DNA from: Candidatus Tisiphia endosymbiont of Sialis lutaria
GTDB lineage: Bacteria; Pseudomonadota; Alphaproteobacteria; Rickettsiales; Rickettsiaceae
Direction of reading: 5' to 3'
DNA: 64,000 bases
Assembly: GCF_964026535.1 (NCBI RefSeq)
Contig: NZ_OZ032153.1
Span: 868,001-932,000 of the forward strand
Shown here: piece after piece, positions 1-64,000 of the stretch
How the letters are laid out: each line of letters opens with the position of its first letter
Numbering within the stretch: the first letter of the stretch is position 1
Position numbers and translations under genes: made by a program
The notes under the pieces: model-generated
Database searches by the model: none
Seen by the model: only the letters and a program-made list of their open reading frames with translations
What the model was told of the DNA's origin: nothing

Positions 1-1
1 G

Positions 2-886
2 CATAGAATTTTGCTCGCAGCTCAGGAAAGTGGTTATATGAAAGATATTGCCCCTTTAATTGATGAGCGGGATGTTGCAAGATTTAAAAGGCAAGAACTT
101 TTAATTATTGCTACTGGCTGTCAAGGGGAACCTCTAGCAGCTACTGCCAAAATGGCAAATAATAGTCATCCTAGTATCAAGTTAGCTCCTAAAGATACAG
201 TTATATTCTCTTCAAAAATTATTCCTGGCAATGAAAAGAAAATTTTCCGTATGTTTAATATTTTCGTAAAAGCAGGAATTGAAGTGATAACTGAACGAGA
301 TCATTTCGTTCATGTTTCTGGACATCCATCAATTGACGAACTCAAGCAAATGTACGCCTTAATTAGACCTCAGATTTGCGTGCCAGTACATGGTGAACCG
401 GTACACATACATGAGCAAGCAAAATTAGCTCGTAAAAATGGTATAAAGCATGCTATTGAAGTAGAAAATGGTAGCCTAGTATTACTTGATCCTCATAATC
501 CACGTATTTTAACTAAAGTAACAACGGGTTATTTGGCTGTTGATGGCAATTATCTTTTACCAGCTGAATCATCAATTTTCAGAACCCGCAGACGTATGCG
601 TGATGATGGTATAGTAGTTGCTTCTCTGATAATAAATAAGAAGGGCGAACTTACTTGTAGACCTATTTTATCTATGCCAGGACTTCTTGACTCTAATGAT
701 GATGCACAGCTAATTAATCTAATCAAAGATAATATTGCTGAAACAGTAGAAATTCAGAGAAAATCAAAAGGTAATCTCCTCGATGATCAGGTCGAAAATG
801 CTGTAAGGTCAGCTATTCGCAAAATATTAAAACATGAAATGAATAAATCGCCTCTTATTATAGTTAATGTGGAGAAAGCGATTTGA
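2..886 (+). CDS. rnj: Ribonuclease J, C-terminal part (5' end outside window)
   Basis: The reading frame is open to the first base of the window, so about 295 residues of a protein usually near 550 are visible. RNase J is a metallo-beta-lactamase/beta-CASP nuclease with endonuclease and 5'-3' exonuclease activity in mRNA decay and rRNA maturation. The visible part holds the end of the beta-CASP domain (ATGCQGEP near residue 35), the SGHPS motif, PVHGEPVH, which carries a metal-binding histidine, and the C-terminal domain (RTRRRMRDDG onward). The catalytic HxHxDH motif must lie upstream. The TTG at 11 is an internal codon, not the start. Family assignment is secure; whether the upstream half is intact cannot be seen. 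Confidence 0.93.
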   Translation, partial: HRILLAAQESGYMKDIAPLIDERDVARFKRQELLIIATGCQGEPLAATAKMANNSHPSIKLAPKDTVIFSSKIIPGNEKKIFRMFNIFVKAGIEVITERDHFVHVSGHPSIDELKQMYALIRPQICVPVHGEPVHIHEQAKLARKNGIKHAIEVENGSLVLLDPHNPRILTKVTTGYLAVDGNYLLPAESSIFRTRRRMRDDGIVVASLIINKKGELTCRPILSMPGLLDSNDDAQLINLIKDNIAETVEIQRKSKGNLLDDQVENAVRSAIRKILKHEMNKSPLIIVNVEKAI

Positions 887-1209
887 ATTAGTTATCGTAG
901 GCAGCCTTCTAGAGCGAAGCAATCCATCATTCCCGCCCACTATTGTCATTCTTAGCAATGGTTGGGAATCTGGATCTCGCACCGAAGTAGGGATGACCCC
1001 ACAACTGTTGAAAGTTAGAAGGTAAAGCGGGTTTTAGATAGGTTTTCTGTCATTGCGAGACCACGCAAGTAGGTCGTGGCAATCCATCTTTGGTTACTTT
1101 TATGGATTGCTTCGTCGACCTACGGTCTTTCTTGCAATGACGTCAGTTTGCTATGGATAAATGCTAATCGGTTTAGCTGTATAGTCAATATTATAACCAG
1201 TAGGGAACT
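887..1209. repeat. Intergenic mosaic of palindromic repeats between rnj and ubiG
   Basis: No gene is seen. From left to right: a single end of the CTAGGAGGCTGCC family at about 889-914; a GCGGGAATGACA-type segment at about 930-998; and from 1001 the left end (ACAACTGTTGAAAGTTAGAA) of the 207-bp element found whole at 9928 and 29128. That element runs through its inner GTCATTGCGAG palindrome to about 1143 and has lost its right end. The GTCATTGCGAG part can fold into a long hairpin. Confidence 0.8.
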
Positions 1210-1950
1210 ATGTCTACACAATCTTCTATTAATCAAACAGAGCTAGAAAAATTTAGCAAGATTTCTAACCAATGGTGGCAGGAAGATGGAAAATTTAAAA
1301 TTCTTCATAAAATAAATCCAATTCGTGTTGGTTACATAATAGACAAGATAAAAGAGCATTTTAACGTGCAGGATGACATATTACCTTGTTCAAATTTAGA
1401 AATTTTAGATGTAGGGTGTGGAGGAGGATTAATTACCTCTCCTCTCTGTAAATTAAATGGCATAGTTACCGGCATAGATGCTTTACAAAGTAATATAGAT
1501 ATTGCAGTACAGTATGCTTCGGAACAAAGTTTGAATATACAATATCTTAAATCAACTGTTGAGGAATTAGTATACTCAGATGATTTACAGTATAAGTATG
1601 ATGTGGTGCTGTGTTTAGAAGTAATAGAGCATATAGATAATCCTGGTGATTTTATAAAAAACCTGGCTAGCTTAGTAAAACCAAATGGTATGATTATAAT
1701 TTCAACGATTAATCGTACAGTGAAATCATATATGCTAGCTATTTTGATGGCAGAATACCTACTTAATTGGGTACCCAAAAATACTCACGATCATAGCAAA
1801 TTTCTTAAACCATCGGAAATTTACTCGATGTTCAATGATAATAATATTGGGCTTAAAGAACTCAAAGGCTTAACCTATAATATCGTTAATGGACGTTGGC
1901 AGTTGAGTGATGATATAGATGTAAATTATTTTGCTTACTTAACTAAATAA
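1210..1950 (+). CDS. ubiG: Ubiquinone biosynthesis O-methyltransferase UbiG
   Basis: This is a class I SAM-dependent methyltransferase for the two O-methylation steps of ubiquinone synthesis at the inner membrane. The SAM-binding motif is LDVGCGGGLIT near residue 67, followed by GIDA as the acidic loop and CLEVIEHIDNPGDF as the post-motif. The N-terminal FSKISNQWWQEDGKFKILH is typical of UbiG. At 246 residues the length is normal for the family. It sits 8 bp before gltX on the same strand, so the two are probably co-transcribed. UbiA and UbiX of the same pathway lie elsewhere in the window. Confidence 0.95.
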   Translation: MSTQSSINQTELEKFSKISNQWWQEDGKFKILHKINPIRVGYIIDKIKEHFNVQDDILPCSNLEILDVGCGGGLITSPLCKLNGIVTGIDALQSNIDIAVQYASEQSLNIQYLKSTVEELVYSDDLQYKYDVVLCLEVIEHIDNPGDFIKNLASLVKPNGMIIISTINRTVKSYMLAILMAEYLLNWVPKNTHDHSKFLKPSEIYSMFNDNNIGLKELKGLTYNIVNGRWQLSDDIDVNYFAYLTK

Positions 1951-1958
1951 AGGAAAAT

Positions 1959-3371
1959 ATGACTGTAATTACTAGATTTGCTCCATCTCCTACTGGCTTC
2001 CTGCATATTGGTGGGGCAAGGACGGCGTTGTTTAATTATTTATTTGCTAAGCACCATAACGGTAAATTTTTGCTGCGAATTGAGGATACTGATCAAGCAA
2101 GATCAACCAAAGATGCAGTAGATGCTATATTTTCCGGCTTGAAATGGCTTGGTTTAAACTGGGATGGAGAAGTAATTTTTCAGTCTAAAAGAAATGATTT
2201 ATACAAAAAAGCTGCTCTGAAGTTAGTAGATGAGGGGAAAGCTTATTATTGCTTTACTTCTCAACAAGAAATAGATAGACAGCGAGATAGTGCCATAGCT
2301 AATAAACAACATTTTTTGTTCGAAAGCCCTTGGCGGGATGTACCACCTTCTAATTCGCAGGAGCAGAAAAGTATCCCCGTTATCCGCTTGAAAGCCCCAA
2401 AAACTGGGCAAACAATTATTCATGACGCTTTACAAGGAGATGTTACTATTGAAAATTCACACCTTGATGATATGGTATTGTTACGTAGTGACGGTACTGC
2501 TACCTATATGTTAGCGGTAGTGGTGGATGATCACGATATGCAGATTAGCCATATTATCAGGGGGGATGACCATTTAACTAATGCGGCTCGTCAAAAAATA
2601 CTTTATCAAGCTTTTGGCTGGTCTGTACCACATATGGTACATATACCGTTAATACACGGAACTGACGGAGCAAAATTATCTAAAAGACATGGAGCTCTTG
2701 GAGTAAAGGCTTACCAAGATATGGGGTATTTACCTGAGAGTTTGTGCAATTATTTACTAAGATTAGGCTGGAGTCACAAAGATGATGAGATTATTTCAAG
2801 ATCCCAAGCTATAGAATGGTTTAACCTTGATGGGCTAGGTAAATCGCCAGCTCGTCTTGATTTTGCCAAAATGGATAGTTTAAATTCTCATTATTTACGT
2901 CAGCTTGATGACCAAACATTAACAGAAATGACTTGTCAGAGTTTACAAGAAAATTATCAAGTTACTGAGAAAGAAAAGGAATATATTAGACAAGCAATGC
3001 CAAGTTTGAAAATAAGAAGTACCAATTTAGTCGAATTAGCAAAACTAGCTAGGATTTATTTAGTTAATGTTCCTATTATCTATTCTGAAGAAGCTAAAGA
3101 ACTGATCAATAATTGTGATAAAAATTTGGTGGGACAAGTTATAAAGGAATTGGAGAATTTAGCAAATTTTGATAAAGACTCAATTCAAATAAAATTTAAA
3201 GAAATTGCCAAGGATAATAATATTAAACTTGCAGATATCATGCAATATATTAGAGCTTTAATGACAGGTATGACTACTTCCCCAAGTGTTTTTGAAATTA
3301 TCGCTATAATTGGTAAAGAAAATGCTATTGATAGGTTATTGTATAAGGACGCTAAGGAATTAGGGAAATGA
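1959..3371 (+). CDS. gltX: Glutamyl-tRNA synthetase
   Basis: This class I aminoacyl-tRNA synthetase charges tRNA-Glu. The HIGH-type motif appears as GFLHIGGARTALFNYLFA near residue 14 and the KMSKS-type motif as AKLSKRHGALG near residue 238. IRGDDHLTNAARQ and the anticodon-binding C-terminal half are present, and 470 residues is full length. The start is preceded by AAGGAAAAT. The stop codon overlaps the next start as ATGA, so the downstream DUF6314-like gene is translationally coupled. Rickettsiae often have two gltX-like genes, and the copy here could also make Glu-tRNA-Gln. Confidence 0.97.
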   Translation: MTVITRFAPSPTGFLHIGGARTALFNYLFAKHHNGKFLLRIEDTDQARSTKDAVDAIFSGLKWLGLNWDGEVIFQSKRNDLYKKAALKLVDEGKAYYCFTSQQEIDRQRDSAIANKQHFLFESPWRDVPPSNSQEQKSIPVIRLKAPKTGQTIIHDALQGDVTIENSHLDDMVLLRSDGTATYMLAVVVDDHDMQISHIIRGDDHLTNAARQKILYQAFGWSVPHMVHIPLIHGTDGAKLSKRHGALGVKAYQDMGYLPESLCNYLLRLGWSHKDDEIISRSQAIEWFNLDGLGKSPARLDFAKMDSLNSHYLRQLDDQTLTEMTCQSLQENYQVTEKEKEYIRQAMPSLKIRSTNLVELAKLARIYLVNVPIIYSEEAKELINNCDKNLVGQVIKELENLANFDKDSIQIKFKEIAKDNNIKLADIMQYIRALMTGMTTSPSVFEIIAIIGKENAIDRLLYKDAKELGK

Positions 3372-3916
3372 TACATATAGTCAATGCAGGGGAATTTGGG
3401 GCTAGGAACGATGGAGCGACGCCTATAAGTAATAGGCGAGCATTGAGCAACGACGTCACCAACTTCCCATCAATTGACTATATATTCTACAACCTAGTTG
3501 GAACCTATACTATTACGAGAATTTTAGGTAATTATGGCACAGCTAAAGGAATTGCTTATTTTATAGAGGATAAAAAGCCTATATATTCAAAATATCCATC
3601 TATATTATATAGAGAAGAACTTGATGTCAACTATCACGGTAGTAGCACTAAGGTAAAAGCCTTTAAGGAATATATATACTCTCTAGAACAAGACAAAATT
3701 GTAAAGTACTTTGTTAATGAGAATAACAATACTTTATTTTACCAAATGCGTTTTATCTCGGGTAGTCCTTGCCAGGCTGAAGCTATACATCAGTGTAACT
3801 TGGATATTTATCAAGCTAGTTACATATTCTTAAATAAAGATTCTTTTGACTTGAGTTATAAGATTTTAGGACCGAATAAAGATTATACCATCAAAACTAG
3901 TTTTATTAGGCTTTGA
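3368..3916 (+). CDS. DUF6314-like protein carrying an in-frame palindromic-repeat peptide
   Basis: The protein has 182 residues. From about residue 37 it reads like the DUF6314 family of small alphaproteobacterial proteins: LVGTYTITRIL, LYREEL, a CNLDIYQASY segment and a closing GPNKDYTIKTSFIR. I assign the family by recalled pattern, not by search, and its function is unknown. Residues 4 to about 37 are encoded by a TATAGTCAATTGA-family palindrome inserted directly after codons M-I-H, giving the peptide [17 protein letters not shown] that also occurs in NuoJ and DapE here. The ATG overlaps the gltX stop, so translation must run through the repeat. Without the insert the protein would be about 148 residues. 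Confidence 0.75.
   Translation: MIHIVNAGEFGARNDGATPISNRRALSNDVTNFPSIDYIFYNLVGTYTITRILGNYGTAKGIAYFIEDKKPIYSKYPSILYREELDVNYHGSSTKVKAFKEYIYSLEQDKIVKYFVNENNNTLFYQMRFISGSPCQAEAIHQCNLDIYQASYIFLNKDSFDLSYKILGPNKDYTIKTSFIRL
3376..3483 (+). repeat. TATAGTCAATTGA-family palindromic element, inside the DUF6314-like gene
   Basis: The element has inverted ends TATAGTCAAT and ATTGACTATA and an inner hairpin GCCTATAAGTAATAGGC. It is open in the gene frame and encodes about 35 residues. Its sense orientation and reading frame match those of the nuoJ and dapE copies. Confidence 0.93.
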
Positions 3917-4442
3917 GGCTTGCAATATCTTTCAACGTCATTGTGAGACCACGCAAGTAGGTCGTGGCAATCCATTTTTGGTTACTTTTACTCGATAATC
4001 AAGTTTTTTGCAGAGCTATCTTTAAACGCAAAATTTGTCATTCCCGCGTAGGCGGGAATCTATTATAGATCCCGCACCGAAGCAGAGATGACAGTAAGTC
4101 GGGTAGGGATGACCATAGCACCCTACAATTTTTATTCTATAAGTATTAAACAGCATAAAAACGTCATTGCGAGTAGGCGTAAGCCTACGAAGCAATCCAT
4201 ATAGTCTTGATGTATCTATTAATTCTCATGGATTGCTTCGTCGCTACTAAAATAGCTCCTCGCAATAGTGAAGAGAGGGGTTTAAAAAATTCTTCCCAAC
4301 CCTTATATATATTATCGTTTCAACTACTTCATAAATTCCTTAAAAAGCTTCTATATTGTTTTTATAGCGTTTTTTTGCCAAAATTCCTCAAAATTGACCT
4401 ACAAAAAGGTCTATTTTTAACCGTTTTTCACGGGGAGGAAGT
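3917..4442. repeat. Repeat-filled gap and leader before the replication-protein remnant
   Basis: No gene is supported. It holds a GTCATTGCGAG half element (about 3937-3990), a GCGGGAATC segment (about 4038-4110), and a complete GTCATTGCGAG palindrome at 4160-4268 whose central spacer recurs inverted at 43.1 kb. From 4396 the sequence is AT-rich with two small hairpins: GACCT/AGGTC at 4396-4411 followed by TATTTTT, and CCGT/ACGG just before the ribosome binding site of the next gene. Confidence 0.75.
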
Positions 4443-4979
4443 ATGACAGAATCGTTAATTTTTTCCGACGGTTTAGCTGAAAATTCCGATACTATCTTTT
4501 ATAATATAGTCGGTAATTTCGTTCCGCCTGAATGGCGAAACCTTACTAATAATTGTGGTAAGCAATTAAGTAAAACTTCTCGTCAACTTCTGTCTTTGAT
4601 AGTTTCTCGCCTACAAATTTATCAAAAAGATAAACTATCAGAAGAATTACAAGAAGGTTATCACTTTTTCGAAAAAGAGCTAGGAGTTTGTCAAAAACGG
4701 GTTAAACAATGTCTAACAGAATTACAAACAAGTGGGTTCATTGATCACTCTTTAATTACTACGATCAAACATAACCTAAAATGCCGCAATATTCTATGTA
4801 TTAGAATTCTTAAAAAATTTATAAGTTTTCGTAAAGCTAATGATAATTCTTATCACTCTGATTGTATAAATATTCAATCTAGCCATAAAAATATTTCACT
4901 TCAACCGGAAAAAAATTACCACTCAACTGTAAAAAAATCAAAAAAAAATACATCTATATATATCTATAATACCAATTGA
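4443..4979 (+). CDS. Truncated plasmid-type replication/winged-helix protein
   Basis: The ORF has 178 residues behind a strong ribosome binding site (GGGGAGGAAGT then ATG). The pattern LTNNCGKQLSKTSRQLLSL, YHFFEKELGVCQKRVKQCL and IKHNLKCRNILCIRI resembles the N-terminal helical, winged-helix-like part of replication proteins on rickettsial plasmids, which carry a DnaA-N-like domain further on. That C-terminal part is missing here. The end becomes lysine- and asparagine-rich, and the last codons and stop are supplied by the IS630-type element. Joining the sequence across the element gives a stop only six codons later, so the gene was already short or decayed. The function is inferred from recalled pattern. 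Confidence 0.55.
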   Translation: MTESLIFSDGLAENSDTIFYNIVGNFVPPEWRNLTNNCGKQLSKTSRQLLSLIVSRLQIYQKDKLSEELQEGYHFFEKELGVCQKRVKQCLTELQTSGFIDHSLITTIKHNLKCRNILCIRILKKFISFRKANDNSYHSDCINIQSSHKNISLQPEKNYHSTVKKSKKNTSIYIYNTN

Positions 4980-6105
4980 AATAGTTAAGGAGGTATATTA
5001 TAATATGGGAATATAAACTTGAGCAGGTAGTAAAATGGCAAGAACATTAATATTACCAAAAGGTTTTCACGAGCATGATTTCATATGCCTAATGAAAAAC
5101 GAGTCGCACGGAAGAAATCGCATACGCTTATTAGCAATGCATCACCTGCAATCAGGCAAGTCATTGAAAACTGTATCGATAATAGTTGGATCGCACTGGA
5201 AAACAGTACAATCTTGGCTTAGAAGGTTTAGAAACTCTAGCTTTGATGGATTATTTGAATCACATAGGAGTGGTGCGTTTAGAAAATTCAATAGCTTACA
5301 AGAATCTTTTCTGTCTGATAAAATAAATATGTTGAGTGAAAGTAAGACAGGTGGTTATATAACAGGAAAGGAATTACATAATATGTTATTTGAAACATAT
5401 GGTATTAAATGTAGTTTAAAAACAGTTTATAACACTATACATCGACTTGGTTTTAGCTGGATTACTTCTCGTTCAGTACACCCAAAATCTAATCAAGCAA
5501 CTCAAAATACATATAAAAAAACTTCGCCAATATGCTAAAAGTATTATTACCAAAAGATATTGATTGGAGTAAGGTTGACATTTGGTCACAGGATGAAACT
5601 CGAATTGGGCAGCAAGGTAGTTTAAGTCGCATATGGGCTAAACGTGGGAGCAGACCTAGGAAAGTAAGGCAACAACAATTTATCTCAACATACATCTATG
5701 GAGCTGCTTGCCATGATACGGGCGAATCTTTTGCGTTAATTTTACCATATACCAATACTGATTCAATGAATAAGTTCTTAGATGAATTTTCTTTGACTAT
5801 TGATTCTGGTAGGCATGTTGCATTATTAACAGATAATGCCGGGTGGCATGCAGCGAAAAAATTAATTATTCCAAGTAACATTACCTTGGTACCGCTTCCG
5901 CCATACGCACCGGAATTAAATGCGATGGAACAAATTTGGCAGTGGAACAAAAATCACTTCCTATCTAATCAATGTTACGGTGTATACGAAGATATCGTTG
6001 CTAATGCTTGCTATGCCTGGAATCAACTTAGTAAAAATGCAACTTTAGTAAAATCAATTATGTATAGAGAGTGGATTAATATACCGCGTTAATTATTTCA
6101 ATTGG
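4972..6105 (+). mobile_element. IS630-family insertion sequence, complete
   Basis: This 1134-bp element is bounded by inverted ends CCAATTGAAATAGTTAA (left) and, read inward from the right, CCAATTGAAATAATTAA. It is flanked by TA on both sides (4970-4971 and 6106-6107), as expected for IS630/mariner-type insertion at TA with duplication. It carries one transposase in two overlapping frames. The copy looks recent: both ends are nearly identical and both frames are open. It has separated the replication-protein remnant from a small minus-strand gene. Confidence 0.93.
5035..6092 (+). CDS. IS630-family transposase, two frames joined by -1 frameshift
   Basis: The first frame (5035-5538, 167 residues) carries the helix-turn-helix part: RIRLLAMHHLQSGKS, TVSIIVGSHWKTVQSWLRRF and the second helix-turn-helix ending SRSVHPKS. 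The second frame (5532-6092) carries the DDE catalytic domain: WSQDETRIG (first D), LLTDNAGWH (second D) and PELNAMEQIW (E). The frames overlap just after a run of seven A at 5515-5521. A -1 shift there joins them into a protein of about 352 residues, normal for the family. Programmed frameshifting is known in IS630 elements; here it is inferred from the A run and overlap. Confidence 0.92.
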
Positions 6106-6206
6106 TATAACCCTTTCTCTGTAGTAGATGCGTCTTTTAAAGCTTCTAATATTAAGTCTTTTTTTCCATCATCGTATTTAGATTCAGTTATTTTCATTCC
6201 CGCCAT
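6093..6206 (-). pseudogene. Small gene of unknown function, cut by the IS630 element
   Basis: On the minus strand an ATG at 6206 follows a good ribosome binding site (GGAG, 8 bases upstream) and a near-consensus promoter. It reads MAGMKITESKYDDGKKDLIL, then a helical segment, and runs into the right end of the insertion sequence, stopping after 37 residues. The native part ends at 6106. Joined across the element, the frame would meet a stop four codons later, so the native gene was short or already decayed. I do not recognise the family. The strong expression signals suggest a regulator or antitoxin-like gene from the same plasmid-like segment, which is inference. Confidence 0.5.
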
Positions 6207-6311
6207 AAATTTACTCCATATCAATTTAAAATATTGTTACTAGAAAACAGAATATCGACCATTCTTCACTTAATTTAGACCGTCCTCCGTTTTGTCCGGT
6301 TTACATGATGC

Positions 6312-6339
6312 AATATATACATTTAAAATTCATTGTCAA
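6312..6339 (-). promoter_or_regulatory. Near-consensus sigma-70 promoter for the truncated small gene
   Basis: On the minus strand the -35 is TTGACA (6334-6339), the spacer 16 bp and the -10 TATATT (6312-6317). About 20 bp further downstream lies ACCG-N14-CGGT (around 6280-6301) with GTCC repeated inside, a possible operator. The transcript would lead to the ATG at 6206. Confidence 0.6.
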
Positions 6340-6440
6340 GTTAAATTAAAACTATTGTGCTTATTGAATAAATATAGAAATTTGATGACTATTTTGCTGT
6401 GTATTTTAGTGCTACAGTTGTAAATTAATTTAATCTGAGT

Positions 6441-8222
6441 CTATTCAAGGTCTATGGTGCTAATCCCATGCTGAGTTTTATCCCATTTGAAGGGCATAAA
6501 AACAATCTGCCAAATAGCCTTGTAACTTGCTATCGTGTGTAGCAAAAAATACAAAGGCCATACTAACAAGGCAGCAACATCTAATACTCGAAAATTAGTT
6601 ATTTTGCCTTTTTTGCTTAGTAAAATAAAAAAAGCACTGCCATAAAGGTATGAAAAAGCAAAAAAACTATTAACTATCCATAAATAATTAACTACAGCCA
6701 ATTTATTAATTTTAATAGTTATTATTAGAAATGGTACACAACAAAAACCATAAGAAGAAAAACCAATAAAAATGAAAATAGTAATTATTTGATAGAATTT
6801 AAACCTTTTATATTTGTCTTTTTGGGCAAGGAATACCAAAAATGTTTGGATAAATCCTTTTATCCAACGAGACCTTTGATTTATCCAATTGATAATATCT
6901 ATAGGCGATTCCTCTAAAGTATAAGAATCGATCATATGAACTTTATAGCAAAATGAATATAGCCTAATCCCTAAATCAGCATCCTCAGTAACATTATAAG
7001 CATCCCAGAAACCTATTTTTTGTAAAGCATCAACCTTAAAATGATTGCTGGTTCCCCCAAGAGTCACCGGTAAGTTCATTATACTTAAACCTTTCAGAAG
7101 GTATTTAAACCATAAGCAATATTCTATACTAAAAAGCTTAGTGAGTAAATTTTCATTCTCATTATAAAAATTAAGTTTAGCTTGCAAACAGACATATTCT
7201 TTTGGTAAACTATCAAAGGCTATTACTGCTTTAAGGAGTTGATCAGTATCAGGTCTATCTTCCGCATCATATATTACTACATATTTTCCTTTACAATATT
7301 GCATGGCATAGTTAAGAGCTTTCGGTTTAGTTCTAGGTAGAGTAAATGGCACTTTAATCAAATGTATATAAGAGGGTAATTCATATATAATGCTTTCCTT
7401 GATCATCAAATAATCATCTGCTTCAACAATGATTTTGACATCTAATTTATGTTTAGGATAATTAATATTAGTGATACAACTAATTATTGACTTTAGTTTG
7501 CCTGATTCTTGATATAATGGGAGTAAGATAGTATAAATAGGTAGGGAATCATTGGAATATAGATCACTAATTTTAAATATGGTATCTGGCGTAATTGCTG
7601 CTTGGTTAAATAGTATAATTTTTAAAATATTTTGTGAAAAATAGCAGATAATATTAATTATATGAAAAAGATGTTTAAAATTAAGTAATATGGCAAAATA
7701 TATCAAAAAAAATATGATAATTGACTTAGTGTAATTGATGTTTTTTGCTATCATGTATAATGAGAGAAATTCAAGAAAATATTTGGATTTTATGATATTT
7801 AAATGACTGAAATTTCGTTCAAGTAATTGATAAAAATCATTCTTTCTAACCAACTTAATTTGCACGTTATAATGTATGGCTGATAACTTTCCTAAATAGG
7901 CTAGGTCATTTATAGCAAGCACCTCATTACTTTCATCATTTTCATAAATGAAATAACCATTTCTGACATATTGATCAATTTTTGAGTAATCATAAATCTT
8001 AACCTGAGATTCCTGGACACTTAATAGTGGTAATAGTTTATACTTATATAAAATTTCTATAATCATCTCATTATTAATAATCCCTTCTTCGATTATCGTG
8101 TTAAAAAAATCATTCTCAGCTAATTTGAGCTTAATATGAGATATTTGTAAATCAGTAACTAGCTGTTCTTTTGCTAGAATATCTAAAAATTCTATATTCA
8201 GGCTCCTTATATATCCATCCAT
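6441..8222 (-). CDS. Membrane family 2 glycosyltransferase with extra N-terminal domain
   Basis: The protein has 593 residues. The first 160 resemble the small domain found at the N-terminus of type II secretion ATPases and of some glycosyltransferases. Two membrane segments follow (about 165-205). Then comes a processive GT-2 domain: PIYTILLPLYQESGKL, IVEADD, KPKALNYAM, VIYDAEDRPD (DxD-type), NVTEDADLGIRLYS and QRSRWIKGF (the Q/RxxRW motif of cellulose- and chitin-synthase-like enzymes). Three or four membrane segments close the protein. It should make or extend a beta-linked polysaccharide at the inner membrane; the sugar is unknown. Its start overlaps the end of the frameshifted envelope gene, so the two form one unit. 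Confidence 0.85.
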   Translation of the reverse strand: MDGYIRSLNIEFLDILAKEQLVTDLQISHIKLKLAENDFFNTIIEEGIINNEMIIEILYKYKLLPLLSVQESQVKIYDYSKIDQYVRNGYFIYENDESNEVLAINDLAYLGKLSAIHYNVQIKLVRKNDFYQLLERNFSHLNIIKSKYFLEFLSLYMIAKNINYTKSIIIFFLIYFAILLNFKHLFHIINIICYFSQNILKIILFNQAAITPDTIFKISDLYSNDSLPIYTILLPLYQESGKLKSIISCITNINYPKHKLDVKIIVEADDYLMIKESIIYELPSYIHLIKVPFTLPRTKPKALNYAMQYCKGKYVVIYDAEDRPDTDQLLKAVIAFDSLPKEYVCLQAKLNFYNENENLLTKLFSIEYCLWFKYLLKGLSIMNLPVTLGGTSNHFKVDALQKIGFWDAYNVTEDADLGIRLYSFCYKVHMIDSYTLEESPIDIINWINQRSRWIKGFIQTFLVFLAQKDKYKRFKFYQIITIFIFIGFSSYGFCCVPFLIITIKINKLAVVNYLWIVNSFFAFSYLYGSAFFILLSKKGKITNFRVLDVAALLVWPLYFLLHTIASYKAIWQIVFMPFKWDKTQHGISTIDLE

Positions 8223-9135
8223 ATTGAAAATATTACTCCCGATATTTTATAACGCTGTTTAATCAGGCTTTTATCCGAAAAATACCCTATTTGTGTTGTT
8301 ATACTATTTTTCTTTAGATTACCAAACTTAATCTTTTTTGCAATTGAAAATTGCTTATATAAAGTTTTATTATAAATATTACCATAATTTCTTCTATTAT
8401 AATATTTGGTAAAGCTCACTAACATAATGCCATTTTGAAATTCAACTCCCTTAGACATGGAAAAACTATAATGGCTTCTTTTGCCATATGGATTATTTAG
8501 GTTCTGCCCAAAACTCAAAATACCTTGAGCAAATACTGAAGTTTCACCTAAAATTGTCCGCATTTTTTTGGATATTGCTGATAACAATAATAATTCATAA
8601 GAAAATTGCTGCTCACACCATCTTGAGTTATGTATATTCTTGGCTGAACTGAGACTACCCGATGAATATTTTGAAAAAGCTTAATTTTATAAAATATACC
8701 AATTTCTTTATTTTTAGATAGGTAGTTCATATCATTACTTCCCTGAAATTTATTTTCTTTATAAAGCAATTGAATAGCTAAATTTTGGTTATTATTAATG
8801 CCATATTCGATAGTAAAAATTCTCATTAATTGATCTTGGTATGAAGATATTTCTCTTGAGCTACGTTCTAAAGATTGAATTTGGCAAAATAACTTATTAT
8901 ACAGAGCTGATGAATTGTTAACCAACTTGATACGTTCTCTTAAATGGGCTAGTTTACGCTGAATTTGTAAAAAGAGATCGGCTCTTATTTGCTTAATATT
9001 TTCAGAATTTTTATCGATAGTAGCAGTAGTAGCCATATATCTATACCTACCTGAGTCGATTAACCAAGCTGATCCATAAACCTTATTTGCTATAGAAATT
9101 ATAAATAATAATATAAAAATGATTGTTATTTTCAC
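8207..9135 (-). pseudogene. Exported envelope protein split by a frameshift at an A tract
   Basis: Two overlapping frames, 9135-8548 (195 residues) and 8587-8207, read as one protein of about 305 residues if one base is added to the run of seven A at about 8562-8568. The first part starts with a signal peptide (MKITIIFILLFIISIANKVY, cleavage near GSA), then a helical region, then alternating strands (VVSVQPRIYIT, NFLMNYYCYQQY). The second continues with strands (HYSFSMSKGVEFQNGIMLVSF, ISGVIFSIWMDI) like an outer-membrane barrel. Its end overlaps the glycosyltransferase start by 16 bp. It may help export the polysaccharide; this is inference. Slippage on the A tract might still yield some full product. 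Confidence 0.7.
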
Positions 9136-9498
9136 TTAAACAGCAACTAATAGTTTAAATTACTAAAATACAACTTATTATAAATTTAGTAAAATTAAAT
9201 TTAAGTTAATAAACAGATATATTAGTAGATTTTTAACTAATTAAGTATATATCTAAGAAAAATTAATTTTATAGCATTTTAGTAATATACTTTTTCTACC
9301 ATTGTGATATGATAAATCAACAAAATTATCGATTTATCAAAATTTTACAACTAATTGGAAATTCAATAATCTTTACAACAGATTTAATTTAAATTAATAT
9401 AATCAAGGATTTAACGTTAATTTAATTGAAGCTTGTATATAATTTTTTTATAGTTTAATCTCTAAGTTATATAAATAATATTTAATAAAAGGTATAAA
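9136..9498. other. AT-rich divergent intergenic region, no gene seen
   Basis: This is 363 bp of very AT-rich sequence between two divergent genes. I see no RNA gene, no named repeat family and no convincing ORF. It must hold both promoters, but many AT-rich candidates make a choice unsafe. Confidence 0.5.
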
Positions 9499-9777
9499 AT
9501 GCTAGAAAACAGTTCAGAACAAGATAATTCAGATCAAGAAGATATATGGCGTAATGAATTAGGGGAAACATATGAGGAGCAAGAGGCTCGTTTAGATCGT
9601 GAAGAATCTATTAGAAAACGCAATGCTATTATATTTGTTTTTATTCCGATGTTAATTGGATTCCTAACATTTACTTATTTTTTCCTTAATTCCATAGAAG
9701 AAAAGAGCAAGTTGGCGAAACAACAACAATCAACTACCATCGATAGTAGTCAAGATACAAAGAAAGAAAATAATTAA
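9499..9777 (+). CDS. Small single-pass membrane protein, unknown function
   Basis: The protein has 92 residues. The first 45 are strongly acidic (SSEQDNSDQEDIWRNELGE, YEEQEARLDREE), then a basic RKR stop, one membrane helix (AIIFVFIPMLIGFLTFTYFF, about 43-64) and a polar tail. The positive-inside rule would place the acidic end in the cytoplasm. A ribosome binding site (AAAGG) precedes the ATG. I recognise no family. Confidence 0.6.
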   Translation: MLENSSEQDNSDQEDIWRNELGETYEEQEARLDREESIRKRNAIIFVFIPMLIGFLTFTYFFLNSIEEKSKLAKQQQSTTIDSSQDTKKENN

Positions 9778-10216
9778 ATTATATTTAAAATCGGGAATAG
9801 TAATTATATTTAATTACATTCCCCTTTTTTCTTCGATTTATCAATTTATGTGCTATTTATACAACTCTGTGATAAAAATTAGCAATTAAAAATTTTTTAT
9901 TTTATAGTCAATTCAGGGGAATTGGGTACAACTGTTGAAAGTTAGAAGGTAAAGCGGGTTTTAGATAGGTTTTCTGTCATTGCGAGACCACGTAGTGGTC
10001 GTGGCAATCCATCTTTGGTTACTTTTATGGATTGCTTCGTCGACCTAAGGTCTTTCTCGCAATGACGTTGACCACATACGATTTTTAAACTATCCGGTCT
10101 AAAACCGCTTCCTCTTCTAACTTTCAACAGTTGTGAGAATTGGGTAGCAGGAGCGATGGAGCGACGCCTATAAGTAATAGGCGAGTAACGATGTCACCAA
10201 CTTCTCACCAATTGAA
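9778..10216. repeat. TATAGTCAATTGA-family element interrupted by a 207-bp element
   Basis: From 9903 the left arm of the palindrome (TATAGTCAATTCAGG) begins. At 9928 it is broken by the 207-bp element. It resumes at about 10135 with the rest (GGAGCGATGGAGCGACGCC, the GCCTATAAGTAATAGGC hairpin, then CCAATTGAACTA). The outer element therefore existed first. The right end reaches the stop codon of the 10217-10732 gene. Bases 9778-9902 are AT-rich with nothing recognised. Confidence 0.88.
9928..10134. mobile_element. 207-bp palindromic miniature element, copy 1
   Basis: The ends are inverted (ACAACTGTTGAAAGTTAGAAG inward from each side, one or two mismatches allowed), with an inner GTCATTGCGAG palindrome. 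It is flanked by 11-bp direct repeats that match at 10 positions (GGGAATTGGGT at 9917-9927, GAGAATTGGGT at 10135-10145). It is nearly identical to the copy at 29128-29334. There is no coding capacity, so any movement would need a transposase from elsewhere. Confidence 0.85.
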
Positions 10217-10732
10217 CTACAGCAATTCTTTGTCTTTTGTCTTTTTCAAATTTTCTTCTTCTTTTTGCTTACCTTTAAATTTTGTTAAGAATTCATCTGT
10301 TATGTATATAAGAACCATACTAAAGCTAAGATGAGGAGCCTCTAATATTATAGTACAATCACTATCTGCAAATCTAATTTCTTTATCGCCTAACCTAGGG
10401 TTTTGGTTATAGGTAAGTTTGTATTTTTCTGAAAGCAACTGGTAAAACTCTGTGAATTTACTTTTATCTATTGTTAAGATTACTGCTTGAATAATATTAT
10501 CGTCATTACATATTATTAGTAGCTTAGTAAGTCCCTCTAATTTAACATCTCCAACATTGAGATAATAATTATATCCCTCCCAATGGTTATTTTCTTTTTT
10601 GGTGATATGATATAATTTTTCTACGTCTGAGATAGTTGCTTTATTTAATTCAAGACCTAAAGGAGACGGATTAGCATTAACATTTAAGTTGAAAATTAAA
10701 ATAAATAATATGTATAATATCCTAGTGATCAT
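10217..10732 (-). CDS. Exported protein of unknown function
   Basis: I place the start at the ATG at 10732 (171 residues): AAGG lies about 8 bases before it and the protein then begins with a clean signal peptide (MITRILYILFILIFNLNVNA, cleavage before NPS). An in-frame ATG at 10777 would add 15 polar residues that spoil this. The mature part is about 150 residues of mixed strand and helix, with KLEGLTKLLIICNDDNIIQA and a lysine/glutamate-rich tail. I recognise no family. The stop codon sits at the junction with the repeat-derived sequence downstream, so the tail may have been trimmed. Confidence 0.65.
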   Translation of the reverse strand: MITRILYILFILIFNLNVNANPSPLGLELNKATISDVEKLYHITKKENNHWEGYNYYLNVGDVKLEGLTKLLIICNDDNIIQAVILTIDKSKFTEFYQLLSEKYKLTYNQNPRLGDKEIRFADSDCTIILEAPHLSFSMVLIYITDEFLTKFKGKQKEEENLKKTKDKELL

Positions 10733-11126
10733 AAAAGTTACCTTAGTGTCTATTAATTTATAACCATGATAATACAAACCAATTAGATTTTCAACTAATT
10801 ATTTCATTTAATCAGCATAAAATATGCTAAAAACTAACTTTAAAAGTTGTTTTTTACCAAATTTTGGAATTTAATTGCCAATAGAGACTTATTAAACTAC
10901 TTGCTAATTACGGGATAAGAAGCTAATTTGATGTAAAATAGATACAATTTTTTGTAATTAGACTATAAAAATAATTATATTAAAAAATTCTGAATAAGTC
11001 TCAGTTGCAGTCAATTTAGTGTTTGATATAATCTATGCAACGAGATTAATAAATCTTGCTGGCATCTGGTATAATAAATACATTAATGTCTGATAATGTT
11101 AACAATCTATTTGGAGAGCTGATCAT
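10733..11126. other. AT-rich divergent region with the HU-gene promoter
   Basis: No gene or named repeat is seen. The part nearest the HU-like gene holds a promoter at 11005-11032. A second TATAAT at 11070-11075 lacks a matching -35. Confidence 0.5.
11005..11032 (+). promoter_or_regulatory. Probable promoter of the HU-like gene
   Basis: TTGCAG (11005-11010), a 16-bp spacer and a perfect TATAAT (11027-11032) lie 95 bp before the ATG. Spacing is acceptable and the -10 is consensus, but in DNA this AT-rich the match is only suggestive. Confidence 0.45.
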
Positions 11127-11402
11127 ATGAATAAAGGAGAATTAGTAGCATTAATGGCTGAAGCGGGTCATTCAAAAACTGATGCAGAAAAAGCCCTTAC
11201 TTGGGTTGTAGATAGTGTACTTAAAGCACTTAGTCGTGGTGAGGACGTTAATCTAGTGGGATTTGGTTCTTTTCACATACAAAGTAGAGCCGCACGTGAA
11301 GGTCGTAATCCAAAAACTGGCGAAAAAATGCATATTGCTGCTTATAAGCAACCAGTATTTAGAGCTGGTAAGAAAATGAAAGAAGCTTGTAATAATTCTT
11401 AA
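11127..11402 (+). CDS. HU/IHF-family DNA-binding protein
   Basis: The protein has 91 residues, standard for HU. It shows the helical dimer part MNKGELVALMAEAGHSKTDA, the VNLVGFGSFHIQSRAAREGR segment, and the DNA-intercalating arm RNPKTGEKMHIAA followed by QPVFRAGKKMKEA. It bends and compacts DNA and acts at replication and recombination sites. The arm sequence fits HU better than IHF alpha or beta. It stands alone with its own promoter. Confidence 0.93.
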   Translation: MNKGELVALMAEAGHSKTDAEKALTWVVDSVLKALSRGEDVNLVGFGSFHIQSRAAREGRNPKTGEKMHIAAYKQPVFRAGKKMKEACNNS

Positions 11403-11868
11403 GTTGTTTTTCTTAGAGCTAGTTCGATTATATAGTTCTGTCTATTAGCGAGGAGTACGTAAGCTAACGAAACAATCCTGTTTTGTGCCATCCCTTTAAG
11501 GGTTGTCTCTCTGCAAGGTTGTCATCCCTGCGAAAGCAGGGATATAGATTCCCGCTTACGCGGGAATGACAATTTACTTTTTATGTCACCCCTGCGTAAG
11601 CAGGGGTTTAGATTCCCGCCTACGCGGAAATGACAAATTTTGATTATCGAGTAATAGACAGCTTTTCTACTTTATTTTCTTAAACTGACGCCTATGCACT
11701 TACGTGGGAATGACAATTTATGGATGACAACTTACAATTGCCATTAAAGCAATTCCTTGCTAATAGACGTTAATTTACTGTGGTTAAACGATAGGGGTTG
11801 CTTGCAATAATTATGATTTTTGCAGGAAATAGTATATCTTATTGCAAAAAAATGATGAGTATAATAAA
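11403..11868. repeat. Repeat cluster between HU gene and hemerythrin gene
   Basis: Three or more GCGGGAATGACA / CCCCTGCGTAAGCAGGGG units lie at about 11520-11720. From about 11791 sequence like one end of the CTAGGAGGCTGCCTACAATAAC family begins (AGGGGTTGCTTGCAATAATTA), followed by ATGATTTTTGCAGGAA, which matches the palindrome at 45984 and leads into the hemerythrin gene. No gene is seen. Confidence 0.75.
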
Positions 11869-12579
11869 ATGATAGTAAGATATGATTTGTATAGAAGTGT
11901 ACATAAATTCATTCGTAAGGAGCTATACCAGTTTGGAGGGAAGCTAGGCACAACAGATTTTCGAAAAATATTAGCTATAACTAGTATTAAAGATTCTTTT
12001 GATAACATTGTATTTGATCTAAAAATGCATGCACAAAAAGAAGAAAAATATTTTACCCCACTATTTGAAAAAAAACAATCAATCGTGCATAAGCAAGTTG
12101 AGCAAGCACATTTCAGCCAACAAAATGAGTTGGTGGTCTTTCAGGGGCTTTTTGAAACTGCGATAAAAACCGTGGATGATGAAGAGCGAGTTGTGCAGGG
12201 TCGCCATATCTGCTCCTCATATGATGAGTTTCTGTCTGACAATCTTCTGCATTTTTATCAAGAAGAAAACATATTAATGCCTGAATTATGGAAGCTTTAT
12301 TCGGATAAAGAGCTGCAGCAGGTTACCATAGATAGTTATAAAGGTCTGCCTGAAGAGGTTTTATTAGATAGCTCGAGCTTCTTCCCGGTTTTAAATTTTT
12401 TTGAAAAACGCACTTATTTACAAGATATTAAAGAAGCTTGTTCACCTGAACTGTTTCTTGAAATTTGGAAGCGTTCATTAGTCTCAGAAGGCTGTTTCAC
12501 TACTGATGAAAAATCTGCTTTTGCCATTGAGTTTGATTTACCCTTAAGTTTATTCGCAGCCCAAAAGAACCAAATATAG
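11869..12579 (+). CDS. Hemerythrin-domain protein
   Basis: I choose the ATG at 11869 (236 residues); a TTG at 11842 would add nine residues lying in repeat sequence. The first 150 residues form a four-helix HHE-type hemerythrin fold: HKFIRKELYQ, MHAQKEEKYFTPLFE (HxxxE), QAHFSQQNE and LLHFYQEENILMPELW (HxxxE), which supply the histidines and acids of a di-iron site. Bacterial hemerythrins bind oxygen or respond to oxygen, NO or iron. The last 80 residues are helical and unassigned. The end of the gene and both flanks match a palindromic repeat at 45.98-46.09 kb that lacks the gene. Confidence 0.8.
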   Translation: MIVRYDLYRSVHKFIRKELYQFGGKLGTTDFRKILAITSIKDSFDNIVFDLKMHAQKEEKYFTPLFEKKQSIVHKQVEQAHFSQQNELVVFQGLFETAIKTVDDEERVVQGRHICSSYDEFLSDNLLHFYQEENILMPELWKLYSDKELQQVTIDSYKGLPEEVLLDSSSFFPVLNFFEKRTYLQDIKEACSPELFLEIWKRSLVSEGCFTTDEKSAFAIEFDLPLSLFAAQKNQI

Positions 12580-12632
12580 AATTACTATTGTCAGCAGTAT
12601 CCTCTAGGTTCTTATATATTAAAGAAGAATAT

Positions 12633-13613
12633 ATGGAAAAATTGTTAGAATGGGAACGCCGAAGTAAGTTTTTCGATCTTGAATTCGAAGAAATTAAAAA
12701 TTTATGTAAAAAGTTTTTAATTAGGGAAGATAAGTTTATTGTTACTAAAGCAAAACATGGGCTTGCGAATACAAATTATATTATTGAATTCGAGAATGGA
12801 GATAAATTTATATTACGCATTAATGTTCGAGATATAGAGTTAGGTAAAAAAGAATTTAAACTTTCACATTTACTCCATAATGAACCTTTAGTTCCAAAAT
12901 TTCTTAGTTTTAATCCTATAAATGAAACAACAAACTATTTTTGCAGTTTTATAGAATATCGTGAAGGTAATTTATTATCAGATTTTTTAACTGATCCTTC
13001 GTTTTTAGACTCAATACTAGTAATATATAGTAAACTTGGTGAATTTTTAGGGAATTTGAACTCCTATAAGTTTCAAGAAAGTGGTTTACTCACTGCAAAT
13101 TTATCAATCAACAAAATTACTACCAAACATAATGAATATAATGTATTTATAAATTATATTTTAGATAAAATAACTAAGCCCAGAGTGAAAGATAAGTTAG
13201 GTAAGCAACTTTCTGATAGTTTAAAAAATAAAATTATTTTATATGAGAAATTTTTTCCAAAGGAAGGTAATAATCAATTGGTGCATGGTGATTTTAAACC
13301 TTCTAATATTTTAGTTAAGAATGTCGATGGAACATTAATTTTATCAGGAATATTAGATTGGGAATTTGCTTATTCTGGTTCAGTATATGGTGATATTGCA
13401 ACTTTATTTAGGTTTAAACATTTATTCGATAAACAGCTAAAAGAGAGTTTTGCTTCTGGATACTCAAAAGTATCAAAGTCACTAGATTCAGATTGGGAAA
13501 AAAAAGCAAAATTAGTTGATTTAGTAAATTTATGCGATTTGTTAGATTCTGAAGATGAAAGACCTAACATGTATAATAACATAACAGGGTTAATCGCTGA
13601 TATAGTCAATTGA
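12633..13613 (+). CDS. Aminoglycoside/choline-kinase-like phosphotransferase
   Basis: The protein has 326 residues from the ATG at 12633, with AAGAAG just upstream. The upstream TTG at 12588 lies in repeat sequence. It has the APH fold: TKAKHGLANTNYIIEFENG in the N-lobe, KFILRIN with the ATP-binding lysine, then LVHGDFKPSNILV (catalytic loop, D and N) and LDWEFAYSGSVYGDIATLF (metal-binding D). The family phosphorylates small alcohols, sugars or aminoglycosides; the substrate cannot be read. The last residues (DIVN) and stop come from the left arm of the palindromic element at 13601, so the natural C-terminus has been replaced or trimmed. Confidence 0.8.
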   Translation: MEKLLEWERRSKFFDLEFEEIKNLCKKFLIREDKFIVTKAKHGLANTNYIIEFENGDKFILRINVRDIELGKKEFKLSHLLHNEPLVPKFLSFNPINETTNYFCSFIEYREGNLLSDFLTDPSFLDSILVIYSKLGEFLGNLNSYKFQESGLLTANLSINKITTKHNEYNVFINYILDKITKPRVKDKLGKQLSDSLKNKIILYEKFFPKEGNNQLVHGDFKPSNILVKNVDGTLILSGILDWEFAYSGSVYGDIATLFRFKHLFDKQLKESFASGYSKVSKSLDSDWEKKAKLVDLVNLCDLLDSEDERPNMYNNITGLIADIVN

Positions 13614-13692
13614 TGAGAAGTTGGGGACGTCGTCGCTCGCCTATTACTTATAGGCATCGCTCCTAGCCCCAAATTTTCCTGAACTAACTATA
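13601..13692 (+). repeat. TATAGTCAATTGA-family element at the 3' end of the kinase gene
   Basis: The left arm TATAGTCAATTGATGAGAAG supplies the TGA stop of the kinase gene. The inner hairpin GCCTATTACTTATAGGC and the right arm GAACTAACTATA follow. It is read here in the opposite orientation to the three copies inside proteins. Confidence 0.92.
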
Positions 13693-13745
13693 ATCCCTAC
13701 TTTGGGTAACTAAAAGATAAGCAATTGACAAGTGGAATAAATAGA

Positions 13746-14546
13746 ATGATCAAAGAATATCTTGAGGATAGATTTAAACAAGGTCGGCTTTATAATAGTT
13801 GGTTGATTGACGTTGATGATACGGCAAAAGCTTTAGAAAATTTACTAATATTTATAGAAAGCAGTTTGTTTGCAGATAAAATTCAATTAAAAAATCATCC
13901 AGATTATCGGTTAGTAGCAAGGGATAATTCTGGTTCCGCTAATGTCAAAGACATATCTGTTGACCAAATTAGGGATTTACAGCAATTTTTTTATAAAACA
14001 TCGTCAATATCTAAATATAGAGTAGCTGTTATCTATCAAGCCGATCTAATGAATCTTAATGCGGCAAATTCCTGCCTTAAACTTTTAGAAGATACCCCAA
14101 AGGATAGTTTTATTTTCTTAATTACCTCAAGAGCTGCTGGCATAATAAGCACTATAAGATCTAGATGTGCTAAAATTAATATAAAATCACAAAATCGCTT
14201 AGTGGGGAGTGAAATATATGTTAAATTCATTACATATATTGCTAATTGTTCAAACCCTGAAGTGAGGTTAAATATTATCGAAGAATTTACCAGTAAAAAC
14301 AAAGAATTATGGGGGGATTTTGCTTATAGCATGCTATATCTAGTTAATAGGATTACTAAGAAATCGCTCAATATCAATATTGAATTTAATGAATTAGAGA
14401 ATAAAATATTTAATCAATTACCTTCCAATTCACCTGATTGGTTGGTAACAAAATTTGCTAATGTTAAGCGAATAATAAATAATACTATAGATTATGACCT
14501 AGATTTAAGAGCTAGTACCATAGCATTAATAGAAGAACTAACTTAA
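13746..14546 (+). CDS. holB: DNA polymerase III delta' subunit (clamp-loader)
   Basis: The protein has 266 residues from the ATG at 13746; a TTG at 13725 is an alternative. It has the AAA+ clamp-loader fold: GRLYNSWLIDVDD, DQIRDLQQFFYKTSSIS, RVAVIYQADLMNLNAANS, CLKLLEDTPKDSFIFLITS and IRSRCAKI (SRC motif). The P-loop lysine motif is not seen, as in many delta' proteins that do not hydrolyse ATP. The protein is somewhat shorter than E. coli HolB, as is usual in rickettsiae. It helps load the sliding clamp. It lies 25 bp before a histidine phosphatase gene on the same strand. Confidence 0.88.
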   Translation: MIKEYLEDRFKQGRLYNSWLIDVDDTAKALENLLIFIESSLFADKIQLKNHPDYRLVARDNSGSANVKDISVDQIRDLQQFFYKTSSISKYRVAVIYQADLMNLNAANSCLKLLEDTPKDSFIFLITSRAAGIISTIRSRCAKINIKSQNRLVGSEIYVKFITYIANCSNPEVRLNIIEEFTSKNKELWGDFAYSMLYLVNRITKKSLNINIEFNELENKIFNQLPSNSPDWLVTKFANVKRIINNTIDYDLDLRASTIALIEELT

Positions 14547-14571
14547 ATTAAATATATCCTTAGTTATTTTT

Positions 14572-15099
14572 GTGACAATATTCTTTTTAATACGACATGG
14601 TGAAACAGATTGGTCTTTAAATGAAAAACATCAATTAAAAGGTGAATATAGGGACTTGCCATGTTTAACGCCAAATGGGATTAGACAAGCCAATGAGCTA
14701 TCTAAAAATCTGAGATTAGAAAATGCAGAACTAATTCTATCTTCTCCATATACTAGGGCGTTGCAAACCGCAGCAATTCTTTCAAAAAACATTAATTTAA
14801 ACATCACTGTAGAATTTGACTTAAGAGAATGGCAACCAGACTTAAGGTTAGAAATTAGCAATCAACTACAGCTAAAAAGTGCAATAGATGATTATAAAAG
14901 AAATGATGGTATATACCCAGAAGGTATTCTTAAAACGTGGGAATCAAAAAGTTCTATAAAAGATAGAACAGAAGGTGTTTTAACAAAATATCTAAACTAT
15001 AAGTATGTAATAGTAGTAACTCATGAGCAGGTAATAAAAACATGGGTAGATGCTTGTCAGATACTACATTGTTCTATTAATGAGTTAGAGATAACTTAA
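14572..15099 (+). CDS. Histidine phosphatase (phosphoglycerate-mutase superfamily)
   Basis: The protein has 175 residues with a GTG start. The catalytic RHG motif is in FLIRHGETDWS near residue 7; other active-site residues are in SSPYTRALQTA and VVTHEQVIKTW. Members remove phosphate from sugars, nucleotides, cobalamin precursors or proteins, and a substrate cannot be chosen. The length suits the short phosphatase branch, not true phosphoglycerate mutase. It probably shares a transcript with holB. Confidence 0.85.
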   Translation: MTIFFLIRHGETDWSLNEKHQLKGEYRDLPCLTPNGIRQANELSKNLRLENAELILSSPYTRALQTAAILSKNINLNITVEFDLREWQPDLRLEISNQLQLKSAIDDYKRNDGIYPEGILKTWESKSSIKDRTEGVLTKYLNYKYVIVVTHEQVIKTWVDACQILHCSINELEIT

Positions 15100-15486
15100 A
15101 AATATACTTAAATGATTTGCTAAAACGTCATTGCGAGGCTACATACTGGTCGTGGTAATCCTGTTTTGTGTCACCCCTGCGTAAGCAGGGGTCTTAGTAC
15201 TACAGTTGTAGTTTAGATGTGAGCATTCACGATTTTTTTGCTATTTTTTTGTGATGAATAAAAAAACCTGATCACCAAGCGTCATTGCGAGGAGACCGTA
15301 AGGTCAACGAAGCAATCCATTTCTAATCACTTTCCTGGATTGCTTCGTCGGTCTGGCAACCTCCTCGCAATGACATCTTATACTTTAACCTTTTTTCCGT
15401 GAACACTCCACATTAAATCTACAACTGTAGTATTAGATTCCCGCCTACGCGGGAATGACAAGGGGAAGCGGGAAGACAATTTACTT
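15100..15486. repeat. Nested palindromic repeats between phosphatase and nuoL
   Basis: The outermost layer is a GCGGGAATGACA / CCCCTGCGTAAGCAGGGG pair (about 15168-15190 and 15430-15460). Inside it is a pair of arms around GTGAGCATTCACG and CCGTGAACACTCCAC (about 15218-15410). Inside that is a complete GTCATTGCGAG palindrome (about 15281-15374). The elements look inserted into one another. The nuoL stop lies 25 bp beyond. Confidence 0.8.
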
Positions 15487-17403
15487 TCAAACCACCCTAA
15501 AAACTATAAAAAAAGTAATATAGGCAACTACAAATAAAACTATACACATAGTGTAATTAAATATATAACCTGTCTGCGATCTACTTACCAAAATCCCAAA
15601 GTAATTTACTGTTTTGGCAAAATTACTTGGACCAAATCTATCAATGACTCTTTGGTCGATCAAATTCAATAGCTTACTTAAGTTGGCAACTAATCTTACT
15701 ATCAGCAAGTCATACACTTCATCAAAATAATATTTATGTACCAACAATTTCCTCATAAATGTTATTTTCACTTTATCAATAATATTCTTATACAAATAAA
15801 TACCCAAAACAATACCCATTAATCCCACAACCATTGGCAATAATTTTATATAAATAGGTGGGTGATTTGCTAATCTTTGATAAATATGAATATTGAATAT
15901 ACTATCAAGGAAATAACCATTTGGTTTGTCAAGAGCAAGAATATAATGACCTATCATCCCCGCAACAAAACTACCTACCACTAAAAGATTAAGTGGCAGA
16001 TTCATAATATTGGGTGATTCATGAGCGTGATTAAATTGCTCTATAGTTAATCTAGTTTTGCCATGAAATACTAATAAGATAATTTTCATAGAATAAATAG
16101 CAGTCAAAATTGCCGCCACAATTCCAAGAATAAACACTGTAGTACCTATGACCCCACCGCTACTATATGCTAGCTCTAAAATAGCATCTTTTGAATAAAA
16201 TCCAGCTAAAGGATAAATACCGATCAGTGCCAGTGAGCCGATTAAGAAATTACAGTAAGTAACTGGCATTTTATCTTTCAAACCACCCATCTTAAAAATA
16301 TCTTGCTGATGACAAGCGTGAATAACACTACCAGCTGATAAAAATAATAAAGCTTTAAAAAATGCATGAGTCACTAAATGAAAAATACCAGCATTATAAG
16401 CTGATACACCGCAAGCAAGAAACATATAGCCAAGCTGGCTACAAGTGGAATAGGCAATAATTTTTTTTATATCATTCTGCACTATGGCAATAGTTGCCGC
16501 AAATATACAGGTAATACCGCCAATAATAGCAATAAAGCTCAATACCCCTACACTATATTCAAATAAATAAGAACACCTAGCTACTAAAAATACTCCAGCT
16601 GTTACCATAGTTGCAGCATGAATAAGTGCTGAGACTGGCGTTGGACCTTCCATAGCATCTGGTAGCCATATATGCAAGCCAATTTGAGCCGATTTGCCCA
16701 TACAGCCAAGGAATAATAGCAGGCAGACTATGTCAATTATCGATACTGTAAAACCCCATATACTCAATTGTATATTAGACAATAATTGGGCTTTATCAAA
16801 TACACTAGCAAAATCAACTACCCCAAAATAAACAATAATGGTAATAATCCCCACTATAAAGGCAAAATCCCCTATCCTATTGACGATAAAGGCTTTAATT
16901 GCTGCTTTATTTGCCGCTTCTTTTTGATACCAAAAACCAATTAATAAGTACGAACATAAACCAACACCTTCCCAACCAAAAAATAATTGGACAAAATTAT
17001 CGGCTGATACCAAAGCTAGCATAAAGAAGGTAAATAATGATAAAAATGATAGAAATTTAGGTAACCCTTCATCATCTGCCATATAGCCAAGAGAATAAAT
17101 ATGTACCACCGCTGAAATCCAAGTAACCACTATAAACATAATAGCGGTCAGCTGATCGACATAAATTGCCCAATCTATCTTCATCTCACCAATTACTAGC
17201 CATTTTGCTAAAATTAGATGAATAATGGCTTTGTTTATTGCCACATTATAAAATATAAAGCTAGCGAATATTGCCGCTAAACTTATTGCAATAGTGGCAA
17301 TGCAAGCTGCTTGCTTCTTGCTAAAACACTGACAAAACAAACCATTAATCATACCAGATATTAATGGTAACATTACCGTGAATATTGCTAATGCATTTAC
17401 CAT
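15487..17403 (-). CDS. nuoL: NADH-quinone oxidoreductase subunit L
   Basis: This 638-residue proton-pumping antiporter-like subunit of complex I has about 16 membrane helices. Family segments: [47 protein letters not shown] (key lysine/histidine region), [28 protein letters not shown] and [18 protein letters not shown]. Its long lateral helix and C-terminal transmembrane anchor are present. It follows nuoK by 14 bp in a nuoI-J-K-L run. The end lies beside a repeat cluster but the protein looks complete. Confidence 0.97.
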
Positions 17404-17417
17404 ACCAATTCCTAAAA

Positions 17418-17732
17418 TTACCCTTTCATCTGATTCATATCACTCAGCTCTATCGAACCTTTATTTCTAAAATAAACTAATAATATTGCAAGACCTATAG
17501 AAGTCTCGGCAGCTGCTATTGTTAAGATTATTATACTAAAAATTTGACCCGATATCTCATGGGCATAAGCAGAGAATGCGACAAAATTGATGTTGACAGC
17601 TAGCAGCATCAATTCAATCGACATCAGAATTGTTATGACATTCTTACGATGCATAAACAAACCGACCATTCCTATACTAAAAATCAGTGCCGACAAAATT
17701 AAATAATGTTCCAAAGTAATAGTACTAATCAT
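17418..17732 (-). CDS. nuoK: NADH-quinone oxidoreductase subunit K
   Basis: I choose the ATG at 17732 (104 residues, the usual size), overlapping the nuoJ stop; the frame is open to 17756 but that would add eight polar residues. There are three membrane helices with the conserved glutamates in [17 protein letters not shown] and [17 protein letters not shown]. It forms part of the proton path of complex I. Confidence 0.95.
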
Positions 17733-18444
17733 ATTGAATTTCTTCCACTCCTTCACTTAAACGCGGTTTAACCATTAATATACAATTATCCTTGTTTTTA
17801 GCATGTTGCTTGGCAATATCCTGCCTCCTAACTCCACTACGATGCCTAATAGTTAGAGTAATACAAGATATCATTGCCATAAATAGAATAATACCTGAAA
17901 TTTGGAAAGGTAACATATATTCAGTATATAGTACCTGCCCAATAGCATGAGTATTAGAGTCAATTGATGAGAAGTTGGGAACGTTGTCGCTCGTCACTCG
18001 CCTATTACTTATAGGCGTCGCTCCATCGCTCTTAGCCCCAAATTCTCCTGAATTGACTATAGTATGGTTAGCTATCTCTGAAGAGTCCATATTATCTAAC
18101 ACTATACCTTGTACACCTAAGCAAATTATCAAAACAAGATCAGCAAACATAATGAGTGCTACAGTCATACTGATCAATAAGTTTTTTTTGAATTGTACAA
18201 TAATATCCACAAAACGAATATTCAACATCATTATAACAAACAAAAACAATACTGCTACCGCTCCAACATATATTACAACCAACATCATTGCTAAAAATTC
18301 TGCTCCTAATAGAATCATTAGCCCTGAACTGTTACAGAAAGTAAAGATCAGCCATAACACAGAATAAACAGGATTTTTACTCATGACAACCAAAACACTA
18401 CTTATAACCATTAGCCCGGCAAATAAATAAAAAAACATTTCCAT
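17725..18444 (-). CDS. nuoJ: NADH-quinone oxidoreductase subunit J with repeat-derived insert
   Basis: The protein has 239 residues against about 200 in relatives. Helices 1-4 are typical: [40 protein letters not shown] and an MMLNIR turn. Residues about 128-163 are encoded by a TATAGTCAATTGA-family palindrome ([17 protein letters not shown]), placed in the loop before the last helix ([19 protein letters not shown]). The tail ([13 protein letters not shown]) is normal. The insert keeps the frame and the loop position may make it harmless. It overlaps nuoK. Confidence 0.95.
17957..18061 (-). repeat. TATAGTCAATTGA-family element inside nuoJ
   Basis: This is a 105-bp palindrome with arms AGTCAATTGATGAG and CTCCTGAATTGACTATA and the inner GCCTATTACTTATAGGC hairpin. 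It is open in the nuoJ frame and translates to the same peptide as the copies at 3376 and 25777. Confidence 0.95.
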
Positions 18445-18460
18445 AATTATCTACCCGTAA

Positions 18461-18946
18461 CTATTTATATTTATAATCATTATGTAGCTTAATTGCTAAT
18501 TCTTGCTCCCACATATCACCATTCTTCAATAATTTTTCTTTATCATAAAGCAATTCTTGATGACTAATAGTAGCAAATTCAAAATTAGAACCTTCCACTA
18601 TCGCATCAACTGGGCATGCTTCTTGGCATAGACCACAATAAATGCACTTAGTCATATCAATATCATATCTAGTAGTACGCCTACTACCATCTGCTCTTTC
18701 TTTTGCCTCAATAATAATAGCCTGAGCTGGACAAATTGCTTCGCAAAGCTTACAGGCAATACAACGCTCTTCACCATTAGCGTAACGCCTTAATGCATGT
18801 TCACCCTTAAATCTTGGGCTTATCCGCCCCTTCTCATAGGGATAATTTATCGTTACTTTAGGTTTAAAGAAATACCTCAAAGTTAGACTAAGTCCTGATA
18901 CTATTTCAAATAACAAAAAAGACTTCAGGTAATTAATTATTTTCAT
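18461..18946 (-). CDS. nuoI: NADH-quinone oxidoreductase subunit I (two 4Fe-4S)
   Basis: The protein has 161 residues from the ATG at 18946; an in-frame GTG at 18961 would add five residues. Two ferredoxin-type motifs, [12 protein letters not shown] and [12 protein letters not shown], bind clusters N6a and N6b. The N-terminal amphipathic helix [20 protein letters not shown] contacts the membrane arm. It carries electrons toward the quinone site. It is the first gene of the nuoI-J-K-L run here; nuoA-H are not in the window. Confidence 0.96.
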
Positions 18947-19132
18947 TTCATTATACACCAAAAATTTGTAGCACTAAGTATGTTTTACAATTTATTTTCT
19001 TATTAGTTTGATCTATAGCTAAATTTAAAGGATTTATGCCATATACAAACATAGCACATTTGGGGTAATTGTAAAATTATTAGATAGAGAAATAATATCA
19101 AACAGTAAAGAAACATCAAAGAAGTATCTAGT

Positions 19133-19200
19133 TATAGTCAATTGAGGAGAAGTTGGTGACGTCGTCACTCGTCTCTCCTAGCCCCAAATTCTCCTGAATT
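19133..19200. repeat. TATAGTCAATTGA-family element at the 3' end of the autotransporter gene
   Basis: TATAGTCAATTGAGGAGAAG and the opposite arm CTCCTGAATT are present, but the inner GCCTAT hairpin is missing, so this is a short form. Its right end meets the stop codon of the autotransporter gene. Confidence 0.85.
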
Positions 19201-22200
19201 AAAATTTAATTAGTCCATTAAAATAGAAAGAGTGGGTAATAAGGTCTTTTTTAAAACTATAATCATAACCAGCCCCTAGTTTAAATGGTAAGACAGATTG
19301 TACGTTTACATAACCTCCTAAAGTATATTTCACATTCTTTGCAGATGATCCTACAGGTTTTATGATGGGAACTACTATTGGGGCTTGATGTGATGTGTTA
19401 GTAAAAGTAATTACGCCTGTTGGATTATTCAGTAAAAGAGTATTGTCTAATTTGACGTGAATTTCCGGAATAATTGAAATATTTTCTACCAAAATATTTT
19501 TACTTAAACTTATTCCAGTTTCAAGTAATATTCTTTTGCCTTTCTTAGTTGGTACATTAATGTTAAACTCTTTCCTATATTCTGTAAAATTGTTTATTAA
19601 AAAATGATCAAATGTTATTCCTACTATTGGTTTGAACAGAAATTTATCTAAATCCATTTTATAGTAAGTTTCAAGTTTTGCACGTGTTACATAACCGTTA
19701 GTCTTGCTATTAATTGCAATATTATTCCGTCCTCCTTTGTTTTTAATAAAGGCTTTACCATATTTGAGATAAGAATTCAGATATATATTTGGTGATAATG
19801 TATGTTGGGTATAAATTGCCGCTACATGTAAAATAGTATTTTGCTTATCATTAAAGATGGTTTGCAATTTAGTATACGAATTTGCAAGAGCATATGCGAT
19901 TCCTATAATAAAACTATCCAGGGGTCGTGTATCAAAACCTAAAATAAAACCTTGCTGATTATTTTTAAAGGCTAAAATATTTCCTTGTTGCTGTTGTTTG
20001 GTAATAGAGCTGATAAATTGAATCCATCCACCTTTTTTAATATAATCATTATCTCCTGACGCTACCACATTTACCGTAGAATTATCTGTTAATGTATGGT
20101 TAGTTAAAGCATTAGAAATCGTATCCAAATAGTCAAATTCTATATATGTAGTATATTTCGATATATCTTGCTCAACATCAGGGTTAATAGGTGAAATATA
20201 ACTATTTTCTTCAGCTAATGTTTGAGAAGATGGAATTGCTACTGAATTTGGTTGTTCGGATTCTAAATTGGTTTGCTCAGTGCTTGAATCTGGTTGTTCG
20301 GATTCTAAATTGGTTTGCTCAGTGCTTGAATCTGGTTGTTCGGATTCTAAATTGGTTTGCTCAGTGCTTGAATCTGGTTGTTCAGATTCTAAATTGGTTT
20401 GCTCAGTGCTTGAATCTGGTTGTTCGGATTCTAAATTGATTTGCTCGGTTTCTGAATTGGCTTGTTTAGCTACTAAAGTTGGTTGTTCGTCTGCTTGGTC
20501 TGGTTGTTTAACTACTGAAGACGGAGGGTCATCTACTGGAGTCGTAGGTTCAGCTGCTATTGGCTCCTCTTCTGCAAACAATGTTTCTAACCCTAGGTTG
20601 TCTCCAAATATTTCATATGGATCAACATCTGCATTATCGTCTACAGATACTGCAGCTTGTTGAATTACTTCATGCACAGGTTTCTCAGCTGCTACATCTG
20701 TTTGTATAGCTACTGAGGTTTGTTGTTCATCTACTATATCTGTTTGTGTAGCTACTGTTTTTGTATCTGCAGTATTTGTGTGTTCAGATACTAGGGTAGG
20801 ATGGGCATCTACTGTAACCGTCTTTGTTGCTGGAGGCATATCTGTTGTTGTAGCAATTTCCATTACTGAAACTTCCTCGATTATTGGAGCCATATATATT
20901 ACTGGATCTGCCATTACTGTAGCCTTTTCTGTTACAGGAGAGGTTACTGTTACTGTAGCTGTAGCCGTCTTTGTTGCTGGAGGCATATCTGTTGTTGTAG
21001 CAATTTCCATTACTGAAACTTCCTCAGTTATTGGAGCCATATATATTACTGGATCTGCCATTACTGTAGCCTTTTCTGTTACAGGAGAGGTTACTGTTAC
21101 TGTAGCTGTAGCCGTCTTTGTTGCTGGAGGCATATCTGTTGTTGTAGCAATTTCCATTACTGAAACTTCCTCGATTATTGGAGCCATATATATTACTGGA
21201 TCTGCCATTACTGTAGCCTTTTCTGTTACAGGAGAGGTTACTGTTACTGTAGCTGTAGCCGTCTTTGTTGCTGGAGGCATATCTGTTGTTGTAGCAATTT
21301 CCATTACTGAAACTTCCTCAGTTATTGGAGCCATATATATTACTGGATCTGCCATTACTGTAGCCTTTTCTGTTACAGGAGAGGTTACTGTTACTGTAGC
21401 TGTAGCCGTCTTTGTTGCTGGAGGCATATCTGTTGTTGTAGCAATTTCCATTACTGAAACTTCCTCGATTATTGGAGCCATATATATTACTGGATCTGCC
21501 ATTACTGTAGCCTTTTCTGTTACAGGAGAGGTTACTGTTACTGTAGCTGTAGCCGTCTTTGTTGCTGGAGGCATATCTGTTGTTGTAGCAATTTCCATTA
21601 CTGGAATTTCCTCGATTATTGGAGCCATATATATTACTGGAGTTGGCATTATTGTAGCCTTTTGTGTTATTGGAGAGGTTACTGTTACTGTAGCCGTAGC
21701 TGTCTTTGTTGCTGGGGGCATATCTGTAGCTCTCTCCATTACTGGAGATGGTTCTGTTATTAGAACAATAGCTGCATGCCCAACAATACCCTTTTTAGCT
21801 GCTTCTAACTCATCTCTCAATGATAACGAATTTCTTGTTGTAGGAGGTATATCATCTAATGACTCATCTTCAGAATCTACCCTTTTTCTTTTTCTAGATA
21901 TTTGTTGTGGAGCAGTTTGATTAGATTCTGTGATTGTAGGTGATGGAGTATCTCTTATTGCTAAATTATCCAAAGAAGCATATCCTTCATCTTTCAACTG
22001 TTGCACAGGTTTATTAGGTTTCACCTGTGTATCATTCTCTACCGGTACAAACTCTTCAAATTCATTAGGTATATTTCTCCTTTCTGACTGAGCTAAGAGT
22101 AGTGACCTAATATTATCATCTAGAGCATGTAACTTAGATTCAAGGTCATCTCTTGTTTCTTTTAATTCAGTAATTTTATTTGCTTTTTTATCAATAGAAA

Positions 22201-23074
22201 TTAATAGTTGGTTGTGTTCGTCGAGTTTTTGTTCGAGCAATGGCATTTGCTCTTCTATGTCACTTATATTTCCCTGTAAATTTTTCAACTGTTCGTTTGC
22301 TACTTTAAGTTTAACAGAAAAAGTTTCTTCTGCTTCTGCAACTCTATCAAAAAACTTCCCTTGTATTGCTTGAAGTTTAACAGAAAATTTTTGTTCTGTT
22401 TTTTGACTATTATAGTCTTCTTTAGGATTAAGTAATGCTAGGTAATCTTTTTCTAGTAAATCAAGCATTTCCGTTAATTTATTTCCATCTTCAGATGGTT
22501 TTATTATTATGTTTTCTGGGTCTACTTTTTTCAATTTCTCATGAGTGTCATTAACAATAAACCATATTTGTTCCATGTTCTCTTTAAATTCAGCAAAAGA
22601 AATTTGTTCTGTTTCTTTACTATATAATGGCAAATTTTTGATCTCTTGTTGCTGTAAAATTGAGAGCATTTCTTCACTCTTTTGTTTTTCTAAATTATAT
22701 TTGTATTGCCGATCAAGTAATGATGAATACTCTATTTCTAGCGAATTAATTTCTTCTTCCAAATTTTTGCGATCATTCAATAATTTTATTTTTTGGGAAT
22801 GTTCTTGTTCTAATTTTGTTAATTCATCACTGACTTTATCAATAGCATTCCATGTTGCCTCTATTTCATTTTCAAGGTGATGTCTATGAGTAAATGGACG
22901 TGGGTGAGAGAATTGTCCTATTTCTTCATTAAATCCTACCGCCAAGACATCAGATACGTCAAATTTTTGCAATAAGAAAAATAAAAAAATAAAAACTAGA
23001 TACTTTTTTACTAAATATTTATTAACAAAATAATTTTGTAACATGCTAAATATAACCATTCCATTACCTATCAA
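19199..23074 (-). CDS. Large repeat-rich autotransporter-type surface protein (Sca-like)
   Basis: The protein has 1291 residues. An N-terminal signal region (KYLVFIFLFFLLQKFDVSDVLA, about 24-46) precedes a long coiled coil (about 60-335, many E/K/L heptads). A linker with RKRKRVD follows. Residues about 445-760 are threonine/valine-rich tandem repeats of 49 residues (MPPATKTATATVTVTSPVTE, then a PVIYMAP segment). Residues about 874-942 hold five copies of a 14-residue EQTNLESEQPDSST repeat. From about 1010 to the end is a beta-barrel domain (GGWIQFISSI, GFILGFDTRP, IIGIAYALANSYTKL, FKPIVGITFDHFL, final SFYFNGLIKF) of autotransporter type. It is probably exposed at the cell surface and host-facing, by analogy with rickettsial Sca proteins. 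A long antisense ORF over the repeats is a composition shadow. Confidence 0.85.
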   Translation of the reverse strand: MIGNGMVIFSMLQNYFVNKYLVKKYLVFIFLFFLLQKFDVSDVLAVGFNEEIGQFSHPRPFTHRHHLENEIEATWNAIDKVSDELTKLEQEHSQKIKLLNDRKNLEEEINSLEIEYSSLLDRQYKYNLEKQKSEEMLSILQQQEIKNLPLYSKETEQISFAEFKENMEQIWFIVNDTHEKLKKVDPENIIIKPSEDGNKLTEMLDLLEKDYLALLNPKEDYNSQKTEQKFSVKLQAIQGKFFDRVAEAEETFSVKLKVANEQLKNLQGNISDIEEQMPLLEQKLDEHNQLLISIDKKANKITELKETRDDLESKLHALDDNIRSLLLAQSERRNIPNEFEEFVPVENDTQVKPNKPVQQLKDEGYASLDNLAIRDTPSPTITESNQTAPQQISRKRKRVDSEDESLDDIPPTTRNSLSLRDELEAAKKGIVGHAAIVLITEPSPVMERATDMPPATKTATATVTVTSPITQKATIMPTPVIYMAPIIEEIPVMEIATTTDMPPATKTATATVTVTSPVTEKATVMADPVIYMAPIIEEVSVMEIATTTDMPPATKTATATVTVTSPVTEKATVMADPVIYMAPITEEVSVMEIATTTDMPPATKTATATVTVTSPVTEKATVMADPVIYMAPIIEEVSVMEIATTTDMPPATKTATATVTVTSPVTEKATVMADPVIYMAPITEEVSVMEIATTTDMPPATKTATATVTVTSPVTEKATVMADPVIYMAPIIEEVSVMEIATTTDMPPATKTVTVDAHPTLVSEHTNTADTKTVATQTDIVDEQQTSVAIQTDVAAEKPVHEVIQQAAVSVDDNADVDPYEIFGDNLGLETLFAEEEPIAAEPTTPVDDPPSSVVKQPDQADEQPTLVAKQANSETEQINLESEQPDSSTEQTNLESEQPDSSTEQTNLESEQPDSSTEQTNLESEQPDSSTEQTNLESEQPNSVAIPSSQTLAEENSYISPINPDVEQDISKYTTYIEFDYLDTISNALTNHTLTDNSTVNVVASGDNDYIKKGGWIQFISSITKQQQQGNILAFKNNQQGFILGFDTRPLDSFIIGIAYALANSYTKLQTIFNDKQNTILHVAAIYTQHTLSPNIYLNSYLKYGKAFIKNKGGRNNIAINSKTNGYVTRAKLETYYKMDLDKFLFKPIVGITFDHFLINNFTEYRKEFNINVPTKKGKRILLETGISLSKNILVENISIIPEIHVKLDNTLLLNNPTGVITFTNTSHQAPIVVPIIKPVGSSAKNVKYTLGGYVNVQSVLPFKLGAGYDYSFKKDLITHSFYFNGLIKF
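20249..20452. repeat. 42-bp tandem repeat in the autotransporter gene
   Basis: There are five near-identical copies of a 42-bp unit (14 codons, EQTNLESEQPDSST). Copies differ by one or two bases (for example GTTCAGATT against GTTCGGATT). The number is a multiple of codons, so gain or loss would keep the frame. Confidence 0.95.
20821..21720. repeat. 147-bp tandem repeat with 294-bp higher order
   Basis: The word TCTTTGTTGCTGG recurs at 20821, 20968, 21115, 21262, 21409, 21556 and 21703, an exact period of 147 bp (49 codons). Inner copies are almost identical. Copies alternate between CCTCGATTATTGG and CCTCAGTTATTGG, so pairs of units (294 bp) were duplicated together; the 21.6-21.7 kb end has diverged. 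Confidence 0.96.
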
Positions 23075-23554
23075 TTAATTTATTTGTTAAAAATTAATTA
23101 ATATTAACGTAGTTGTCACAGCAATACAAAGTAAAAAGTGCAATTATAGTTTTATTCTTAGGAAATTAAGTTGTTATATGTTGTAAAAAGTTATAACTAT
23201 AGATTAAACGTACCTTTAAATAGAAATACGACTAATAAAATTAATAATTACGAGAAACAAGGAAAGTAAAATAAAAATACTATAGCCAATTGATTAGAAG
23301 TTGGGATTAGGAGACTGTCGGAAGTTAGAAGAGGGAGAGGGTTTTAGAGACCATCCCTACTTAACTTAGTCATCTCTGCTCGACTCAGTGTCACCCCTGC
23401 GTAAGCAGGGGTCTAGATTCCCGCCTACGCGGGAATGACAATAGTAGGCGGTAATGATAAGAGAGCATAGGAGCGAAGCCTGTAATAGACGAAACAAAGT
23501 GACGACGTCAATGTCAGCAATCTCTCATCAATTGACTATACAAGCTTTGATTAG
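23075..23554. repeat. Interrupted TATAGTCAATTGA-family element plus AT-rich leader
   Basis: Bases 23075-23279 are AT-rich and hold the promoter side of the autotransporter gene. Bases 23280-23543 are framed by CTATAGCCAATTGATTAGAAG and CTCATCAATTGACTATA, the two arms of the family. Between them lies foreign repeat sequence: a diverged copy of the 207-bp element's arm (GGAAGTTAGAAGAGG) and a GCGGGAATGACA / CCCCTGCGTAAGCAGGGG unit at about 23392-23440. No gene is seen. Confidence 0.75.
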
Positions 23555-24886
23555 CTATACCACCCGATCTTCTTCTTGTGTTAAAAATTCCTCCAGCTTT
23601 TCTCTTGTGTAATCTTTTTCTTCTAAGATTACTTCATTGTCAAAAATATGTTGTACTGTTTTTTCTTCTAATAATGGACCTTTTAAGTGTTCAATAGATC
23701 GAGGGTTTTCTTGATAGAACTTTAATATTGCTTTTTCTTGACCTGGAAATCTCCTTGCTTGAGCTATAATAGCATTTTTAATATCATCCTGTTCAATACG
23801 TAAATTCTTAACTTGCATATATTCGGATAACATCAAACCTACTCTAACACGACGTAAGGCTAGCTTATTATAGTACTCATTAATTTCTGCTTCTGATTTA
23901 TCTTTAAATATTGAATCTGAGTCGTTACTTTTCTCCATTTGAGATTTTAAAGTATTTACTTCCTGGGCTATTAAAGATTTGGGAACATTAAACGTTAATA
24001 TCTCTTCTAATTGATCAAATAATCTCATCTTCATTAAAGTATGTATATTCTCCCTATATTCATCTGCTATACTTTTAGAAATATTAGTACGCAATTCTTC
24101 AACTGTCTTACAATTAAATTTCTTAGCAAACTCATCATCAACGAATATTTCATCAGCAGAATGTACCGCCTTTACCTGAACAATAAATTTAGCAGGCTGA
24201 CCTGCAATTTGTTCCATATGATATTCTTTTGGGAATGTAACATTAACCTCTACCTCATCTCCAGCTTTACTACCAATAAGCTGATCTTCAAACCCATCAA
24301 TAAAAGTTCCACTACCAATTACTAATTTGTAATCTGTAACTTTACCACCTTCAAAAGGCTCATTATTGACATAACCAATCGCATCAATAGTAACTTCCTG
24401 CCATTTTTCTACTTTCCCTTTATTTTCTTTAGTATAATTTTTTGACATAGATGCAAGTTTATCTATTTGCTTATTAATATCCTCTTCCTCAACTACTAAT
24501 TTTGGATAAATAACTTTAATTTTTTTAAAATCTGGTAATTCAACATCAGGTAGTAGCTCAAATTTTAGAGTAAATTCTAGATCCTCATTATCTTTATCAC
24601 ATAAATCTTCTAATTGAGGATTACCTACTGTTTTTAGTTTATGATCTTTTATAATATGCTGTACTGCGTGATTAATTTCATGGCTTACCACATCAGACCT
24701 AACAGACTGCCTATATTTTTGATTAACAATGTTGATCGGCACTTTTCCAGCACGGAATCCATTAAGTTTAACTTTTTTTGATAAACTATCTAATTCTTTT
24801 TGCACTTTATTGGCAATTTTAGAAGAAGGAAGGACAACTTTCACTTCAAAATCTAGACCTTCATTTTTAAGTTCTGTGACTTGCAT
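23555..24886 (-). CDS. tig: Trigger factor
   Basis: This ribosome-bound chaperone and peptidyl-prolyl isomerase has 443 residues. The N-terminal ribosome-binding signature appears as GFRAGKVPINIVNQKY near residue 44. The FKBP-like domain follows (about 155-245: KWQEVTIDAIGYVNNEPFEG, GSGTFIDGFEDQLIG, VTFPKEY), then the long helical C-terminal arms. The length is typical. It stands alone, with a repeat cluster downstream and the tRNA-Leu gene upstream on the same strand. Confidence 0.96.
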   Translation of the reverse strand: MQVTELKNEGLDFEVKVVLPSSKIANKVQKELDSLSKKVKLNGFRAGKVPINIVNQKYRQSVRSDVVSHEINHAVQHIIKDHKLKTVGNPQLEDLCDKDNEDLEFTLKFELLPDVELPDFKKIKVIYPKLVVEEEDINKQIDKLASMSKNYTKENKGKVEKWQEVTIDAIGYVNNEPFEGGKVTDYKLVIGSGTFIDGFEDQLIGSKAGDEVEVNVTFPKEYHMEQIAGQPAKFIVQVKAVHSADEIFVDDEFAKKFNCKTVEELRTNISKSIADEYRENIHTLMKMRLFDQLEEILTFNVPKSLIAQEVNTLKSQMEKSNDSDSIFKDKSEAEINEYYNKLALRRVRVGLMLSEYMQVKNLRIEQDDIKNAIIAQARRFPGQEKAILKFYQENPRSIEHLKGPLLEEKTVQHIFDNEVILEEKDYTREKLEEFLTQEEDRVV

Positions 24887-24974
24887 ACTAAAAACTCATT
24901 AGCAATATTAAAATATCATGCAAAAACTTGAAGAATTGCTAAACCAATCACTGCAATTTTTGCTTATTTATTTG

Positions 24975-25059
24975 TGGTGCGGATGGAGGGACTTGAACCC
25001 CCACGCCTTGCGGCGCTAGAACCTAAATCTAGTACGTCTGCCAATTCCGTCACACCCGC
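24975..25059 (-). tRNA. tRNA-Leu (anticodon UAG), CCA encoded
   Basis: On the minus strand the acceptor GCGGGTG pairs with the 3' CATCCGC followed by A-CCA. The D arm contains GGAATTGGCAGA. The anticodon stem-loop is CTAGA-TTTAGGT-TCTAG, giving anticodon TAG. A long variable arm (CGCCGCAAGGCG) marks a class II tRNA, and the T arm is GGGGGTTCAAGTCCCTCC. The acceptor tolerates one G-T type pair. All parts fit tRNA-Leu reading CUN codons. Confidence 0.97.
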
Positions 25060-25080
25060 ATAGTGTATCTTGACTATTTA

Positions 25081-26340
25081 TCAACTAGTCTTAGCTAGAA
25101 ATTTTGTCAGAGCATTATAATACACATGATATAAGCTTTGTAAATCTCTAACTTTTGTATATTCATTAATTTTATGTGCTGTATCAGATAATAAACCAAA
25201 TTCTACAACAGGACAATAATTTTTGATAAACCTCGCATCAGAAGTACCACCACTAGTAGATAATTTTGTAGATATTTGAGTTGTATCAGATACTACTTGA
25301 ACAAAATCAGCAATTAACCCTGTTGGTTCTTGAATAAAACAATTAGCTGAAGATACACTACTTAATTCATATTTAAATTGGTATTTAGCACAATATTTGG
25401 TAACTATCTGCTCTATCAAATCTGTTATGCTAGATGACGAATGAGCGTCATTAAAACGAATATTAAACTTTGCTGTAACTTTCCCTGCTATTACATTAGT
25501 TATATCATTGCCTACATCAATAGAAGTAATTTCTAAATTTGACTGTTGAAAAAATTTACTCCCTTCATCTAATCGATAATTAATCAATTCATTAAGTATT
25601 TGAACTAAAGGATGAATCGGATTATTGGCTTGTAATGGATATGCTACATGCCCAGCTGTACCATATAGAGCTAAGTTAAAGTTAATACTTCCACGTCGAC
25701 CAATTTTTACGGTATCCCCTACTTGCTGTTCATTTGTTGGTTCGCCTACAATAGCAAGATCGATCAAATTATTATCATAGTCAATTGATGAGAAGTTGGG
25801 GACGTTATCACTTGTCGCTCGCCTATTACTTATAGGCGTCGCTCCATCGCTCTTAGCCCCAAATTCTCCTGAATTGACTAGATCTCGATGCAAATATTTT
25901 AGCATTTCTACAGTGCCATATTTGCCACTTCCTTCCTCATCACTAGTAATTAGAAAACTAATTGAACCATTAGGAACTTTAACACATTCAATGAACTGCA
26001 AGCTAGCAGCCAAAAAACATGCTATCGCTCCCTTCATATCGACAGTTCCCCTACCATAAATCTTCTCACCCACTTTACTTGCTATAAAAGGATCATTAAG
26101 CCATAATGCTCTATCACCTGCTGGCACAACATCAACATGTCCAGCAAAACAAATATTAGGACGGGCAGTACCATAAACAGCATAAAGGTTGGTTACTTTA
26201 TAATTATCTTCACCAAATATTTTGGTTTCAGTCTTAAAACCATTTTTTTCTAATAAATTACTAATATATTCAATACAACCGCTACTATTAGGCGTTACTG
26301 ATTGAAAACTAATCAATTTTTCAAGAAGTTGTATATACAT
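25081..26340 (-). CDS. dapE: Succinyl-diaminopimelate desuccinylase with repeat-derived insert
   Basis: This zinc peptidase-family enzyme frees LL-diaminopimelate for peptidoglycan. I choose the ATG at 26340 (419 residues); the frame is open to 26403, but that part lies inside the stress-protein gene. Motifs: CFAGHVDVVPAG (metal histidine), YGRGTVDMKGAIACFLAA (bridging aspartate), LITSDEEGSGKYG (catalytic and metal glutamates), VGEPTNE, GRRGSINF and LSTSGGTSDARF. Residues about 154-188 come from a TATAGTCAATTGA-family palindrome ([17 protein letters not shown]), in a loop between EMLKYLHRD and the VGEPT strand. Without it the length would be about 384, normal for DapE. Confidence 0.95.
   Translation of the reverse strand: MYIQLLEKLISFQSVTPNSSGCIEYISNLLEKNGFKTETKIFGEDNYKVTNLYAVYGTARPNICFAGHVDVVPAGDRALWLNDPFIASKVGEKIYGRGTVDMKGAIACFLAASLQFIECVKVPNGSISFLITSDEEGSGKYGTVEMLKYLHRDLVNSGEFGAKSDGATPISNRRATSDNVPNFSSIDYDNNLIDLAIVGEPTNEQQVGDTVKIGRRGSINFNLALYGTAGHVAYPLQANNPIHPLVQILNELINYRLDEGSKFFQQSNLEITSIDVGNDITNVIAGKVTAKFNIRFNDAHSSSSITDLIEQIVTKYCAKYQFKYELSSVSSANCFIQEPTGLIADFVQVVSDTTQISTKLSTSGGTSDARFIKNYCPVVEFGLLSDTAHKINEYTKVRDLQSLYHVYYNALTKFLAKTS
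25777..25881 (-). repeat. TATAGTCAATTGA-family element inside dapE
   Basis: The 105-bp palindrome has arms ATAGTCAATTGATGAG and CTCCTGAATTGACTA and the inner GCCTATTACTTATAGGC hairpin. It is almost identical to the nuoJ copy and read in the same frame. Confidence 0.95.
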
Positions 26341-26347
26341 ATTCCAA

Positions 26348-26785
26348 CTATTCTCGGACAACCAAAACAGACACCCCAGAATGCCGCACAATTTTCGACG
26401 CATTAGGACCTAGCATATAATCTCTAAGCTGTGGTCGTACTGCTGAAATAATAATTAAATCAGCTTTCACTTCATTAGCATATTGTATTATTTCATCATA
26501 GACCGCCCCTCGACCAATATGTAATTCAACTTCGATCTCCTCAGGCACATATTGCCTAATTAGCTCTGTTACCTGTACCCGATATTTTTCTTTTTGGTCT
26601 TTTGCCCAGTTTTTAGGCAAATAATCCTCGACCATTTTCATACCAAAATCCGAAATGATATAAAGAAAATGTAATTTGGCATTAAAGATAGTAGCAAAAC
26701 TTAAAGCCTTTGGTAATATTGCCTTAACCGATTGTTTATCCGACAAATCTAATGGTATTATTATATTTTTAAACACAATTAACAA
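26348..26785 (-). CDS. Universal stress protein (UspA family)
   Basis: The 145-residue single Usp domain has FKNIIIPLDLSDKQS at the start, HIGRGAVYDEIIQYANEVKADLIIIS in the middle and LGPNASKIVRHSGVSVLVV at the end, which holds the G-x9-G-S-like ATP-binding loop in a weakened form. The first codon is TTG at 26785; a GTG three codons later is an alternative. Usp proteins bind nucleotides and act in stress tolerance. The stop is 7 bp before dapE, so the two are probably one transcript. Confidence 0.88.
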   Translation of the reverse strand: MLIVFKNIIIPLDLSDKQSVKAILPKALSFATIFNAKLHFLYIISDFGMKMVEDYLPKNWAKDQKEKYRVQVTELIRQYVPEEIEVELHIGRGAVYDEIIQYANEVKADLIIISAVRPQLRDYMLGPNASKIVRHSGVSVLVVRE

Positions 26786-26828
26786 CTACTCCGATATTTA
26801 TCTATTTATTTATTTTACGCTTTTAGAT

Positions 26829-26932
26829 TACCTACGACGTTATTGCGAGGAAACCGTAAGGTCGACGAAGCAATCCAGAAAGTGACTAAAAATGGATTAC
26901 TTCGCTCACATACGTTCGCTCGCAATGACGTG
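26829..26932. repeat. GTCATTGCGAG-family palindrome
   Basis: Arms around GTTATTGCGAGGAAACC and GCTCGCAATGACG enclose CGAAGCAATCC and GGATTACTTCG. It lies between the stress-protein gene and the TAXI gene end, where it could terminate transcription from the TAXI gene. Confidence 0.85.
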
Positions 26933-26940
26933 TTTTAGAT

Positions 26941-27882
26941 TTATCTATTTCTGACTGCTGAATGTTTTGGCAAAATAAAGTTATTAGTATCAGCAAAATG
27001 ATTAATATCGATATTATATAACATATAATTAGAATGTTTAAAATGTTTTACATTTTTATGAAACATACCAATAAATTTATCCAATAATTTAGCATCCATA
27101 CTACTGTTAGTAACTAAAATTGCCGTTACTGCCACTGTATTCAAATCTGCAGTGATTCCAGGATATAATCTTTTATCCAGCAATCCCTTATGAAAAGCTT
27201 TATTAGTGGCTAGTAATTGTTCAATTTTATCATTTTCCATAGGTATAAAATCAATCCCACAACTATTAGCCGTAAATCCTACTAAAGCATTAGGATGACC
27301 TACCGTCATAATCATCACATCAATTTTACCATTACAAAATTGTTTTATTGACTCTTCGTAACTCATTTCATCGCAATCTATTGGCTCTTTGGTAAAATTA
27401 TATAACTTCCTGATAGCATCGTAAGTAATGGTATTACTAGACAATGACAAACCATTTGATATTCTCTTCCCTTCAATATCTGAAAAGCCTTTTATCTTAT
27501 CCTTATCCTGACTTTTTACTAAAACAGTAAAAAGCTCGTCATATAAATTAAGCACCTGACGCATTTCTTGCATTTTCTCTGTATTGGCATAATGCCCAAC
27601 AGCTTCAAACGCTTCCAATGCTATATTGGATTGCACCAAAGCTAAATCTATCTTACCTTCTCTTAGCAAATTTAAATTTTCAACACCTCCATTGGTAGGT
27701 ACTACTTCACAATTTACAGTTTTATCAGCTAAAGTCATGGTTCTACACAAATCCAATCCGATAGAGTAATAACCTTTCAAAATCGAACCAGAACCAATTC
27801 TTATTGTTTTTTGCGAAGCTAAGACACAATTATTAGTACAAAACAGACAAAAAACTACCAATAAAACTCTAAAATTGTTCAT
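26941..27882 (-). CDS. TAXI-family TRAP transporter solute-binding protein
   Basis: The protein has 313 residues from the ATG at 27882 (an in-frame ATG at 27897 adds five). The signal peptide NNFRVLLVVFCLFCTNNCVLA is followed by KTIRIGSGSILKGYYSIG, EVVPTNGGVENLNLLREGKIDLALVQ, KGFSDIEGKRISNGLSLSSN and the mid-domain GKIDVMIMTVGHPN, all typical of TAXI proteins. These bind a small organic acid or amino acid in the periplasm and hand it to a fused TRAP membrane protein. No permease gene is nearby, which is usual in rickettsiae. Confidence 0.9.
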   Translation of the reverse strand: MNNFRVLLVVFCLFCTNNCVLASQKTIRIGSGSILKGYYSIGLDLCRTMTLADKTVNCEVVPTNGGVENLNLLREGKIDLALVQSNIALEAFEAVGHYANTEKMQEMRQVLNLYDELFTVLVKSQDKDKIKGFSDIEGKRISNGLSLSSNTITYDAIRKLYNFTKEPIDCDEMSYEESIKQFCNGKIDVMIMTVGHPNALVGFTANSCGIDFIPMENDKIEQLLATNKAFHKGLLDKRLYPGITADLNTVAVTAILVTNSSMDAKLLDKFIGMFHKNVKHFKHSNYMLYNIDINHFADTNNFILPKHSAVRNR

Positions 27883-28202
27883 AAATATAATATACACTAT
27901 AACTAATTGACCACTAATACTTTTTAAGATAAATAATTAAAAAAATAATATTCTTTACCCTATCAGCAACGAAGCAATGTCTCAACGTCATTGCGAGACC
28001 ACGCAAGTAGGTCGCAGCAATCCATTTTTTATTGCTTTTATGGATTGCTTCGTTGACCTACGGTCTTCCTCGCAATGACGTCTGAGGGGCTTTGCTTCGT
28101 CGCAGCAAAACTACTTCTCGCTAATAGATAGACTTAGCTATAAACTACCCCTACTACTATCGATAATCAAGATAATTGTTACAGTGCATATATAAAAAAC
28201 TC
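27883..28202. repeat. GTCATTGCGAG-family palindrome in a gene-free gap
   Basis: A full palindrome lies at about 27982-28082 (GTCATTGCGAGACCACGC to CTTCCTCGCAATGACG, with CAATCC and GGATTG inside). The remaining bases are AT-rich with nothing recognised. Confidence 0.8.
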
Positions 28203-28838
28203 CTATTCCTTATAATATTCTTCTCCAATTTCAATTTCAGCCCGGTTATTTGACTTACGCCAATTATTGCTGTCCCTTAGTGAGTAGATACAGCCACAAT
28301 ATTCTTGCTTATAAAAATTCTCACGTTTAGCTATTTCGTACATTCTACTACTCCCGCCTGATTTTCGCCAATTATAAGTCCAGTAAGTTATTCCATCGTA
28401 ATGAGAGGCAGCTTTAATGCCTGATTCATTAATTTGATTCATGTCTTTCCAGCGGGAAATGCCAAGAGAGCTGGTAATAACTTTAAAATCATTCTCATAG
28501 GCATAAAGGGCTGTGCGTTCAAAACGCATATCAAAACACATAGAACAACGTTTGCCTCTTTCTGGTTCCCATTCCATACCTTTGCTTCTCGCAAACCAAT
28601 TTTGTACGTCGTAATCTGCATCAATAAAATTGATACCCATTTTTTCAGCAAAACGAATATTCTCATTTTTACGGATTTCATACTCTTTTTTAGGATGAAT
28701 ATTGGGATTGTAGAAAAAAATAGTTAAGTCAATACCAGACATCAACATTTTCTCCATAAGTTCTCCTGAACATGGAGCACAACAGGAATGTAATAGAACT
28801 TTATTTTCACCATTTGGTACTGATAGGATTTCATTCAT
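28203..28838 (-). CDS. queH: Epoxyqueuosine reductase QueH
   Basis: The 211-residue protein of the former DUF208 family reduces epoxyqueuosine to queuosine in tRNA. It shows [17 protein letters not shown] (CCxxC), [31 protein letters not shown] (CxxC), [16 protein letters not shown] and [10 protein letters not shown] (CxC). These cysteines hold the Fe-S cluster and the redox pair. It is non-homologous to QueG. QueD is encoded 34 kb away in this window. Confidence 0.95.
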
Positions 28839-29514
28839 AATTAGTTACTAATTTTCTTTATAAAATTTTAAAATAACATACGATATTATCGCACAACAAT
28901 TCAATAATAAGATATTGCATTGTTTGTAGAAAAACGCATAATAAATTATTATTTTTTATTAACAATAATTTTGTTACTAATTATTGAATATAGTGAATTA
29001 ACTTGAATTGGTAACGTTATAAATCCAATTAGTATTTAGCCTAAGCGTTATGGCTCAGAGCCACTTTAGTGGCATTGAAGCAATCCAAAAAGCGATAAAA
29101 ATAGATTGCTTCGTAGGCTTACGCCCCACAACTGTTGAAAGTTAGAAGGTAAAGCGGGTTTTAGATAGCTTTTCTGTCATTGCGAGACCACGTAGTGGTC
29201 GTGGCAATCCATCTTTGGTTACTTTTATGGATTGCTTCGTCGACCTGCGGTCTTTCTCGCAATGACGTTGACCACATACGACTTTTAAACTATTCGGTCT
29301 AAAACCGCTTCCTCTTCTAACTTTCAACAGTTGTGGCTTACGCCCCTCGCAATGACGTTATCTGTCATTGCGAGACCACATAGTGGTCGTGGCAATCCAT
29401 TTTGGGTCACTGAATTGCTTCGTAGGCTTATGCCCCCTCGCAATGACGTTTTTATAAAAAAGGTAATTGCTATGGACAACGTCACTAACTTCTCATCAAT
29501 TGACTATAGATCAT
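28839..29514. repeat. Nested repeat cluster between queH and the AmpG-type gene
   Basis: An AT-rich start (28839-29035) is followed by a GTCATTGCGAG-family palindrome (about 29060-29360) that is split by the 207-bp element. A second short copy lies at about 29360-29450. Half of a TATAGTCAATTGA element (CTTCTCATCAATTGACTATA) ends at 29508. No gene is seen; small ORFs are shadows of the repeats. Confidence 0.85.
29128..29334. mobile_element. 207-bp palindromic miniature element, copy 2, with 12-bp target duplication
   Basis: The inverted ends are ACAACTGTTGAAAGTTAGAA and the complement of TTCTAACTTTCAACAGTTGT. GGCTTACGCCCC is repeated exactly on both sides (29116-29127 and 29335-29346). The element lies inside a GTCATTGCGAG-family palindrome and itself contains another such palindrome. 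Length equals copy 1 (9928-10134). Confidence 0.92.
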
Positions 29515-30756
29515 TCACTTCATTTTTACTTTTAGTAATGAGCTGATTTTTAGTAGCAGAAGGAGGGAGGGGATTGTTGTGATAATAATAAATGTAAAAA
29601 AGTTTTGCCATCCGAATTGTACAACAATATATCCTGAAAGAGCTGGAAAAATCGATCGTGAAAATCCCATCATAGAAGTGAAAAACGAATATTGTGTAGC
29701 ACGAAATTTACCTTGACAAATTGAAGCAATAAAAGCAATGTAGGCTGTCATAGTCATTCCACCAGTTATACTCTCAAAACCTGTCGTAATAAAGAATAAG
29801 GGTAGATTTTTACCATAAATCTCTTGCAGAATAAATAAGGTATGTGCTATGGCATGAATTACTCCAAATATCAGCAAGCTATCCAAGATATTCTTTTTTC
29901 TCATCACTGAGCTAGCTATTAGCCCACCAATTATTGCAGATATTATGCCGAAAAATTTCCCTGCACTAGCTATTTCAAATTCGTTATAACCAATATGTAT
30001 CAGAAAAGGATTAATCATCATACCAATAAAATTATCTGGTAATCTATATAAAATAAGGAAGATTATTATTAAAAAGATTAAATAAAAAGATACTACAGGT
30101 CTCAAGATATTTTGTATAAAGTTTGAACTATTTACCTTATAATCCTGATAAGTTTGGGAAATTAAGTCATGCTTTAATCGTAAGATACTCACAACTAAAA
30201 TAGCAGAGCAAACAAGTACAGAAATGGCAAAGATTTTATATACATTATTCCATCCCAAGTAGCTTGATAGATAAATAGCACCGGAACCTGATATTAGCAT
30301 ACCGATACGATAGCCAAAAATATAAATTCCAGAAGCTGCCCCTTGAGATTCTTTGGCAATAATTTCAGTTCTAAATGCTCCTAAGACAGTATCTTTAGCT
30401 GAACTTAAAAATGATATTATCAATCCTACCAGTGCAAACAATATTAGACTATGATTAGGATCCATGGTGCTTAAAAGAAAAATAGCCAATGCCAACAAAA
30501 TTTGAATCAGACAAATCCAAGATAATCTATGACCAAGTAGCTTACTTAACCAACCTAACTTTACAGTATCAAAAATAGGAGCCCATAAAAAATTGATAGA
30601 ATAAGGTATTACGATAACAGCAAACATTCCAATAGATTGTAAATCAATATTTTCTTTAGCAAGCCAATAGTTTAAGGTATTGCCTGTAATCATTAAGGTA
30701 AATCCGCTAGTTAAACCAAACAACCAAATAATGAACAATTTTGAAGGAGTTAACAT
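29515..30756 (-). CDS. AmpG-type major facilitator transporter
   Basis: I choose the ATG at 30756 (413 residues), giving LFIIWLFGLTSGFTLMITGN as the first helix; the frame is open to 30789. About 12 membrane helices are visible. The pattern IPYSINFLWAPIFD, SSAKDTVLGAFRTEI and ASGIYIFGYRIGMLISGSGA matches the AmpG muropeptide permease family, which imports anhydromuropeptides for wall recycling. Rickettsiae have several AmpG-like genes, and some may carry other solutes. The substrate is therefore uncertain. Confidence 0.85.
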   Translation of the reverse strand: MLTPSKLFIIWLFGLTSGFTLMITGNTLNYWLAKENIDLQSIGMFAVIVIPYSINFLWAPIFDTVKLGWLSKLLGHRLSWICLIQILLALAIFLLSTMDPNHSLILFALVGLIISFLSSAKDTVLGAFRTEIIAKESQGAASGIYIFGYRIGMLISGSGAIYLSSYLGWNNVYKIFAISVLVCSAILVVSILRLKHDLISQTYQDYKVNSSNFIQNILRPVVSFYLIFLIIIFLILYRLPDNFIGMMINPFLIHIGYNEFEIASAGKFFGIISAIIGGLIASSVMRKKNILDSLLIFGVIHAIAHTLFILQEIYGKNLPLFFITTGFESITGGMTMTAYIAFIASICQGKFRATQYSFFTSMMGFSRSIFPALSGYIVVQFGWQNFFTFIIITTIPSLLLLLKISSLLKVKMK

Positions 30757-30856
30757 ATAAATATCTAATAAGAAAAAACTATAATACAATAATAATTTTC
30801 CTATACAAGTTAAGTTAGATTCTATAACTAACCGGAATAGGATTTAGCTGATAAAC

Positions 30857-31954
30857 CTATCCTACCCGTTTATAAGGTAGGACTATCTTATTAGGAGCCT
30901 TATTACTATAACTAATTCCATAACCTTTTTGGCACCACTCTTTAACCAGATTAAACTTATGATTAAAAATTTTATCTATCTTTGATAATAGTTGATATTT
31001 TCCATCATAATATACTGTAGGGTCTATACCTCTAAATTTTGGTTTAATGTTTATTTGCCCTTTGCCAAATTCCACTATTGAAAATGTTTTAACTTTATGA
31101 GAATATTCCTTAAATAATTTTCGTAACTTAACATCTTTACTCATTTGAAGCTTTGTTAAAACTTGCTTATCTATACCAAAATGTAATTCATCTTTAGTAA
31201 TAAGATTTATATCTACAGCACGTTTTAATATCTTAACGAAGCAGTCATATACTACAGCATTCCATTCGCTACCCCAAAATTCCCAAGTAAAATCTAAAGA
31301 AAGCATAGCAAATTGTTTAGCAAGCACAGGATCTGTAAAGAACCATATATTATGTTTAAATTGTAAATTTTCGACCATTTCCTTTGCTTCAATTTCTGAA
31401 ATTTTGTTAAGAATAACGCCTGTGTGAATATTATATTGTATTCGATCTGCACAAAGTGAAGGCAAGGGGGATTCTAATGCTATGTATTTGGGATTATCAG
31501 GGTCTAGTTCACTAATAGAAATGTTATATTTACTGATAATTTTTTCAATATCCATTTTCTTTAGAAACCATAAATGGATAGTATCTTGATAAGAATGTCT
31601 GCTATTTGGTTGATAAAATAAATTATCTCCTAAATGAGAAAAAACAGTATGAGAAACATCATGTAACAAGCCGGCTATTTGTTCAATTTTTGACACTCCT
31701 GCTTTTTGTAATAAAACAAATACTCCTATACTATGATCATAGCGACTAAAAAATGGCATTAATTCCAAATAAGGGGGTGGGCCAGATTGATCAATTTCTT
31801 TTATTCTTTGCATAGCTTTACTTTGTATTAATTCCTCTATTATCGGATCATTAACTATAGAATCACCCCATACTGTATGAAGAACCTGTTCAGCATAGGA
31901 AGATAAACAAATAATATAATTTATTATAATAGCAAAAATTATTCTTTTTATCAC
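30857..31954 (-). CDS. HD-domain phosphohydrolase with a signal peptide
   Basis: The protein has 365 residues. The N-terminus MIKRIIFAIIINYIICLSSY-AEQ is a clear export signal. HD-superfamily motifs follow: FFSRYDHSIGVFVLLQ (first H), AGLLHDVSHTVFSHLGD (HD) and SLCADRIQYNIHTG (last D). The body resembles SAMHD1/dNTPase-like HD hydrolases. Such enzymes are normally cytosolic, so export to the periplasm or beyond is odd. The substrate is unknown; nucleotides are one guess. Confidence 0.82.
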   Translation of the reverse strand: MIKRIIFAIIINYIICLSSYAEQVLHTVWGDSIVNDPIIEELIQSKAMQRIKEIDQSGPPPYLELMPFFSRYDHSIGVFVLLQKAGVSKIEQIAGLLHDVSHTVFSHLGDNLFYQPNSRHSYQDTIHLWFLKKMDIEKIISKYNISISELDPDNPKYIALESPLPSLCADRIQYNIHTGVILNKISEIEAKEMVENLQFKHNIWFFTDPVLAKQFAMLSLDFTWEFWGSEWNAVVYDCFVKILKRAVDINLITKDELHFGIDKQVLTKLQMSKDVKLRKLFKEYSHKVKTFSIVEFGKGQINIKPKFRGIDPTVYYDGKYQLLSKIDKIFNHKFNLVKEWCQKGYGISYSNKAPNKIVLPYKRVG

Positions 31955-32320
31955 AATCTACCTTTTATAATTAGAAAAGGAGCCATTATCAAAAGAATAT
32001 CATTACTTGTCAAGATTCTTACCATAAACATAAACAGCTTCTATGAAAAATTTTGTTGACAAAATTGAGGAAGGTAGTACTATTGCTGTTTTTAATAGAG
32101 TTCTTGCATAACCTAATCTAATTGGTAATTTTGTTGTCAAAACTCGTCTCCGTTCCTCACGTACATCTTAGTACGCTGCGGTACTCGACTTCGTTTTTCC
32201 TAAAAATTCCTCAATTATTTTTAGGTTATGCAAGAGTTCTAATTTAAGCTAGCAAAATTTTAAAAATTGATTTATCACTTTTAAAGTTTTTGTTAAATAA
32301 TATCAAAGGATAAATTTTAT
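31955..32320. repeat. 145-bp palindromic element, copy 1, in the gap before rpmJ
   Basis: At 32095-32242 the arms TAGAGTTCTTGCATAACCTA and TTAGGTTATGCAAGAGTTCT enclose a core with CTCCGTTCCTCACGTACATC and TACGCTGCGGTACTCGA. The same core is at 39735-39879 and, diverged, at 52860-53004. The other bases are AT-rich; the rpmJ promoter must lie in 32243-32310. Confidence 0.9.
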
Positions 32321-32446
32321 ATGAAAGTTGTAAGTTCGTTAAAATCTCTAAAGAAAAGAGATAAAGATTGCCAGGTTGTAAAAAGAAAAGGTAAAATTCT
32401 TGTAATAAACAAGAAAATTAAAAGGTTTAAAGCTAAGCAAGGTTAG
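32321..32446 (+). CDS. rpmJ: 50S ribosomal protein L36
   Basis: This 41-residue protein is very basic: [20 protein letters not shown], then [21 protein letters not shown]. It is the short ribosomal protein of the large subunit. The single cysteine suggests the zinc-free (C-minus) form. An AAAGGA ribosome binding site precedes the ATG. It stands alone and is followed by a hairpin terminator. Confidence 0.95.
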
Positions 32447-32451
32447 ATAAT

Positions 32452-32486
32452 TTAGAAATTTCATACGTTGTTGATTAAATTTCTAA
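32452..32486 (+). terminator. Terminator-like hairpin after rpmJ
   Basis: A perfect 10-bp stem, TTAGAAATTT (32452-32461) and AAATTTCTAA (32477-32486), with a 15-base loop, is followed by GATTTAATTTT. It lies between rpmJ and the next gene. The stem is AT-rich, so it is only moderately stable. Confidence 0.55.
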
Positions 32487-32511
32487 GATTTAATTTTAGA
32501 TGGAGGATCTT

Positions 32512-32922
32512 ATGCAAAATACTAATTTGATAATCGTTGCAGTAGGTCTACTTGTAGTATTTATTATATTCTTTGTTTATAAGAAGAGCAAAAATGCGTC
32601 TGTTAGTATGCTTATCAAGGATACTAATAATGCACAAGAGCTTAATGCACCATTTAATAAAGCAGATAATACCAAGAAGCTAACTCTAAAAGAAAAGGTT
32701 GAGCTATCGTGGAAGTTCTTATATGAAATTACAGAATCAATTGTTAATAAATTTTCTAAAGAGGATGTAGAATTAGTAAATCATCTTGGTCACACATTGT
32801 TAAATAACGGTATGAAGTATGAGCATGTAGTAGACCTTGGTATTAAGCAACAAGTTACATCAAGAGCTGCAAATATTGAACAACAAGCCCATTCTCAGTC
32901 CCAGAAATCTTTGGGTAAATAA
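32512..32922 (+). CDS. Small membrane-anchored rickettsial protein (DUF2660-like)
   Basis: I choose the ATG at 32512 (136 residues) because GGAGG at 32502-32506 is its ribosome binding site; the ATG at 32500 would contain that site. One membrane helix (NLIIVAVGLLVVFIIFFVYK) is followed by a soluble domain: KEKVELSWKFLYEITESIVN, EDVELVNHLGHTLLNNGMKY and VVDLGIKQ. The layout matches, from memory, the rickettsia-restricted DUF2660 family; its function is unknown. Confidence 0.7.
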   Translation: MQNTNLIIVAVGLLVVFIIFFVYKKSKNASVSMLIKDTNNAQELNAPFNKADNTKKLTLKEKVELSWKFLYEITESIVNKFSKEDVELVNHLGHTLLNNGMKYEHVVDLGIKQQVTSRAANIEQQAHSQSQKSLGK

Positions 32923-33174
32923 GCATCGGTAATTTTGACAGCAAGATTAATTGTGAGCGTTCAGAGAAAAAAGTTAAAGTACAAGATTCCTATTAGTTAT
33001 CGCAGGCAACCTCCTAGAAGCAATTTAACCTCACAACCGTCATTGCGAGGAGACCGTAAGGTCGACGAAGCAATGACGGTTTCTCAATTATTGTTTTCTT
33101 AAACTGATGCTTATGCACAATGACGCTTGGCGATCAGATTTTTTATTCATCATAAGAAAAAAAACCGTAAACAC
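32923..33174. repeat. Nested palindromes at the 3' end of ubiA
   Basis: The arms GTGAGCGTTCAGAG (32953) and CCGTAAACACTCAC (33165-33178) are one pair, also seen around 15.2 and 45.7 kb. Inside are one end of the CTAGGAGGCTGCC family (TATCGCAGGCAACCTCCTAG, about 32999-33018) and half of a GTCATTGCGAG element. The right arm contains the ubiA stop codon. Confidence 0.8.
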
Positions 33175-34026
33175 TCACATAGCTAAGTCTAACGAACCTA
33201 AGAGCAAAATCAAACCGACATAATTGTTATTTTTAAATCTAGTAAGACAGTTTTGTGGGTCTGAAATTTCTAATGTTATTACCTGCCAAATCAGCATCAT
33301 ATAAGCACAAAGGATAGCTATATAGTTAAGGTGATGAGCTGCTATAATTTTAGCAATTATGAATAATATTATGAAAATGGTATAATAAACATATAGATGC
33401 AGTTTATAGTTTTTCTTTTCTAAAAATAATGGCATTGATTTGAGATTAATCTTTTTATCGTACTCTATGTCCATAAAGCCATAAATAATGTCATAACCGA
33501 TAGTCCAAAAACAGCAGGCAATATACATAATAACAGCTTCTAGTGATATTTTATCGATTACTGCACTATTACCAATCAAGACTCCGTTAAATGTTAGCCC
33601 CAGAAATATTTGTGGAAAAAAAGTAATTCTCTTCATTAGTGGATATAAAATGATCATGATGCAGGAGAAAAACCCTAAGTAAATGGCTGTTTTATTTAAT
33701 GATAATAAAATGGCTAAGGAAATAATTGATAATATAATTAACAAAATCATCGCGTCACTTACTTTCAATGAGCCATTAGCCAAAGGTCTATTTTTTGTTC
33801 GTAACACATATTTATCAAAATCTTTGTCAAAAATATCGTTAAGAACGCTACCAGCTCCTCTGGTAACGACACTTCCGATAAAGAATAATAGTAATAATTT
33901 TACTAAATTATATATTGTAATATTGGTAAGAAGTACCCCAAAGCATGCTGAGAAGAATACTAACAGATATCCAGTAGGATTTTGCAGCCTCATTAAACTG
34001 AGACTTAGGAAAAATTTATTTGGCAT
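33175..34026 (-). CDS. ubiA: 4-hydroxybenzoate polyprenyltransferase
   Basis: The protein has 283 residues and about eight membrane helices. The two aspartate-rich motifs, NDIFDKDFDKYVLRTKNRP and YGFMDIEYDKKINLKSMPL, bind the Mg-prenyl-diphosphate. RLQNPTGYLLVFFSACFG opens the first helix. It attaches the polyprenyl tail to 4-hydroxybenzoate in ubiquinone synthesis. The final residues (LDLAM) and TGA stop coincide with a repeat arm (ACACTCAC), so the natural end may have been altered. It is divergent from valS with 51 bp between. Confidence 0.93.
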   Translation of the reverse strand: MPNKFFLSLSLMRLQNPTGYLLVFFSACFGVLLTNITIYNLVKLLLLFFIGSVVTRGAGSVLNDIFDKDFDKYVLRTKNRPLANGSLKVSDAMILLIILSIISLAILLSLNKTAIYLGFFSCIMIILYPLMKRITFFPQIFLGLTFNGVLIGNSAVIDKISLEAVIMYIACCFWTIGYDIIYGFMDIEYDKKINLKSMPLFLEKKNYKLHLYVYYTIFIILFIIAKIIAAHHLNYIAILCAYMMLIWQVITLEISDPQNCLTRFKNNNYVGLILLLGSLDLAM

Positions 34027-34077
34027 TACTATTAATTATGATATATCTTGGTTTAATTTAATTATAATAGTCTTATT

Positions 34078-36564
34078 ATGACGGAATTTCCAAAAGATTA
34101 TAGCTTTAGTGAAAGCGAAAGAAAATGGCAAAAATTTTGGCAAGAACAAAAAATTTATCTTTGGGATAAAAATGAAACAAGGGAAAATAGTTTTGTAGTA
34201 GATACTCCACCACCAACAGTCTCAGGGCAACTGCATATAGGACATGTTTATAGTTATACCCAGGCTGATTTCATGGTTCGTTTCAAACAGATGCTAGGTA
34301 AAAATATTTTTTATCCAATCGGTTTTGATGATAATGGTTTACCTACCGAACGTTTAGTTGAAAAGCAAAAGCAGATAAAAGCAACAAATATGGCAAGAGA
34401 GCAATTTGTTGAAATATGTAAAGAAGTTGTTATTTCTGAAGAAGAAAAATTTCGTTCATTATTTAATCAAATGGCTTTATCGGTTGATTGGACTTTGGAA
34501 TATCAGACAATTAATCCATTATCACGAAAAATGTCACAAATGTCATTTTTAGACTTAGTAAATAAAGGAGAAGTTTACCGCAATAATCAACCAATATTGT
34601 GGGATCCAGTTGATCAAACGGCTTTAGCACAAGCTGATATCGAAGACCAAGAAAAAACTTCAATGATGAATGATGTAATTTTTCAGACCAGTAAGGGCGA
34701 GAGGATTATTATTGCTACTACTAGACCAGAATTGTTACCAGCTTGCGTTGCGGTATTTTATAACCCAAATGATGATAGATACAAACATTTGCAAGGTCAA
34801 TTTGCCATAACACCGCTATTTGATGTTAAAGTACCTATTTTAGCAGATGATTTAGTTCAAATAGATAAAGGAACCGGGCTTGTTATGTGTTGTACTTTTG
34901 GTGACGTAACCGACATAACTTGGTGGAGAGTTCATAATTTACCTATAAAAATTATTATAGATAAAAAAGGTATCATAGATTTATCAGACGAATTATCAAA
35001 TTCATCTTCTTATAATCAGATAAATGGCTTAAAAATAAAAGATGCTAGAAGTAAAATTATAGAAATCTTAAAAGAGAAAAATTTATTAGTTAAACAAGTA
35101 GAAATCACTCAAACAGTAAAATGTGCTGAACGTTCAGGGGCTCCACTAGAGATACTTACCATACCGCAATGGTTTGTTCACACGATAAAACATAAAGATG
35201 TTTTAATGCAACGAGCGAATGAAATTAATTGGCACCCCAAAAATATGAAAATTAGGCTTGAGAACTGGATAAATGGTTTATCATGGGATTGGTGTATAAG
35301 TCGTCAACGCTATTTTGGCGTGCCATTCCCTGTTTGGTATTCTAAACGAGTTGGAGAAGTAGGCAAAGCTATATTTCCAGATATAACACAACTGCCAGTA
35401 GACCCAACCAAAGATTTGCCAATTGGCTATTCGCGAGAAGAGGTAGAGCCAGATTATGATGTTATGGATACTTGGGCTACTAGTGCAATCTCACCGCAAT
35501 TAAGTAGTCACGGTATATCTGAAAAGTTTAACGTAGATGCTGAGCGTCACCACAAATTATTTCCAGCTGATTTGCGTCCGCAAGCTCATGAAATTATTAG
35601 AACCTGGGCTTTTTACACAGTACTTAAAGCCCAATTGCATGAAAATACCCTACCTTGGAAAAACATTATGATTAGTGGGTGGTGCCTGGCATTCGATCGT
35701 AGCAAAATGTCAAAATCTAAAGGGAATATTATTGTACCACAAAAATTACTTGAGCAATATGGGGCTGATGTAATGCGTTATTGGACTTCTAAATCTAGGC
35801 TTGGAGCTGATACTGTTTACTCTGAAGAGGTAATGAAAAATGGGAAGAGACTTGTTAATAAATTATGGAATGCTTGCAAATTTGCGGCTATTCATTTTGA
35901 CAAATTAGATCCATTAGATAAAAATGTCCAGATTCCTGATATAGAAAGCAAAATTTGTCACAAGTTTGACCAATGGTTAATAGTAAAACTAGTTGAGTTA
36001 GTAGATAAAGTTGAATCAGATATGCATAATTATGAATATACCGATGCTATGGAGTCAATAGAAAAGTTTTTTTGGTCAGTATTTTGTGATAATTATCTTG
36101 AAATCACTAAGACCCGAGCTTATAACATGGATGGCTCAGACAATAGAGGGCAGTATAGTGCTATAATCACTTTATATTATTCGATAAAAATTTTACTCAA
36201 ATTATTAGCTCCTTTCTTACCGCATATAACAGAAGAAATTTGGCAAATATTATATAGTACAAAATCTATCCATAGTCGAGGTAATTGGTCTCAAATCAAA
36301 AATTTTTCTTTCCCGGTAGATCAAATTCAGCCTGATAGGCTTATTAAAATACTAGATTTGGTTAGAAAAGCTAAAGCAGAAAAGAATTTGTCAGTTAAAG
36401 CTAATATTAAGGTACTAGAAATTATAGGAGAAAAACTTCCTAATGACTTAACGATAGACCTTAAAAATGTTACATCTTCTCATAAAATAGAATTTGTTGA
36501 GGAATTTTCATCAACAAATCAAGTTTTAAAGAATGATGAAGTTGTAGTTAATATAATATACTGA
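34078..36564 (+). CDS. valS: Valyl-tRNA synthetase
   Basis: This class I synthetase has 828 residues. [19 protein letters not shown] carries the HIGH motif, [17 protein letters not shown] is the editing domain (about 215-345) and [15 protein letters not shown] the KMSKS motif. [14 protein letters not shown] and the helical anticodon-binding domain follow. It lacks the long C-terminal coiled coil of E. coli ValS, as is usual in archaeal-like alphaproteobacterial forms. hemC follows 13 bp later and is probably co-transcribed. Confidence 0.97.
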
Positions 36565-36577
36565 CAATAAATCATCG

Positions 36578-37489
36578 ATGAAGAAGGTAATAAAAATAGG
36601 TACAAGAAGAAGTACTCTGGCTTTGATTCAGACAGGTTTAGTAATTGACCAAATTAAAATTCATTATCCACAGATAAATTATGAAATAGTCCCAATAGTT
36701 ACCTCTGGCGATTTGATTAAGGATAAAAATCTGTATGATATAGGTGGGAAGGCTTTGTTTTTAAAAGAAATAGAAGCTGCTCTTATAAATGAAGAAATTG
36801 ATTTAGCTGTACATTCCTTTAAAGATGTACCTTGTAAATTACCGTCAGAATTGATGATATGTGCTGTACTTGAGAGAGAAGATGCACGAGACGTATTTGT
36901 CTGCTTGAACTATAAATCAATAGAAGAATTGCCTTTTGCCAGTATAGTTGGTACATCCTCAGTACGTAGAAAAATCCTAATACAAAGAAAAAGACCTGAT
37001 TTACAAATTGTTACTTTTAGAGGAAATGTTGATTCAAGAATAAAAAAATTAATGCAAGGTGATGTTGATGCGACCATTCTCGCTTATAGTGGTTTGAAAA
37101 GATTGGGGCTATTTGATGAAAAATATTGCCACTTAATAGATATAAAAGAGATGTTGCCATCTGTAGGGCAGGGAGTTATAGCGGTAGAGATAAGAAAAAA
37201 TGATAACAAAATGCAGGAGATATGTAATAAAATTAACCATCTTGAAACATGGGAACTAATGAAGGCGGGAAGAGCATTTTTAGAATATCTAGATGCAGAT
37301 TGTAAAACCCCTATAGCTGCTTATTCAACATACGTATACTCAAATGATTTAAGTATACGTGATAAGGTTATTCATACGGAGTTTATGCTTGCCAATTTTG
37401 ATGGCAGTAAAATAGTTTTTCATAGCGAAACTTCCGATTCAAAAGATGCTAAAAATTCTGGCATAAAAGCTGCCAAGAATATGATATAG
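36578..37489 (+). CDS. hemC: Porphobilinogen deaminase
   Basis: This enzyme joins four porphobilinogens into hydroxymethylbilane in heme synthesis. It has 303 residues with [16 protein letters not shown] at the start, [53 protein letters not shown] and [15 protein letters not shown], where the cysteine anchors the dipyrromethane cofactor. The last codons and TAG stop overlap ATATAGTCAATT, a remnant of one palindrome arm. The end is therefore probably shortened by a few residues, outside the catalytic core. Confidence 0.95.
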
Positions 37490-37544
37490 TCAATTAACCT
37501 TAATTAGTGCTGAATAAGCACCTATCGTGTTGTTTATTTTTGTT

Positions 37545-38630
37545 CTATAGTTTTATTAGCTCTGCTTTTTTGGTTAAGGATTCTATGCCATTTAAGTCAG
37601 TAGCAGTTACCCATAGTTGTAATCCTAATTCTAGGAAAAGATCAATTAAATATTCTCGCCTTTTCTTGTCAAGATGGACAAAAACCTCATCTAACAGTAA
37701 AATAGGCATAGCGATATTTTCTTTAATAGAATAATTAACTTGGGCAAGTATTATTGCAATGAGCATAGCCTTCTGTTCACCGGTAGAGCAGTGTTTAGCT
37801 GGGGCATTTTTTTCTTTATGAATAACTATAAAATCACTTTTATGAACTCCAAAATTAGTACGATTAGACATTCTATCACGAATACGACAGCCCACTAATT
37901 CATTTTTTATAAAATCTACATCTATATCATAATTTTTTGATATTTTTTCTTCTATAACCCCATTAATTGATAAAACAGCTTTAGGGAAGTCATTATCCAA
38001 ATCATCAATGGTTTTTTGAATATGTTCTAAAATTTTTAACCTATTAATAGCAATTTGAATTGATAATTCTGCCATTTTCTCTTCAATTACTCCAAGCCAA
38101 TTTGTATCAACTTGATCTTGTAATAGGATTTTACTGCGTTCATGCATATAATATTCATATTTAGTCACTATCCCTGCATGCGATGGATTAAAATTATAGA
38201 CAATCCTGTCAAAGAATTTACGTCTATCACTAACACCAGAAGAGAAAATACCATCCATTTGGGGAGTAAGCCAAATCATAGCAGAGAACTTGCTCAATTC
38301 ATTATTTTGTATTTTAACACCGTTAAATTCTGTAAGTCGCCTATTAGATTGACGTTTTAAATTTGTTGAAATTTCAACTAGTCCAAGTTTACTGTGTAGT
38401 AGCCCATAAGCCGAACAATGCTCTGCCCCTCTTTGACAAACATCATCTAATTTTGCTGATCTCAAACCTTTACCAGGAGAAAATAGTGATATTGATTCTA
38501 GGATGTTAGTTTTACCACTACCATTTGCTCCTATTAATATAATAGGGTTATTACCAGTATTAATCTCTAAATCCTGAAAATTACGATAATTTAGTAGTTT
38601 TAATTTTTGTAAGTAAATATTATTAATCAA
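37545..38630 (-). CDS. recF: DNA replication and repair protein RecF
   Basis: This 361-residue SMC-like ATPase works with RecO and RecR to load RecA at gaps. Walker A: IILIGANGSGKTNILESISL near residue 31. The ABC signature is HCSTGEQKAMLIA and Walker B is PILLLDEVFVHLD near residue 310. DxNGIESL closes the protein. Its start overlaps the preceding gene by 4 bp (ATGA), so the two are coupled. Confidence 0.96.
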   Translation of the reverse strand: MINNIYLQKLKLLNYRNFQDLEINTGNNPIILIGANGSGKTNILESISLFSPGKGLRSAKLDDVCQRGAEHCSAYGLLHSKLGLVEISTNLKRQSNRRLTEFNGVKIQNNELSKFSAMIWLTPQMDGIFSSGVSDRRKFFDRIVYNFNPSHAGIVTKYEYYMHERSKILLQDQVDTNWLGVIEEKMAELSIQIAINRLKILEHIQKTIDDLDNDFPKAVLSINGVIEEKISKNYDIDVDFIKNELVGCRIRDRMSNRTNFGVHKSDFIVIHKEKNAPAKHCSTGEQKAMLIAIILAQVNYSIKENIAMPILLLDEVFVHLDKKRREYLIDLFLELGLQLWVTATDLNGIESLTKKAELIKL

Positions 38631-39295
38631 TAAATTGTCTTCCCACCACTTTTAAAATTTTGATGAGCCTTGTTTAATTTTTTAAGAAATTCTGGAGAAT
38701 ATGATTTAATATCACTTTTTGCTCCACCTTCATATTTTGTAGCTAAATCCATCCCGCCTTTAATCATATTATAAGCAAAATTTTCTTTTTTTGTTTCTCC
38801 AGCTATTCTTTTAGGATTCATGAATTTATAAACTTGGTATAAAGCAAAATTTTTAACTAAACGCCTTGCTTCCAATCTAGATTGACGACTTATACCATGT
38901 AGATTGTCTTTTGATTTTATCAAGCCTCGGTTAGCTTCTTTTACCAATTGTGAATGTTGTTGCATCAAGTAACTACTTACTTCCGTAACATTCTTACTGA
39001 TAAGTTGTTCATCAACTTTAAGATTTAATTTCTTGTTATTGAGTTTACCTAAATATTTTTGTATTAATATGATAATCTGTGTCTGTAATTTGGTTAGATC
39101 CATTGTTTGTTCGTTAAGACAAGCTAATATTTGTTCTATCTCTTGCTCAAAAGCGTCGTTTGCACTTAACTCATTGAAAATTTCCATTGCCTCATCGGAT
39201 CCAAGTTCATCATCATTAGTGATACCTGCCAATGCATCCTTAATTTGGTCTGCTAATTTTCTAGAATCTTGTGGTTTTTTGTTATCTGTTTCCAT
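38627..39295 (-). CDS. Conserved rickettsial protein of unknown function, coupled to recF
   Basis: The protein has 222 residues, is largely helical and has no signal peptide. The first 60 residues are acidic (DDELGSDEAMEIFNELSAND), the middle has hydrophobic heptads (TKLQTQIIILIQKYLGKL) and the end is basic (ARRLVKNFALYQVYKFMNPK, KKLNKAHQNFKSGGKTIY). It resembles the rickettsial DUF5394 family from memory, not by search. Tight overlap with recF suggests shared expression but proves no shared role. Confidence 0.65.
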   Translation of the reverse strand: METDNKKPQDSRKLADQIKDALAGITNDDELGSDEAMEIFNELSANDAFEQEIEQILACLNEQTMDLTKLQTQIIILIQKYLGKLNNKKLNLKVDEQLISKNVTEVSSYLMQQHSQLVKEANRGLIKSKDNLHGISRQSRLEARRLVKNFALYQVYKFMNPKRIAGETKKENFAYNMIKGGMDLATKYEGGAKSDIKSYSPEFLKKLNKAHQNFKSGGKTIY

Positions 39296-39356
39296 TTGTT
39301 AGCCTCCTATTTACCAATTACTCAAACTAAGCAAATCCAGGGAAAGGATTAGCTAA

Positions 39357-39707
39357 TCATTCTTGAGTAGTAAAGTGCCCTCTATAAGTTCTATATAACA
39401 TAATTCCTCGACGCTCTTCAATTATAGTTTTGCATAATAAGGCTGAGTCAATAGCTTTTTGTCTTTTAGTAAATTTGTATTCTTTTTCTGAACATAACTC
39501 ACTTATACTAATATTCTGCCAAACAAGTCCATCAAAAATTTTTGCTTTAATATAACCGCTTGACTTTAAATTCTCATAATCCCCTTTATTAAGGCTTAAT
39601 GCATCGTCATTTAACAAAAGCTTAACATCCCCAACATATGAATTTACTATATGATCAACATATTTAATATAGACCTTACCGGTTAGTTCTATCGTGCTAG
39701 GTATCAT
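39357..39707 (-). CDS. Small protein of unknown function
   Basis: The protein has 116 residues and no membrane helix or signal. It appears to be mostly strands in the first half (STIELTGKVYIKYVDHIVNS, YIKAKIFDGLVWQNISIS) and helix later (KFTKRQKAIDSALLCKTII). I recognise no family. It lies between ctrA and the recF pair on the same strand, with a 145-bp palindromic element 28 bp before its start, so its promoter must lie in or beyond the repeat. Confidence 0.55.
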   Translation of the reverse strand: MIPSTIELTGKVYIKYVDHIVNSYVGDVKLLLNDDALSLNKGDYENLKSSGYIKAKIFDGLVWQNISISELCSEKEYKFTKRQKAIDSALLCKTIIEERRGIMLYRTYRGHFTTQE

Positions 39708-39734
39708 ACTTCTATCTTGGTTTCTAGATGGTTC

Positions 39735-39879
39735 AATAGACCTCTTGCATAAACCTAAAGATAATTGAGGAATTTTTAGAAAAAACGAAGTCTAGTACCG
39801 CAGCGTACTAAGATGTACGTGAGGAACGGAGACGAGTTTTGACAACAAAATTACCAATTAGATTAGGTAAGAGGTCTAA
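39735..39879. repeat. 145-bp palindromic element, copy 2
   Basis: The arms ATAGACCTCTTGCATAAACC and GGTAAGAGGTCTAAT enclose a core with TACCGCAGCGTACTAAGATG and TACGTGAGGAACGGAGACGA. This is the reverse complement of the 32095-32242 core. It lies directly behind ctrA and could act as its terminator. Confidence 0.9.
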
Positions 39880-39889
39880 TAACTTCTCC

Positions 39890-40594
39890 TTAAAAATGAT
39901 GTAATATTGGATCTTGTTCATCATATTCTTTTAACATATAACCACGCCCCCATACCGTATCAATGTAGTTTGTACCACCAGCAGCATCAGCTAATTTCTT
40001 ACGTAATTTGCAAACAAATACATCTATAATCTTAATCTCTGGTTCATCAACACTACTATACAGATGATCTAAGAACATCTCCTTATTCAATACTGTTCCT
40101 CTACGTAAAACTAATAATTCTAAAATGGCATATTCCTTATTTGTTAAATGAACCTTTTTTCCATCCACTTCTACAATTCTGGTATCAAGATGAATACTTA
40201 CCTTGTCAAACCTAACCACTGACTCAGAATGTCTTTTAGAACGACGAACAATTGCATAAATACGAGCAATTAACTCTTCGCGGTTAAATGGTTTTGTGAT
40301 ATAATCATCTGCCCCGCATGTAAGCCCTTTGATTTTCTGATCAACTGTAGTGATACCTGATAAAATCAATATGGGCGTTTTTACTTTAGCAGAACGTAAT
40401 CTTAGCAATACTTCGAATCCACTAATGTCTGGTAGCATAAGATCTAAGATAATCAAATCATAATTATAAACTCTAGCTATCTCTATTCCTTCTGTACCAA
40501 ACTCGACCACTTCGCAAATAATTTCCTCTGAAGCTAACGTTAATTCAATAGAACTAGCTATGTCACTATTATCTTCTACTAACAATACCCTCAT
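39890..40594 (-). CDS. ctrA: Cell-cycle response regulator CtrA
   Basis: This 234-residue OmpR-type regulator has a receiver domain with the phosphorylated D51 ([13 protein letters not shown]), the acidic pair E7/D8 and lysine in [20 protein letters not shown]. Its winged helix has [40 protein letters not shown] and [17 protein letters not shown], which is the CtrA signature. It controls cell-cycle and division genes in alphaproteobacteria. The end (ILHHF) lacks the terminal Ala-Ala used for ClpXP degradation in Caulobacter. AAGGAGAAAG precedes the ATG. Confidence 0.95.
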
Positions 40595-41151
40595 TACGTC
40601 TTTCTCCTTAACAAATTTTTCTTTAGTAATTTATTCTTTTTGTTACACGCTATGTTCTCATTTTATCTCCATAAGAGCAAGTAATTTTATTAAAATAAAT
40701 TACAAATATATTAAGCTGTTGTGAACATTATTCTTTAAATAAGTAATTTTTGTCCTTTAATCAGCAACAGTCTATTTATTATACCGAAGCCCTGATATAG
40801 TCAATTGATGAGAAGTTGGTAACGTTGCCACTCAATGCTCATCTGTTACTTATAGGCGTCCTAAGCCCAAATTCTCCTGAATTGACTATAATCGATAACT
40901 CCTGTAAATTTTACATTTTACATAGCTGAATTTGATATAACAAGTTATATTTAAATTTTATTAACATAACCTATAGCTAACCACATTAATATTTAGCCAT
41001 AGTATAGTCAATTGATGAGAAGTTGGTGACGTCGTCACTCGTCGCTCCTAGTCCCAAATCCTCCTGAATTGACTATAAATTTGCTTTGGGTTAGCTATAG
41101 ATTAACTTATGCAGAAAGTTTATTGATTCTTATTACGTATATTCATATATT
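40595..41151. repeat. Two TATAGTCAATTGA-family elements between ctrA and gmk
   Basis: The first element is at 40796-40890, with a decayed inner hairpin (CATCTGTTACTTATAGGC). The second is at 41003-41077, a short form without the inner hairpin. About 110 bp of AT-rich sequence separates them. The 200 bp next to ctrA (40595-40795) hold its promoter. No gene is seen. Confidence 0.9.
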
Positions 41152-41784
41152 CTATAATAACGCATGTTGCCAATTACTATAAAACTTATCTAAATTAAGC
41201 CTTATTCTTTTTACGCGTTCAGCGATGATTATCGAATATATTGTTTTAAGAGTGATCTCAAAATCATCATTAATAACCACGTAATCATAATATTTAGCAT
41301 ATTGTACTTCCTTGGTTGCTAATTTCATACGCAACTCTATCGCTTCTTTACTATCTTGCCCTCTATTTTGAATTCGTTGCTGCAAAACACTAGGAGTTGG
41401 TGGCAGAACAAAAATTGTAATCACATTTGATAAGATTTTTTTTATGGATTTTGTACCTTGCCAATCTATATCAAATAAAACATCTAGCCCTTGACTTAGT
41501 AGCTCTTCTACAACTTTTTTAGGCGTTCCATAATAATTATTATAAATATTTGCATATTCAAGGAATTCATCTTGTTCAATTAATTTATTAAATTCCTCTT
41601 TGGTCTTGAAATAGTAACTTACTCCATCAATCTCACCTGTCCTAGGTGTTCTGGTGGTTGCAGAGATGGATAATCTAAGATTACTGTCTATTTTTAAAGC
41701 TGCTCTGGCTAAGCTGGATTTACCAGCAGCCGAGGGGGAAGATAAAATAACAGTTAATCCTTTACTTTTCAGAGATAGTACCAT
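41152..41784 (-). CDS. gmk: Guanylate kinase
   Basis: The 210-residue enzyme phosphorylates GMP to GDP. P-loop: VILSSPSAAGKSSLARAAL near residue 11. The GMP-binding region is SISATTRTPRTGEIDGVSYY, and YANIYNNYYGTPKKVVEE and VLFDIDWQGTKSIKK follow. RGQDSKEAIELRM is the lid. The length is normal. It is followed by a repeat-bearing gap before ctrA. Confidence 0.97.
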   Translation of the reverse strand: MVLSLKSKGLTVILSSPSAAGKSSLARAALKIDSNLRLSISATTRTPRTGEIDGVSYYFKTKEEFNKLIEQDEFLEYANIYNNYYGTPKKVVEELLSQGLDVLFDIDWQGTKSIKKILSNVITIFVLPPTPSVLQQRIQNRGQDSKEAIELRMKLATKEVQYAKYYDYVVINDDFEITLKTIYSIIIAERVKRIRLNLDKFYSNWQHALL

Positions 41785-41934
41785 ATTTATTATTCTTTTA
41801 TAACAGTGACTCTGAATATACTCGAATAATCTTTTGATTGAAACGAAAAAGTAAACAGATTACCCTTACTAAAAAATTGTTTGTACACAAATCTTTTTAA
41901 TTACAGCCTTCTGCTTTATAAAGAATCAATAAAT

Positions 41935-42111
41935 TTAATTGCTGGTGATGTTCTTATATAACAACAAAATTTTATCTTTTAGCATTAATTTTTGTTTCTT
42001 CAACTGTTTGATTTTAGTATCATCCTGCAAATGTAAAAATGCAGCGTTTATTAGTCTTTGTAAATCGTCATGTTTTTTTTGTAAGCTTTGTATATGATTA
42101 TTGATATTCAT
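41935..42111 (-). CDS. Small DUF465 (YdcH-like) protein
   Basis: This 58-residue ORF starts at the ATG at 42111, with GGAG 7 bases upstream. It reads MNINNHIQSLQKKHDDLQRL, then a helix ending DTKIKQLKKQKLMLKDKILL. The alternation of a first helix with KHDDL and a second with LKKQKLMLKDKI is the DUF465 pattern. These are short helical-hairpin proteins common in alphaproteobacteria, of unknown function. It lies upstream of gmk on the same strand. Confidence 0.85.
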   Translation of the reverse strand: MNINNHIQSLQKKHDDLQRLINAAFLHLQDDTKIKQLKKQKLMLKDKILLLYKNITSN

Positions 42112-42221
42112 TTTTAAACTCCATAATCAGTTAAAAACTAGGATTTCTATAAGGTCAACTTTATAAAACCAAATACTATTTTAATACAATATAATATACT
42201 TTAAAAGGAAAAAATATAACT

Positions 42222-42800
42222 ATGACTGCTAATAATAAAAAAAAATTGCTTGTGGCAATCTCTGGAGCTTCTGGAGCCATATATGGTATAAGGTTACTTG
42301 AGATTTTACGGCAGTTAAATATTGAAAGTCATTTAATTATCTCAAAATCTGCCCATTTGACTATACTACATGAAACAGATTACTCTATACAACAAGTACA
42401 AGAGCTAGCAGATTATTATTATAATCTTTCTGATATTGGTTGTAGGATTGCTTGTGGTTCTTTTAGGACATTTGGTATGATCATAGCTCCATGTAGCATG
42501 AAAACTCTCGCCTCAGTTGCTTGCAGCATTGAGGATAATTTAATTAGTAGAGCAGCAGGTGTTATACTGAAAGAACAAAGAAAATTAGTCTTAATGATTA
42601 GAGAAACTCCTTTACATAGGGGGCATTTAGAGAATATGTTGAAAGTAACGAGTTATGGCGGGATAATTGCTCCTCCAGTGCCGGCTTTTTATAACTTACC
42701 AGAAACCTTGGATGATATAATAAATCACTCAATTACTCGAGTGCTTGATATTTTTGACATTGATGCTGGTTTAATAAAACGTTGGGATGGGTTAAAATAA
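42222..42800 (+). CDS. ubiX: Flavin prenyltransferase UbiX
   Basis: The 192-residue enzyme adds a dimethylallyl group to FMN, making the cofactor of the UbiD decarboxylase in ubiquinone synthesis. It has [20 protein letters not shown] at the start, ASGSF-type [40 protein letters not shown] and [16 protein letters not shown], all family motifs. AAGG precedes the ATG. It is divergent from the DUF465 gene with 110 bp between them. Confidence 0.96.
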
Positions 42801-43219
42801 CCTGATTAGTGTTTGAAAAATCTGCCCATTCTTGTAATTTCTGCGAACTATTGTCATTCCCGCGTAGGCGGGAATCTGAGACCCCTGCTTCATAGCAATT
42901 ATCTTTTTTATTTTTTTATGATGAGTAAAAAAGCTGACTGCTAAGAGTCATTGCGAGGAGCCGCTAAAAGCGGTGACGCAGCAATCTATTGTTGTGTAAC
43001 CCCTGCGTAAGCAGGGGTTTAGATTCCGCACCGAAGCGGGAATGACAGGGTAAAAACGTCATTGCGAGGAGCTACTTTAGTAGCGACGAAGCAATCCATG
43101 AGAATTAGTATAGATACATCAAGACTATATGGATTGCTTCGTAGGCTTACGCCTTCTCGCAATGACGTTTTTATGCTGCTTAATACTTATCTATGCCTAG
43201 AGCTATACGTAGCAGTTTT
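42801..43219. repeat. Repeat cluster between ubiX and mraY
   Basis: GCGGGAATC segments lie at about 42853-42885 and 43000-43050 and part of a GTCATTGCGAG element at about 42950-42985. A complete one is at 43057-43167, with central spacer AGAATTAGTATAGATACATC, the inverted counterpart of 4140-4268. The last 50 bp lead to the mraY stop. No gene is seen. Confidence 0.85.
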
Positions 43220-44305
43220 TCATCTTAGTTTTAGCGAAGACAAACCAATTAGAGCAAATATTATAGCTATAATCCAGAAACGTATCACAACTTTTGACTC
43301 TGACCAGCCATGTTTCTCAAAATGGTGATGCAACGGAGCCATTTTGAAAAGTCTTTTACCACGGGTAGCTTTAAAATAATATACTTGAATAATTACTGAT
43401 AAAGTTTCAATAACAAATAACCCACCAATAATTGCTAGAACAAATTCGTGTTTGGCAATAACGCTAACAACACCAAGAGCACCACCGAGGCTTAGGCTAC
43501 CAGTATCTCCCATAAAGATTTCTGCTGGCTGAGCATTAAACCATAAAAATCCTAGGCTAGCACCAACAATTGAAGCACAGAAGATAGTTAATTCAGAAAT
43601 ATTTGCTACATAAATAATTTGCAGATAATTTGCATAGAAACTATTACCCACCAAGTAAATAATTAAGGTAAAAGAACCTGCAGTAATAGCAATCGGCACG
43701 ATGGCAAGACCATCAAGACCATCAGTTAGATTCACCGCATTTGATGCCCCAACTATAACAAAAATACTAAAAGGAATGTAAAATAATCCCAAATCAATCA
43801 ATAAATTCTTAAAAAATGGAATAGTCAGCAGGTTATTTCCTTGATTATTGGCATCCCTTAACAATAAACAAGCAATTAGACAAATAGTAAACTGAAATAA
43901 TAATTTCTTCTTACCACTAACTCCTTTATGGTGGTTTTTTGTTACTTTAGCGTAATCATCCATAAAACCAAGTATACCAAAGCTAATAAAGACAAATAAC
44001 ACTATCCATATATATTTATTAGTAAGGTCAGAAAATAAGAGAGTAGAAAGACAAACGGTGAGGATAATCATTATCCCACCCATAGTTGGTGTCCCTACTT
44101 TTGCTTTGTGGGTTTCTGGCCCGTCATTACGAATTGGTTGACCATATTTTTGTAAATCTCGTAAAACTCTAATTATCCTAGGTCCTATCAAAAAAGAAAT
44201 AGTCAAACTAAATAATATGGCAAGTCCGATACGAAAAGTAATATAGTGGAATAAATTTGCGATATGCAACTTATGTATATAGGGGGCAAGAAGGTTGTAT
44301 ATCAC
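43220..44305 (-). CDS. mraY: Phospho-MurNAc-pentapeptide translocase
   Basis: This 361-residue integral membrane enzyme makes lipid I. Ten helices are expected. Motifs: [31 protein letters not shown] (catalytic aspartates), [29 protein letters not shown] and [14 protein letters not shown]. The start is GTG, sharing one base with the murF stop (TAGTG), so the two are coupled. RICKETTSIAL order murE-murF-mraY is kept, though murE is separated by repeats. Confidence 0.97.
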
Positions 44306-45678
44306 TAGTGTAACTCAAAAGATTGGATGATTTTACTAAGTTGGGTACTATTTGACCCTTTTATTAAGATTAATTCATTACCCTTAAGTAATTTACTTAA
44401 GTTTTCTATTAACAGATCAACATTATCAAAATGTATTTTTTCTATTTCATCTGGCAAAGATTGATAGATATATTGGGTATTATTGCCTACTAAAAAAACT
44501 CTGTTGGCACCAGAATCGAGAATTGCTGGTATTAAATCTTTATGGAATTTTATCGAATTATCTCCCAATTCTAACATATCACCTATTATAGCAATTTTTT
44601 TCTTACCACTAAGCTGTTTTAGATATAATAAAGCAGCTTTTACTGATTCTGGATTAGCATTATAATAATCACATATAATTTGGTAGTCCTGACCATGATA
44701 TTTGGCATTGATTAGCTTACCCCTACCATCCATTAATAATATTTTGCTTAATTGTCTTGCTGCTACATTAATATCTAAGTTCAATATGGCTGACATCTGA
44801 AGAGCTATAGTATAATTTCTAGCATAATGTTCTGGTACAAGGGGAATCTCGATATCTATTTTAGTATTATGAATCGAATAACGTAAACGAACTTGTTGGG
44901 TAATTTGTTGATATTCATATGATATTAAGCTACAATCTGCATATGGTGATGTGCCAAAACTATATATATTATTAATCGATAATTGCTTAAGATTTTGTAA
45001 AACTCGGTTATAATATGGGCTATCTAAATCTATAACAGCTATACTATCTTTTGACATTCCTTCAAAAATTTCACATTTAGCATCAACCAAATGCAGTTGA
45101 GACTGAAAAAATTCAAGATGAGCTTCTGATATTGTAGTAATGACTGATATATCAGGTTTAACCATTTTTGTTAGAGTTCTTATTTCTCCTGGATGATTCA
45201 TACCCATTTCAAAAACAGCATATTCTATATCATCCGGCAGAGAAGCAAGATTTATAGGCACACCAAGATGGTTATTGAAATTTCCTCGACTAGCAAAAGT
45301 AGAGCCAAAGTGACTTAGTACAGTTTTGATTGCTTCCTTAGTTCCAGTTTTACCACTACTGCCAGTAACCCCAATAAACTTCGCCTGGGATTTTTGCCTT
45401 TTATACTCTGCCATCTGATGCAAGGCAGTTAAGGTATCAGGAACCATAATTACTTTTTCATTAGGCAACCCTGTTATTTCCTGACTAATAATTACCGCAT
45501 TTGCCCCACGTTCTAGAGCATGTAACGCATAATTATGTCCATCATTAGCTCCTTTAAGAGCAATGAACAAATCACCATCTGTAACGAAATTAGAATTGAA
45601 TTGAACCTGTCCACCATGAATATCAGGATGTACCTCTATATTCAATGCATTACTCAAGTCTCTTGCTGACCAAATCAT
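44305..45678 (-). CDS. murF: UDP-MurNAc-tripeptide D-Ala-D-Ala ligase
   Basis: This Mur ligase of 457 residues adds D-Ala-D-Ala to the cytoplasmic precursor. ATP site: [20 protein letters not shown] near residue 103. Others: [40 protein letters not shown] and [12 protein letters not shown]. The glycine-rich loop and catalytic lysine region are intact. The stop overlaps mraY. Confidence 0.97.
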
Positions 45679-45708
45679 TATATTATATCTTACGTAAAGT
45701 TCAAAAAT

Positions 45709-45867
45709 GAGAGTTTACAGAAAAAAGTTAAAGTACAAGACGTCATGTCATTGCGAGACCATGTAATGGTCGAAGCAATCCATTTTTTGTTACTTTTATG
45801 GATTGCTTCGTCGCTAGCCACTCCTCGCAATGACGCTTATACTTTAACTTTTTCCATGAACGCTCAC
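45709..45867. repeat. GTGAGCGTTCA-armed palindrome enclosing a GTCATTGCGAG element
   Basis: The outer arms are GAGAGTTTACAGAAAAAAGT and AACTTTTTCCATGAACGCTC, extending through TTAAAGTACAAG and CTTATACTTTAA. The inner one is GTCATTGCGAGACCATG to CTCCTCGCAATGACG. Related outer arms enclose inner elements at about 15.2-15.4 and 32.95-33.18 kb. It lies between murF and murE. Confidence 0.85.
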
Positions 45868-45920
45868 ATTCAAGACAATTCTTACCCCAATTTTGCTTTA
45901 ATTGTCAATAAGTTTATTTT

Positions 45921-46089
45921 CTAGGAGGCTGCCTACAATAACTAATTAATTATATTTTGAGCTATTTTTCGGCGAGAATATATATGATTTTTGTAGGAAT
46001 AGTGTACCTATTTCAAAAAAATCATGTTTATTCGCAGTCAAAAAGAGCCAAATATAGAATTACTTTCGTTATTGTAGGCAGCCTCCTAG
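45921..46089. repeat. 169-bp palindromic element with 22-bp inverted ends
   Basis: It starts with CTAGGAGGCTGCCTACAATA-AC and ends with the exact complement. The inside (ATGATTTTTGTAGGAATAGT to AAATATAGAATTACT) matches both flanks of the hemerythrin gene at 11.8-12.6 kb, but without the gene. The right end encodes the last six residues and the stop of MurE. Single ends of the family occur near 890, 33000, 47575, 53000 and 56005. Confidence 0.9.
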
Positions 46090-47553
46090 AGCTTTATTGG
46101 CTATATCGAAGTCGTTAAAGGGTAGTTTTTTATTACCGATTATCTGATAATTTTCGTGACCTTTGCCGGCAATTAGCAAAATATCATCTTTTTGTAAATT
46201 ATGTATCGTCTCAGTAATTGCTATTTTTCTATTTTTTATTTCTATAAAACTATTAGTGATCGCTATAATAGCTGGTATAATTTGCTGCCGTATTAATTTT
46301 GGATCTTCATTTCTTGGATTGTCATCAGTAATAATAATCTCATCAGCAATTTTCGCCGCAACTTGCCCCATTAATGGTCTTTTACTGCTATCTCTATCAC
46401 CACCACAACCAAAAATTACTTTTAATAACCCCTTATCTGATTTTATTTTTCTTAACTCCAGTAAACTTTTTTCCAAAGCATCTGGGGTATGAGCATAGTC
46501 GATAAACACATTACTATTACCTACTCTCTCTAAACGCCCTTTAACTGCTTTAACTTGCGATAACTTCGATATAACTTGTTCCAAAGGAAAGCCAGTCAAA
46601 TGCACCATCATAACGGCAATCAGTAAGTTACTAGCTTGAAAACTACCAACTATATCAGTAGTAAAATTATATTTTTGCCCTTTATAGTCACAAACCTTAT
46701 GTCCAGGAACCTTATGTCCAGGAATTGTACTGTCGATAATTTTCAGATCGCCATTCATACCCACTGTTAAAAACTTTATATTACGTTGTTGTAAATAATG
46801 TTTAATATAATCTAATTGTGCTATTTCTGAGTTTAACACAGCCGTTCCTGTTGGCAATAAATTATCTGTAAATAATTTTAGTTTGGCTAAAAGATAATTA
46901 GCCATATTTTGGTGATAATCAAGGTGATCTTGACTAAAACTAGTAAAGCAAGCAGCATTTACTTTTACACCACATAATCTTTGTTGATCTAAACCATGGC
47001 TAGAAGCCTCAAAAGCTACATATTTTGTGTTATTCTCAGCTAGCTTATGTAAAATATGTCTAAAAGTTATAGGGTCAAGAGTAGTGAGAGCCGGGGATTT
47101 GTCTAAAATGTCTTGAACACTTAAATCCAAACCACTGGCACATTCTACGCCAATAGTCCCAATAGAACAACTTGGTACTCCTAATAATGTATATAGTTGC
47201 CTACAATATGATACTACCGAGGTTTTACCGTTAGTACCAGTAGCAGCTATCATATATGATGGTAATAATGGGTAGAGAATATTAGCAGCTTGACTCAGTG
47301 CCAACCGTGCATCACTCACAAGATTTATATGTACATCATTGGCGGTAATATTGGGGTTGTTTAAGCTCTCAGCATCATCTGTAACAATGAATTTCACCCC
47401 TTTATTTATTACATCATCGATAAATTTATTACCATCAGAGCTTGCTCCTTTAATCGCAAAGAATATATCGCCAGCTTTAGCTAGTCTAGAGTCACAGCAC
47501 AAACTGCAAGAATTCATCTGAGAGATAATTTTATTATCAAATAGTTTTTGCAT
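46069..47553 (-). CDS. murE: UDP-MurNAc-L-Ala-D-Glu meso-diaminopimelate ligase
   Basis: This Mur ligase of 494 residues adds meso-DAP to the precursor. ATP site: MIAATGTNGKTSVVSYCRQL near residue 112. AFEASSHGLDQQRL, FTSFSQDHLDYHQNMANYL with the carbamylated-lysine region after it, GRLERVGN, DYAHTPDALEKSL and IITDDNPRNEDP follow; the DNPR motif marks DAP, not lysine, specificity. The final LGGCLQ and stop are encoded by the end of the 169-bp palindrome. The end was therefore replaced, but after the functional AGKGHENYQ region. Confidence 0.96.
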   Translation of the reverse strand: MQKLFDNKIISQMNSCSLCCDSRLAKAGDIFFAIKGASSDGNKFIDDVINKGVKFIVTDDAESLNNPNITANDVHINLVSDARLALSQAANILYPLLPSYMIAATGTNGKTSVVSYCRQLYTLLGVPSCSIGTIGVECASGLDLSVQDILDKSPALTTLDPITFRHILHKLAENNTKYVAFEASSHGLDQQRLCGVKVNAACFTSFSQDHLDYHQNMANYLLAKLKLFTDNLLPTGTAVLNSEIAQLDYIKHYLQQRNIKFLTVGMNGDLKIIDSTIPGHKVPGHKVCDYKGQKYNFTTDIVGSFQASNLLIAVMMVHLTGFPLEQVISKLSQVKAVKGRLERVGNSNVFIDYAHTPDALEKSLLELRKIKSDKGLLKVIFGCGGDRDSSKRPLMGQVAAKIADEIIITDDNPRNEDPKLIRQQIIPAIIAITNSFIEIKNRKIAITETIHNLQKDDILLIAGKGHENYQIIGNKKLPFNDFDIANKALGGCLQ

Positions 47554-47778
47554 AATTTCTACAATTTAAGTATAGCTAGGAGGCTGCATCCTAGATGCCT
47601 ACTTTCGCAGAGATGACAATTTACAACTCAGTGTCACCCCTGCTTCGGTGCGGGGTTTAGATTCCCGCCTACGCGGGAATGACAAAAAACTTGATTGCCT
47701 CGTTGGCTTATACTTTCTCGCAATGACGTCTGTGAATTAGGCATCATACTAACCGGGTTAGCTATATATTTATCTCAA
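47554..47778. repeat. Repeat-filled gap between murE and yraN
   Basis: One end of the CTAGGAGGCTGC family (about 47576-47590), a CCCCTGCTTCGGTGCGGGG / GCGGGAATGACA unit at about 47633-47685 and half of a GTCATTGCGAG element (about 47690-47730). No gene is seen. Confidence 0.75.
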
Positions 47779-48114
47779 TTACCAAGCATTCTCAATAATA
47801 ATGGGTATACTGTAAGGTTTAATAATTATTAGATCAAATCTAACCTGATAATTTTGGTATTTAGGGTTAGAGCTTAAAAACATACTGGTAGCTCTTTTTA
47901 TTCTCATCTGTTGATGAGTTGATAATATTCTATCATCAACGTCAGAACATCTTGCTTTTACTTCTATAAAAACAAGTTGTTTACCACGCAGAGCAATAAT
48001 ATCAATTTCGCCAACATAATATCTTTTACGATGATATAGAATTTGATAAAATTTAATTTTGTAAATAATAATAGCTATATACTCAGCTATTAAACCAAGG
48101 GTAATTTTTCTCAT
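47779..48114 (-). CDS. YraN-family (UPF0102) nuclease-like protein
   Basis: The 111-residue protein has the restriction-endonuclease-like fold of YraN: GLIAEYIAIIIYK, then ILYHRKRYYVGEIDIIALRG and LVFIEVKARCSDVDD, giving the E-x-D...E-V-K catalytic pattern. Family members are small predicted nucleases linked to DNA uptake or repair, without a settled role. It overlaps the dehydrogenase gene by 4 bp (ATGA), so the two are coupled. Confidence 0.88.
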   Translation of the reverse strand: MRKITLGLIAEYIAIIIYKIKFYQILYHRKRYYVGEIDIIALRGKQLVFIEVKARCSDVDDRILSTHQQMRIKRATSMFLSSNPKYQNYQVRFDLIIIKPYSIPIIIENAW

Positions 48115-49568
48115 AATAAAGTTAATTGACTTGAATCTGCATAATTATGCAAGTTTACAAATTTACTATTTAAATACTCAAATATTCCCTCATCTGAACC
48201 TTCCACTCCAAACCCTGAATTTTTTCGCCCAGCAAATGCTGCCTTGGCATTAGTAGGCAGCGAATCATTAATTGATACCATACCAAAATCAAGTTTTGTT
48301 GCCATTATTTGAGCTATAGCTATATTATTGCAATATATATAAGCTTGCAAACCATATTCCGTATTATTAGCTCTATTTATAACTTCTTGTATACTGCCAA
48401 ATTTATAACATGCAAGAACGGGACCAAATATTTCTGTGCTAAAAATCTCCATATTATCCTGACAATTACTAATAATTGTTGGCTCAAAAAAATTACCATG
48501 AGCTTTACCTCCGCATAAGATTTCTCCACCTTTATTTTTAGCATCTTCAATCAATTTTAAAATCTTATCTATAGCTGCTTTATTAATCAACGGTCCTATA
48601 ACTGATTCAGAATCAAAACCATCCCCTATTTTCAGATTAGCAAATTTTGTAGTAAGAATTTGTAAAAATTCATCATAAATTGCTTCTTCAATTAATATTC
48701 TGTTGGGCGAAGTGCAAGATTGTCCACTATTCCTTATCTTTCCTAATATAAGCTCACTGGCAGTCTTATCTAAATCAACACCACTTAATATAATAAATGG
48801 AGCATTACCGCCAAGTTCTAGAGATAAACGCTTAATAGTAGCACTAGAATTCTGATATAACATCTTTCCTACCCTCGTAGAACCAGTAAATGATAATTTA
48901 CGAATTCTAAAATCATTACAAAATATTTGTCCAATATTATTGGCATCACCGGTGATAATATTTAGTACTCCAGCTGGTATCCCAGCATCATTTGCCAATT
49001 TAGCCAAAACCAATGCAGAAAAAGGCGTGAATTCCGATGGTTTAAGTATAACGCTACAACCAGCAGCTAATGCTGGAACAACCTTTCTTGTTACCATGGC
49101 ATTTGGAAAATTCCATGGAGTAATTGAACAAACCGTACCAATTGGCTCAAATTCGGTGATAATCTTGTGAGTTATTGATTTTCCAGGCTTTATTTTACCT
49201 TGAATGTTATGAATGTTACTAGCAAACCAATCAATAAAAGACGCACCATATAATACCTCAAGCTTTGCACCTTCTAATATTTTCCCCTGTTCTAAGGTAA
49301 TTATATAGGCTAGTTGATCAATATTCTCTAATATTAAAGAATGCCATTTTCTTAATATAGTTATTCTTTGTTCAAAAGAAGTTTGTGACCAAATTTTAAA
49401 AGCTCTAACAGAACTGTCAATAGCACTAATAATTAAATCATTAGGCAAATTTGGTATCGACCCAACCACTTTATCATTGGCAGGATTATAAACTGATAAC
49501 TGTTCTTGGCAATCTAGCCAATTTCCATCTATATAGTTTTTTTTATTAACAAAATCTAGTAATTGCAT
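48111..49568 (-). CDS. NAD(P)-dependent aldehyde dehydrogenase, succinate-semialdehyde type
   Basis: The start at 49568 (485 residues) lies just past the iscA stop; the frame is open to 49613, within iscA. Motifs: SITPWNFPNAMVTRKVVPAL, GCSVILKPSEFTPFSALVLA, SFTGSTRVGKML, RLSLELGGNAPFIIL (general-base glutamate) and NSGQSCTSPNRILIEEAIYD (catalytic cysteine). The pattern fits succinate-semialdehyde dehydrogenase (GabD-like), feeding succinate to the TCA cycle. Exact substrate cannot be proven. It is coupled to yraN. Confidence 0.9.
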   Translation of the reverse strand: MQLLDFVNKKNYIDGNWLDCQEQLSVYNPANDKVVGSIPNLPNDLIISAIDSSVRAFKIWSQTSFEQRITILRKWHSLILENIDQLAYIITLEQGKILEGAKLEVLYGASFIDWFASNIHNIQGKIKPGKSITHKIITEFEPIGTVCSITPWNFPNAMVTRKVVPALAAGCSVILKPSEFTPFSALVLAKLANDAGIPAGVLNIITGDANNIGQIFCNDFRIRKLSFTGSTRVGKMLYQNSSATIKRLSLELGGNAPFIILSGVDLDKTASELILGKIRNSGQSCTSPNRILIEEAIYDEFLQILTTKFANLKIGDGFDSESVIGPLINKAAIDKILKLIEDAKNKGGEILCGGKAHGNFFEPTIISNCQDNMEIFSTEIFGPVLACYKFGSIQEVINRANNTEYGLQAYIYCNNIAIAQIMATKLDFGMVSINDSLPTNAKAAFAGRKNSGFGVEGSDEGIFEYLNSKFVNLHNYADSSQLTLL

Positions 49569-49569
49569 A

Positions 49570-49902
49570 TTAAACATTAAACGACTTCCCACATCCACAA
49601 CTACCTTTTTCATTCGGATTGTTAAAAGTAAAGCCAGATTTAAACTTACCTTCTACATAATCCATTTCACTTGCTAAAAGATACATTAGAGCTTTTGGGT
49701 CAATTAATATTCGTACACCTTTATCTTCTACCACCTCATCAAACTTATTTTTGATATCAGCATATTCTACATAATAAGATAGACCGGAACAACCACCAGA
49801 TTTCACACCAATCCTAATACCAAAAGATGGTTTATCACGCCTGTCTATCAATCTCTTTATTTGTTGAGCTGCTGCCTCAGTCAATGACATAACATTTTTC
49901 AT
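49570..49902 (-). CDS. iscA: Iron-sulfur cluster assembly protein IscA
   Basis: The 110-residue A-type carrier has MSLTEAAAQQIKRLID, GIRIGVKSGGCSGLSYYVEY (first conserved cysteine) and FNNPNEKGSCGCGKSF, where CGC is the second motif. It takes Fe-S clusters from IscU to target enzymes. It follows iscU by 8 bp. Confidence 0.94.
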   Translation of the reverse strand: MKNVMSLTEAAAQQIKRLIDRRDKPSFGIRIGVKSGGCSGLSYYVEYADIKNKFDEVVEDKGVRILIDPKALMYLLASEMDYVEGKFKSGFTFNNPNEKGSCGCGKSFNV

Positions 49903-49910
49903 AATAATTA

Positions 49911-50291
49911 CTATGAGTTTTTAGTTTTATAATCAAGTATTGCTGCTTTTATGGCATCTTCTGCCAATAAAGAACAATGGAGTTTTACTGGTGGCAAAGA
50001 TAATTCCTTGGCTATCTCTGTATTTTTTATACTACCAGCCTCGTCAAGAGATTTACCCTTAACCCATTCCGTTACTAAAGAACTTGAAGCAATAGCAGAA
50101 CCACAACCAAATGTTTTAAATTTTGCATCTGTAATAATTCCCTCTGCACTAACTTTAATTTGTAGCTTCATTACATCACCACAGGCGGGGGTTCCCACAA
50201 GACCTGTCCCAACATATGCATCATTTTTGTCCAATGATCCAACGTTACGTGGATTTTCGTAATGATCCAGTACTTTTAAACTATAACCCAT
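49911..50291 (-). CDS. iscU: Iron-sulfur cluster scaffold IscU
   Basis: The 126-residue scaffold has YSLKVLDHYENPRNVG, GTGLVGTPACGDVMKLQIKV (first cysteine and aspartate), AKFKTFGCGSAIASSSLVTE (second cysteine) and LPPVKLHCSLLAEDAIKAAI (third cysteine and the HscA-binding LPPVK). All cluster ligands are present. It is 2.75 kb from iscS because two Rpn genes and repeats lie between. Confidence 0.96.
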   Translation of the reverse strand: MGYSLKVLDHYENPRNVGSLDKNDAYVGTGLVGTPACGDVMKLQIKVSAEGIITDAKFKTFGCGSAIASSSLVTEWVKGKSLDEAGSIKNTEIAKELSLPPVKLHCSLLAEDAIKAAILDYKTKNS

Positions 50292-50647
50292 GTTATTCCT
50301 ATATTAATAATTATTCTACCTTAATACGTCTATACTCTCCTGCTTTGAAAGATTGTTTTTTTGAAAATATCAGGGACTCGCATACTAACATACGCTGCCA
50401 TAGTCTAGGAGCCTGCCTCCTAGCCCATTATTTTCAAATTCAATTCTCCAAATCATTTGAGTATATATCTATAAATATAACAGATTTTTTTGACCCACTA
50501 ATAGTTATTTGCATTATTTTTGCAATATTGCTTATTTTTTCATACCCTACAATTTTTTTTATTATTATGAAAATAACAAAAAATTTAAGGTATTATGCTA
50601 TACATAGGCGTTATTACTAAAGTAACGCCTTGCTAATAAGCACCAGT
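50292..50647. other. Gene-free gap between iscU and the first Rpn gene
   Basis: It holds a small CTAGGAG-CCTG-CCTCCTAG palindrome at about 50404-50421, AT-rich sequence, and a hairpin at 50606-50630. A 134-codon ORF over this gap on the plus strand overlaps iscU and shows no family pattern; I treat it as a shadow. The isc-side promoter for iscU, needed because iscS is far away, must lie here. Confidence 0.5.
50606..50630 (-). terminator. Terminator-like hairpin after the first Rpn gene
   Basis: An 8-bp perfect stem AGGCGTTA (50606-50613) and TAACGCCT (50623-50630) with a 9-base loop lies 17 bp past the Rpn stop. It lacks a strong T run, so termination is uncertain. Confidence 0.5.
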
Positions 50648-51616
50648 TTACTGTACTTTCAATAGTTCATTGATTCTTGTAATAGATAATCTAGTCATTC
50701 TTGCTACTTCCTCAATAGAGTTACCATTGTTTATCATCATTTTTATTAATTTAGCTTCTCCCCTAGCTTCTCCTATGGCTTCTCCTCTAGCTTTACCTTT
50801 AGCCTCTCCGATTTTGATACCATCTTGTAGTCCGATTTGAATCCCTTCTTCTTTCCATACTTGAGCTATACTAGGCATAAGTTCTTCTCCTTTTTCTTTA
50901 GTTAAACTATTTTTTAATATTTTTTCTAACTCTATTTTATCATTTTGCTCAATAAAGATCAAAGTATACTGTAATAGATTTCTTATATGGTCATAGCCTA
51001 TTGTTATTTTATTCAATTTAGGCAAGAGATAAGAGATTTCTTGCCATCTTTTCAGTAATTGACGTTCGTGGATGTGCTTGAGGAAAAATAACAAAATCCC
51101 AGACCATACTTTTTCCTTAAGTTCTTCATCGGGAATGTCATGTACGTTAATAAGCTGACAATCATTTATCCAAAAGCCTCTGGCTAAATCTGGATGGCTA
51201 AATAAATTCCATATATTGAGCGATGCGTTATATTTCTTCTTGCCATTATAAATTATTAGGGGATAAATTACTGGAAGGCGTTTAGCTTTAGGATTAGTAG
51301 TTAAATATCGATCACAAATATTAATCATATATTTAAATAACCTAAATGCCATCATTTTATCAACAGTACTTTGATGTTCCAATAGCAAAAAAATATAGCC
51401 ATCCTGATCATTAAACTTAACAGAAAATAATACATCTGAAATAGTTTCAGAAAGGTCTGGCTCAATAAAACTATCTTTTTCTAATTTTAAAGATGTACTA
51501 TCGATTAAAGCCAACACATCCTTCGGCAAATGAGTTGCCAAAAATTCTTTAGCAACTATGGGATTCTCCATAGATTTGCGAAAGATTTCATCATGTTTTG
51601 GCTTGTCTGAAGTCAT
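50648..51616 (-). CDS. Rpn-family recombination-promoting nuclease, copy 1
   Basis: The 322-residue protein belongs to the PD-(D/E)xK transposase-like Rpn family. HDEIFRKSMENPIVAKEFLA opens it. DLSETISDVLFSVKF, with aspartate, and IFLLLEHQSTVD (ExQ variant) form the nuclease core; FRLFKYMINICDRYL and VIYPLIIYNGKKKY follow. The C-terminus has a GEARGEA-type repeat and a helical end with a helix-turn-helix look (SIEEVARMTRLSITRINELL). Rpn proteins cut DNA and raise recA-independent recombination in E. coli. It is a near duplicate of 51762-52766. Confidence 0.9.
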   Translation of the reverse strand: MTSDKPKHDEIFRKSMENPIVAKEFLATHLPKDVLALIDSTSLKLEKDSFIEPDLSETISDVLFSVKFNDQDGYIFLLLEHQSTVDKMMAFRLFKYMINICDRYLTTNPKAKRLPVIYPLIIYNGKKKYNASLNIWNLFSHPDLARGFWINDCQLINVHDIPDEELKEKVWSGILLFFLKHIHERQLLKRWQEISYLLPKLNKITIGYDHIRNLLQYTLIFIEQNDKIELEKILKNSLTKEKGEELMPSIAQVWKEEGIQIGLQDGIKIGEAKGKARGEAIGEARGEAKLIKMMINNGNSIEEVARMTRLSITRINELLKVQ

Positions 51617-51633
51617 AATAAAACTTACTTATA

Positions 51634-51740
51634 TATAGTCAATTGAGGAGAAGTTGGTGACGTCGTCACTCGTCGCTCGCCTATTACTTATAGGCGTCGC
51701 TCCATCGCTCCTAGCACCAAATCCTCCTGAATTGACTATA
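51634..51740. repeat. TATAGTCAATTGA-family element between the two Rpn genes
   Basis: It is full length, with arms TATAGTCAATTGAGGAG and CTCCTGAATTGACTATA and inner GCCTATTACTTATAGGC hairpin. It begins 18 bp before the start of copy 1. Confidence 0.95.
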
Positions 51741-51761
51741 GCTAATTTAATAATTCGTTAT

Positions 51762-52766
51762 TTACTGTACTTTCAGTAATTCATTGATTTTAGTAATAGA
51801 TAGTCCAGTAATTCTTGCTACTTCTTCAATAGAGCTACCATTGTTTATCATCATTTTTATTAATTTAGCTTCACCCTCGGCTCTACCTCTAGCTTCTCCT
51901 CTAGCTTCTCCTCTAGCTTCTCCTATGGCTTCTCCTCTAGCTTTACCTCTGGCCTCTCCGATTTTGATACCATCTTGTAGTCCGATTTGAATCCCTTCTT
52001 CTTTCCATACTTGAGCTATACTAGGCATAAGTTCTTCTCCTTTTTCTTTAGTTAAACTATTTTTTAATATTTTTTCTAACTCTATTTTATCACTTTGCTC
52101 AATAAAGGTCAAAGTATAGCTCAATAGATTTCTTATATGGTCATAGCCTATTGTTATTTTACTCAATTTAGGCAAGAGATAAGAGATTTCTTGCCATCTT
52201 TTCAGTAATTGACGTTCGTGGATGTGCTTAAGGAAAAATAACAAAATCCCAGACCATATTTTTTTCTTGAGTTCTTCATCGGGGATGTCATGTACGTTAA
52301 TAAGCTGACAATCATTTGTCCAAAAGCCTCTGGCTAAATCTGGATGGCTAAATAAATTCCATATATTGAGCGATGCGTTATATTTCTTCTTGCCATTATA
52401 AATTATTAGGGGATAAATTACTGGAAGGCGTTTAGCTTTAGGATTAGTAGTTAAATATCGATCACAAATATTAATCATATATTTAAATAACCTAAATGCC
52501 ATCATTTTATCAACAGTACTTTGATGTTCCAATAGCAAAAAAATATAGCCATCCTGATCATTAAACTTAACAGAAAATAATACATCTGAAATAGTTTCAG
52601 AAAGGTCTGGCTCAATAAAACTATCTTTTTCTAATTTTAAAGATGTACTATCGATTAAAGCCAACACATCCTTCGGCAAATGAGTTGCCAAAAATTCTTT
52701 AGCAACTATGGGATTCTCCATAGATTTGCGAAAGATTTCGTCATGTTTTGGCTTTTCTAGAGTCAT
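51762..52766 (-). CDS. Rpn-family recombination-promoting nuclease, copy 2
   Basis: The 334-residue paralog is identical to copy 1 over most of its length, including the nuclease core. Differences are scattered and the GEARGEARGEARGRAEGEA repeat is 12 residues longer. DNA identity is also very high, so the duplication is recent or the copies are kept alike by gene conversion. Upstream the DNA differs from that of copy 1. Confidence 0.9.
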   Translation of the reverse strand: MTLEKPKHDEIFRKSMENPIVAKEFLATHLPKDVLALIDSTSLKLEKDSFIEPDLSETISDVLFSVKFNDQDGYIFLLLEHQSTVDKMMAFRLFKYMINICDRYLTTNPKAKRLPVIYPLIIYNGKKKYNASLNIWNLFSHPDLARGFWTNDCQLINVHDIPDEELKKKIWSGILLFFLKHIHERQLLKRWQEISYLLPKLSKITIGYDHIRNLLSYTLTFIEQSDKIELEKILKNSLTKEKGEELMPSIAQVWKEEGIQIGLQDGIKIGEARGKARGEAIGEARGEARGEARGRAEGEAKLIKMMINNGSSIEEVARITGLSITKINELLKVQ

Positions 52767-53042
52767 AATAAAATTTGCTTATATATTCACCTTATCCACA
52801 TCTATTAGCAAAACCACGTAGTGGTCGTGGCAATCCAAAAAAATCATTACTTTAGTTATTAAACCTCTTTCAAAACTCGCTTATGCTGAGGAATTTGAAG
52901 GAGACGCGGAACGCAGAACCGCAGCGTACTCTAGCGTACGTGAGGATTCGAGTACCGCATCGACGTACAAATTACCAGCAGAAGTAGAGTTTTGAAAGAG
53001 GTCTATTGCAAACAGCCTCCTAGATCGCCTTATGTAGGGAGT
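52767..53042. repeat. 145-bp palindromic element, copy 3 (diverged), between Rpn copy 2 and iscS
   Basis: At 52860-53004 the arms AAACCTCTTTCAAAACTC and GAGTTTTGAAAGAGGTCT enclose a core with ACCGCAGCGTACTCTAGCGT and ACGTGAGGATTCGAGTACCG, related to copies 1 and 2. It is followed at about 53005-53028 by one end of the CTAGGAGGCTG family (TTGCAAACAGCCTCCTAG). A fragment of a GTCATTGCGAG element (GTAGTGGTCGTGGCAATCC) lies at about 52816. Confidence 0.85.
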
Positions 53043-54317
53043 CTAGTGTATTGCCCACTTAATTTGCTTTAAATTAACACCTTCTTGAACCATCTCCCAA
53101 AGAGGACTCAGTTCTCTTAACTTGTTAATTTTTGACTTTATTAACTCTACAGCATAATCTATTTCTTCTTTAGTGGTAAATCTACCAATACCAAACCTAA
53201 TCGATGTATGTGCCATTTCTTCGTCAACCCCCATAGCTCTTAACACATATGATGGCTCCAGTGAAGATGAGGTACAAGCTGAACCAGATGAAACGGCTAA
53301 ATCCTTAATAGCCAATATCATTGACTCCCCTTCGACATAAGCAAAACTTAAATTTAAATTTCCCTTATATCTCTTATGCATATCACCGTTTAAATAGACA
53401 TCAGCAATTTGTTTAGTAATATTATTATAAAATCTATCAAAAAGCTCTTCTACTAGTTTAGCATCTTGCGACATTTCCGATAGAGCTAATTCAGCTGCTG
53501 CCCCGAGTCCAACAATTAAAGGAGTTGGGAGAGTTCCAGAACGCATACCTCTTTCCTGTCCACCACCATTTAAAATTGGCACTAATCGTACCCTAGGTTT
53601 TTTTCTTACATATAAAGCTCCAATACCTTTGGGACCATAAATTTTATGCCCAGAAATACTTGCCAAATCAATGTTACAATCATTAACATCTATGGGGATT
53701 TTACCATATCCTTGGGCAATATCTGAGTGAAAGAATACGCCTAATTCCCGACAAATTTTGCCAATTTCTTTAATTGGCTGAATAACACCGATTTCATTAT
53801 TTACCGCCATCACCGATACCAGCATAGTTTGGTCGGTTATGGCATTTCTTAATTGCTGTAAATCAATCAAGCCATTTGCCTGAATTGGCAAATATGTTAC
53901 CTTAAATCCTTCATTTTCTAAATGCCGACAAGCATCTAAAACGCATTTATGTTCACTTATCACTGTTATTATGTGATTTTTCTTACTACCATAGAATTTA
54001 GCAATACCTTTTATCGCTAAATTGTTAGATTCAGTAGCACCAGAAGTAAAAACAATTTCTTTAGAATCAGCACCAATAAGCCTTGCCACTTTCTCTCTTG
54101 ACATTTCTACAGCTTCTTCAGCTTCCCAACCAAAGGAATGACTCCTAGAGTGCGGATTACCAAATTTAGTAGTAAAATACGGCAACATACATTCTAGAAC
54201 CCTTGGATCCATAGGGGTTGTTGATTGATAATCCATATAAATTGGTAGCGATTTACCAGTTAATTTTACTTGTTGTCTTAATTTTTCTAATTTATCCATT
54301 TGAGTATACTTCTTCAA
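53043..54317 (-). CDS. iscS: Cysteine desulfurase IscS
   Basis: This 424-residue PLP enzyme takes sulfur from cysteine for Fe-S and tRNA thiolation. [30 protein letters not shown] and [20 protein letters not shown] (PLP lysine) are present, with [20 protein letters not shown] and [20 protein letters not shown] (the reactive cysteine loop). An ATG at 54299 is another possible start. The gene overlaps the second desulfurase gene by 26 bp. Confidence 0.95.
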
Positions 54318-55407
54318 ACGCTTTAATAAATGTCACAACATCTTCAATAGTTTGTTGATAATCGAAACTGATTCTAATCGAAGACCTAGCATCTTCCTCA
54401 CTAACCCCCATAGAAGATAACACATGTGACTTGCCAACTTTTCCTGATGAACAGGCAGAGCCGGAACTCACCGCTATACCCCTTAAATCAAAAGCTATCA
54501 ACTTAGTTTGTGCATCAGTTTCTGGCACAATCATCAAGGTAGTATTAGGTAGTCTTTCAACATTATTTGACACTATTTTAACATTTTTATAGTTAAGTAA
54601 ATTCTGCTCCAAATATGTTTGTAATTTCTTCATTTTATTATATCTATCTGCTAGCTCATTAGTAACTATTGATGATGCAAGCCCGAACGAGGCAATTGCC
54701 AGCACATTTTCTGTACCTGAGCGAATATTCCTCTCTTGCCCTCCGCCAATCATCATCGCTTTAAGCGTATTTCCTGCCTTAACAATCAACGCACTACTAC
54801 CCTGCATTCCTCCTAATTTGTGAGCTGATATAGTAGCAAAATCAACAGCTAGTTCTTTAATATTGACCGGTATTTTGCCAACTGCTTGCACGCAATCACT
54901 ATGAAATACCGCTCCATATTTTTGGGCAATTTTAACTAGCTGCTGTATGTTTTGTACAACACCACTTTCATTATTAGCCAACATCACAGAGACTAGCTTT
55001 TTACTAGCTTGACTAGTTGATAATAATTGCTCTAAATGTTCAATATCAACAATGCCATCACTATCAACGTGGATAATTTTAATATTATCCCGATATTTAG
55101 TGTGATCAAAGATCGATAAATGCTCTATACTAGAAACAAAAATTTCTCCATCGTAATAATTATTCATCAGCAAATTATTACTCTCTGTACCAGAGGAAGT
55201 AAAAATTACCTGATATTCCCTAGAATTTATATCAGCTCCAACAGATTTCGCAACCTGCTGCCTAGCTATTTCTACTAAACTTCGAGCATAACGCCCCTTT
55301 GTATGAATAGAAGACGGATTATAATAGGTCTCTATCATCAAATTCTCCATCAGCTCTTTAACCTTAGGATGAATGTTAGTAGTAGCATTATGATCTAAAT
55401 ATAACAT
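54292..55407 (-). CDS. Second cysteine desulfurase (NifS/IscS-like)
   Basis: The 371-residue paralog starts [20 protein letters not shown] and has [35 protein letters not shown] (PLP lysine), [20 protein letters not shown] and [20 protein letters not shown] (reactive cysteine in a shorter loop). It is clearly active-site intact. Rickettsiae keep this pair side by side; the separate job of this copy is not known. It lies between iscR and iscS and overlaps iscS. Confidence 0.93.
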
Positions 55408-55482
55408 AAATTTTCAGCCCACTAATACAAAAGTTGTAAAAAAATAATTTTTATATTAGTTAATATAGGAAGTCAAGTATAC

Positions 55483-55884
55483 CTAAAGCATATCAGCTAT
55501 CGAAATAGTATCAAAATAATCCCTTATATGCCGACTTAAACCCAACCATAAATGATGGGCGTTACATTGCACTTTATTAGGTACACAACTATTTCCAGAT
55601 TTCCCTAAACATCTGGTCATTTCGATATTCTCATCTACCGCATCAATAATATTAGTAATCCTGATTTTATCTAATTTTTCATTAATGATATAACCACCTT
55701 TTCGACCTTTAGCTGATCTAACTATGTTAGCTTTCTTCAGTTTTGCAAAAATTTGCTCCAAATAATTAACCGGTATATGTTGTTTTGCTGAAATTTCAGC
55801 CAAGGTAACAGGCGTATCCGACATTTGTGATGCAATTTCTAAGATTGCCATCACCGCATATCGCCCTTTTGTAGTTAATTGCAT
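55483..55884 (-). CDS. iscR: Rrf2-family Fe-S regulator IscR
   Basis: The 133-residue protein has a winged helix at MQLTTKGRYAVMAILEIASQ, VTLAEISAKQHIPVNYLEQI and AKGRKGGYIINEKLDKIRI. The three cluster cysteines lie in CLGKSGNSCVPNKVQC. It senses Fe-S supply and in E. coli represses the isc operon when holding a 2Fe-2S cluster. GGAG lies 8 bases before the ATG, and a type-1 IscR site overlaps its promoter, so autoregulation is likely. Confidence 0.95.
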   Translation of the reverse strand: MQLTTKGRYAVMAILEIASQMSDTPVTLAEISAKQHIPVNYLEQIFAKLKKANIVRSAKGRKGGYIINEKLDKIRITNIIDAVDENIEMTRCLGKSGNSCVPNKVQCNAHHLWLGLSRHIRDYFDTISIADML

Positions 55885-55919
55885 ACAAACGACTCCACCA
55901 TTATAGCATATATCTTATA

Positions 55920-55944
55920 ATATCCTACTAATTTAGTCAAGTAT
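55920..55944 (-). promoter_or_regulatory. IscR type-1 operator overlapping the iscR promoter
   Basis: On the minus strand the 25 bases begin ATACTTGACTAAATTAGT and go on AGGATAT. They match the published type-1 consensus (ATASYYGACTRWWWYAGTCRRSTAT) at 23 of 25 positions. The TTGACT inside (55935-55940) is also the -35, with TAAGAT at 55912-55917 as a candidate -10 after 17 bp. Binding would block polymerase. Confidence 0.85.
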
Positions 55945-56070
55945 TCTATTAACAAAAAAATCCAATTGACAGTAGCGAAATTGGTAACTAAACTTTACTT
56001 ATTAGGAGGTTGTTTGCGATAATTAATAAATCAATAATCATATTATAAATTTTAAAATGGAGAGTAACCC

Positions 56071-57375
56071 ATGTCTAAGAATCAAGATAATGCTTCTTTA
56101 ATAAGTGATGAAACAACAGAAGCAGAAAGAAAAAAACATGAAGAATTTTTAGCATATTTAGAAAATGTCCGAGCAGAATTTGAGGAAAAGTCAGTAGAGG
56201 AAATCAAAGAATCTAGCATATTAGAGTTGGCTAAGTATTTTTGTAATGATTATTTGCTTATCATAAAACATCAAAAACAGAGCGAGAAATTTTCTGATCC
56301 CCAAAGCAGTGAGGAAGAACAACAGAAAGCTTATAGCTATCTAGACGAACACACTGAATCTAACATAGACAAGTTCATAACAGCTTTTGGTGAACTCAAA
56401 ATTAAGACTTTAAAATTGTTAACATCATATGAAACTGCTCCTAGCGTCCCATTTACTTATTGGGCAGAAGATATAAAAAGTAGTCTGAATTCCTTACAGT
56501 CAGAAACACTTTTATCTTCCTTTGAAAAAATATCAGATGTTAATTCTTCAATTGGAGACAAGCTGTTTACTGCCGTTCTTCGTTATGAGCAATTATTAAA
56601 GTCTCCTGATTACCAAGCAATTTTGGAAAAAATTATCAACACAGAAGCAGAAACACAAAAATGCGAGGAATTTTTAGCCCCTTTAGAAAATATCGAGGAA
56701 TTTTTTACCCCTTTAGAAGATATCCGAGCAAAGTTTGAGAAAAAGTCAGTAGAGGAAATCAAAAAATCTAGCGTATTGGAGTTGGCTCAGTATTTTTGTG
56801 CTGCTTATCAGCTGATCGAACAGTATCAAATACAGAGCAAAAATCTTTCTGATTCCAGCAACGACAGGGAGGAGACAAAACACAAAGCTTATATCTATCT
56901 AGACGAACACAGCAAACCTGATACAGACAAGTTTATAACAGCCTTTGATGCACTGAAAACTAAACTCCAAGTAGTACTAAACAGTAATTATGGTAATTCT
57001 GATATTAATGAGTCTTTCAAAACTTGGATAGCAGCAACTAAAGGGTGTCTGAATAATGTACAGAAAGAAGATTTTAATGCTTTTTTTAGCGAAATACCAG
57101 AAACAGACAAACCTTCAATTAAAAAAGAGGTGTTATTTACTTTCCTTGGTTTTAAGCAATTCGTAGAAAATCCTATTTACCAAGAATCTATGGAAAAGAT
57201 TATCATAACAGATATTTCGGAAAAACAAGAACCTACTATTGAGATATGCGATAAAGAATTACCAGAAGAAAAAGCTGTATCTAATATAACCGAGCAGATA
57301 TTGCAAATTTTGGATGATACTTTGGATATTGTACCTATAACTGGTTCTAATTTGGATGACAATGACTTAGCTTAA
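56071..57375 (+). CDS. Acidic protein of unknown function with two tandem ~190-residue repeats
   Basis: The protein has 434 residues, no signal and no membrane helix. Residues about 20-190 and 205-390 are related: EEFLAYLENVRAEFEEKSVEEI against EEFLAPLENIEEF and AKFEKKSVEEIKKSS; ILELAKYFCNDYLL against VLELAQYFCAAYQL; YSYLDEHTESNIDKFITAF against YIYLDEHSKPDTDKFITAF. Helices dominate. The tail (40 residues) is acidic. I recognise no family. A good ribosome binding site (GGAGAG) precedes the ATG. Repeats lie on both sides and an insertion sequence follows, so it may be accessory. A host-directed role is only a guess. Confidence 0.7.
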   Translation: MSKNQDNASLISDETTEAERKKHEEFLAYLENVRAEFEEKSVEEIKESSILELAKYFCNDYLLIIKHQKQSEKFSDPQSSEEEQQKAYSYLDEHTESNIDKFITAFGELKIKTLKLLTSYETAPSVPFTYWAEDIKSSLNSLQSETLLSSFEKISDVNSSIGDKLFTAVLRYEQLLKSPDYQAILEKIINTEAETQKCEEFLAPLENIEEFFTPLEDIRAKFEKKSVEEIKKSSVLELAQYFCAAYQLIEQYQIQSKNLSDSSNDREETKHKAYIYLDEHSKPDTDKFITAFDALKTKLQVVLNSNYGNSDINESFKTWIAATKGCLNNVQKEDFNAFFSEIPETDKPSIKKEVLFTFLGFKQFVENPIYQESMEKIIITDISEKQEPTIEICDKELPEEKAVSNITEQILQILDDTLDIVPITGSNLDDNDLA

Positions 57376-57676
57376 CTGGTTAAAGAGTGGATTGCTTCGA
57401 CCATTACATGGTCTCGCAATGACGTATATGCACCCCAAATGTCATTGAGAGGAGACCGTAAGGTCGACGAAGCAATCCATTTCTAATCAACTTTTACTCG
57501 ATAATCAAGTTTCCTGACTTCGGAAAATAGTTAAAGATAAGTGTATAGAAAAAGCAGGAGAAAAAAGGTTTTGTTAATTAGAGGGCGTTTGTTGTGCCTC
57601 CATATATTTTTATTATTGACATACAATATTTTAGTAGATATACTAACCAACAATTAGTTTTAAATATGCTACTGAT
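57376..57676. repeat. Repeat remnants and the left end of the IS1634-type element
   Basis: About 57391-57495 hold two halves of GTCATTGCGAG elements. About 57500-57588 hold AT-rich sequence with nothing recognised. The element starts near 57589, and its leader contains TTGACATACAATATTTTAGTA (57617 onward), which looks like the transposase promoter. Confidence 0.65.
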
Positions 57677-59500
57677 ATGTTCGTTAGAGTCAAAAAATCT
57701 GCTACCCGTAATGTTAACGCTGTTCAACTAGTAGAAGGGATACGCGATCCCATAACTAATAAAGTAAAACAACGGGTTGTTCGACATATTGGCAGTGCAT
57801 CAGACCAAGAAGAAATAACTAAATTAATAGAGCTTGCTGAATTCATTAAGGTTGAAATCACTAGTAGCACTCAACCTAATCTTATCCCAGACAAGGATAT
57901 AGTATCGATGGCGATGTCATCTAGACAGCGGTGCGAGAAAGAACAAATACAACCACAACCTATTGATGATATCAGCAATTTACGTAGTCAAGGAAGCACT
58001 ATCATTGGCATTCATGAGGTGTATGGAAAAATTTATGACCAACTTGGTTTTAATAAAATCTTACCCAATCCTGCCAGGGAAGTGTCGAGCATAAACATAA
58101 TACGCAATGTTGTTTTAGCTCGTATTGCTAACCCAACTAGTAAGCGTGAAACAGTCAATTTATTGGTCAATAATTATGGAGTAGATTTAAAGCTTGATTC
58201 GGTATACAAAACTATGGATAAAATAGATGATAAGGTGGTTGAGAAAATCGAGCAGTGTGCTTTACTTAGCAGTCAAAAGTTGTTTAAAGAAAAAATCGAT
58301 GTACTATTTTATGATGCAACTACTCTTTATTTTGAATCATTTACTGAAGATGAGTTGAAGAGTAAGGGGTTTAGTAAAGATCATAAATTCAATGAAGTAC
58401 AGGTAATGCTGAGCATTTTTGTTACTAATAATGGTATTCCAATCGGTTATGAGATATTTCCTGGAGCGACCTATGAAGGTCATACTTTATTGAAAGCTTT
58501 AGATAGCTTGAAAGGCAGGTTTGCTATTGATAAAGTAGTGTTTGTAGCAGACAGCGGTATGTTGAATAATGAAAATTTAGCTCTATTAGAACAAGCTGGC
58601 TATCAATATATAGTAGGTGCCAAAATTAAGAATATGACTAAGGATATTACAGCTAAAATCTTAAATAGTGATGATTATCAGCCATTAACCGTTGATGCAG
58701 AAGAATATAAGGGAAAAATAATTGAACTAGCTGAAAAGGGTCGCAAACTGATTATGAGCTATAGTAGCAAAAGGGCTTATAAAGATGCTCAAGATAGAGA
58801 GCAAGCATTGAAGAAATTAATGAAAAAAATGAACAGAAGTAAAGGAGTTAAGTCGTTAATTTCTGCTAGTGGTTATAAAAAATATTTAATAATTAATAAT
58901 AATGATAAGTTTGCAGTAAACGAGCAAAAGATAGAGGAAGATAGCAAATGGGACGGTTTGCATGGAGTTATTAGTAACCTAGAAAATGTTGATATAGCGT
59001 ATATATTGTCTCGTTATAAAGGATTGTGGCAAATTGAAGAAACATTTAGAGTTAGTAAACACGATATTAAGATTAGACCAATTTATCATTGGAGTCCTAG
59101 TAGAATCAAGGCACATATTGCTTTATGTTTTATGGCGTTAGTATGTATCAGGCATTTAGAATATCGGGTAAATTTACAGTCAATTAAACTATCACCGGAA
59201 CGATTACGTAAAGCACTAATTGGGGTGGAAATTACCAGTGTAGTACACATTAAAGATAAAAGAGTATTTGGCATTCCATCCCCGGTATCAGATGAGGCAA
59301 AGATTATTTATAAGGCAATGAATTTACCGATTAGCACTATTCCTTATTTAATATCATCAGGAGAGTAAAAGAAATAATCAAGTAGTAAAGGTAATAATTA
59401 TTATAGGATTATTTTGAAATTTTTATATTCGAACAAATAATTTGTTGTGCCTGGAAATTTTATCATTTCCTGAGCTGTCAGCCACTTTTTGGCACAACAA
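57589..59500 (+). mobile_element. IS1634-family insertion sequence
   Basis: The bounds are TTGTTGTGCC (57589-57598) and its complement GGCACAACAA (59491-59500). The same ten bases also stand at 59442-59451 in direct orientation. The sequence between 59442 and 59500 is therefore a small hairpin-like right end, and the true right edge may be either. I find no target duplication, so one flank was probably lost. The element carries one intact transposase gene and lies against the remnant of an ABC transporter gene. Confidence 0.75.
57677..59368 (+). CDS. IS1634-family transposase
   Basis: The intact 563-residue protein has the IS4-type DDE fold. The N-terminal region has KVKQRVVRHIGSASDQEE. Catalytic residues lie in LFYDATTLYFESF (first D), VVFVADSGMLNNENLALLEQ (second D) and LWQIEETFRVSKHDIKIRP (E, in the Y/W-x-x-E-x-x-F/K region). 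HIALCFMALVCIRHLEYRV follows. Length and motif order match IS1634. It may be functional. Confidence 0.93.
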   Translation: MFVRVKKSATRNVNAVQLVEGIRDPITNKVKQRVVRHIGSASDQEEITKLIELAEFIKVEITSSTQPNLIPDKDIVSMAMSSRQRCEKEQIQPQPIDDISNLRSQGSTIIGIHEVYGKIYDQLGFNKILPNPAREVSSINIIRNVVLARIANPTSKRETVNLLVNNYGVDLKLDSVYKTMDKIDDKVVEKIEQCALLSSQKLFKEKIDVLFYDATTLYFESFTEDELKSKGFSKDHKFNEVQVMLSIFVTNNGIPIGYEIFPGATYEGHTLLKALDSLKGRFAIDKVVFVADSGMLNNENLALLEQAGYQYIVGAKIKNMTKDITAKILNSDDYQPLTVDAEEYKGKIIELAEKGRKLIMSYSSKRAYKDAQDREQALKKLMKKMNRSKGVKSLISASGYKKYLIINNNDKFAVNEQKIEEDSKWDGLHGVISNLENVDIAYILSRYKGLWQIEETFRVSKHDIKIRPIYHWSPSRIKAHIALCFMALVCIRHLEYRVNLQSIKLSPERLRKALIGVEITSVVHIKDKRVFGIPSPVSDEAKIIYKAMNLPISTIPYLISSGE

Positions 59501-59777
59501 CACTGAAGTCGGGGATGCACCTATTTTGATCTTAGATGAGGCAACTTCTGCACTTGATAGTCAAACCGAGCGTTTTATCCAAGATAGTCTTAACTTCCTA
59601 ATTCAAGATAAAAGAAAGACTGTGCTTGCAATTGCCCACCGCTTATCTACTTTAAAACATATGGATAGGATAATTGTGCTAGATAAAGGGGTAATTATTG
59701 AAGAAGGCACACATACTACATTAATTCGTAATAAACATAGTCTATACAAAAAATTATGGAAGTTACAAGAAATTTAG
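59501..59777 (+). pseudogene. 3' remnant of an ABC-transporter ATPase gene (MsbA-like)
   Basis: The frame shows APILILDEATSALDSQTERF (Walker B and D-loop), VLAIAHRLSTLKHMDRIIVL (H-loop) and DKGVIIEEGTHTTLIRN, which is the end of a half-size ABC exporter such as MsbA. Everything before, including the membrane domain, Walker A and signature, is missing and not found on the other side of the insertion sequence. An ORF start at 59442 lies in the insertion sequence. It cannot make a working ATPase. Confidence 0.85.
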
Positions 59778-59784
59778 GTTAGGA

Positions 59785-59858
59785 TATAGTCAATTCAGGA
59801 AAATTGGGTAGAAGGAGCGATGGAGCAACGACGTCACCAATTTCTCATCAATTGACTT
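59785..59858. repeat. TATAGTCAATTGA-family element (short form) after gltA
   Basis: The arms TATAGTCAATTCAGG and CTCATCAATTGACTTA are present, but the inner hairpin is missing. It lies 19 bp past the gltA stop and may stop transcription from both sides. Confidence 0.85.
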
Positions 59859-59877
59859 AATAGCTACATAAACTCTT

Positions 59878-61164
59878 TTATCTTTTATCAAAAGGCATAA
59901 ATTCTCTTTGTACATACCCAGTATATAATTGCCGAGGTCTGCTAATTTTTTGTTCTGGATCTTCATGCATCTCTTTCCATTGCCCCATCCAGCCGACAGT
60001 TCTTGCCATAGCAAACAATACTGTAAACATCTGTGATGGTATACCCATAGCCTGATAAATAATACCAGAATAAAAATCAACATTCGGATAAAGCTTGCGA
60101 TCGATAAAATATTGGTCATTGAGAGCAATTTTTTCAAGCTCAGTAGCAATTTGTAATAAGGGGTTATTACGGTTCCCTAACTCATCTAATACTTCTTTGC
60201 AAGTTTCTCTAAGTACAATTGCTCTTGGATCATAACTTTTATAAACTCGGTGACCAAAACCCATTAATCGAAATGGATCATTTTTATCTTTTGCCCGTGC
60301 GATATATTCCGGAATACGGTTTATGGTGCCAATCTCTTTCAACATGTTAATTACTGCCTCATTAGCTCCACCATGGGCTGGTCCCCATAAAGAAGCTATG
60401 CCAGTACTGATACAAGCAAATGGATTGGCTCCGGACGACCCGGCTAAACGTACTGTTGAAGTGGAGGCATTCTGCTCGTGATCAGCATGAAGGATGAATA
60501 TTTTATCTAAGGCATTCTTTACTACCTGATTCACCTTATATTTTTCACAAGGGGTTGAAAACATCATATAGAGAAAATTTTCAGTAAAATCTAGACTATT
60601 ATCAGGATAGATAAAAGGCTGTCCTATTGAATATTTATATGCCATTGCCGCAATAGTTGGCATTTTGGCGATCATTCTAATAGAAATCAATTCACGTTCA
60701 TTTTCTTCTACATTTAGAAAATCCGGGTAGAATGCAGATAAAGAGCCTACCACCGCCAGCATAATTGCCATAGGATGATCTGATGGACAAAAAGCCATAA
60801 ATAAATTTCTAAGCTGCTCATTAATCAAAGAATGATAAGTAATTTTCTGAGAGAAAGATTTATATTGATCAATAGTCGGCAATTCACCATTTAATAGCAA
60901 ATAGGATACCTCTAAGAAATTACTTCTTTCTGCTAATGTTTTAATATCATATCCCCGATATCTCAATATCCCCTGATCACCATCTATATATGTCATAGCT
61001 GATTTACAAGCTGCTGTAGACATAAATCCAGGGTCGTAAGTGAAATAGCCTGTTAATGAATATATACTGCTAACATCAATAACATCTTGACCGATTGAGG
61101 CTCTTTTGATTGGTAAATTAAAGGTTTTATCTCCTATTTTTAGTTCAACATTTTCTACTTTCAT
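59878..61164 (-). CDS. gltA: Citrate synthase
   Basis: The 428-residue TCA-cycle enzyme has [60 protein letters not shown] (catalytic histidine), [20 protein letters not shown] (second histidine) and [40 protein letters not shown] near the end carries the catalytic aspartate region. It is the hexameric Gram-negative type. It is a common rickettsial typing gene, so its sequence could fix the species. Confidence 0.98.
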
Positions 61165-61276
61165 ATATCCTTCATTTTTTCATAATGATGCCAATTTACT
61201 ATTGCTAACACCTTCTCGGGTTAACCATCATGTTACTATATCATATTTTTATTGTCCACTAATACCAAAATTCTAA

Positions 61277-62482
61277 TTATATTGAGTTATATGTATCTTT
61301 ATCCAGAGTACCTTCACTATTATCGATAATCAAGGTAATTGTTGCATCCCCTGTAATATTAATGGTCGTACGTAACATATCTAATATCCTATCAATTCCA
61401 GCGATTATAGCAACCCCTTCAATCGGTAAATTGATCGAAGACAGTACCATAGGTAGCATTATTAAAGAAGCTCCAGGAATGCCAGCTCCACCTATAGACC
61501 CGAGAGTTGAGGTAATAATGATTACTAAATAATCATGCAATGCTAAATCTACACCCATCATTTGGGCAAAGAATATAGTGGTAAGAGCTAAATTTATTGC
61601 AAACCCATCCATGTTTATCGATGCACCAAGTGGTAATACAAAAGAAGTGCTAGATTCAGATATACCTAGTCGTTCACGACAAACTTGCATAGTAGTAGCA
61701 AGCGTTGCTTTACTACTAGAAGTAGAAAAGGCAAGCACTTGATATTCTAGACTTTTTCTATAAAAAGGTAATGGTGATATTCGACAGAATAGATAAATTA
61801 ACATGCCAAAAATACCATATTGACATATCATAGCAATAACTACCGCAACAACTAATTTGGACAAACTAATCATTACATCAAAGCCCTGAGTACCAACTAT
61901 CCAAGCCGTTAAAGCAAATGCACCATATGGAGAAAGCTGAATGATCATTGAGATCATTTTTAACACCACTTTTGATAATATATGAAATAAATTCTTAATT
62001 GGTTCAGCACTAATACCCATTTTATTTATCACAAGTCCAAAAAATATTGCAAAGAATACAATTTGTAAAACATTAGAATTGGCAAATGAACCTACTACAT
62101 TCTCAGGTACAATACTTACAAAAAAGTTAAGTATGTTAAAGGATTTTTCTTGCGGTATAGTTTGTGCAACATCAAAGTTAATATGTACACCATGCCCTGG
62201 CTTTAATATAAGAGCAACTGTAATACCAAAAACTACGGCAAAGAAGGTCGTGCCTAAGAAAGCTGCAACCGCCTTTAACCCTACTCTACCAAGAGAAGCA
62301 GGGTCATTCATACTAGTTATACCCGCTACTAAACTAAAAAATATTAAAGGAGCAATAATCATTTTTATCAAACGCAGGAAAATATCTCCTAGCGGTTTTA
62401 TGTAAGATACATATTCAGGAAAATATATACCAAACACTATACCTAAGATTAACCCCAATGTAACTTTTTTCCATAATTTCAT
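61277..62482 (-). CDS. Dicarboxylate/amino acid:cation symporter
   Basis: This 401-residue DAACS-family protein (GltP/DctA type) has eight membrane helices and two hairpins. Signatures: STSSSKATLATTMQVC (serine-rich hairpin), VLPLGASINMDGFAINLALT (NMDG), ASLIMLPMVLSSINLP and GIDRILDMLRTTINITGDAT. It imports glutamate, aspartate or C4-dicarboxylates with H+ or Na+. It could feed the TCA cycle next to citrate synthase. Confidence 0.93.
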   Translation of the reverse strand: MKLWKKVTLGLILGIVFGIYFPEYVSYIKPLGDIFLRLIKMIIAPLIFFSLVAGITSMNDPASLGRVGLKAVAAFLGTTFFAVVFGITVALILKPGHGVHINFDVAQTIPQEKSFNILNFFVSIVPENVVGSFANSNVLQIVFFAIFFGLVINKMGISAEPIKNLFHILSKVVLKMISMIIQLSPYGAFALTAWIVGTQGFDVMISLSKLVVAVVIAMICQYGIFGMLIYLFCRISPLPFYRKSLEYQVLAFSTSSSKATLATTMQVCRERLGISESSTSFVLPLGASINMDGFAINLALTTIFFAQMMGVDLALHDYLVIIITSTLGSIGGAGIPGASLIMLPMVLSSINLPIEGVAIIAGIDRILDMLRTTINITGDATITLIIDNSEGTLDKDTYNSI

Positions 62483-62631
62483 TATTATACTTAATTAAAT
62501 TAAAGAGTGTTTTAAACTTATTTTGCTGATTTCAGGTGAATATCTATAATAAAAACTAGCTGTACTAACTAATTACAACTCTTTTTACCATAATTGAGTA
62601 AATCTTAATTCTAATAAACACTCTCTTAAAA

Positions 62632-62946
62632 TTAGATACTTTGAGTTACCCAGTTTAAGTACTCCGGTAGCCCATCTTGAATGTCGAGCTTTATTATTTG
62701 AGGAAGATCATAATTGTGTATATCAATAATCATCTTTTCTATTGCATTGTAGTTATCAGACTTGGCTTTTACTACAATACGAAATTCTGGTACAGAAGAT
62801 ATCTTACCTTCCCATTTAAAATAGCTGACTATATTGTCTACTTGTATGCAAGCAGCTAGATTTGCTTCCAACAAACTAATGGTTAGTTTGTCTAATACTT
62901 GCTGGTCATCGGTCGTAGTTAAAATTACACAACATCTTTGTACCAC
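62632..62946 (-). CDS. cutA: Divalent-cation tolerance protein CutA
   Basis: This 104-residue trimeric ferredoxin-like protein has CCVILTTTDDQQVLDKLTIS, LLEANLAACIQVDNIVSYF and YFKWEGKISSVPEFRIVVKA, then NYDLPQIIKLDIQDGLPEYL, all typical. The start is GTG, directly after the queD stop, so the two are coupled. CutA was first linked to copper tolerance, but its real role is unsettled. Confidence 0.93.
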   Translation of the reverse strand: MVQRCCVILTTTDDQQVLDKLTISLLEANLAACIQVDNIVSYFKWEGKISSVPEFRIVVKAKSDNYNAIEKMIIDIHNYDLPQIIKLDIQDGLPEYLNWVTQSI

Positions 62947-63363
62947 TTATACCTCAACAAAGCAATTAGGTGTTTCAAATAATTTGACTTTTGTAATAAA
63001 AAAGGAACTATTAGTAAATAATTTTGGCAATATATCCAACTTTAAGTGTAATGCTATATTTTCTGCCGTTGGATTTTGTTGCATATAATATATTTTCTGA
63101 CCAGTCCAATCACATATTTTATCTCCTATCTCTTTATCATTTTGATGTAATATAATATTATGATCAAAATTATCATCTATCCAGTTTTTTATTACTGATT
63201 TTAGGTAACTAAAATCTACCACCATACCAAGATTATTGGTAACATCAGATCCAGCGGTAACTTCAAGGACATAACGATGACCGTGTAAAAATTGACATTT
63301 ATTCTTATGCCCGATCACCCTATGACCTGCATCAAATTCAATTTTGCGAGTACATTTTATCAT
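62947..63363 (-). CDS. queD: 6-carboxy-tetrahydropterin synthase QueD
   Basis: The 138-residue member of the 6-pyruvoyl-tetrahydropterin synthase family has [36 protein letters not shown] (zinc histidines), [16 protein letters not shown] and [11 protein letters not shown] with the catalytic glutamate. It makes the queuosine precursor. The cysteine in NKCQFLHGH fits QueD better than eukaryotic PTPS. QueH of the same pathway is at 28.2 kb. Confidence 0.92.
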
Positions 63364-63483
63364 AATTTCTTCTTCAGTATCTTATATTACCCAAAAATAT
63401 TTTGTCAGCAAGGGTGTAAACGTCATTGTGAGAAACCACTTTAGTGGCGACAAAGCAATCCAAATTTATAGTAATTTTGGTGA
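63364..63483. repeat. Half of a GTCATTGCGAG-family element
   Basis: CGTCATTGTGAGAAACCACT to CGACAAAGCAATCC at about 63420-63463, without the second arm. It is between queD and the endonuclease gene. Confidence 0.7.
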
Positions 63484-64000
63484 TTATATATTTTCCCCTA
63501 TATCAACCAGGATTACACAAACAGGAACAGCAGGGAAATGCCTTTTTAATCTTTCAATATCGTAAACAAGCTGTTCTCCATAAGAAACACCTGTTGACAT
63601 TTGTTGTTGTAAACTATGACATGGTACTATTTCTATTCCTACATCAGCCTTATTTTCATTGAAAAAATACTGAAATTTTGCCAGATCATAAAACATAAAA
63701 GCATATTTGCCAAATTGAACTTCAACTAAAACCTTATCCTTTACAAAATCTATTTGTTTATATGAATTTGATATAACCTTGTCGTGATTTGGTATAACAA
63801 TATCATATTTATCTATTATTTCGTGAAATCCTCTTGAGTTAAATTGTTGAGCAAAAGCATTATTTAATTCTTTTGGCGAATAAAGCATTTTTCCTTTATT
63901 TGCTTTCTCTTTGCTGATTTTGTTTTTCTTTATATCATTTATCGCTTTTATTGATTCATGAACTTCTTGAAAAATTTTAGGATAATCAACTTGTAAAATT
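63484..64000 (-). CDS. BglII-family restriction endonuclease (5' end outside window)
   Basis: The frame runs open to the window edge, giving 171 residues; the ATG at 63888 is probably internal. The catalytic pattern is IDFVKDKVLVEVQFG: aspartate, nine positions on glutamate, two further glutamine, the same spacing as D84-E93-Q95 in BglII. FYDLAKFQYFFNENKADVGI, SYGEQLVYDIERL and VPVCVILVDIG follow and fit the family. Such enzymes cut GATC-containing sites and need a methyltransferase, which is not in the window. The site cannot be read from sequence. Confidence 0.8.
   Translation of the reverse strand, partial: ILQVDYPKIFQEVHESIKAINDIKKNKISKEKANKGKMLYSPKELNNAFAQQFNSRGFHEIIDKYDIVIPNHDKVISNSYKQIDFVKDKVLVEVQFGKYAFMFYDLAKFQYFFNENKADVGIEIVPCHSLQQQMSTGVSYGEQLVYDIERLKRHFPAVPVCVILVDIGENI

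Follow-up and report, generated by a model that had tools for sequence, protein, structure and literature searches.

The element at 29127-29335 of the window (the whole analysed stretch of 64,000 nucleotides, positions 868001-932000 of the 1,459,252-bp genome G000) is very probably a non-autonomous MITE whose 18-bp ends are used in trans by the IS4-family (IS4Sa-like) transposase of an insertion sequence (IS) with the same ends, moving by cut-and-paste and generating a 10-bp target duplication. This reading names the enzyme family most likely to be spreading a nested element that is common in this genome. The focal copy and its surroundings comprise the following features:

29102..29358, forward strand: host palindromic repeat GATTGCTTCGTAGGCTTACGCC...CTCGCAATGACG, split by the MITE (paralogs and empty ortholog in the same-species genome G093)
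29117..29126, forward strand: left 10-bp target duplication of the focal MITE, GCTTACGCCC (sequence, flank statistics)
29127..29335, forward strand: focal MITE, 209 bp, CACAACTG...CAGTTGTG (sequence, genome copies, flank statistics, folding)
29176..29267, forward strand: inner palindromic repeat GTCATTGCGAG...CTCGCAATGACG of the MITE (read from the sequence; matched by solo copies elsewhere)
29336..29345, forward strand: right 10-bp target duplication of the focal MITE, GCTTACGCCC (sequence, flank statistics)

The ends of the focal copy are near-perfect terminal inverted repeats, and the element folds into a single long hairpin with a terminal stem of 23 bp. It is short and non-coding, carries terminal inverted repeats and has a high copy number, as expected of a MITE. 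G000 contains about 38 copies that are near full length (206-212 bp), besides truncated ones, and the best of the other copies share 98-99% identity with the focal MITE. Within the window, the 20-bp end ACAACTGTTGAAAGTTAGAA is found at 9928(+)/10134(-), at 29128(+)/29334(-) and at 1001, which gives five matches against 0.03 expected by chance. The two copies with common ends described in the initial annotation were thus located exactly where it had placed them. No Rfam match above the gathering score was obtained at the focal site, and neither the MITE nor its partner IS (see below) matched plasmid records. The other copies in the window are:

1000..1143, forward strand: third MITE, right part lost (genome copies, comparison with G093)
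9918..9926, forward strand: left duplication of the second MITE, GGAATTGGG (sequence)
9927..10135, forward strand: second full-length MITE, inside an RPE2-type palindromic element (sequence, flanks, RPE2 alignment)
10136..10144, forward strand: right duplication of the second MITE, AGAATTGGG (sequence)

The ortholog of 1000-1143 in G093 is a full 213-bp MITE with a perfect 10-bp duplication, and on this comparison the shortened copy in the window is a case of decay following insertion.

The mobilising enzyme had previously been left open. When the end pattern and DDE transposases were searched within G000, an element with the same CACAACTGTTGAAAGTTA ends as the MITE was found, a 1,350-bp IS present in two copies (G000 coordinates):

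595094-596443: 1,350-bp IS copy
1352824-1354173: 1,350-bp IS copy, inside an IS5-type transposase gene

These copies differ from each other at three positions, and one IS end carries a T-to-C change. The MITE and the IS agree in their terminal 18 bases, in duplication length and in the terminal C/G, and the sequence common to them is confined to ~18-22 terminal bp. The copy at 1352824-1354173 is flanked on both sides by the duplication GTATACCGTG (10/10), and its uninterrupted target is present without a mismatch at 415726-415751. There the ten bases that became duplicated are followed by G, where the occupied copy has C; this C therefore came with the IS.

The IS transposase contains the signature D-73-D-115-E together with Y(2)R(3)E(6)K (YKKRWEIEVFFKFIK), and scores 126.1 bits against the NCBIfam model NF033592 (IS4), for which the cut-off is 115. 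It thereby agrees with the definition of the IS4 family, D(60-110)D(100-150)E plus Y(2)R(3)E(6)K (PMC2266710). The IS ends (CACAACTGT...) begin with CAC, and the element fits subgroup IS4Sa, an assignment made from its ends, size and 10-bp repeats. This subgroup has ends CA------T, a size of 1150-1750 and repeats of 8-10 bp (De Palmenaer et al. 2008, Table 1; PMC2266710), and the partner IS, with 1350 bp, ends CA......T, a DDE transposase with Y(2)R(3)E(6)K and 10-bp direct repeats, resembles it in each respect. Subgroups IS4, IS231 and ISH8 were rejected, their ends being -AATR... or CAT... (PMC2266710).

IS4-family transposases are encoded by a single ORF. The partner IS differs from IS4Sa in that its transposase gene is split in both copies, with nucleotides 78-251 encoding the N-terminal part and nucleotides 263-1276 the catalytic part (338 aa), in different frames and with stops between them. 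We read this as the decay of a single gene. It is unlikely that the two-frame transposase is still active, through two polypeptides or an unusual start, and that this split enzyme drives the current movement of the MITE into palindromic repeats. No intact copy of the transposase was seen in the genus, in which relatives hold fragments, and none was found in G093, a 190-contig draft in which a multi-copy IS may be unassembled. In other phyla, related transposases align with most of this region. Relatives sharing 35-43% identity come from Flavobacterium, Mucilaginibacter and Aggregatibacter; their elements carry homologous ends (CACAGCTGTTCGAAACCT, CATAAGTGTTCGAAACCT) and are flanked by duplications of 9-10 bp, which independently places the terminal C in the element. 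In addition, one relative (G008) contains two internally deleted IS copies with ~310 bp left, each with a perfect 10-bp duplication, which supports non-autonomous movement within this IS lineage. A second IS4-type transposase of G000, at 817074-817973 (NF033591 group), was also considered as the partner and rejected: the one MITE-like end in its vicinity, at 818063, points away from it, and a search for a matching partner end found none.

There is now a strong candidate for the mobilising enzyme, the IS4-family transposase of the same genome. In the mechanism that we infer, it would bind and cut the 18-bp CACAACTGTTGAAAGTTA ends of the MITE, which would then transpose in trans by cut-and-paste, a staggered cut at the target giving rise to the 10-bp duplication. 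Targets inside other palindromic intergenic repeats would be preferred, with the duplication edged by G-C pairs (G|G..C|C). The enzyme would presumably be supplied by an IS copy with an intact gene, since the gene is split in both G000 copies. Mobilisation in trans is suggested by the sequence comparison of the two elements, and the cut-and-paste chemistry by analogy with Tn5/Tn10 of the same family. It is quite unlikely that the MITE is moved by a different transposase and that the ends common to it and the IS4-type element are coincidental or ancient. The split gene and the existence of other transposases in the genome would favour such a view; it is opposed by the 18 identical terminal bases with their equal duplication length and terminal C/G, and no other transposase-bearing element with MITE ends was found within 3 mismatches.

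Insertion as a unit, as proposed in the initial annotation, is shown directly by empty orthologous sites in both directions between G000 and G093. Both checks suggested in that annotation, for empty sites and for an autonomous element with matching ends, thus gave a positive result. The focal locus (28150-30200) is present in G093 on contig 172 at ~95-99% identity with the MITE absent. This empty ortholog reads ...GATTGCTTCGGAGGCTTACGCCCCCTCGCAATGACG..., with one extra C in the C-run compared with the reconstructed site. Removal of the element had also been said to restore a continuous GTCATTGCGAG palindrome, and this holds in part: the 3' half, GATTGCTTCG..GGCTTACGCC..CTCGCAATGACG, is restored, but the left GTCATTGCGAG arm of that copy is degenerate, as it is in the empty G093 ortholog too. 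The host repeat GATTGCTTCG-GGCTTACGCC-CTCGCAATGACG is unoccupied at ~50 other places in the genome. For the reciprocal test, five sites occupied in G093, with flanks that had no match in the G000 stretches compared, were rejoined in silico after removing the element plus 10 bp, and four of the five match G000 continuously through the junction, where the site is empty:

1307620-1308129: empty G000 site for a G093 insertion, 100% over 510 bp (510/510)
450379-450887: empty G000 site for a G093 insertion, 98%
941785-942241: empty G000 site for a G093 insertion, 99%
1377802-1378289: empty G000 site for a G093 insertion, 95%

At least eight sites are occupied in both genomes. The reciprocal empty sites indicate that the MITE has moved in both lineages since these two same-species genomes diverged, with precise loss possible at individual sites. 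They also provide clean pairs of empty and occupied sites on which the insertion of repeats into repeats can be studied in a Rickettsia-like lineage.

The target duplication had been described as 12 bp at the focal copy. The flank GGCTTACGCCCC is indeed found on both sides at 29128, but the true duplication is 10 bp and the outermost bases belong to the element. Flanks were compared for 39 paired copies, two of which are the 1,350-bp IS copies, and per-position statistics were calculated for the 29 copies with at least 9 of 12 flank positions matching, a level reached by 42 of 1482 cross-copy control pairs. Positions 2-11 match in 26-29 of the 29 copies, compared with 18 at position 1 and 19 at position 12; at shifted registers, only 19-38% of the flank matches. 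The base adjoining the element is C on the left in 28/29 copies and G on the right in 27/29. This terminal C/G is nearly invariant while the outer positions mismatch, and therefore the terminal bases belong to the element. The focal target itself happened to have G and C at the outer places, so that its duplication looked like 12 bp. It is highly improbable that an unusual enzyme produced a 12-bp duplication whose outer G and C come from the target. A 12/12 flank match does occur in ~8 copies, the focal MITE among them; nevertheless, about one third of copies mismatch at the outer positions and still nearly always have G/C beside the element, the IS has C on its left where the uninterrupted sequence has G, and excision of exactly 10 bp with the element gives the 510/510 match to an empty site. 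The 12-bp duplication was therefore rejected on per-position statistics and empty sites.

The constancy of the length is borne out by 33 insertion sites, 31 of the MITE and two of the IS, at which the 10-bp repeat is perfect in 24 and matches at 9/10 positions in four. A duplication of 9 bp fits a few sites (330786, 877928 and 1277443). At the second MITE (9927..10135), the reported match of the flanks at 10 of 11 positions was reproduced, and the duplication is ~9 bp with 8/9 positions matching, the terminal C being read as T. The remark that duplications of 11-12 bp are unusually long is superseded, since the length is 10 bp and ~10 bp is ordinary for IS4-family elements (PMC2266710). Some MITE copies have no clear duplication, which is attributable to recombination or decay. 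The probability that the MITE spreads without any transposase, through recombination or gene conversion among palindromic repeats, is negligible: the GTCATTGCGAG repeat common to hosts and element interior makes recombination possible and some copies lack duplications, yet the constant 9-10 bp duplications, the exact empty orthologs and the unrelated hosts contradict spread by recombination only.

Nesting in other repeats, noted previously for the focal MITE, was found there and at most other sites. When the targets of 27 sites were pooled over both strands, G was found in 65% just outside the duplication and in 80% at its first base, with C mirrored at the other end. Between 26/33 (exact motifs) and 32/33 (one mismatch allowed) of the insertion sites lie inside other palindromic repeats, an exact fraction that is optimistic because the list of motifs was picked after seeing the sites. 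The corresponding share among controls is 5-8% for random positions of the window and 7-8 out of 62 for GG-N8-CC sites. Survivorship also contributes to this share, the repeats being mostly intergenic; we infer that the bias is due to the enzyme as well, not to selection alone. The hosts are unrelated to each other and include RPE2, the GTCATTGCGAG repeat and the TCATTCCCGC repeat. The rejoined 9928 site aligns over 102 bp, at 81-82% identity, with the RPE2 copies located in nuoJ and dapE. In addition, the same ~34-residue peptide is present in frame in NuoJ (17725-18444, reverse strand) and DapE (25081-26403, reverse strand), and the NuoJ insertion passes the NCBIfam RPE2 model TIGR03774 (44.5 vs 36.15 bits). 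Together with the gene content, the RPE2 elements suggest a Rickettsiaceae-like bacterium.

To our knowledge, Rickettsia palindromic elements (RPEs) have no known transposase. They insert in frame into genes (PMC10969869). RPEs are likewise short palindromic repeats of Rickettsia-like genomes, and RPE2 here hosts the MITE; in contrast to them, the MITE has IS-type ends and 10-bp duplications. MIC231-type derivatives of IS231 are non-autonomous cassettes that use the ends of an IS4-family element, as the MITE does. They differ from it in belonging to another subgroup (ends CAT..., repeats of 10-12 bp) and in having other hosts; MIC231 is mentioned in PMC2266710. A further parallel is ISRm22 of Sinorhizobium meliloti, an IS4Sa element known to insert into REP palindromes, its repeats being bounded by G-C pairs (PMC1525189, PMC2266710), and for which six-bp repeats were reported (PMC1525189). 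The MITE has both the palindromic-repeat targets and the bounding G-C pairs in common with it, whereas ISRm22 is a full IS with a strict REP target. The targeting of palindromic repeats by IS4-family elements and their non-autonomous derivatives are thus patterns already described, and nothing is overturned by the present case. No IS4-type MITEs in Rickettsiales were found in a literature search.

Two unusual arrangements of the MITE were observed in G000 outside the window. At 296451-296883, a tandem pair of MITEs has one 12-bp unit (duplication plus terminal bases) between its members and the same repeat on both outer sides, and could have arisen either by insertion into a pre-existing duplication or by recombination. 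At 314927-315197, a chimeric derivative of 271 bp, which includes an additional MITE end, is surrounded as a whole by the perfect 10-bp duplication GTACATAGGC; it could be the product of a longer unit's movement or of lengthening after insertion.

Other features were noted in the window. On the reverse strand, 19199-23074 is an ORF of 1291 aa that contains near-identical repeats (ATTTDMPPATKTATATVTVTSPVTEKATVMADPVIYMAPI..) and may have an autotransporter-like barrel at its C-terminus; because of the repeat, the opposite strand has a long open frame at 20778-21920. The ORFs at 50648-51616 and 51762-52766, both on the reverse strand, stand in tandem, are almost identical to each other and are putative Rpn/PD-(D/E)XK-type transposase-like proteins.
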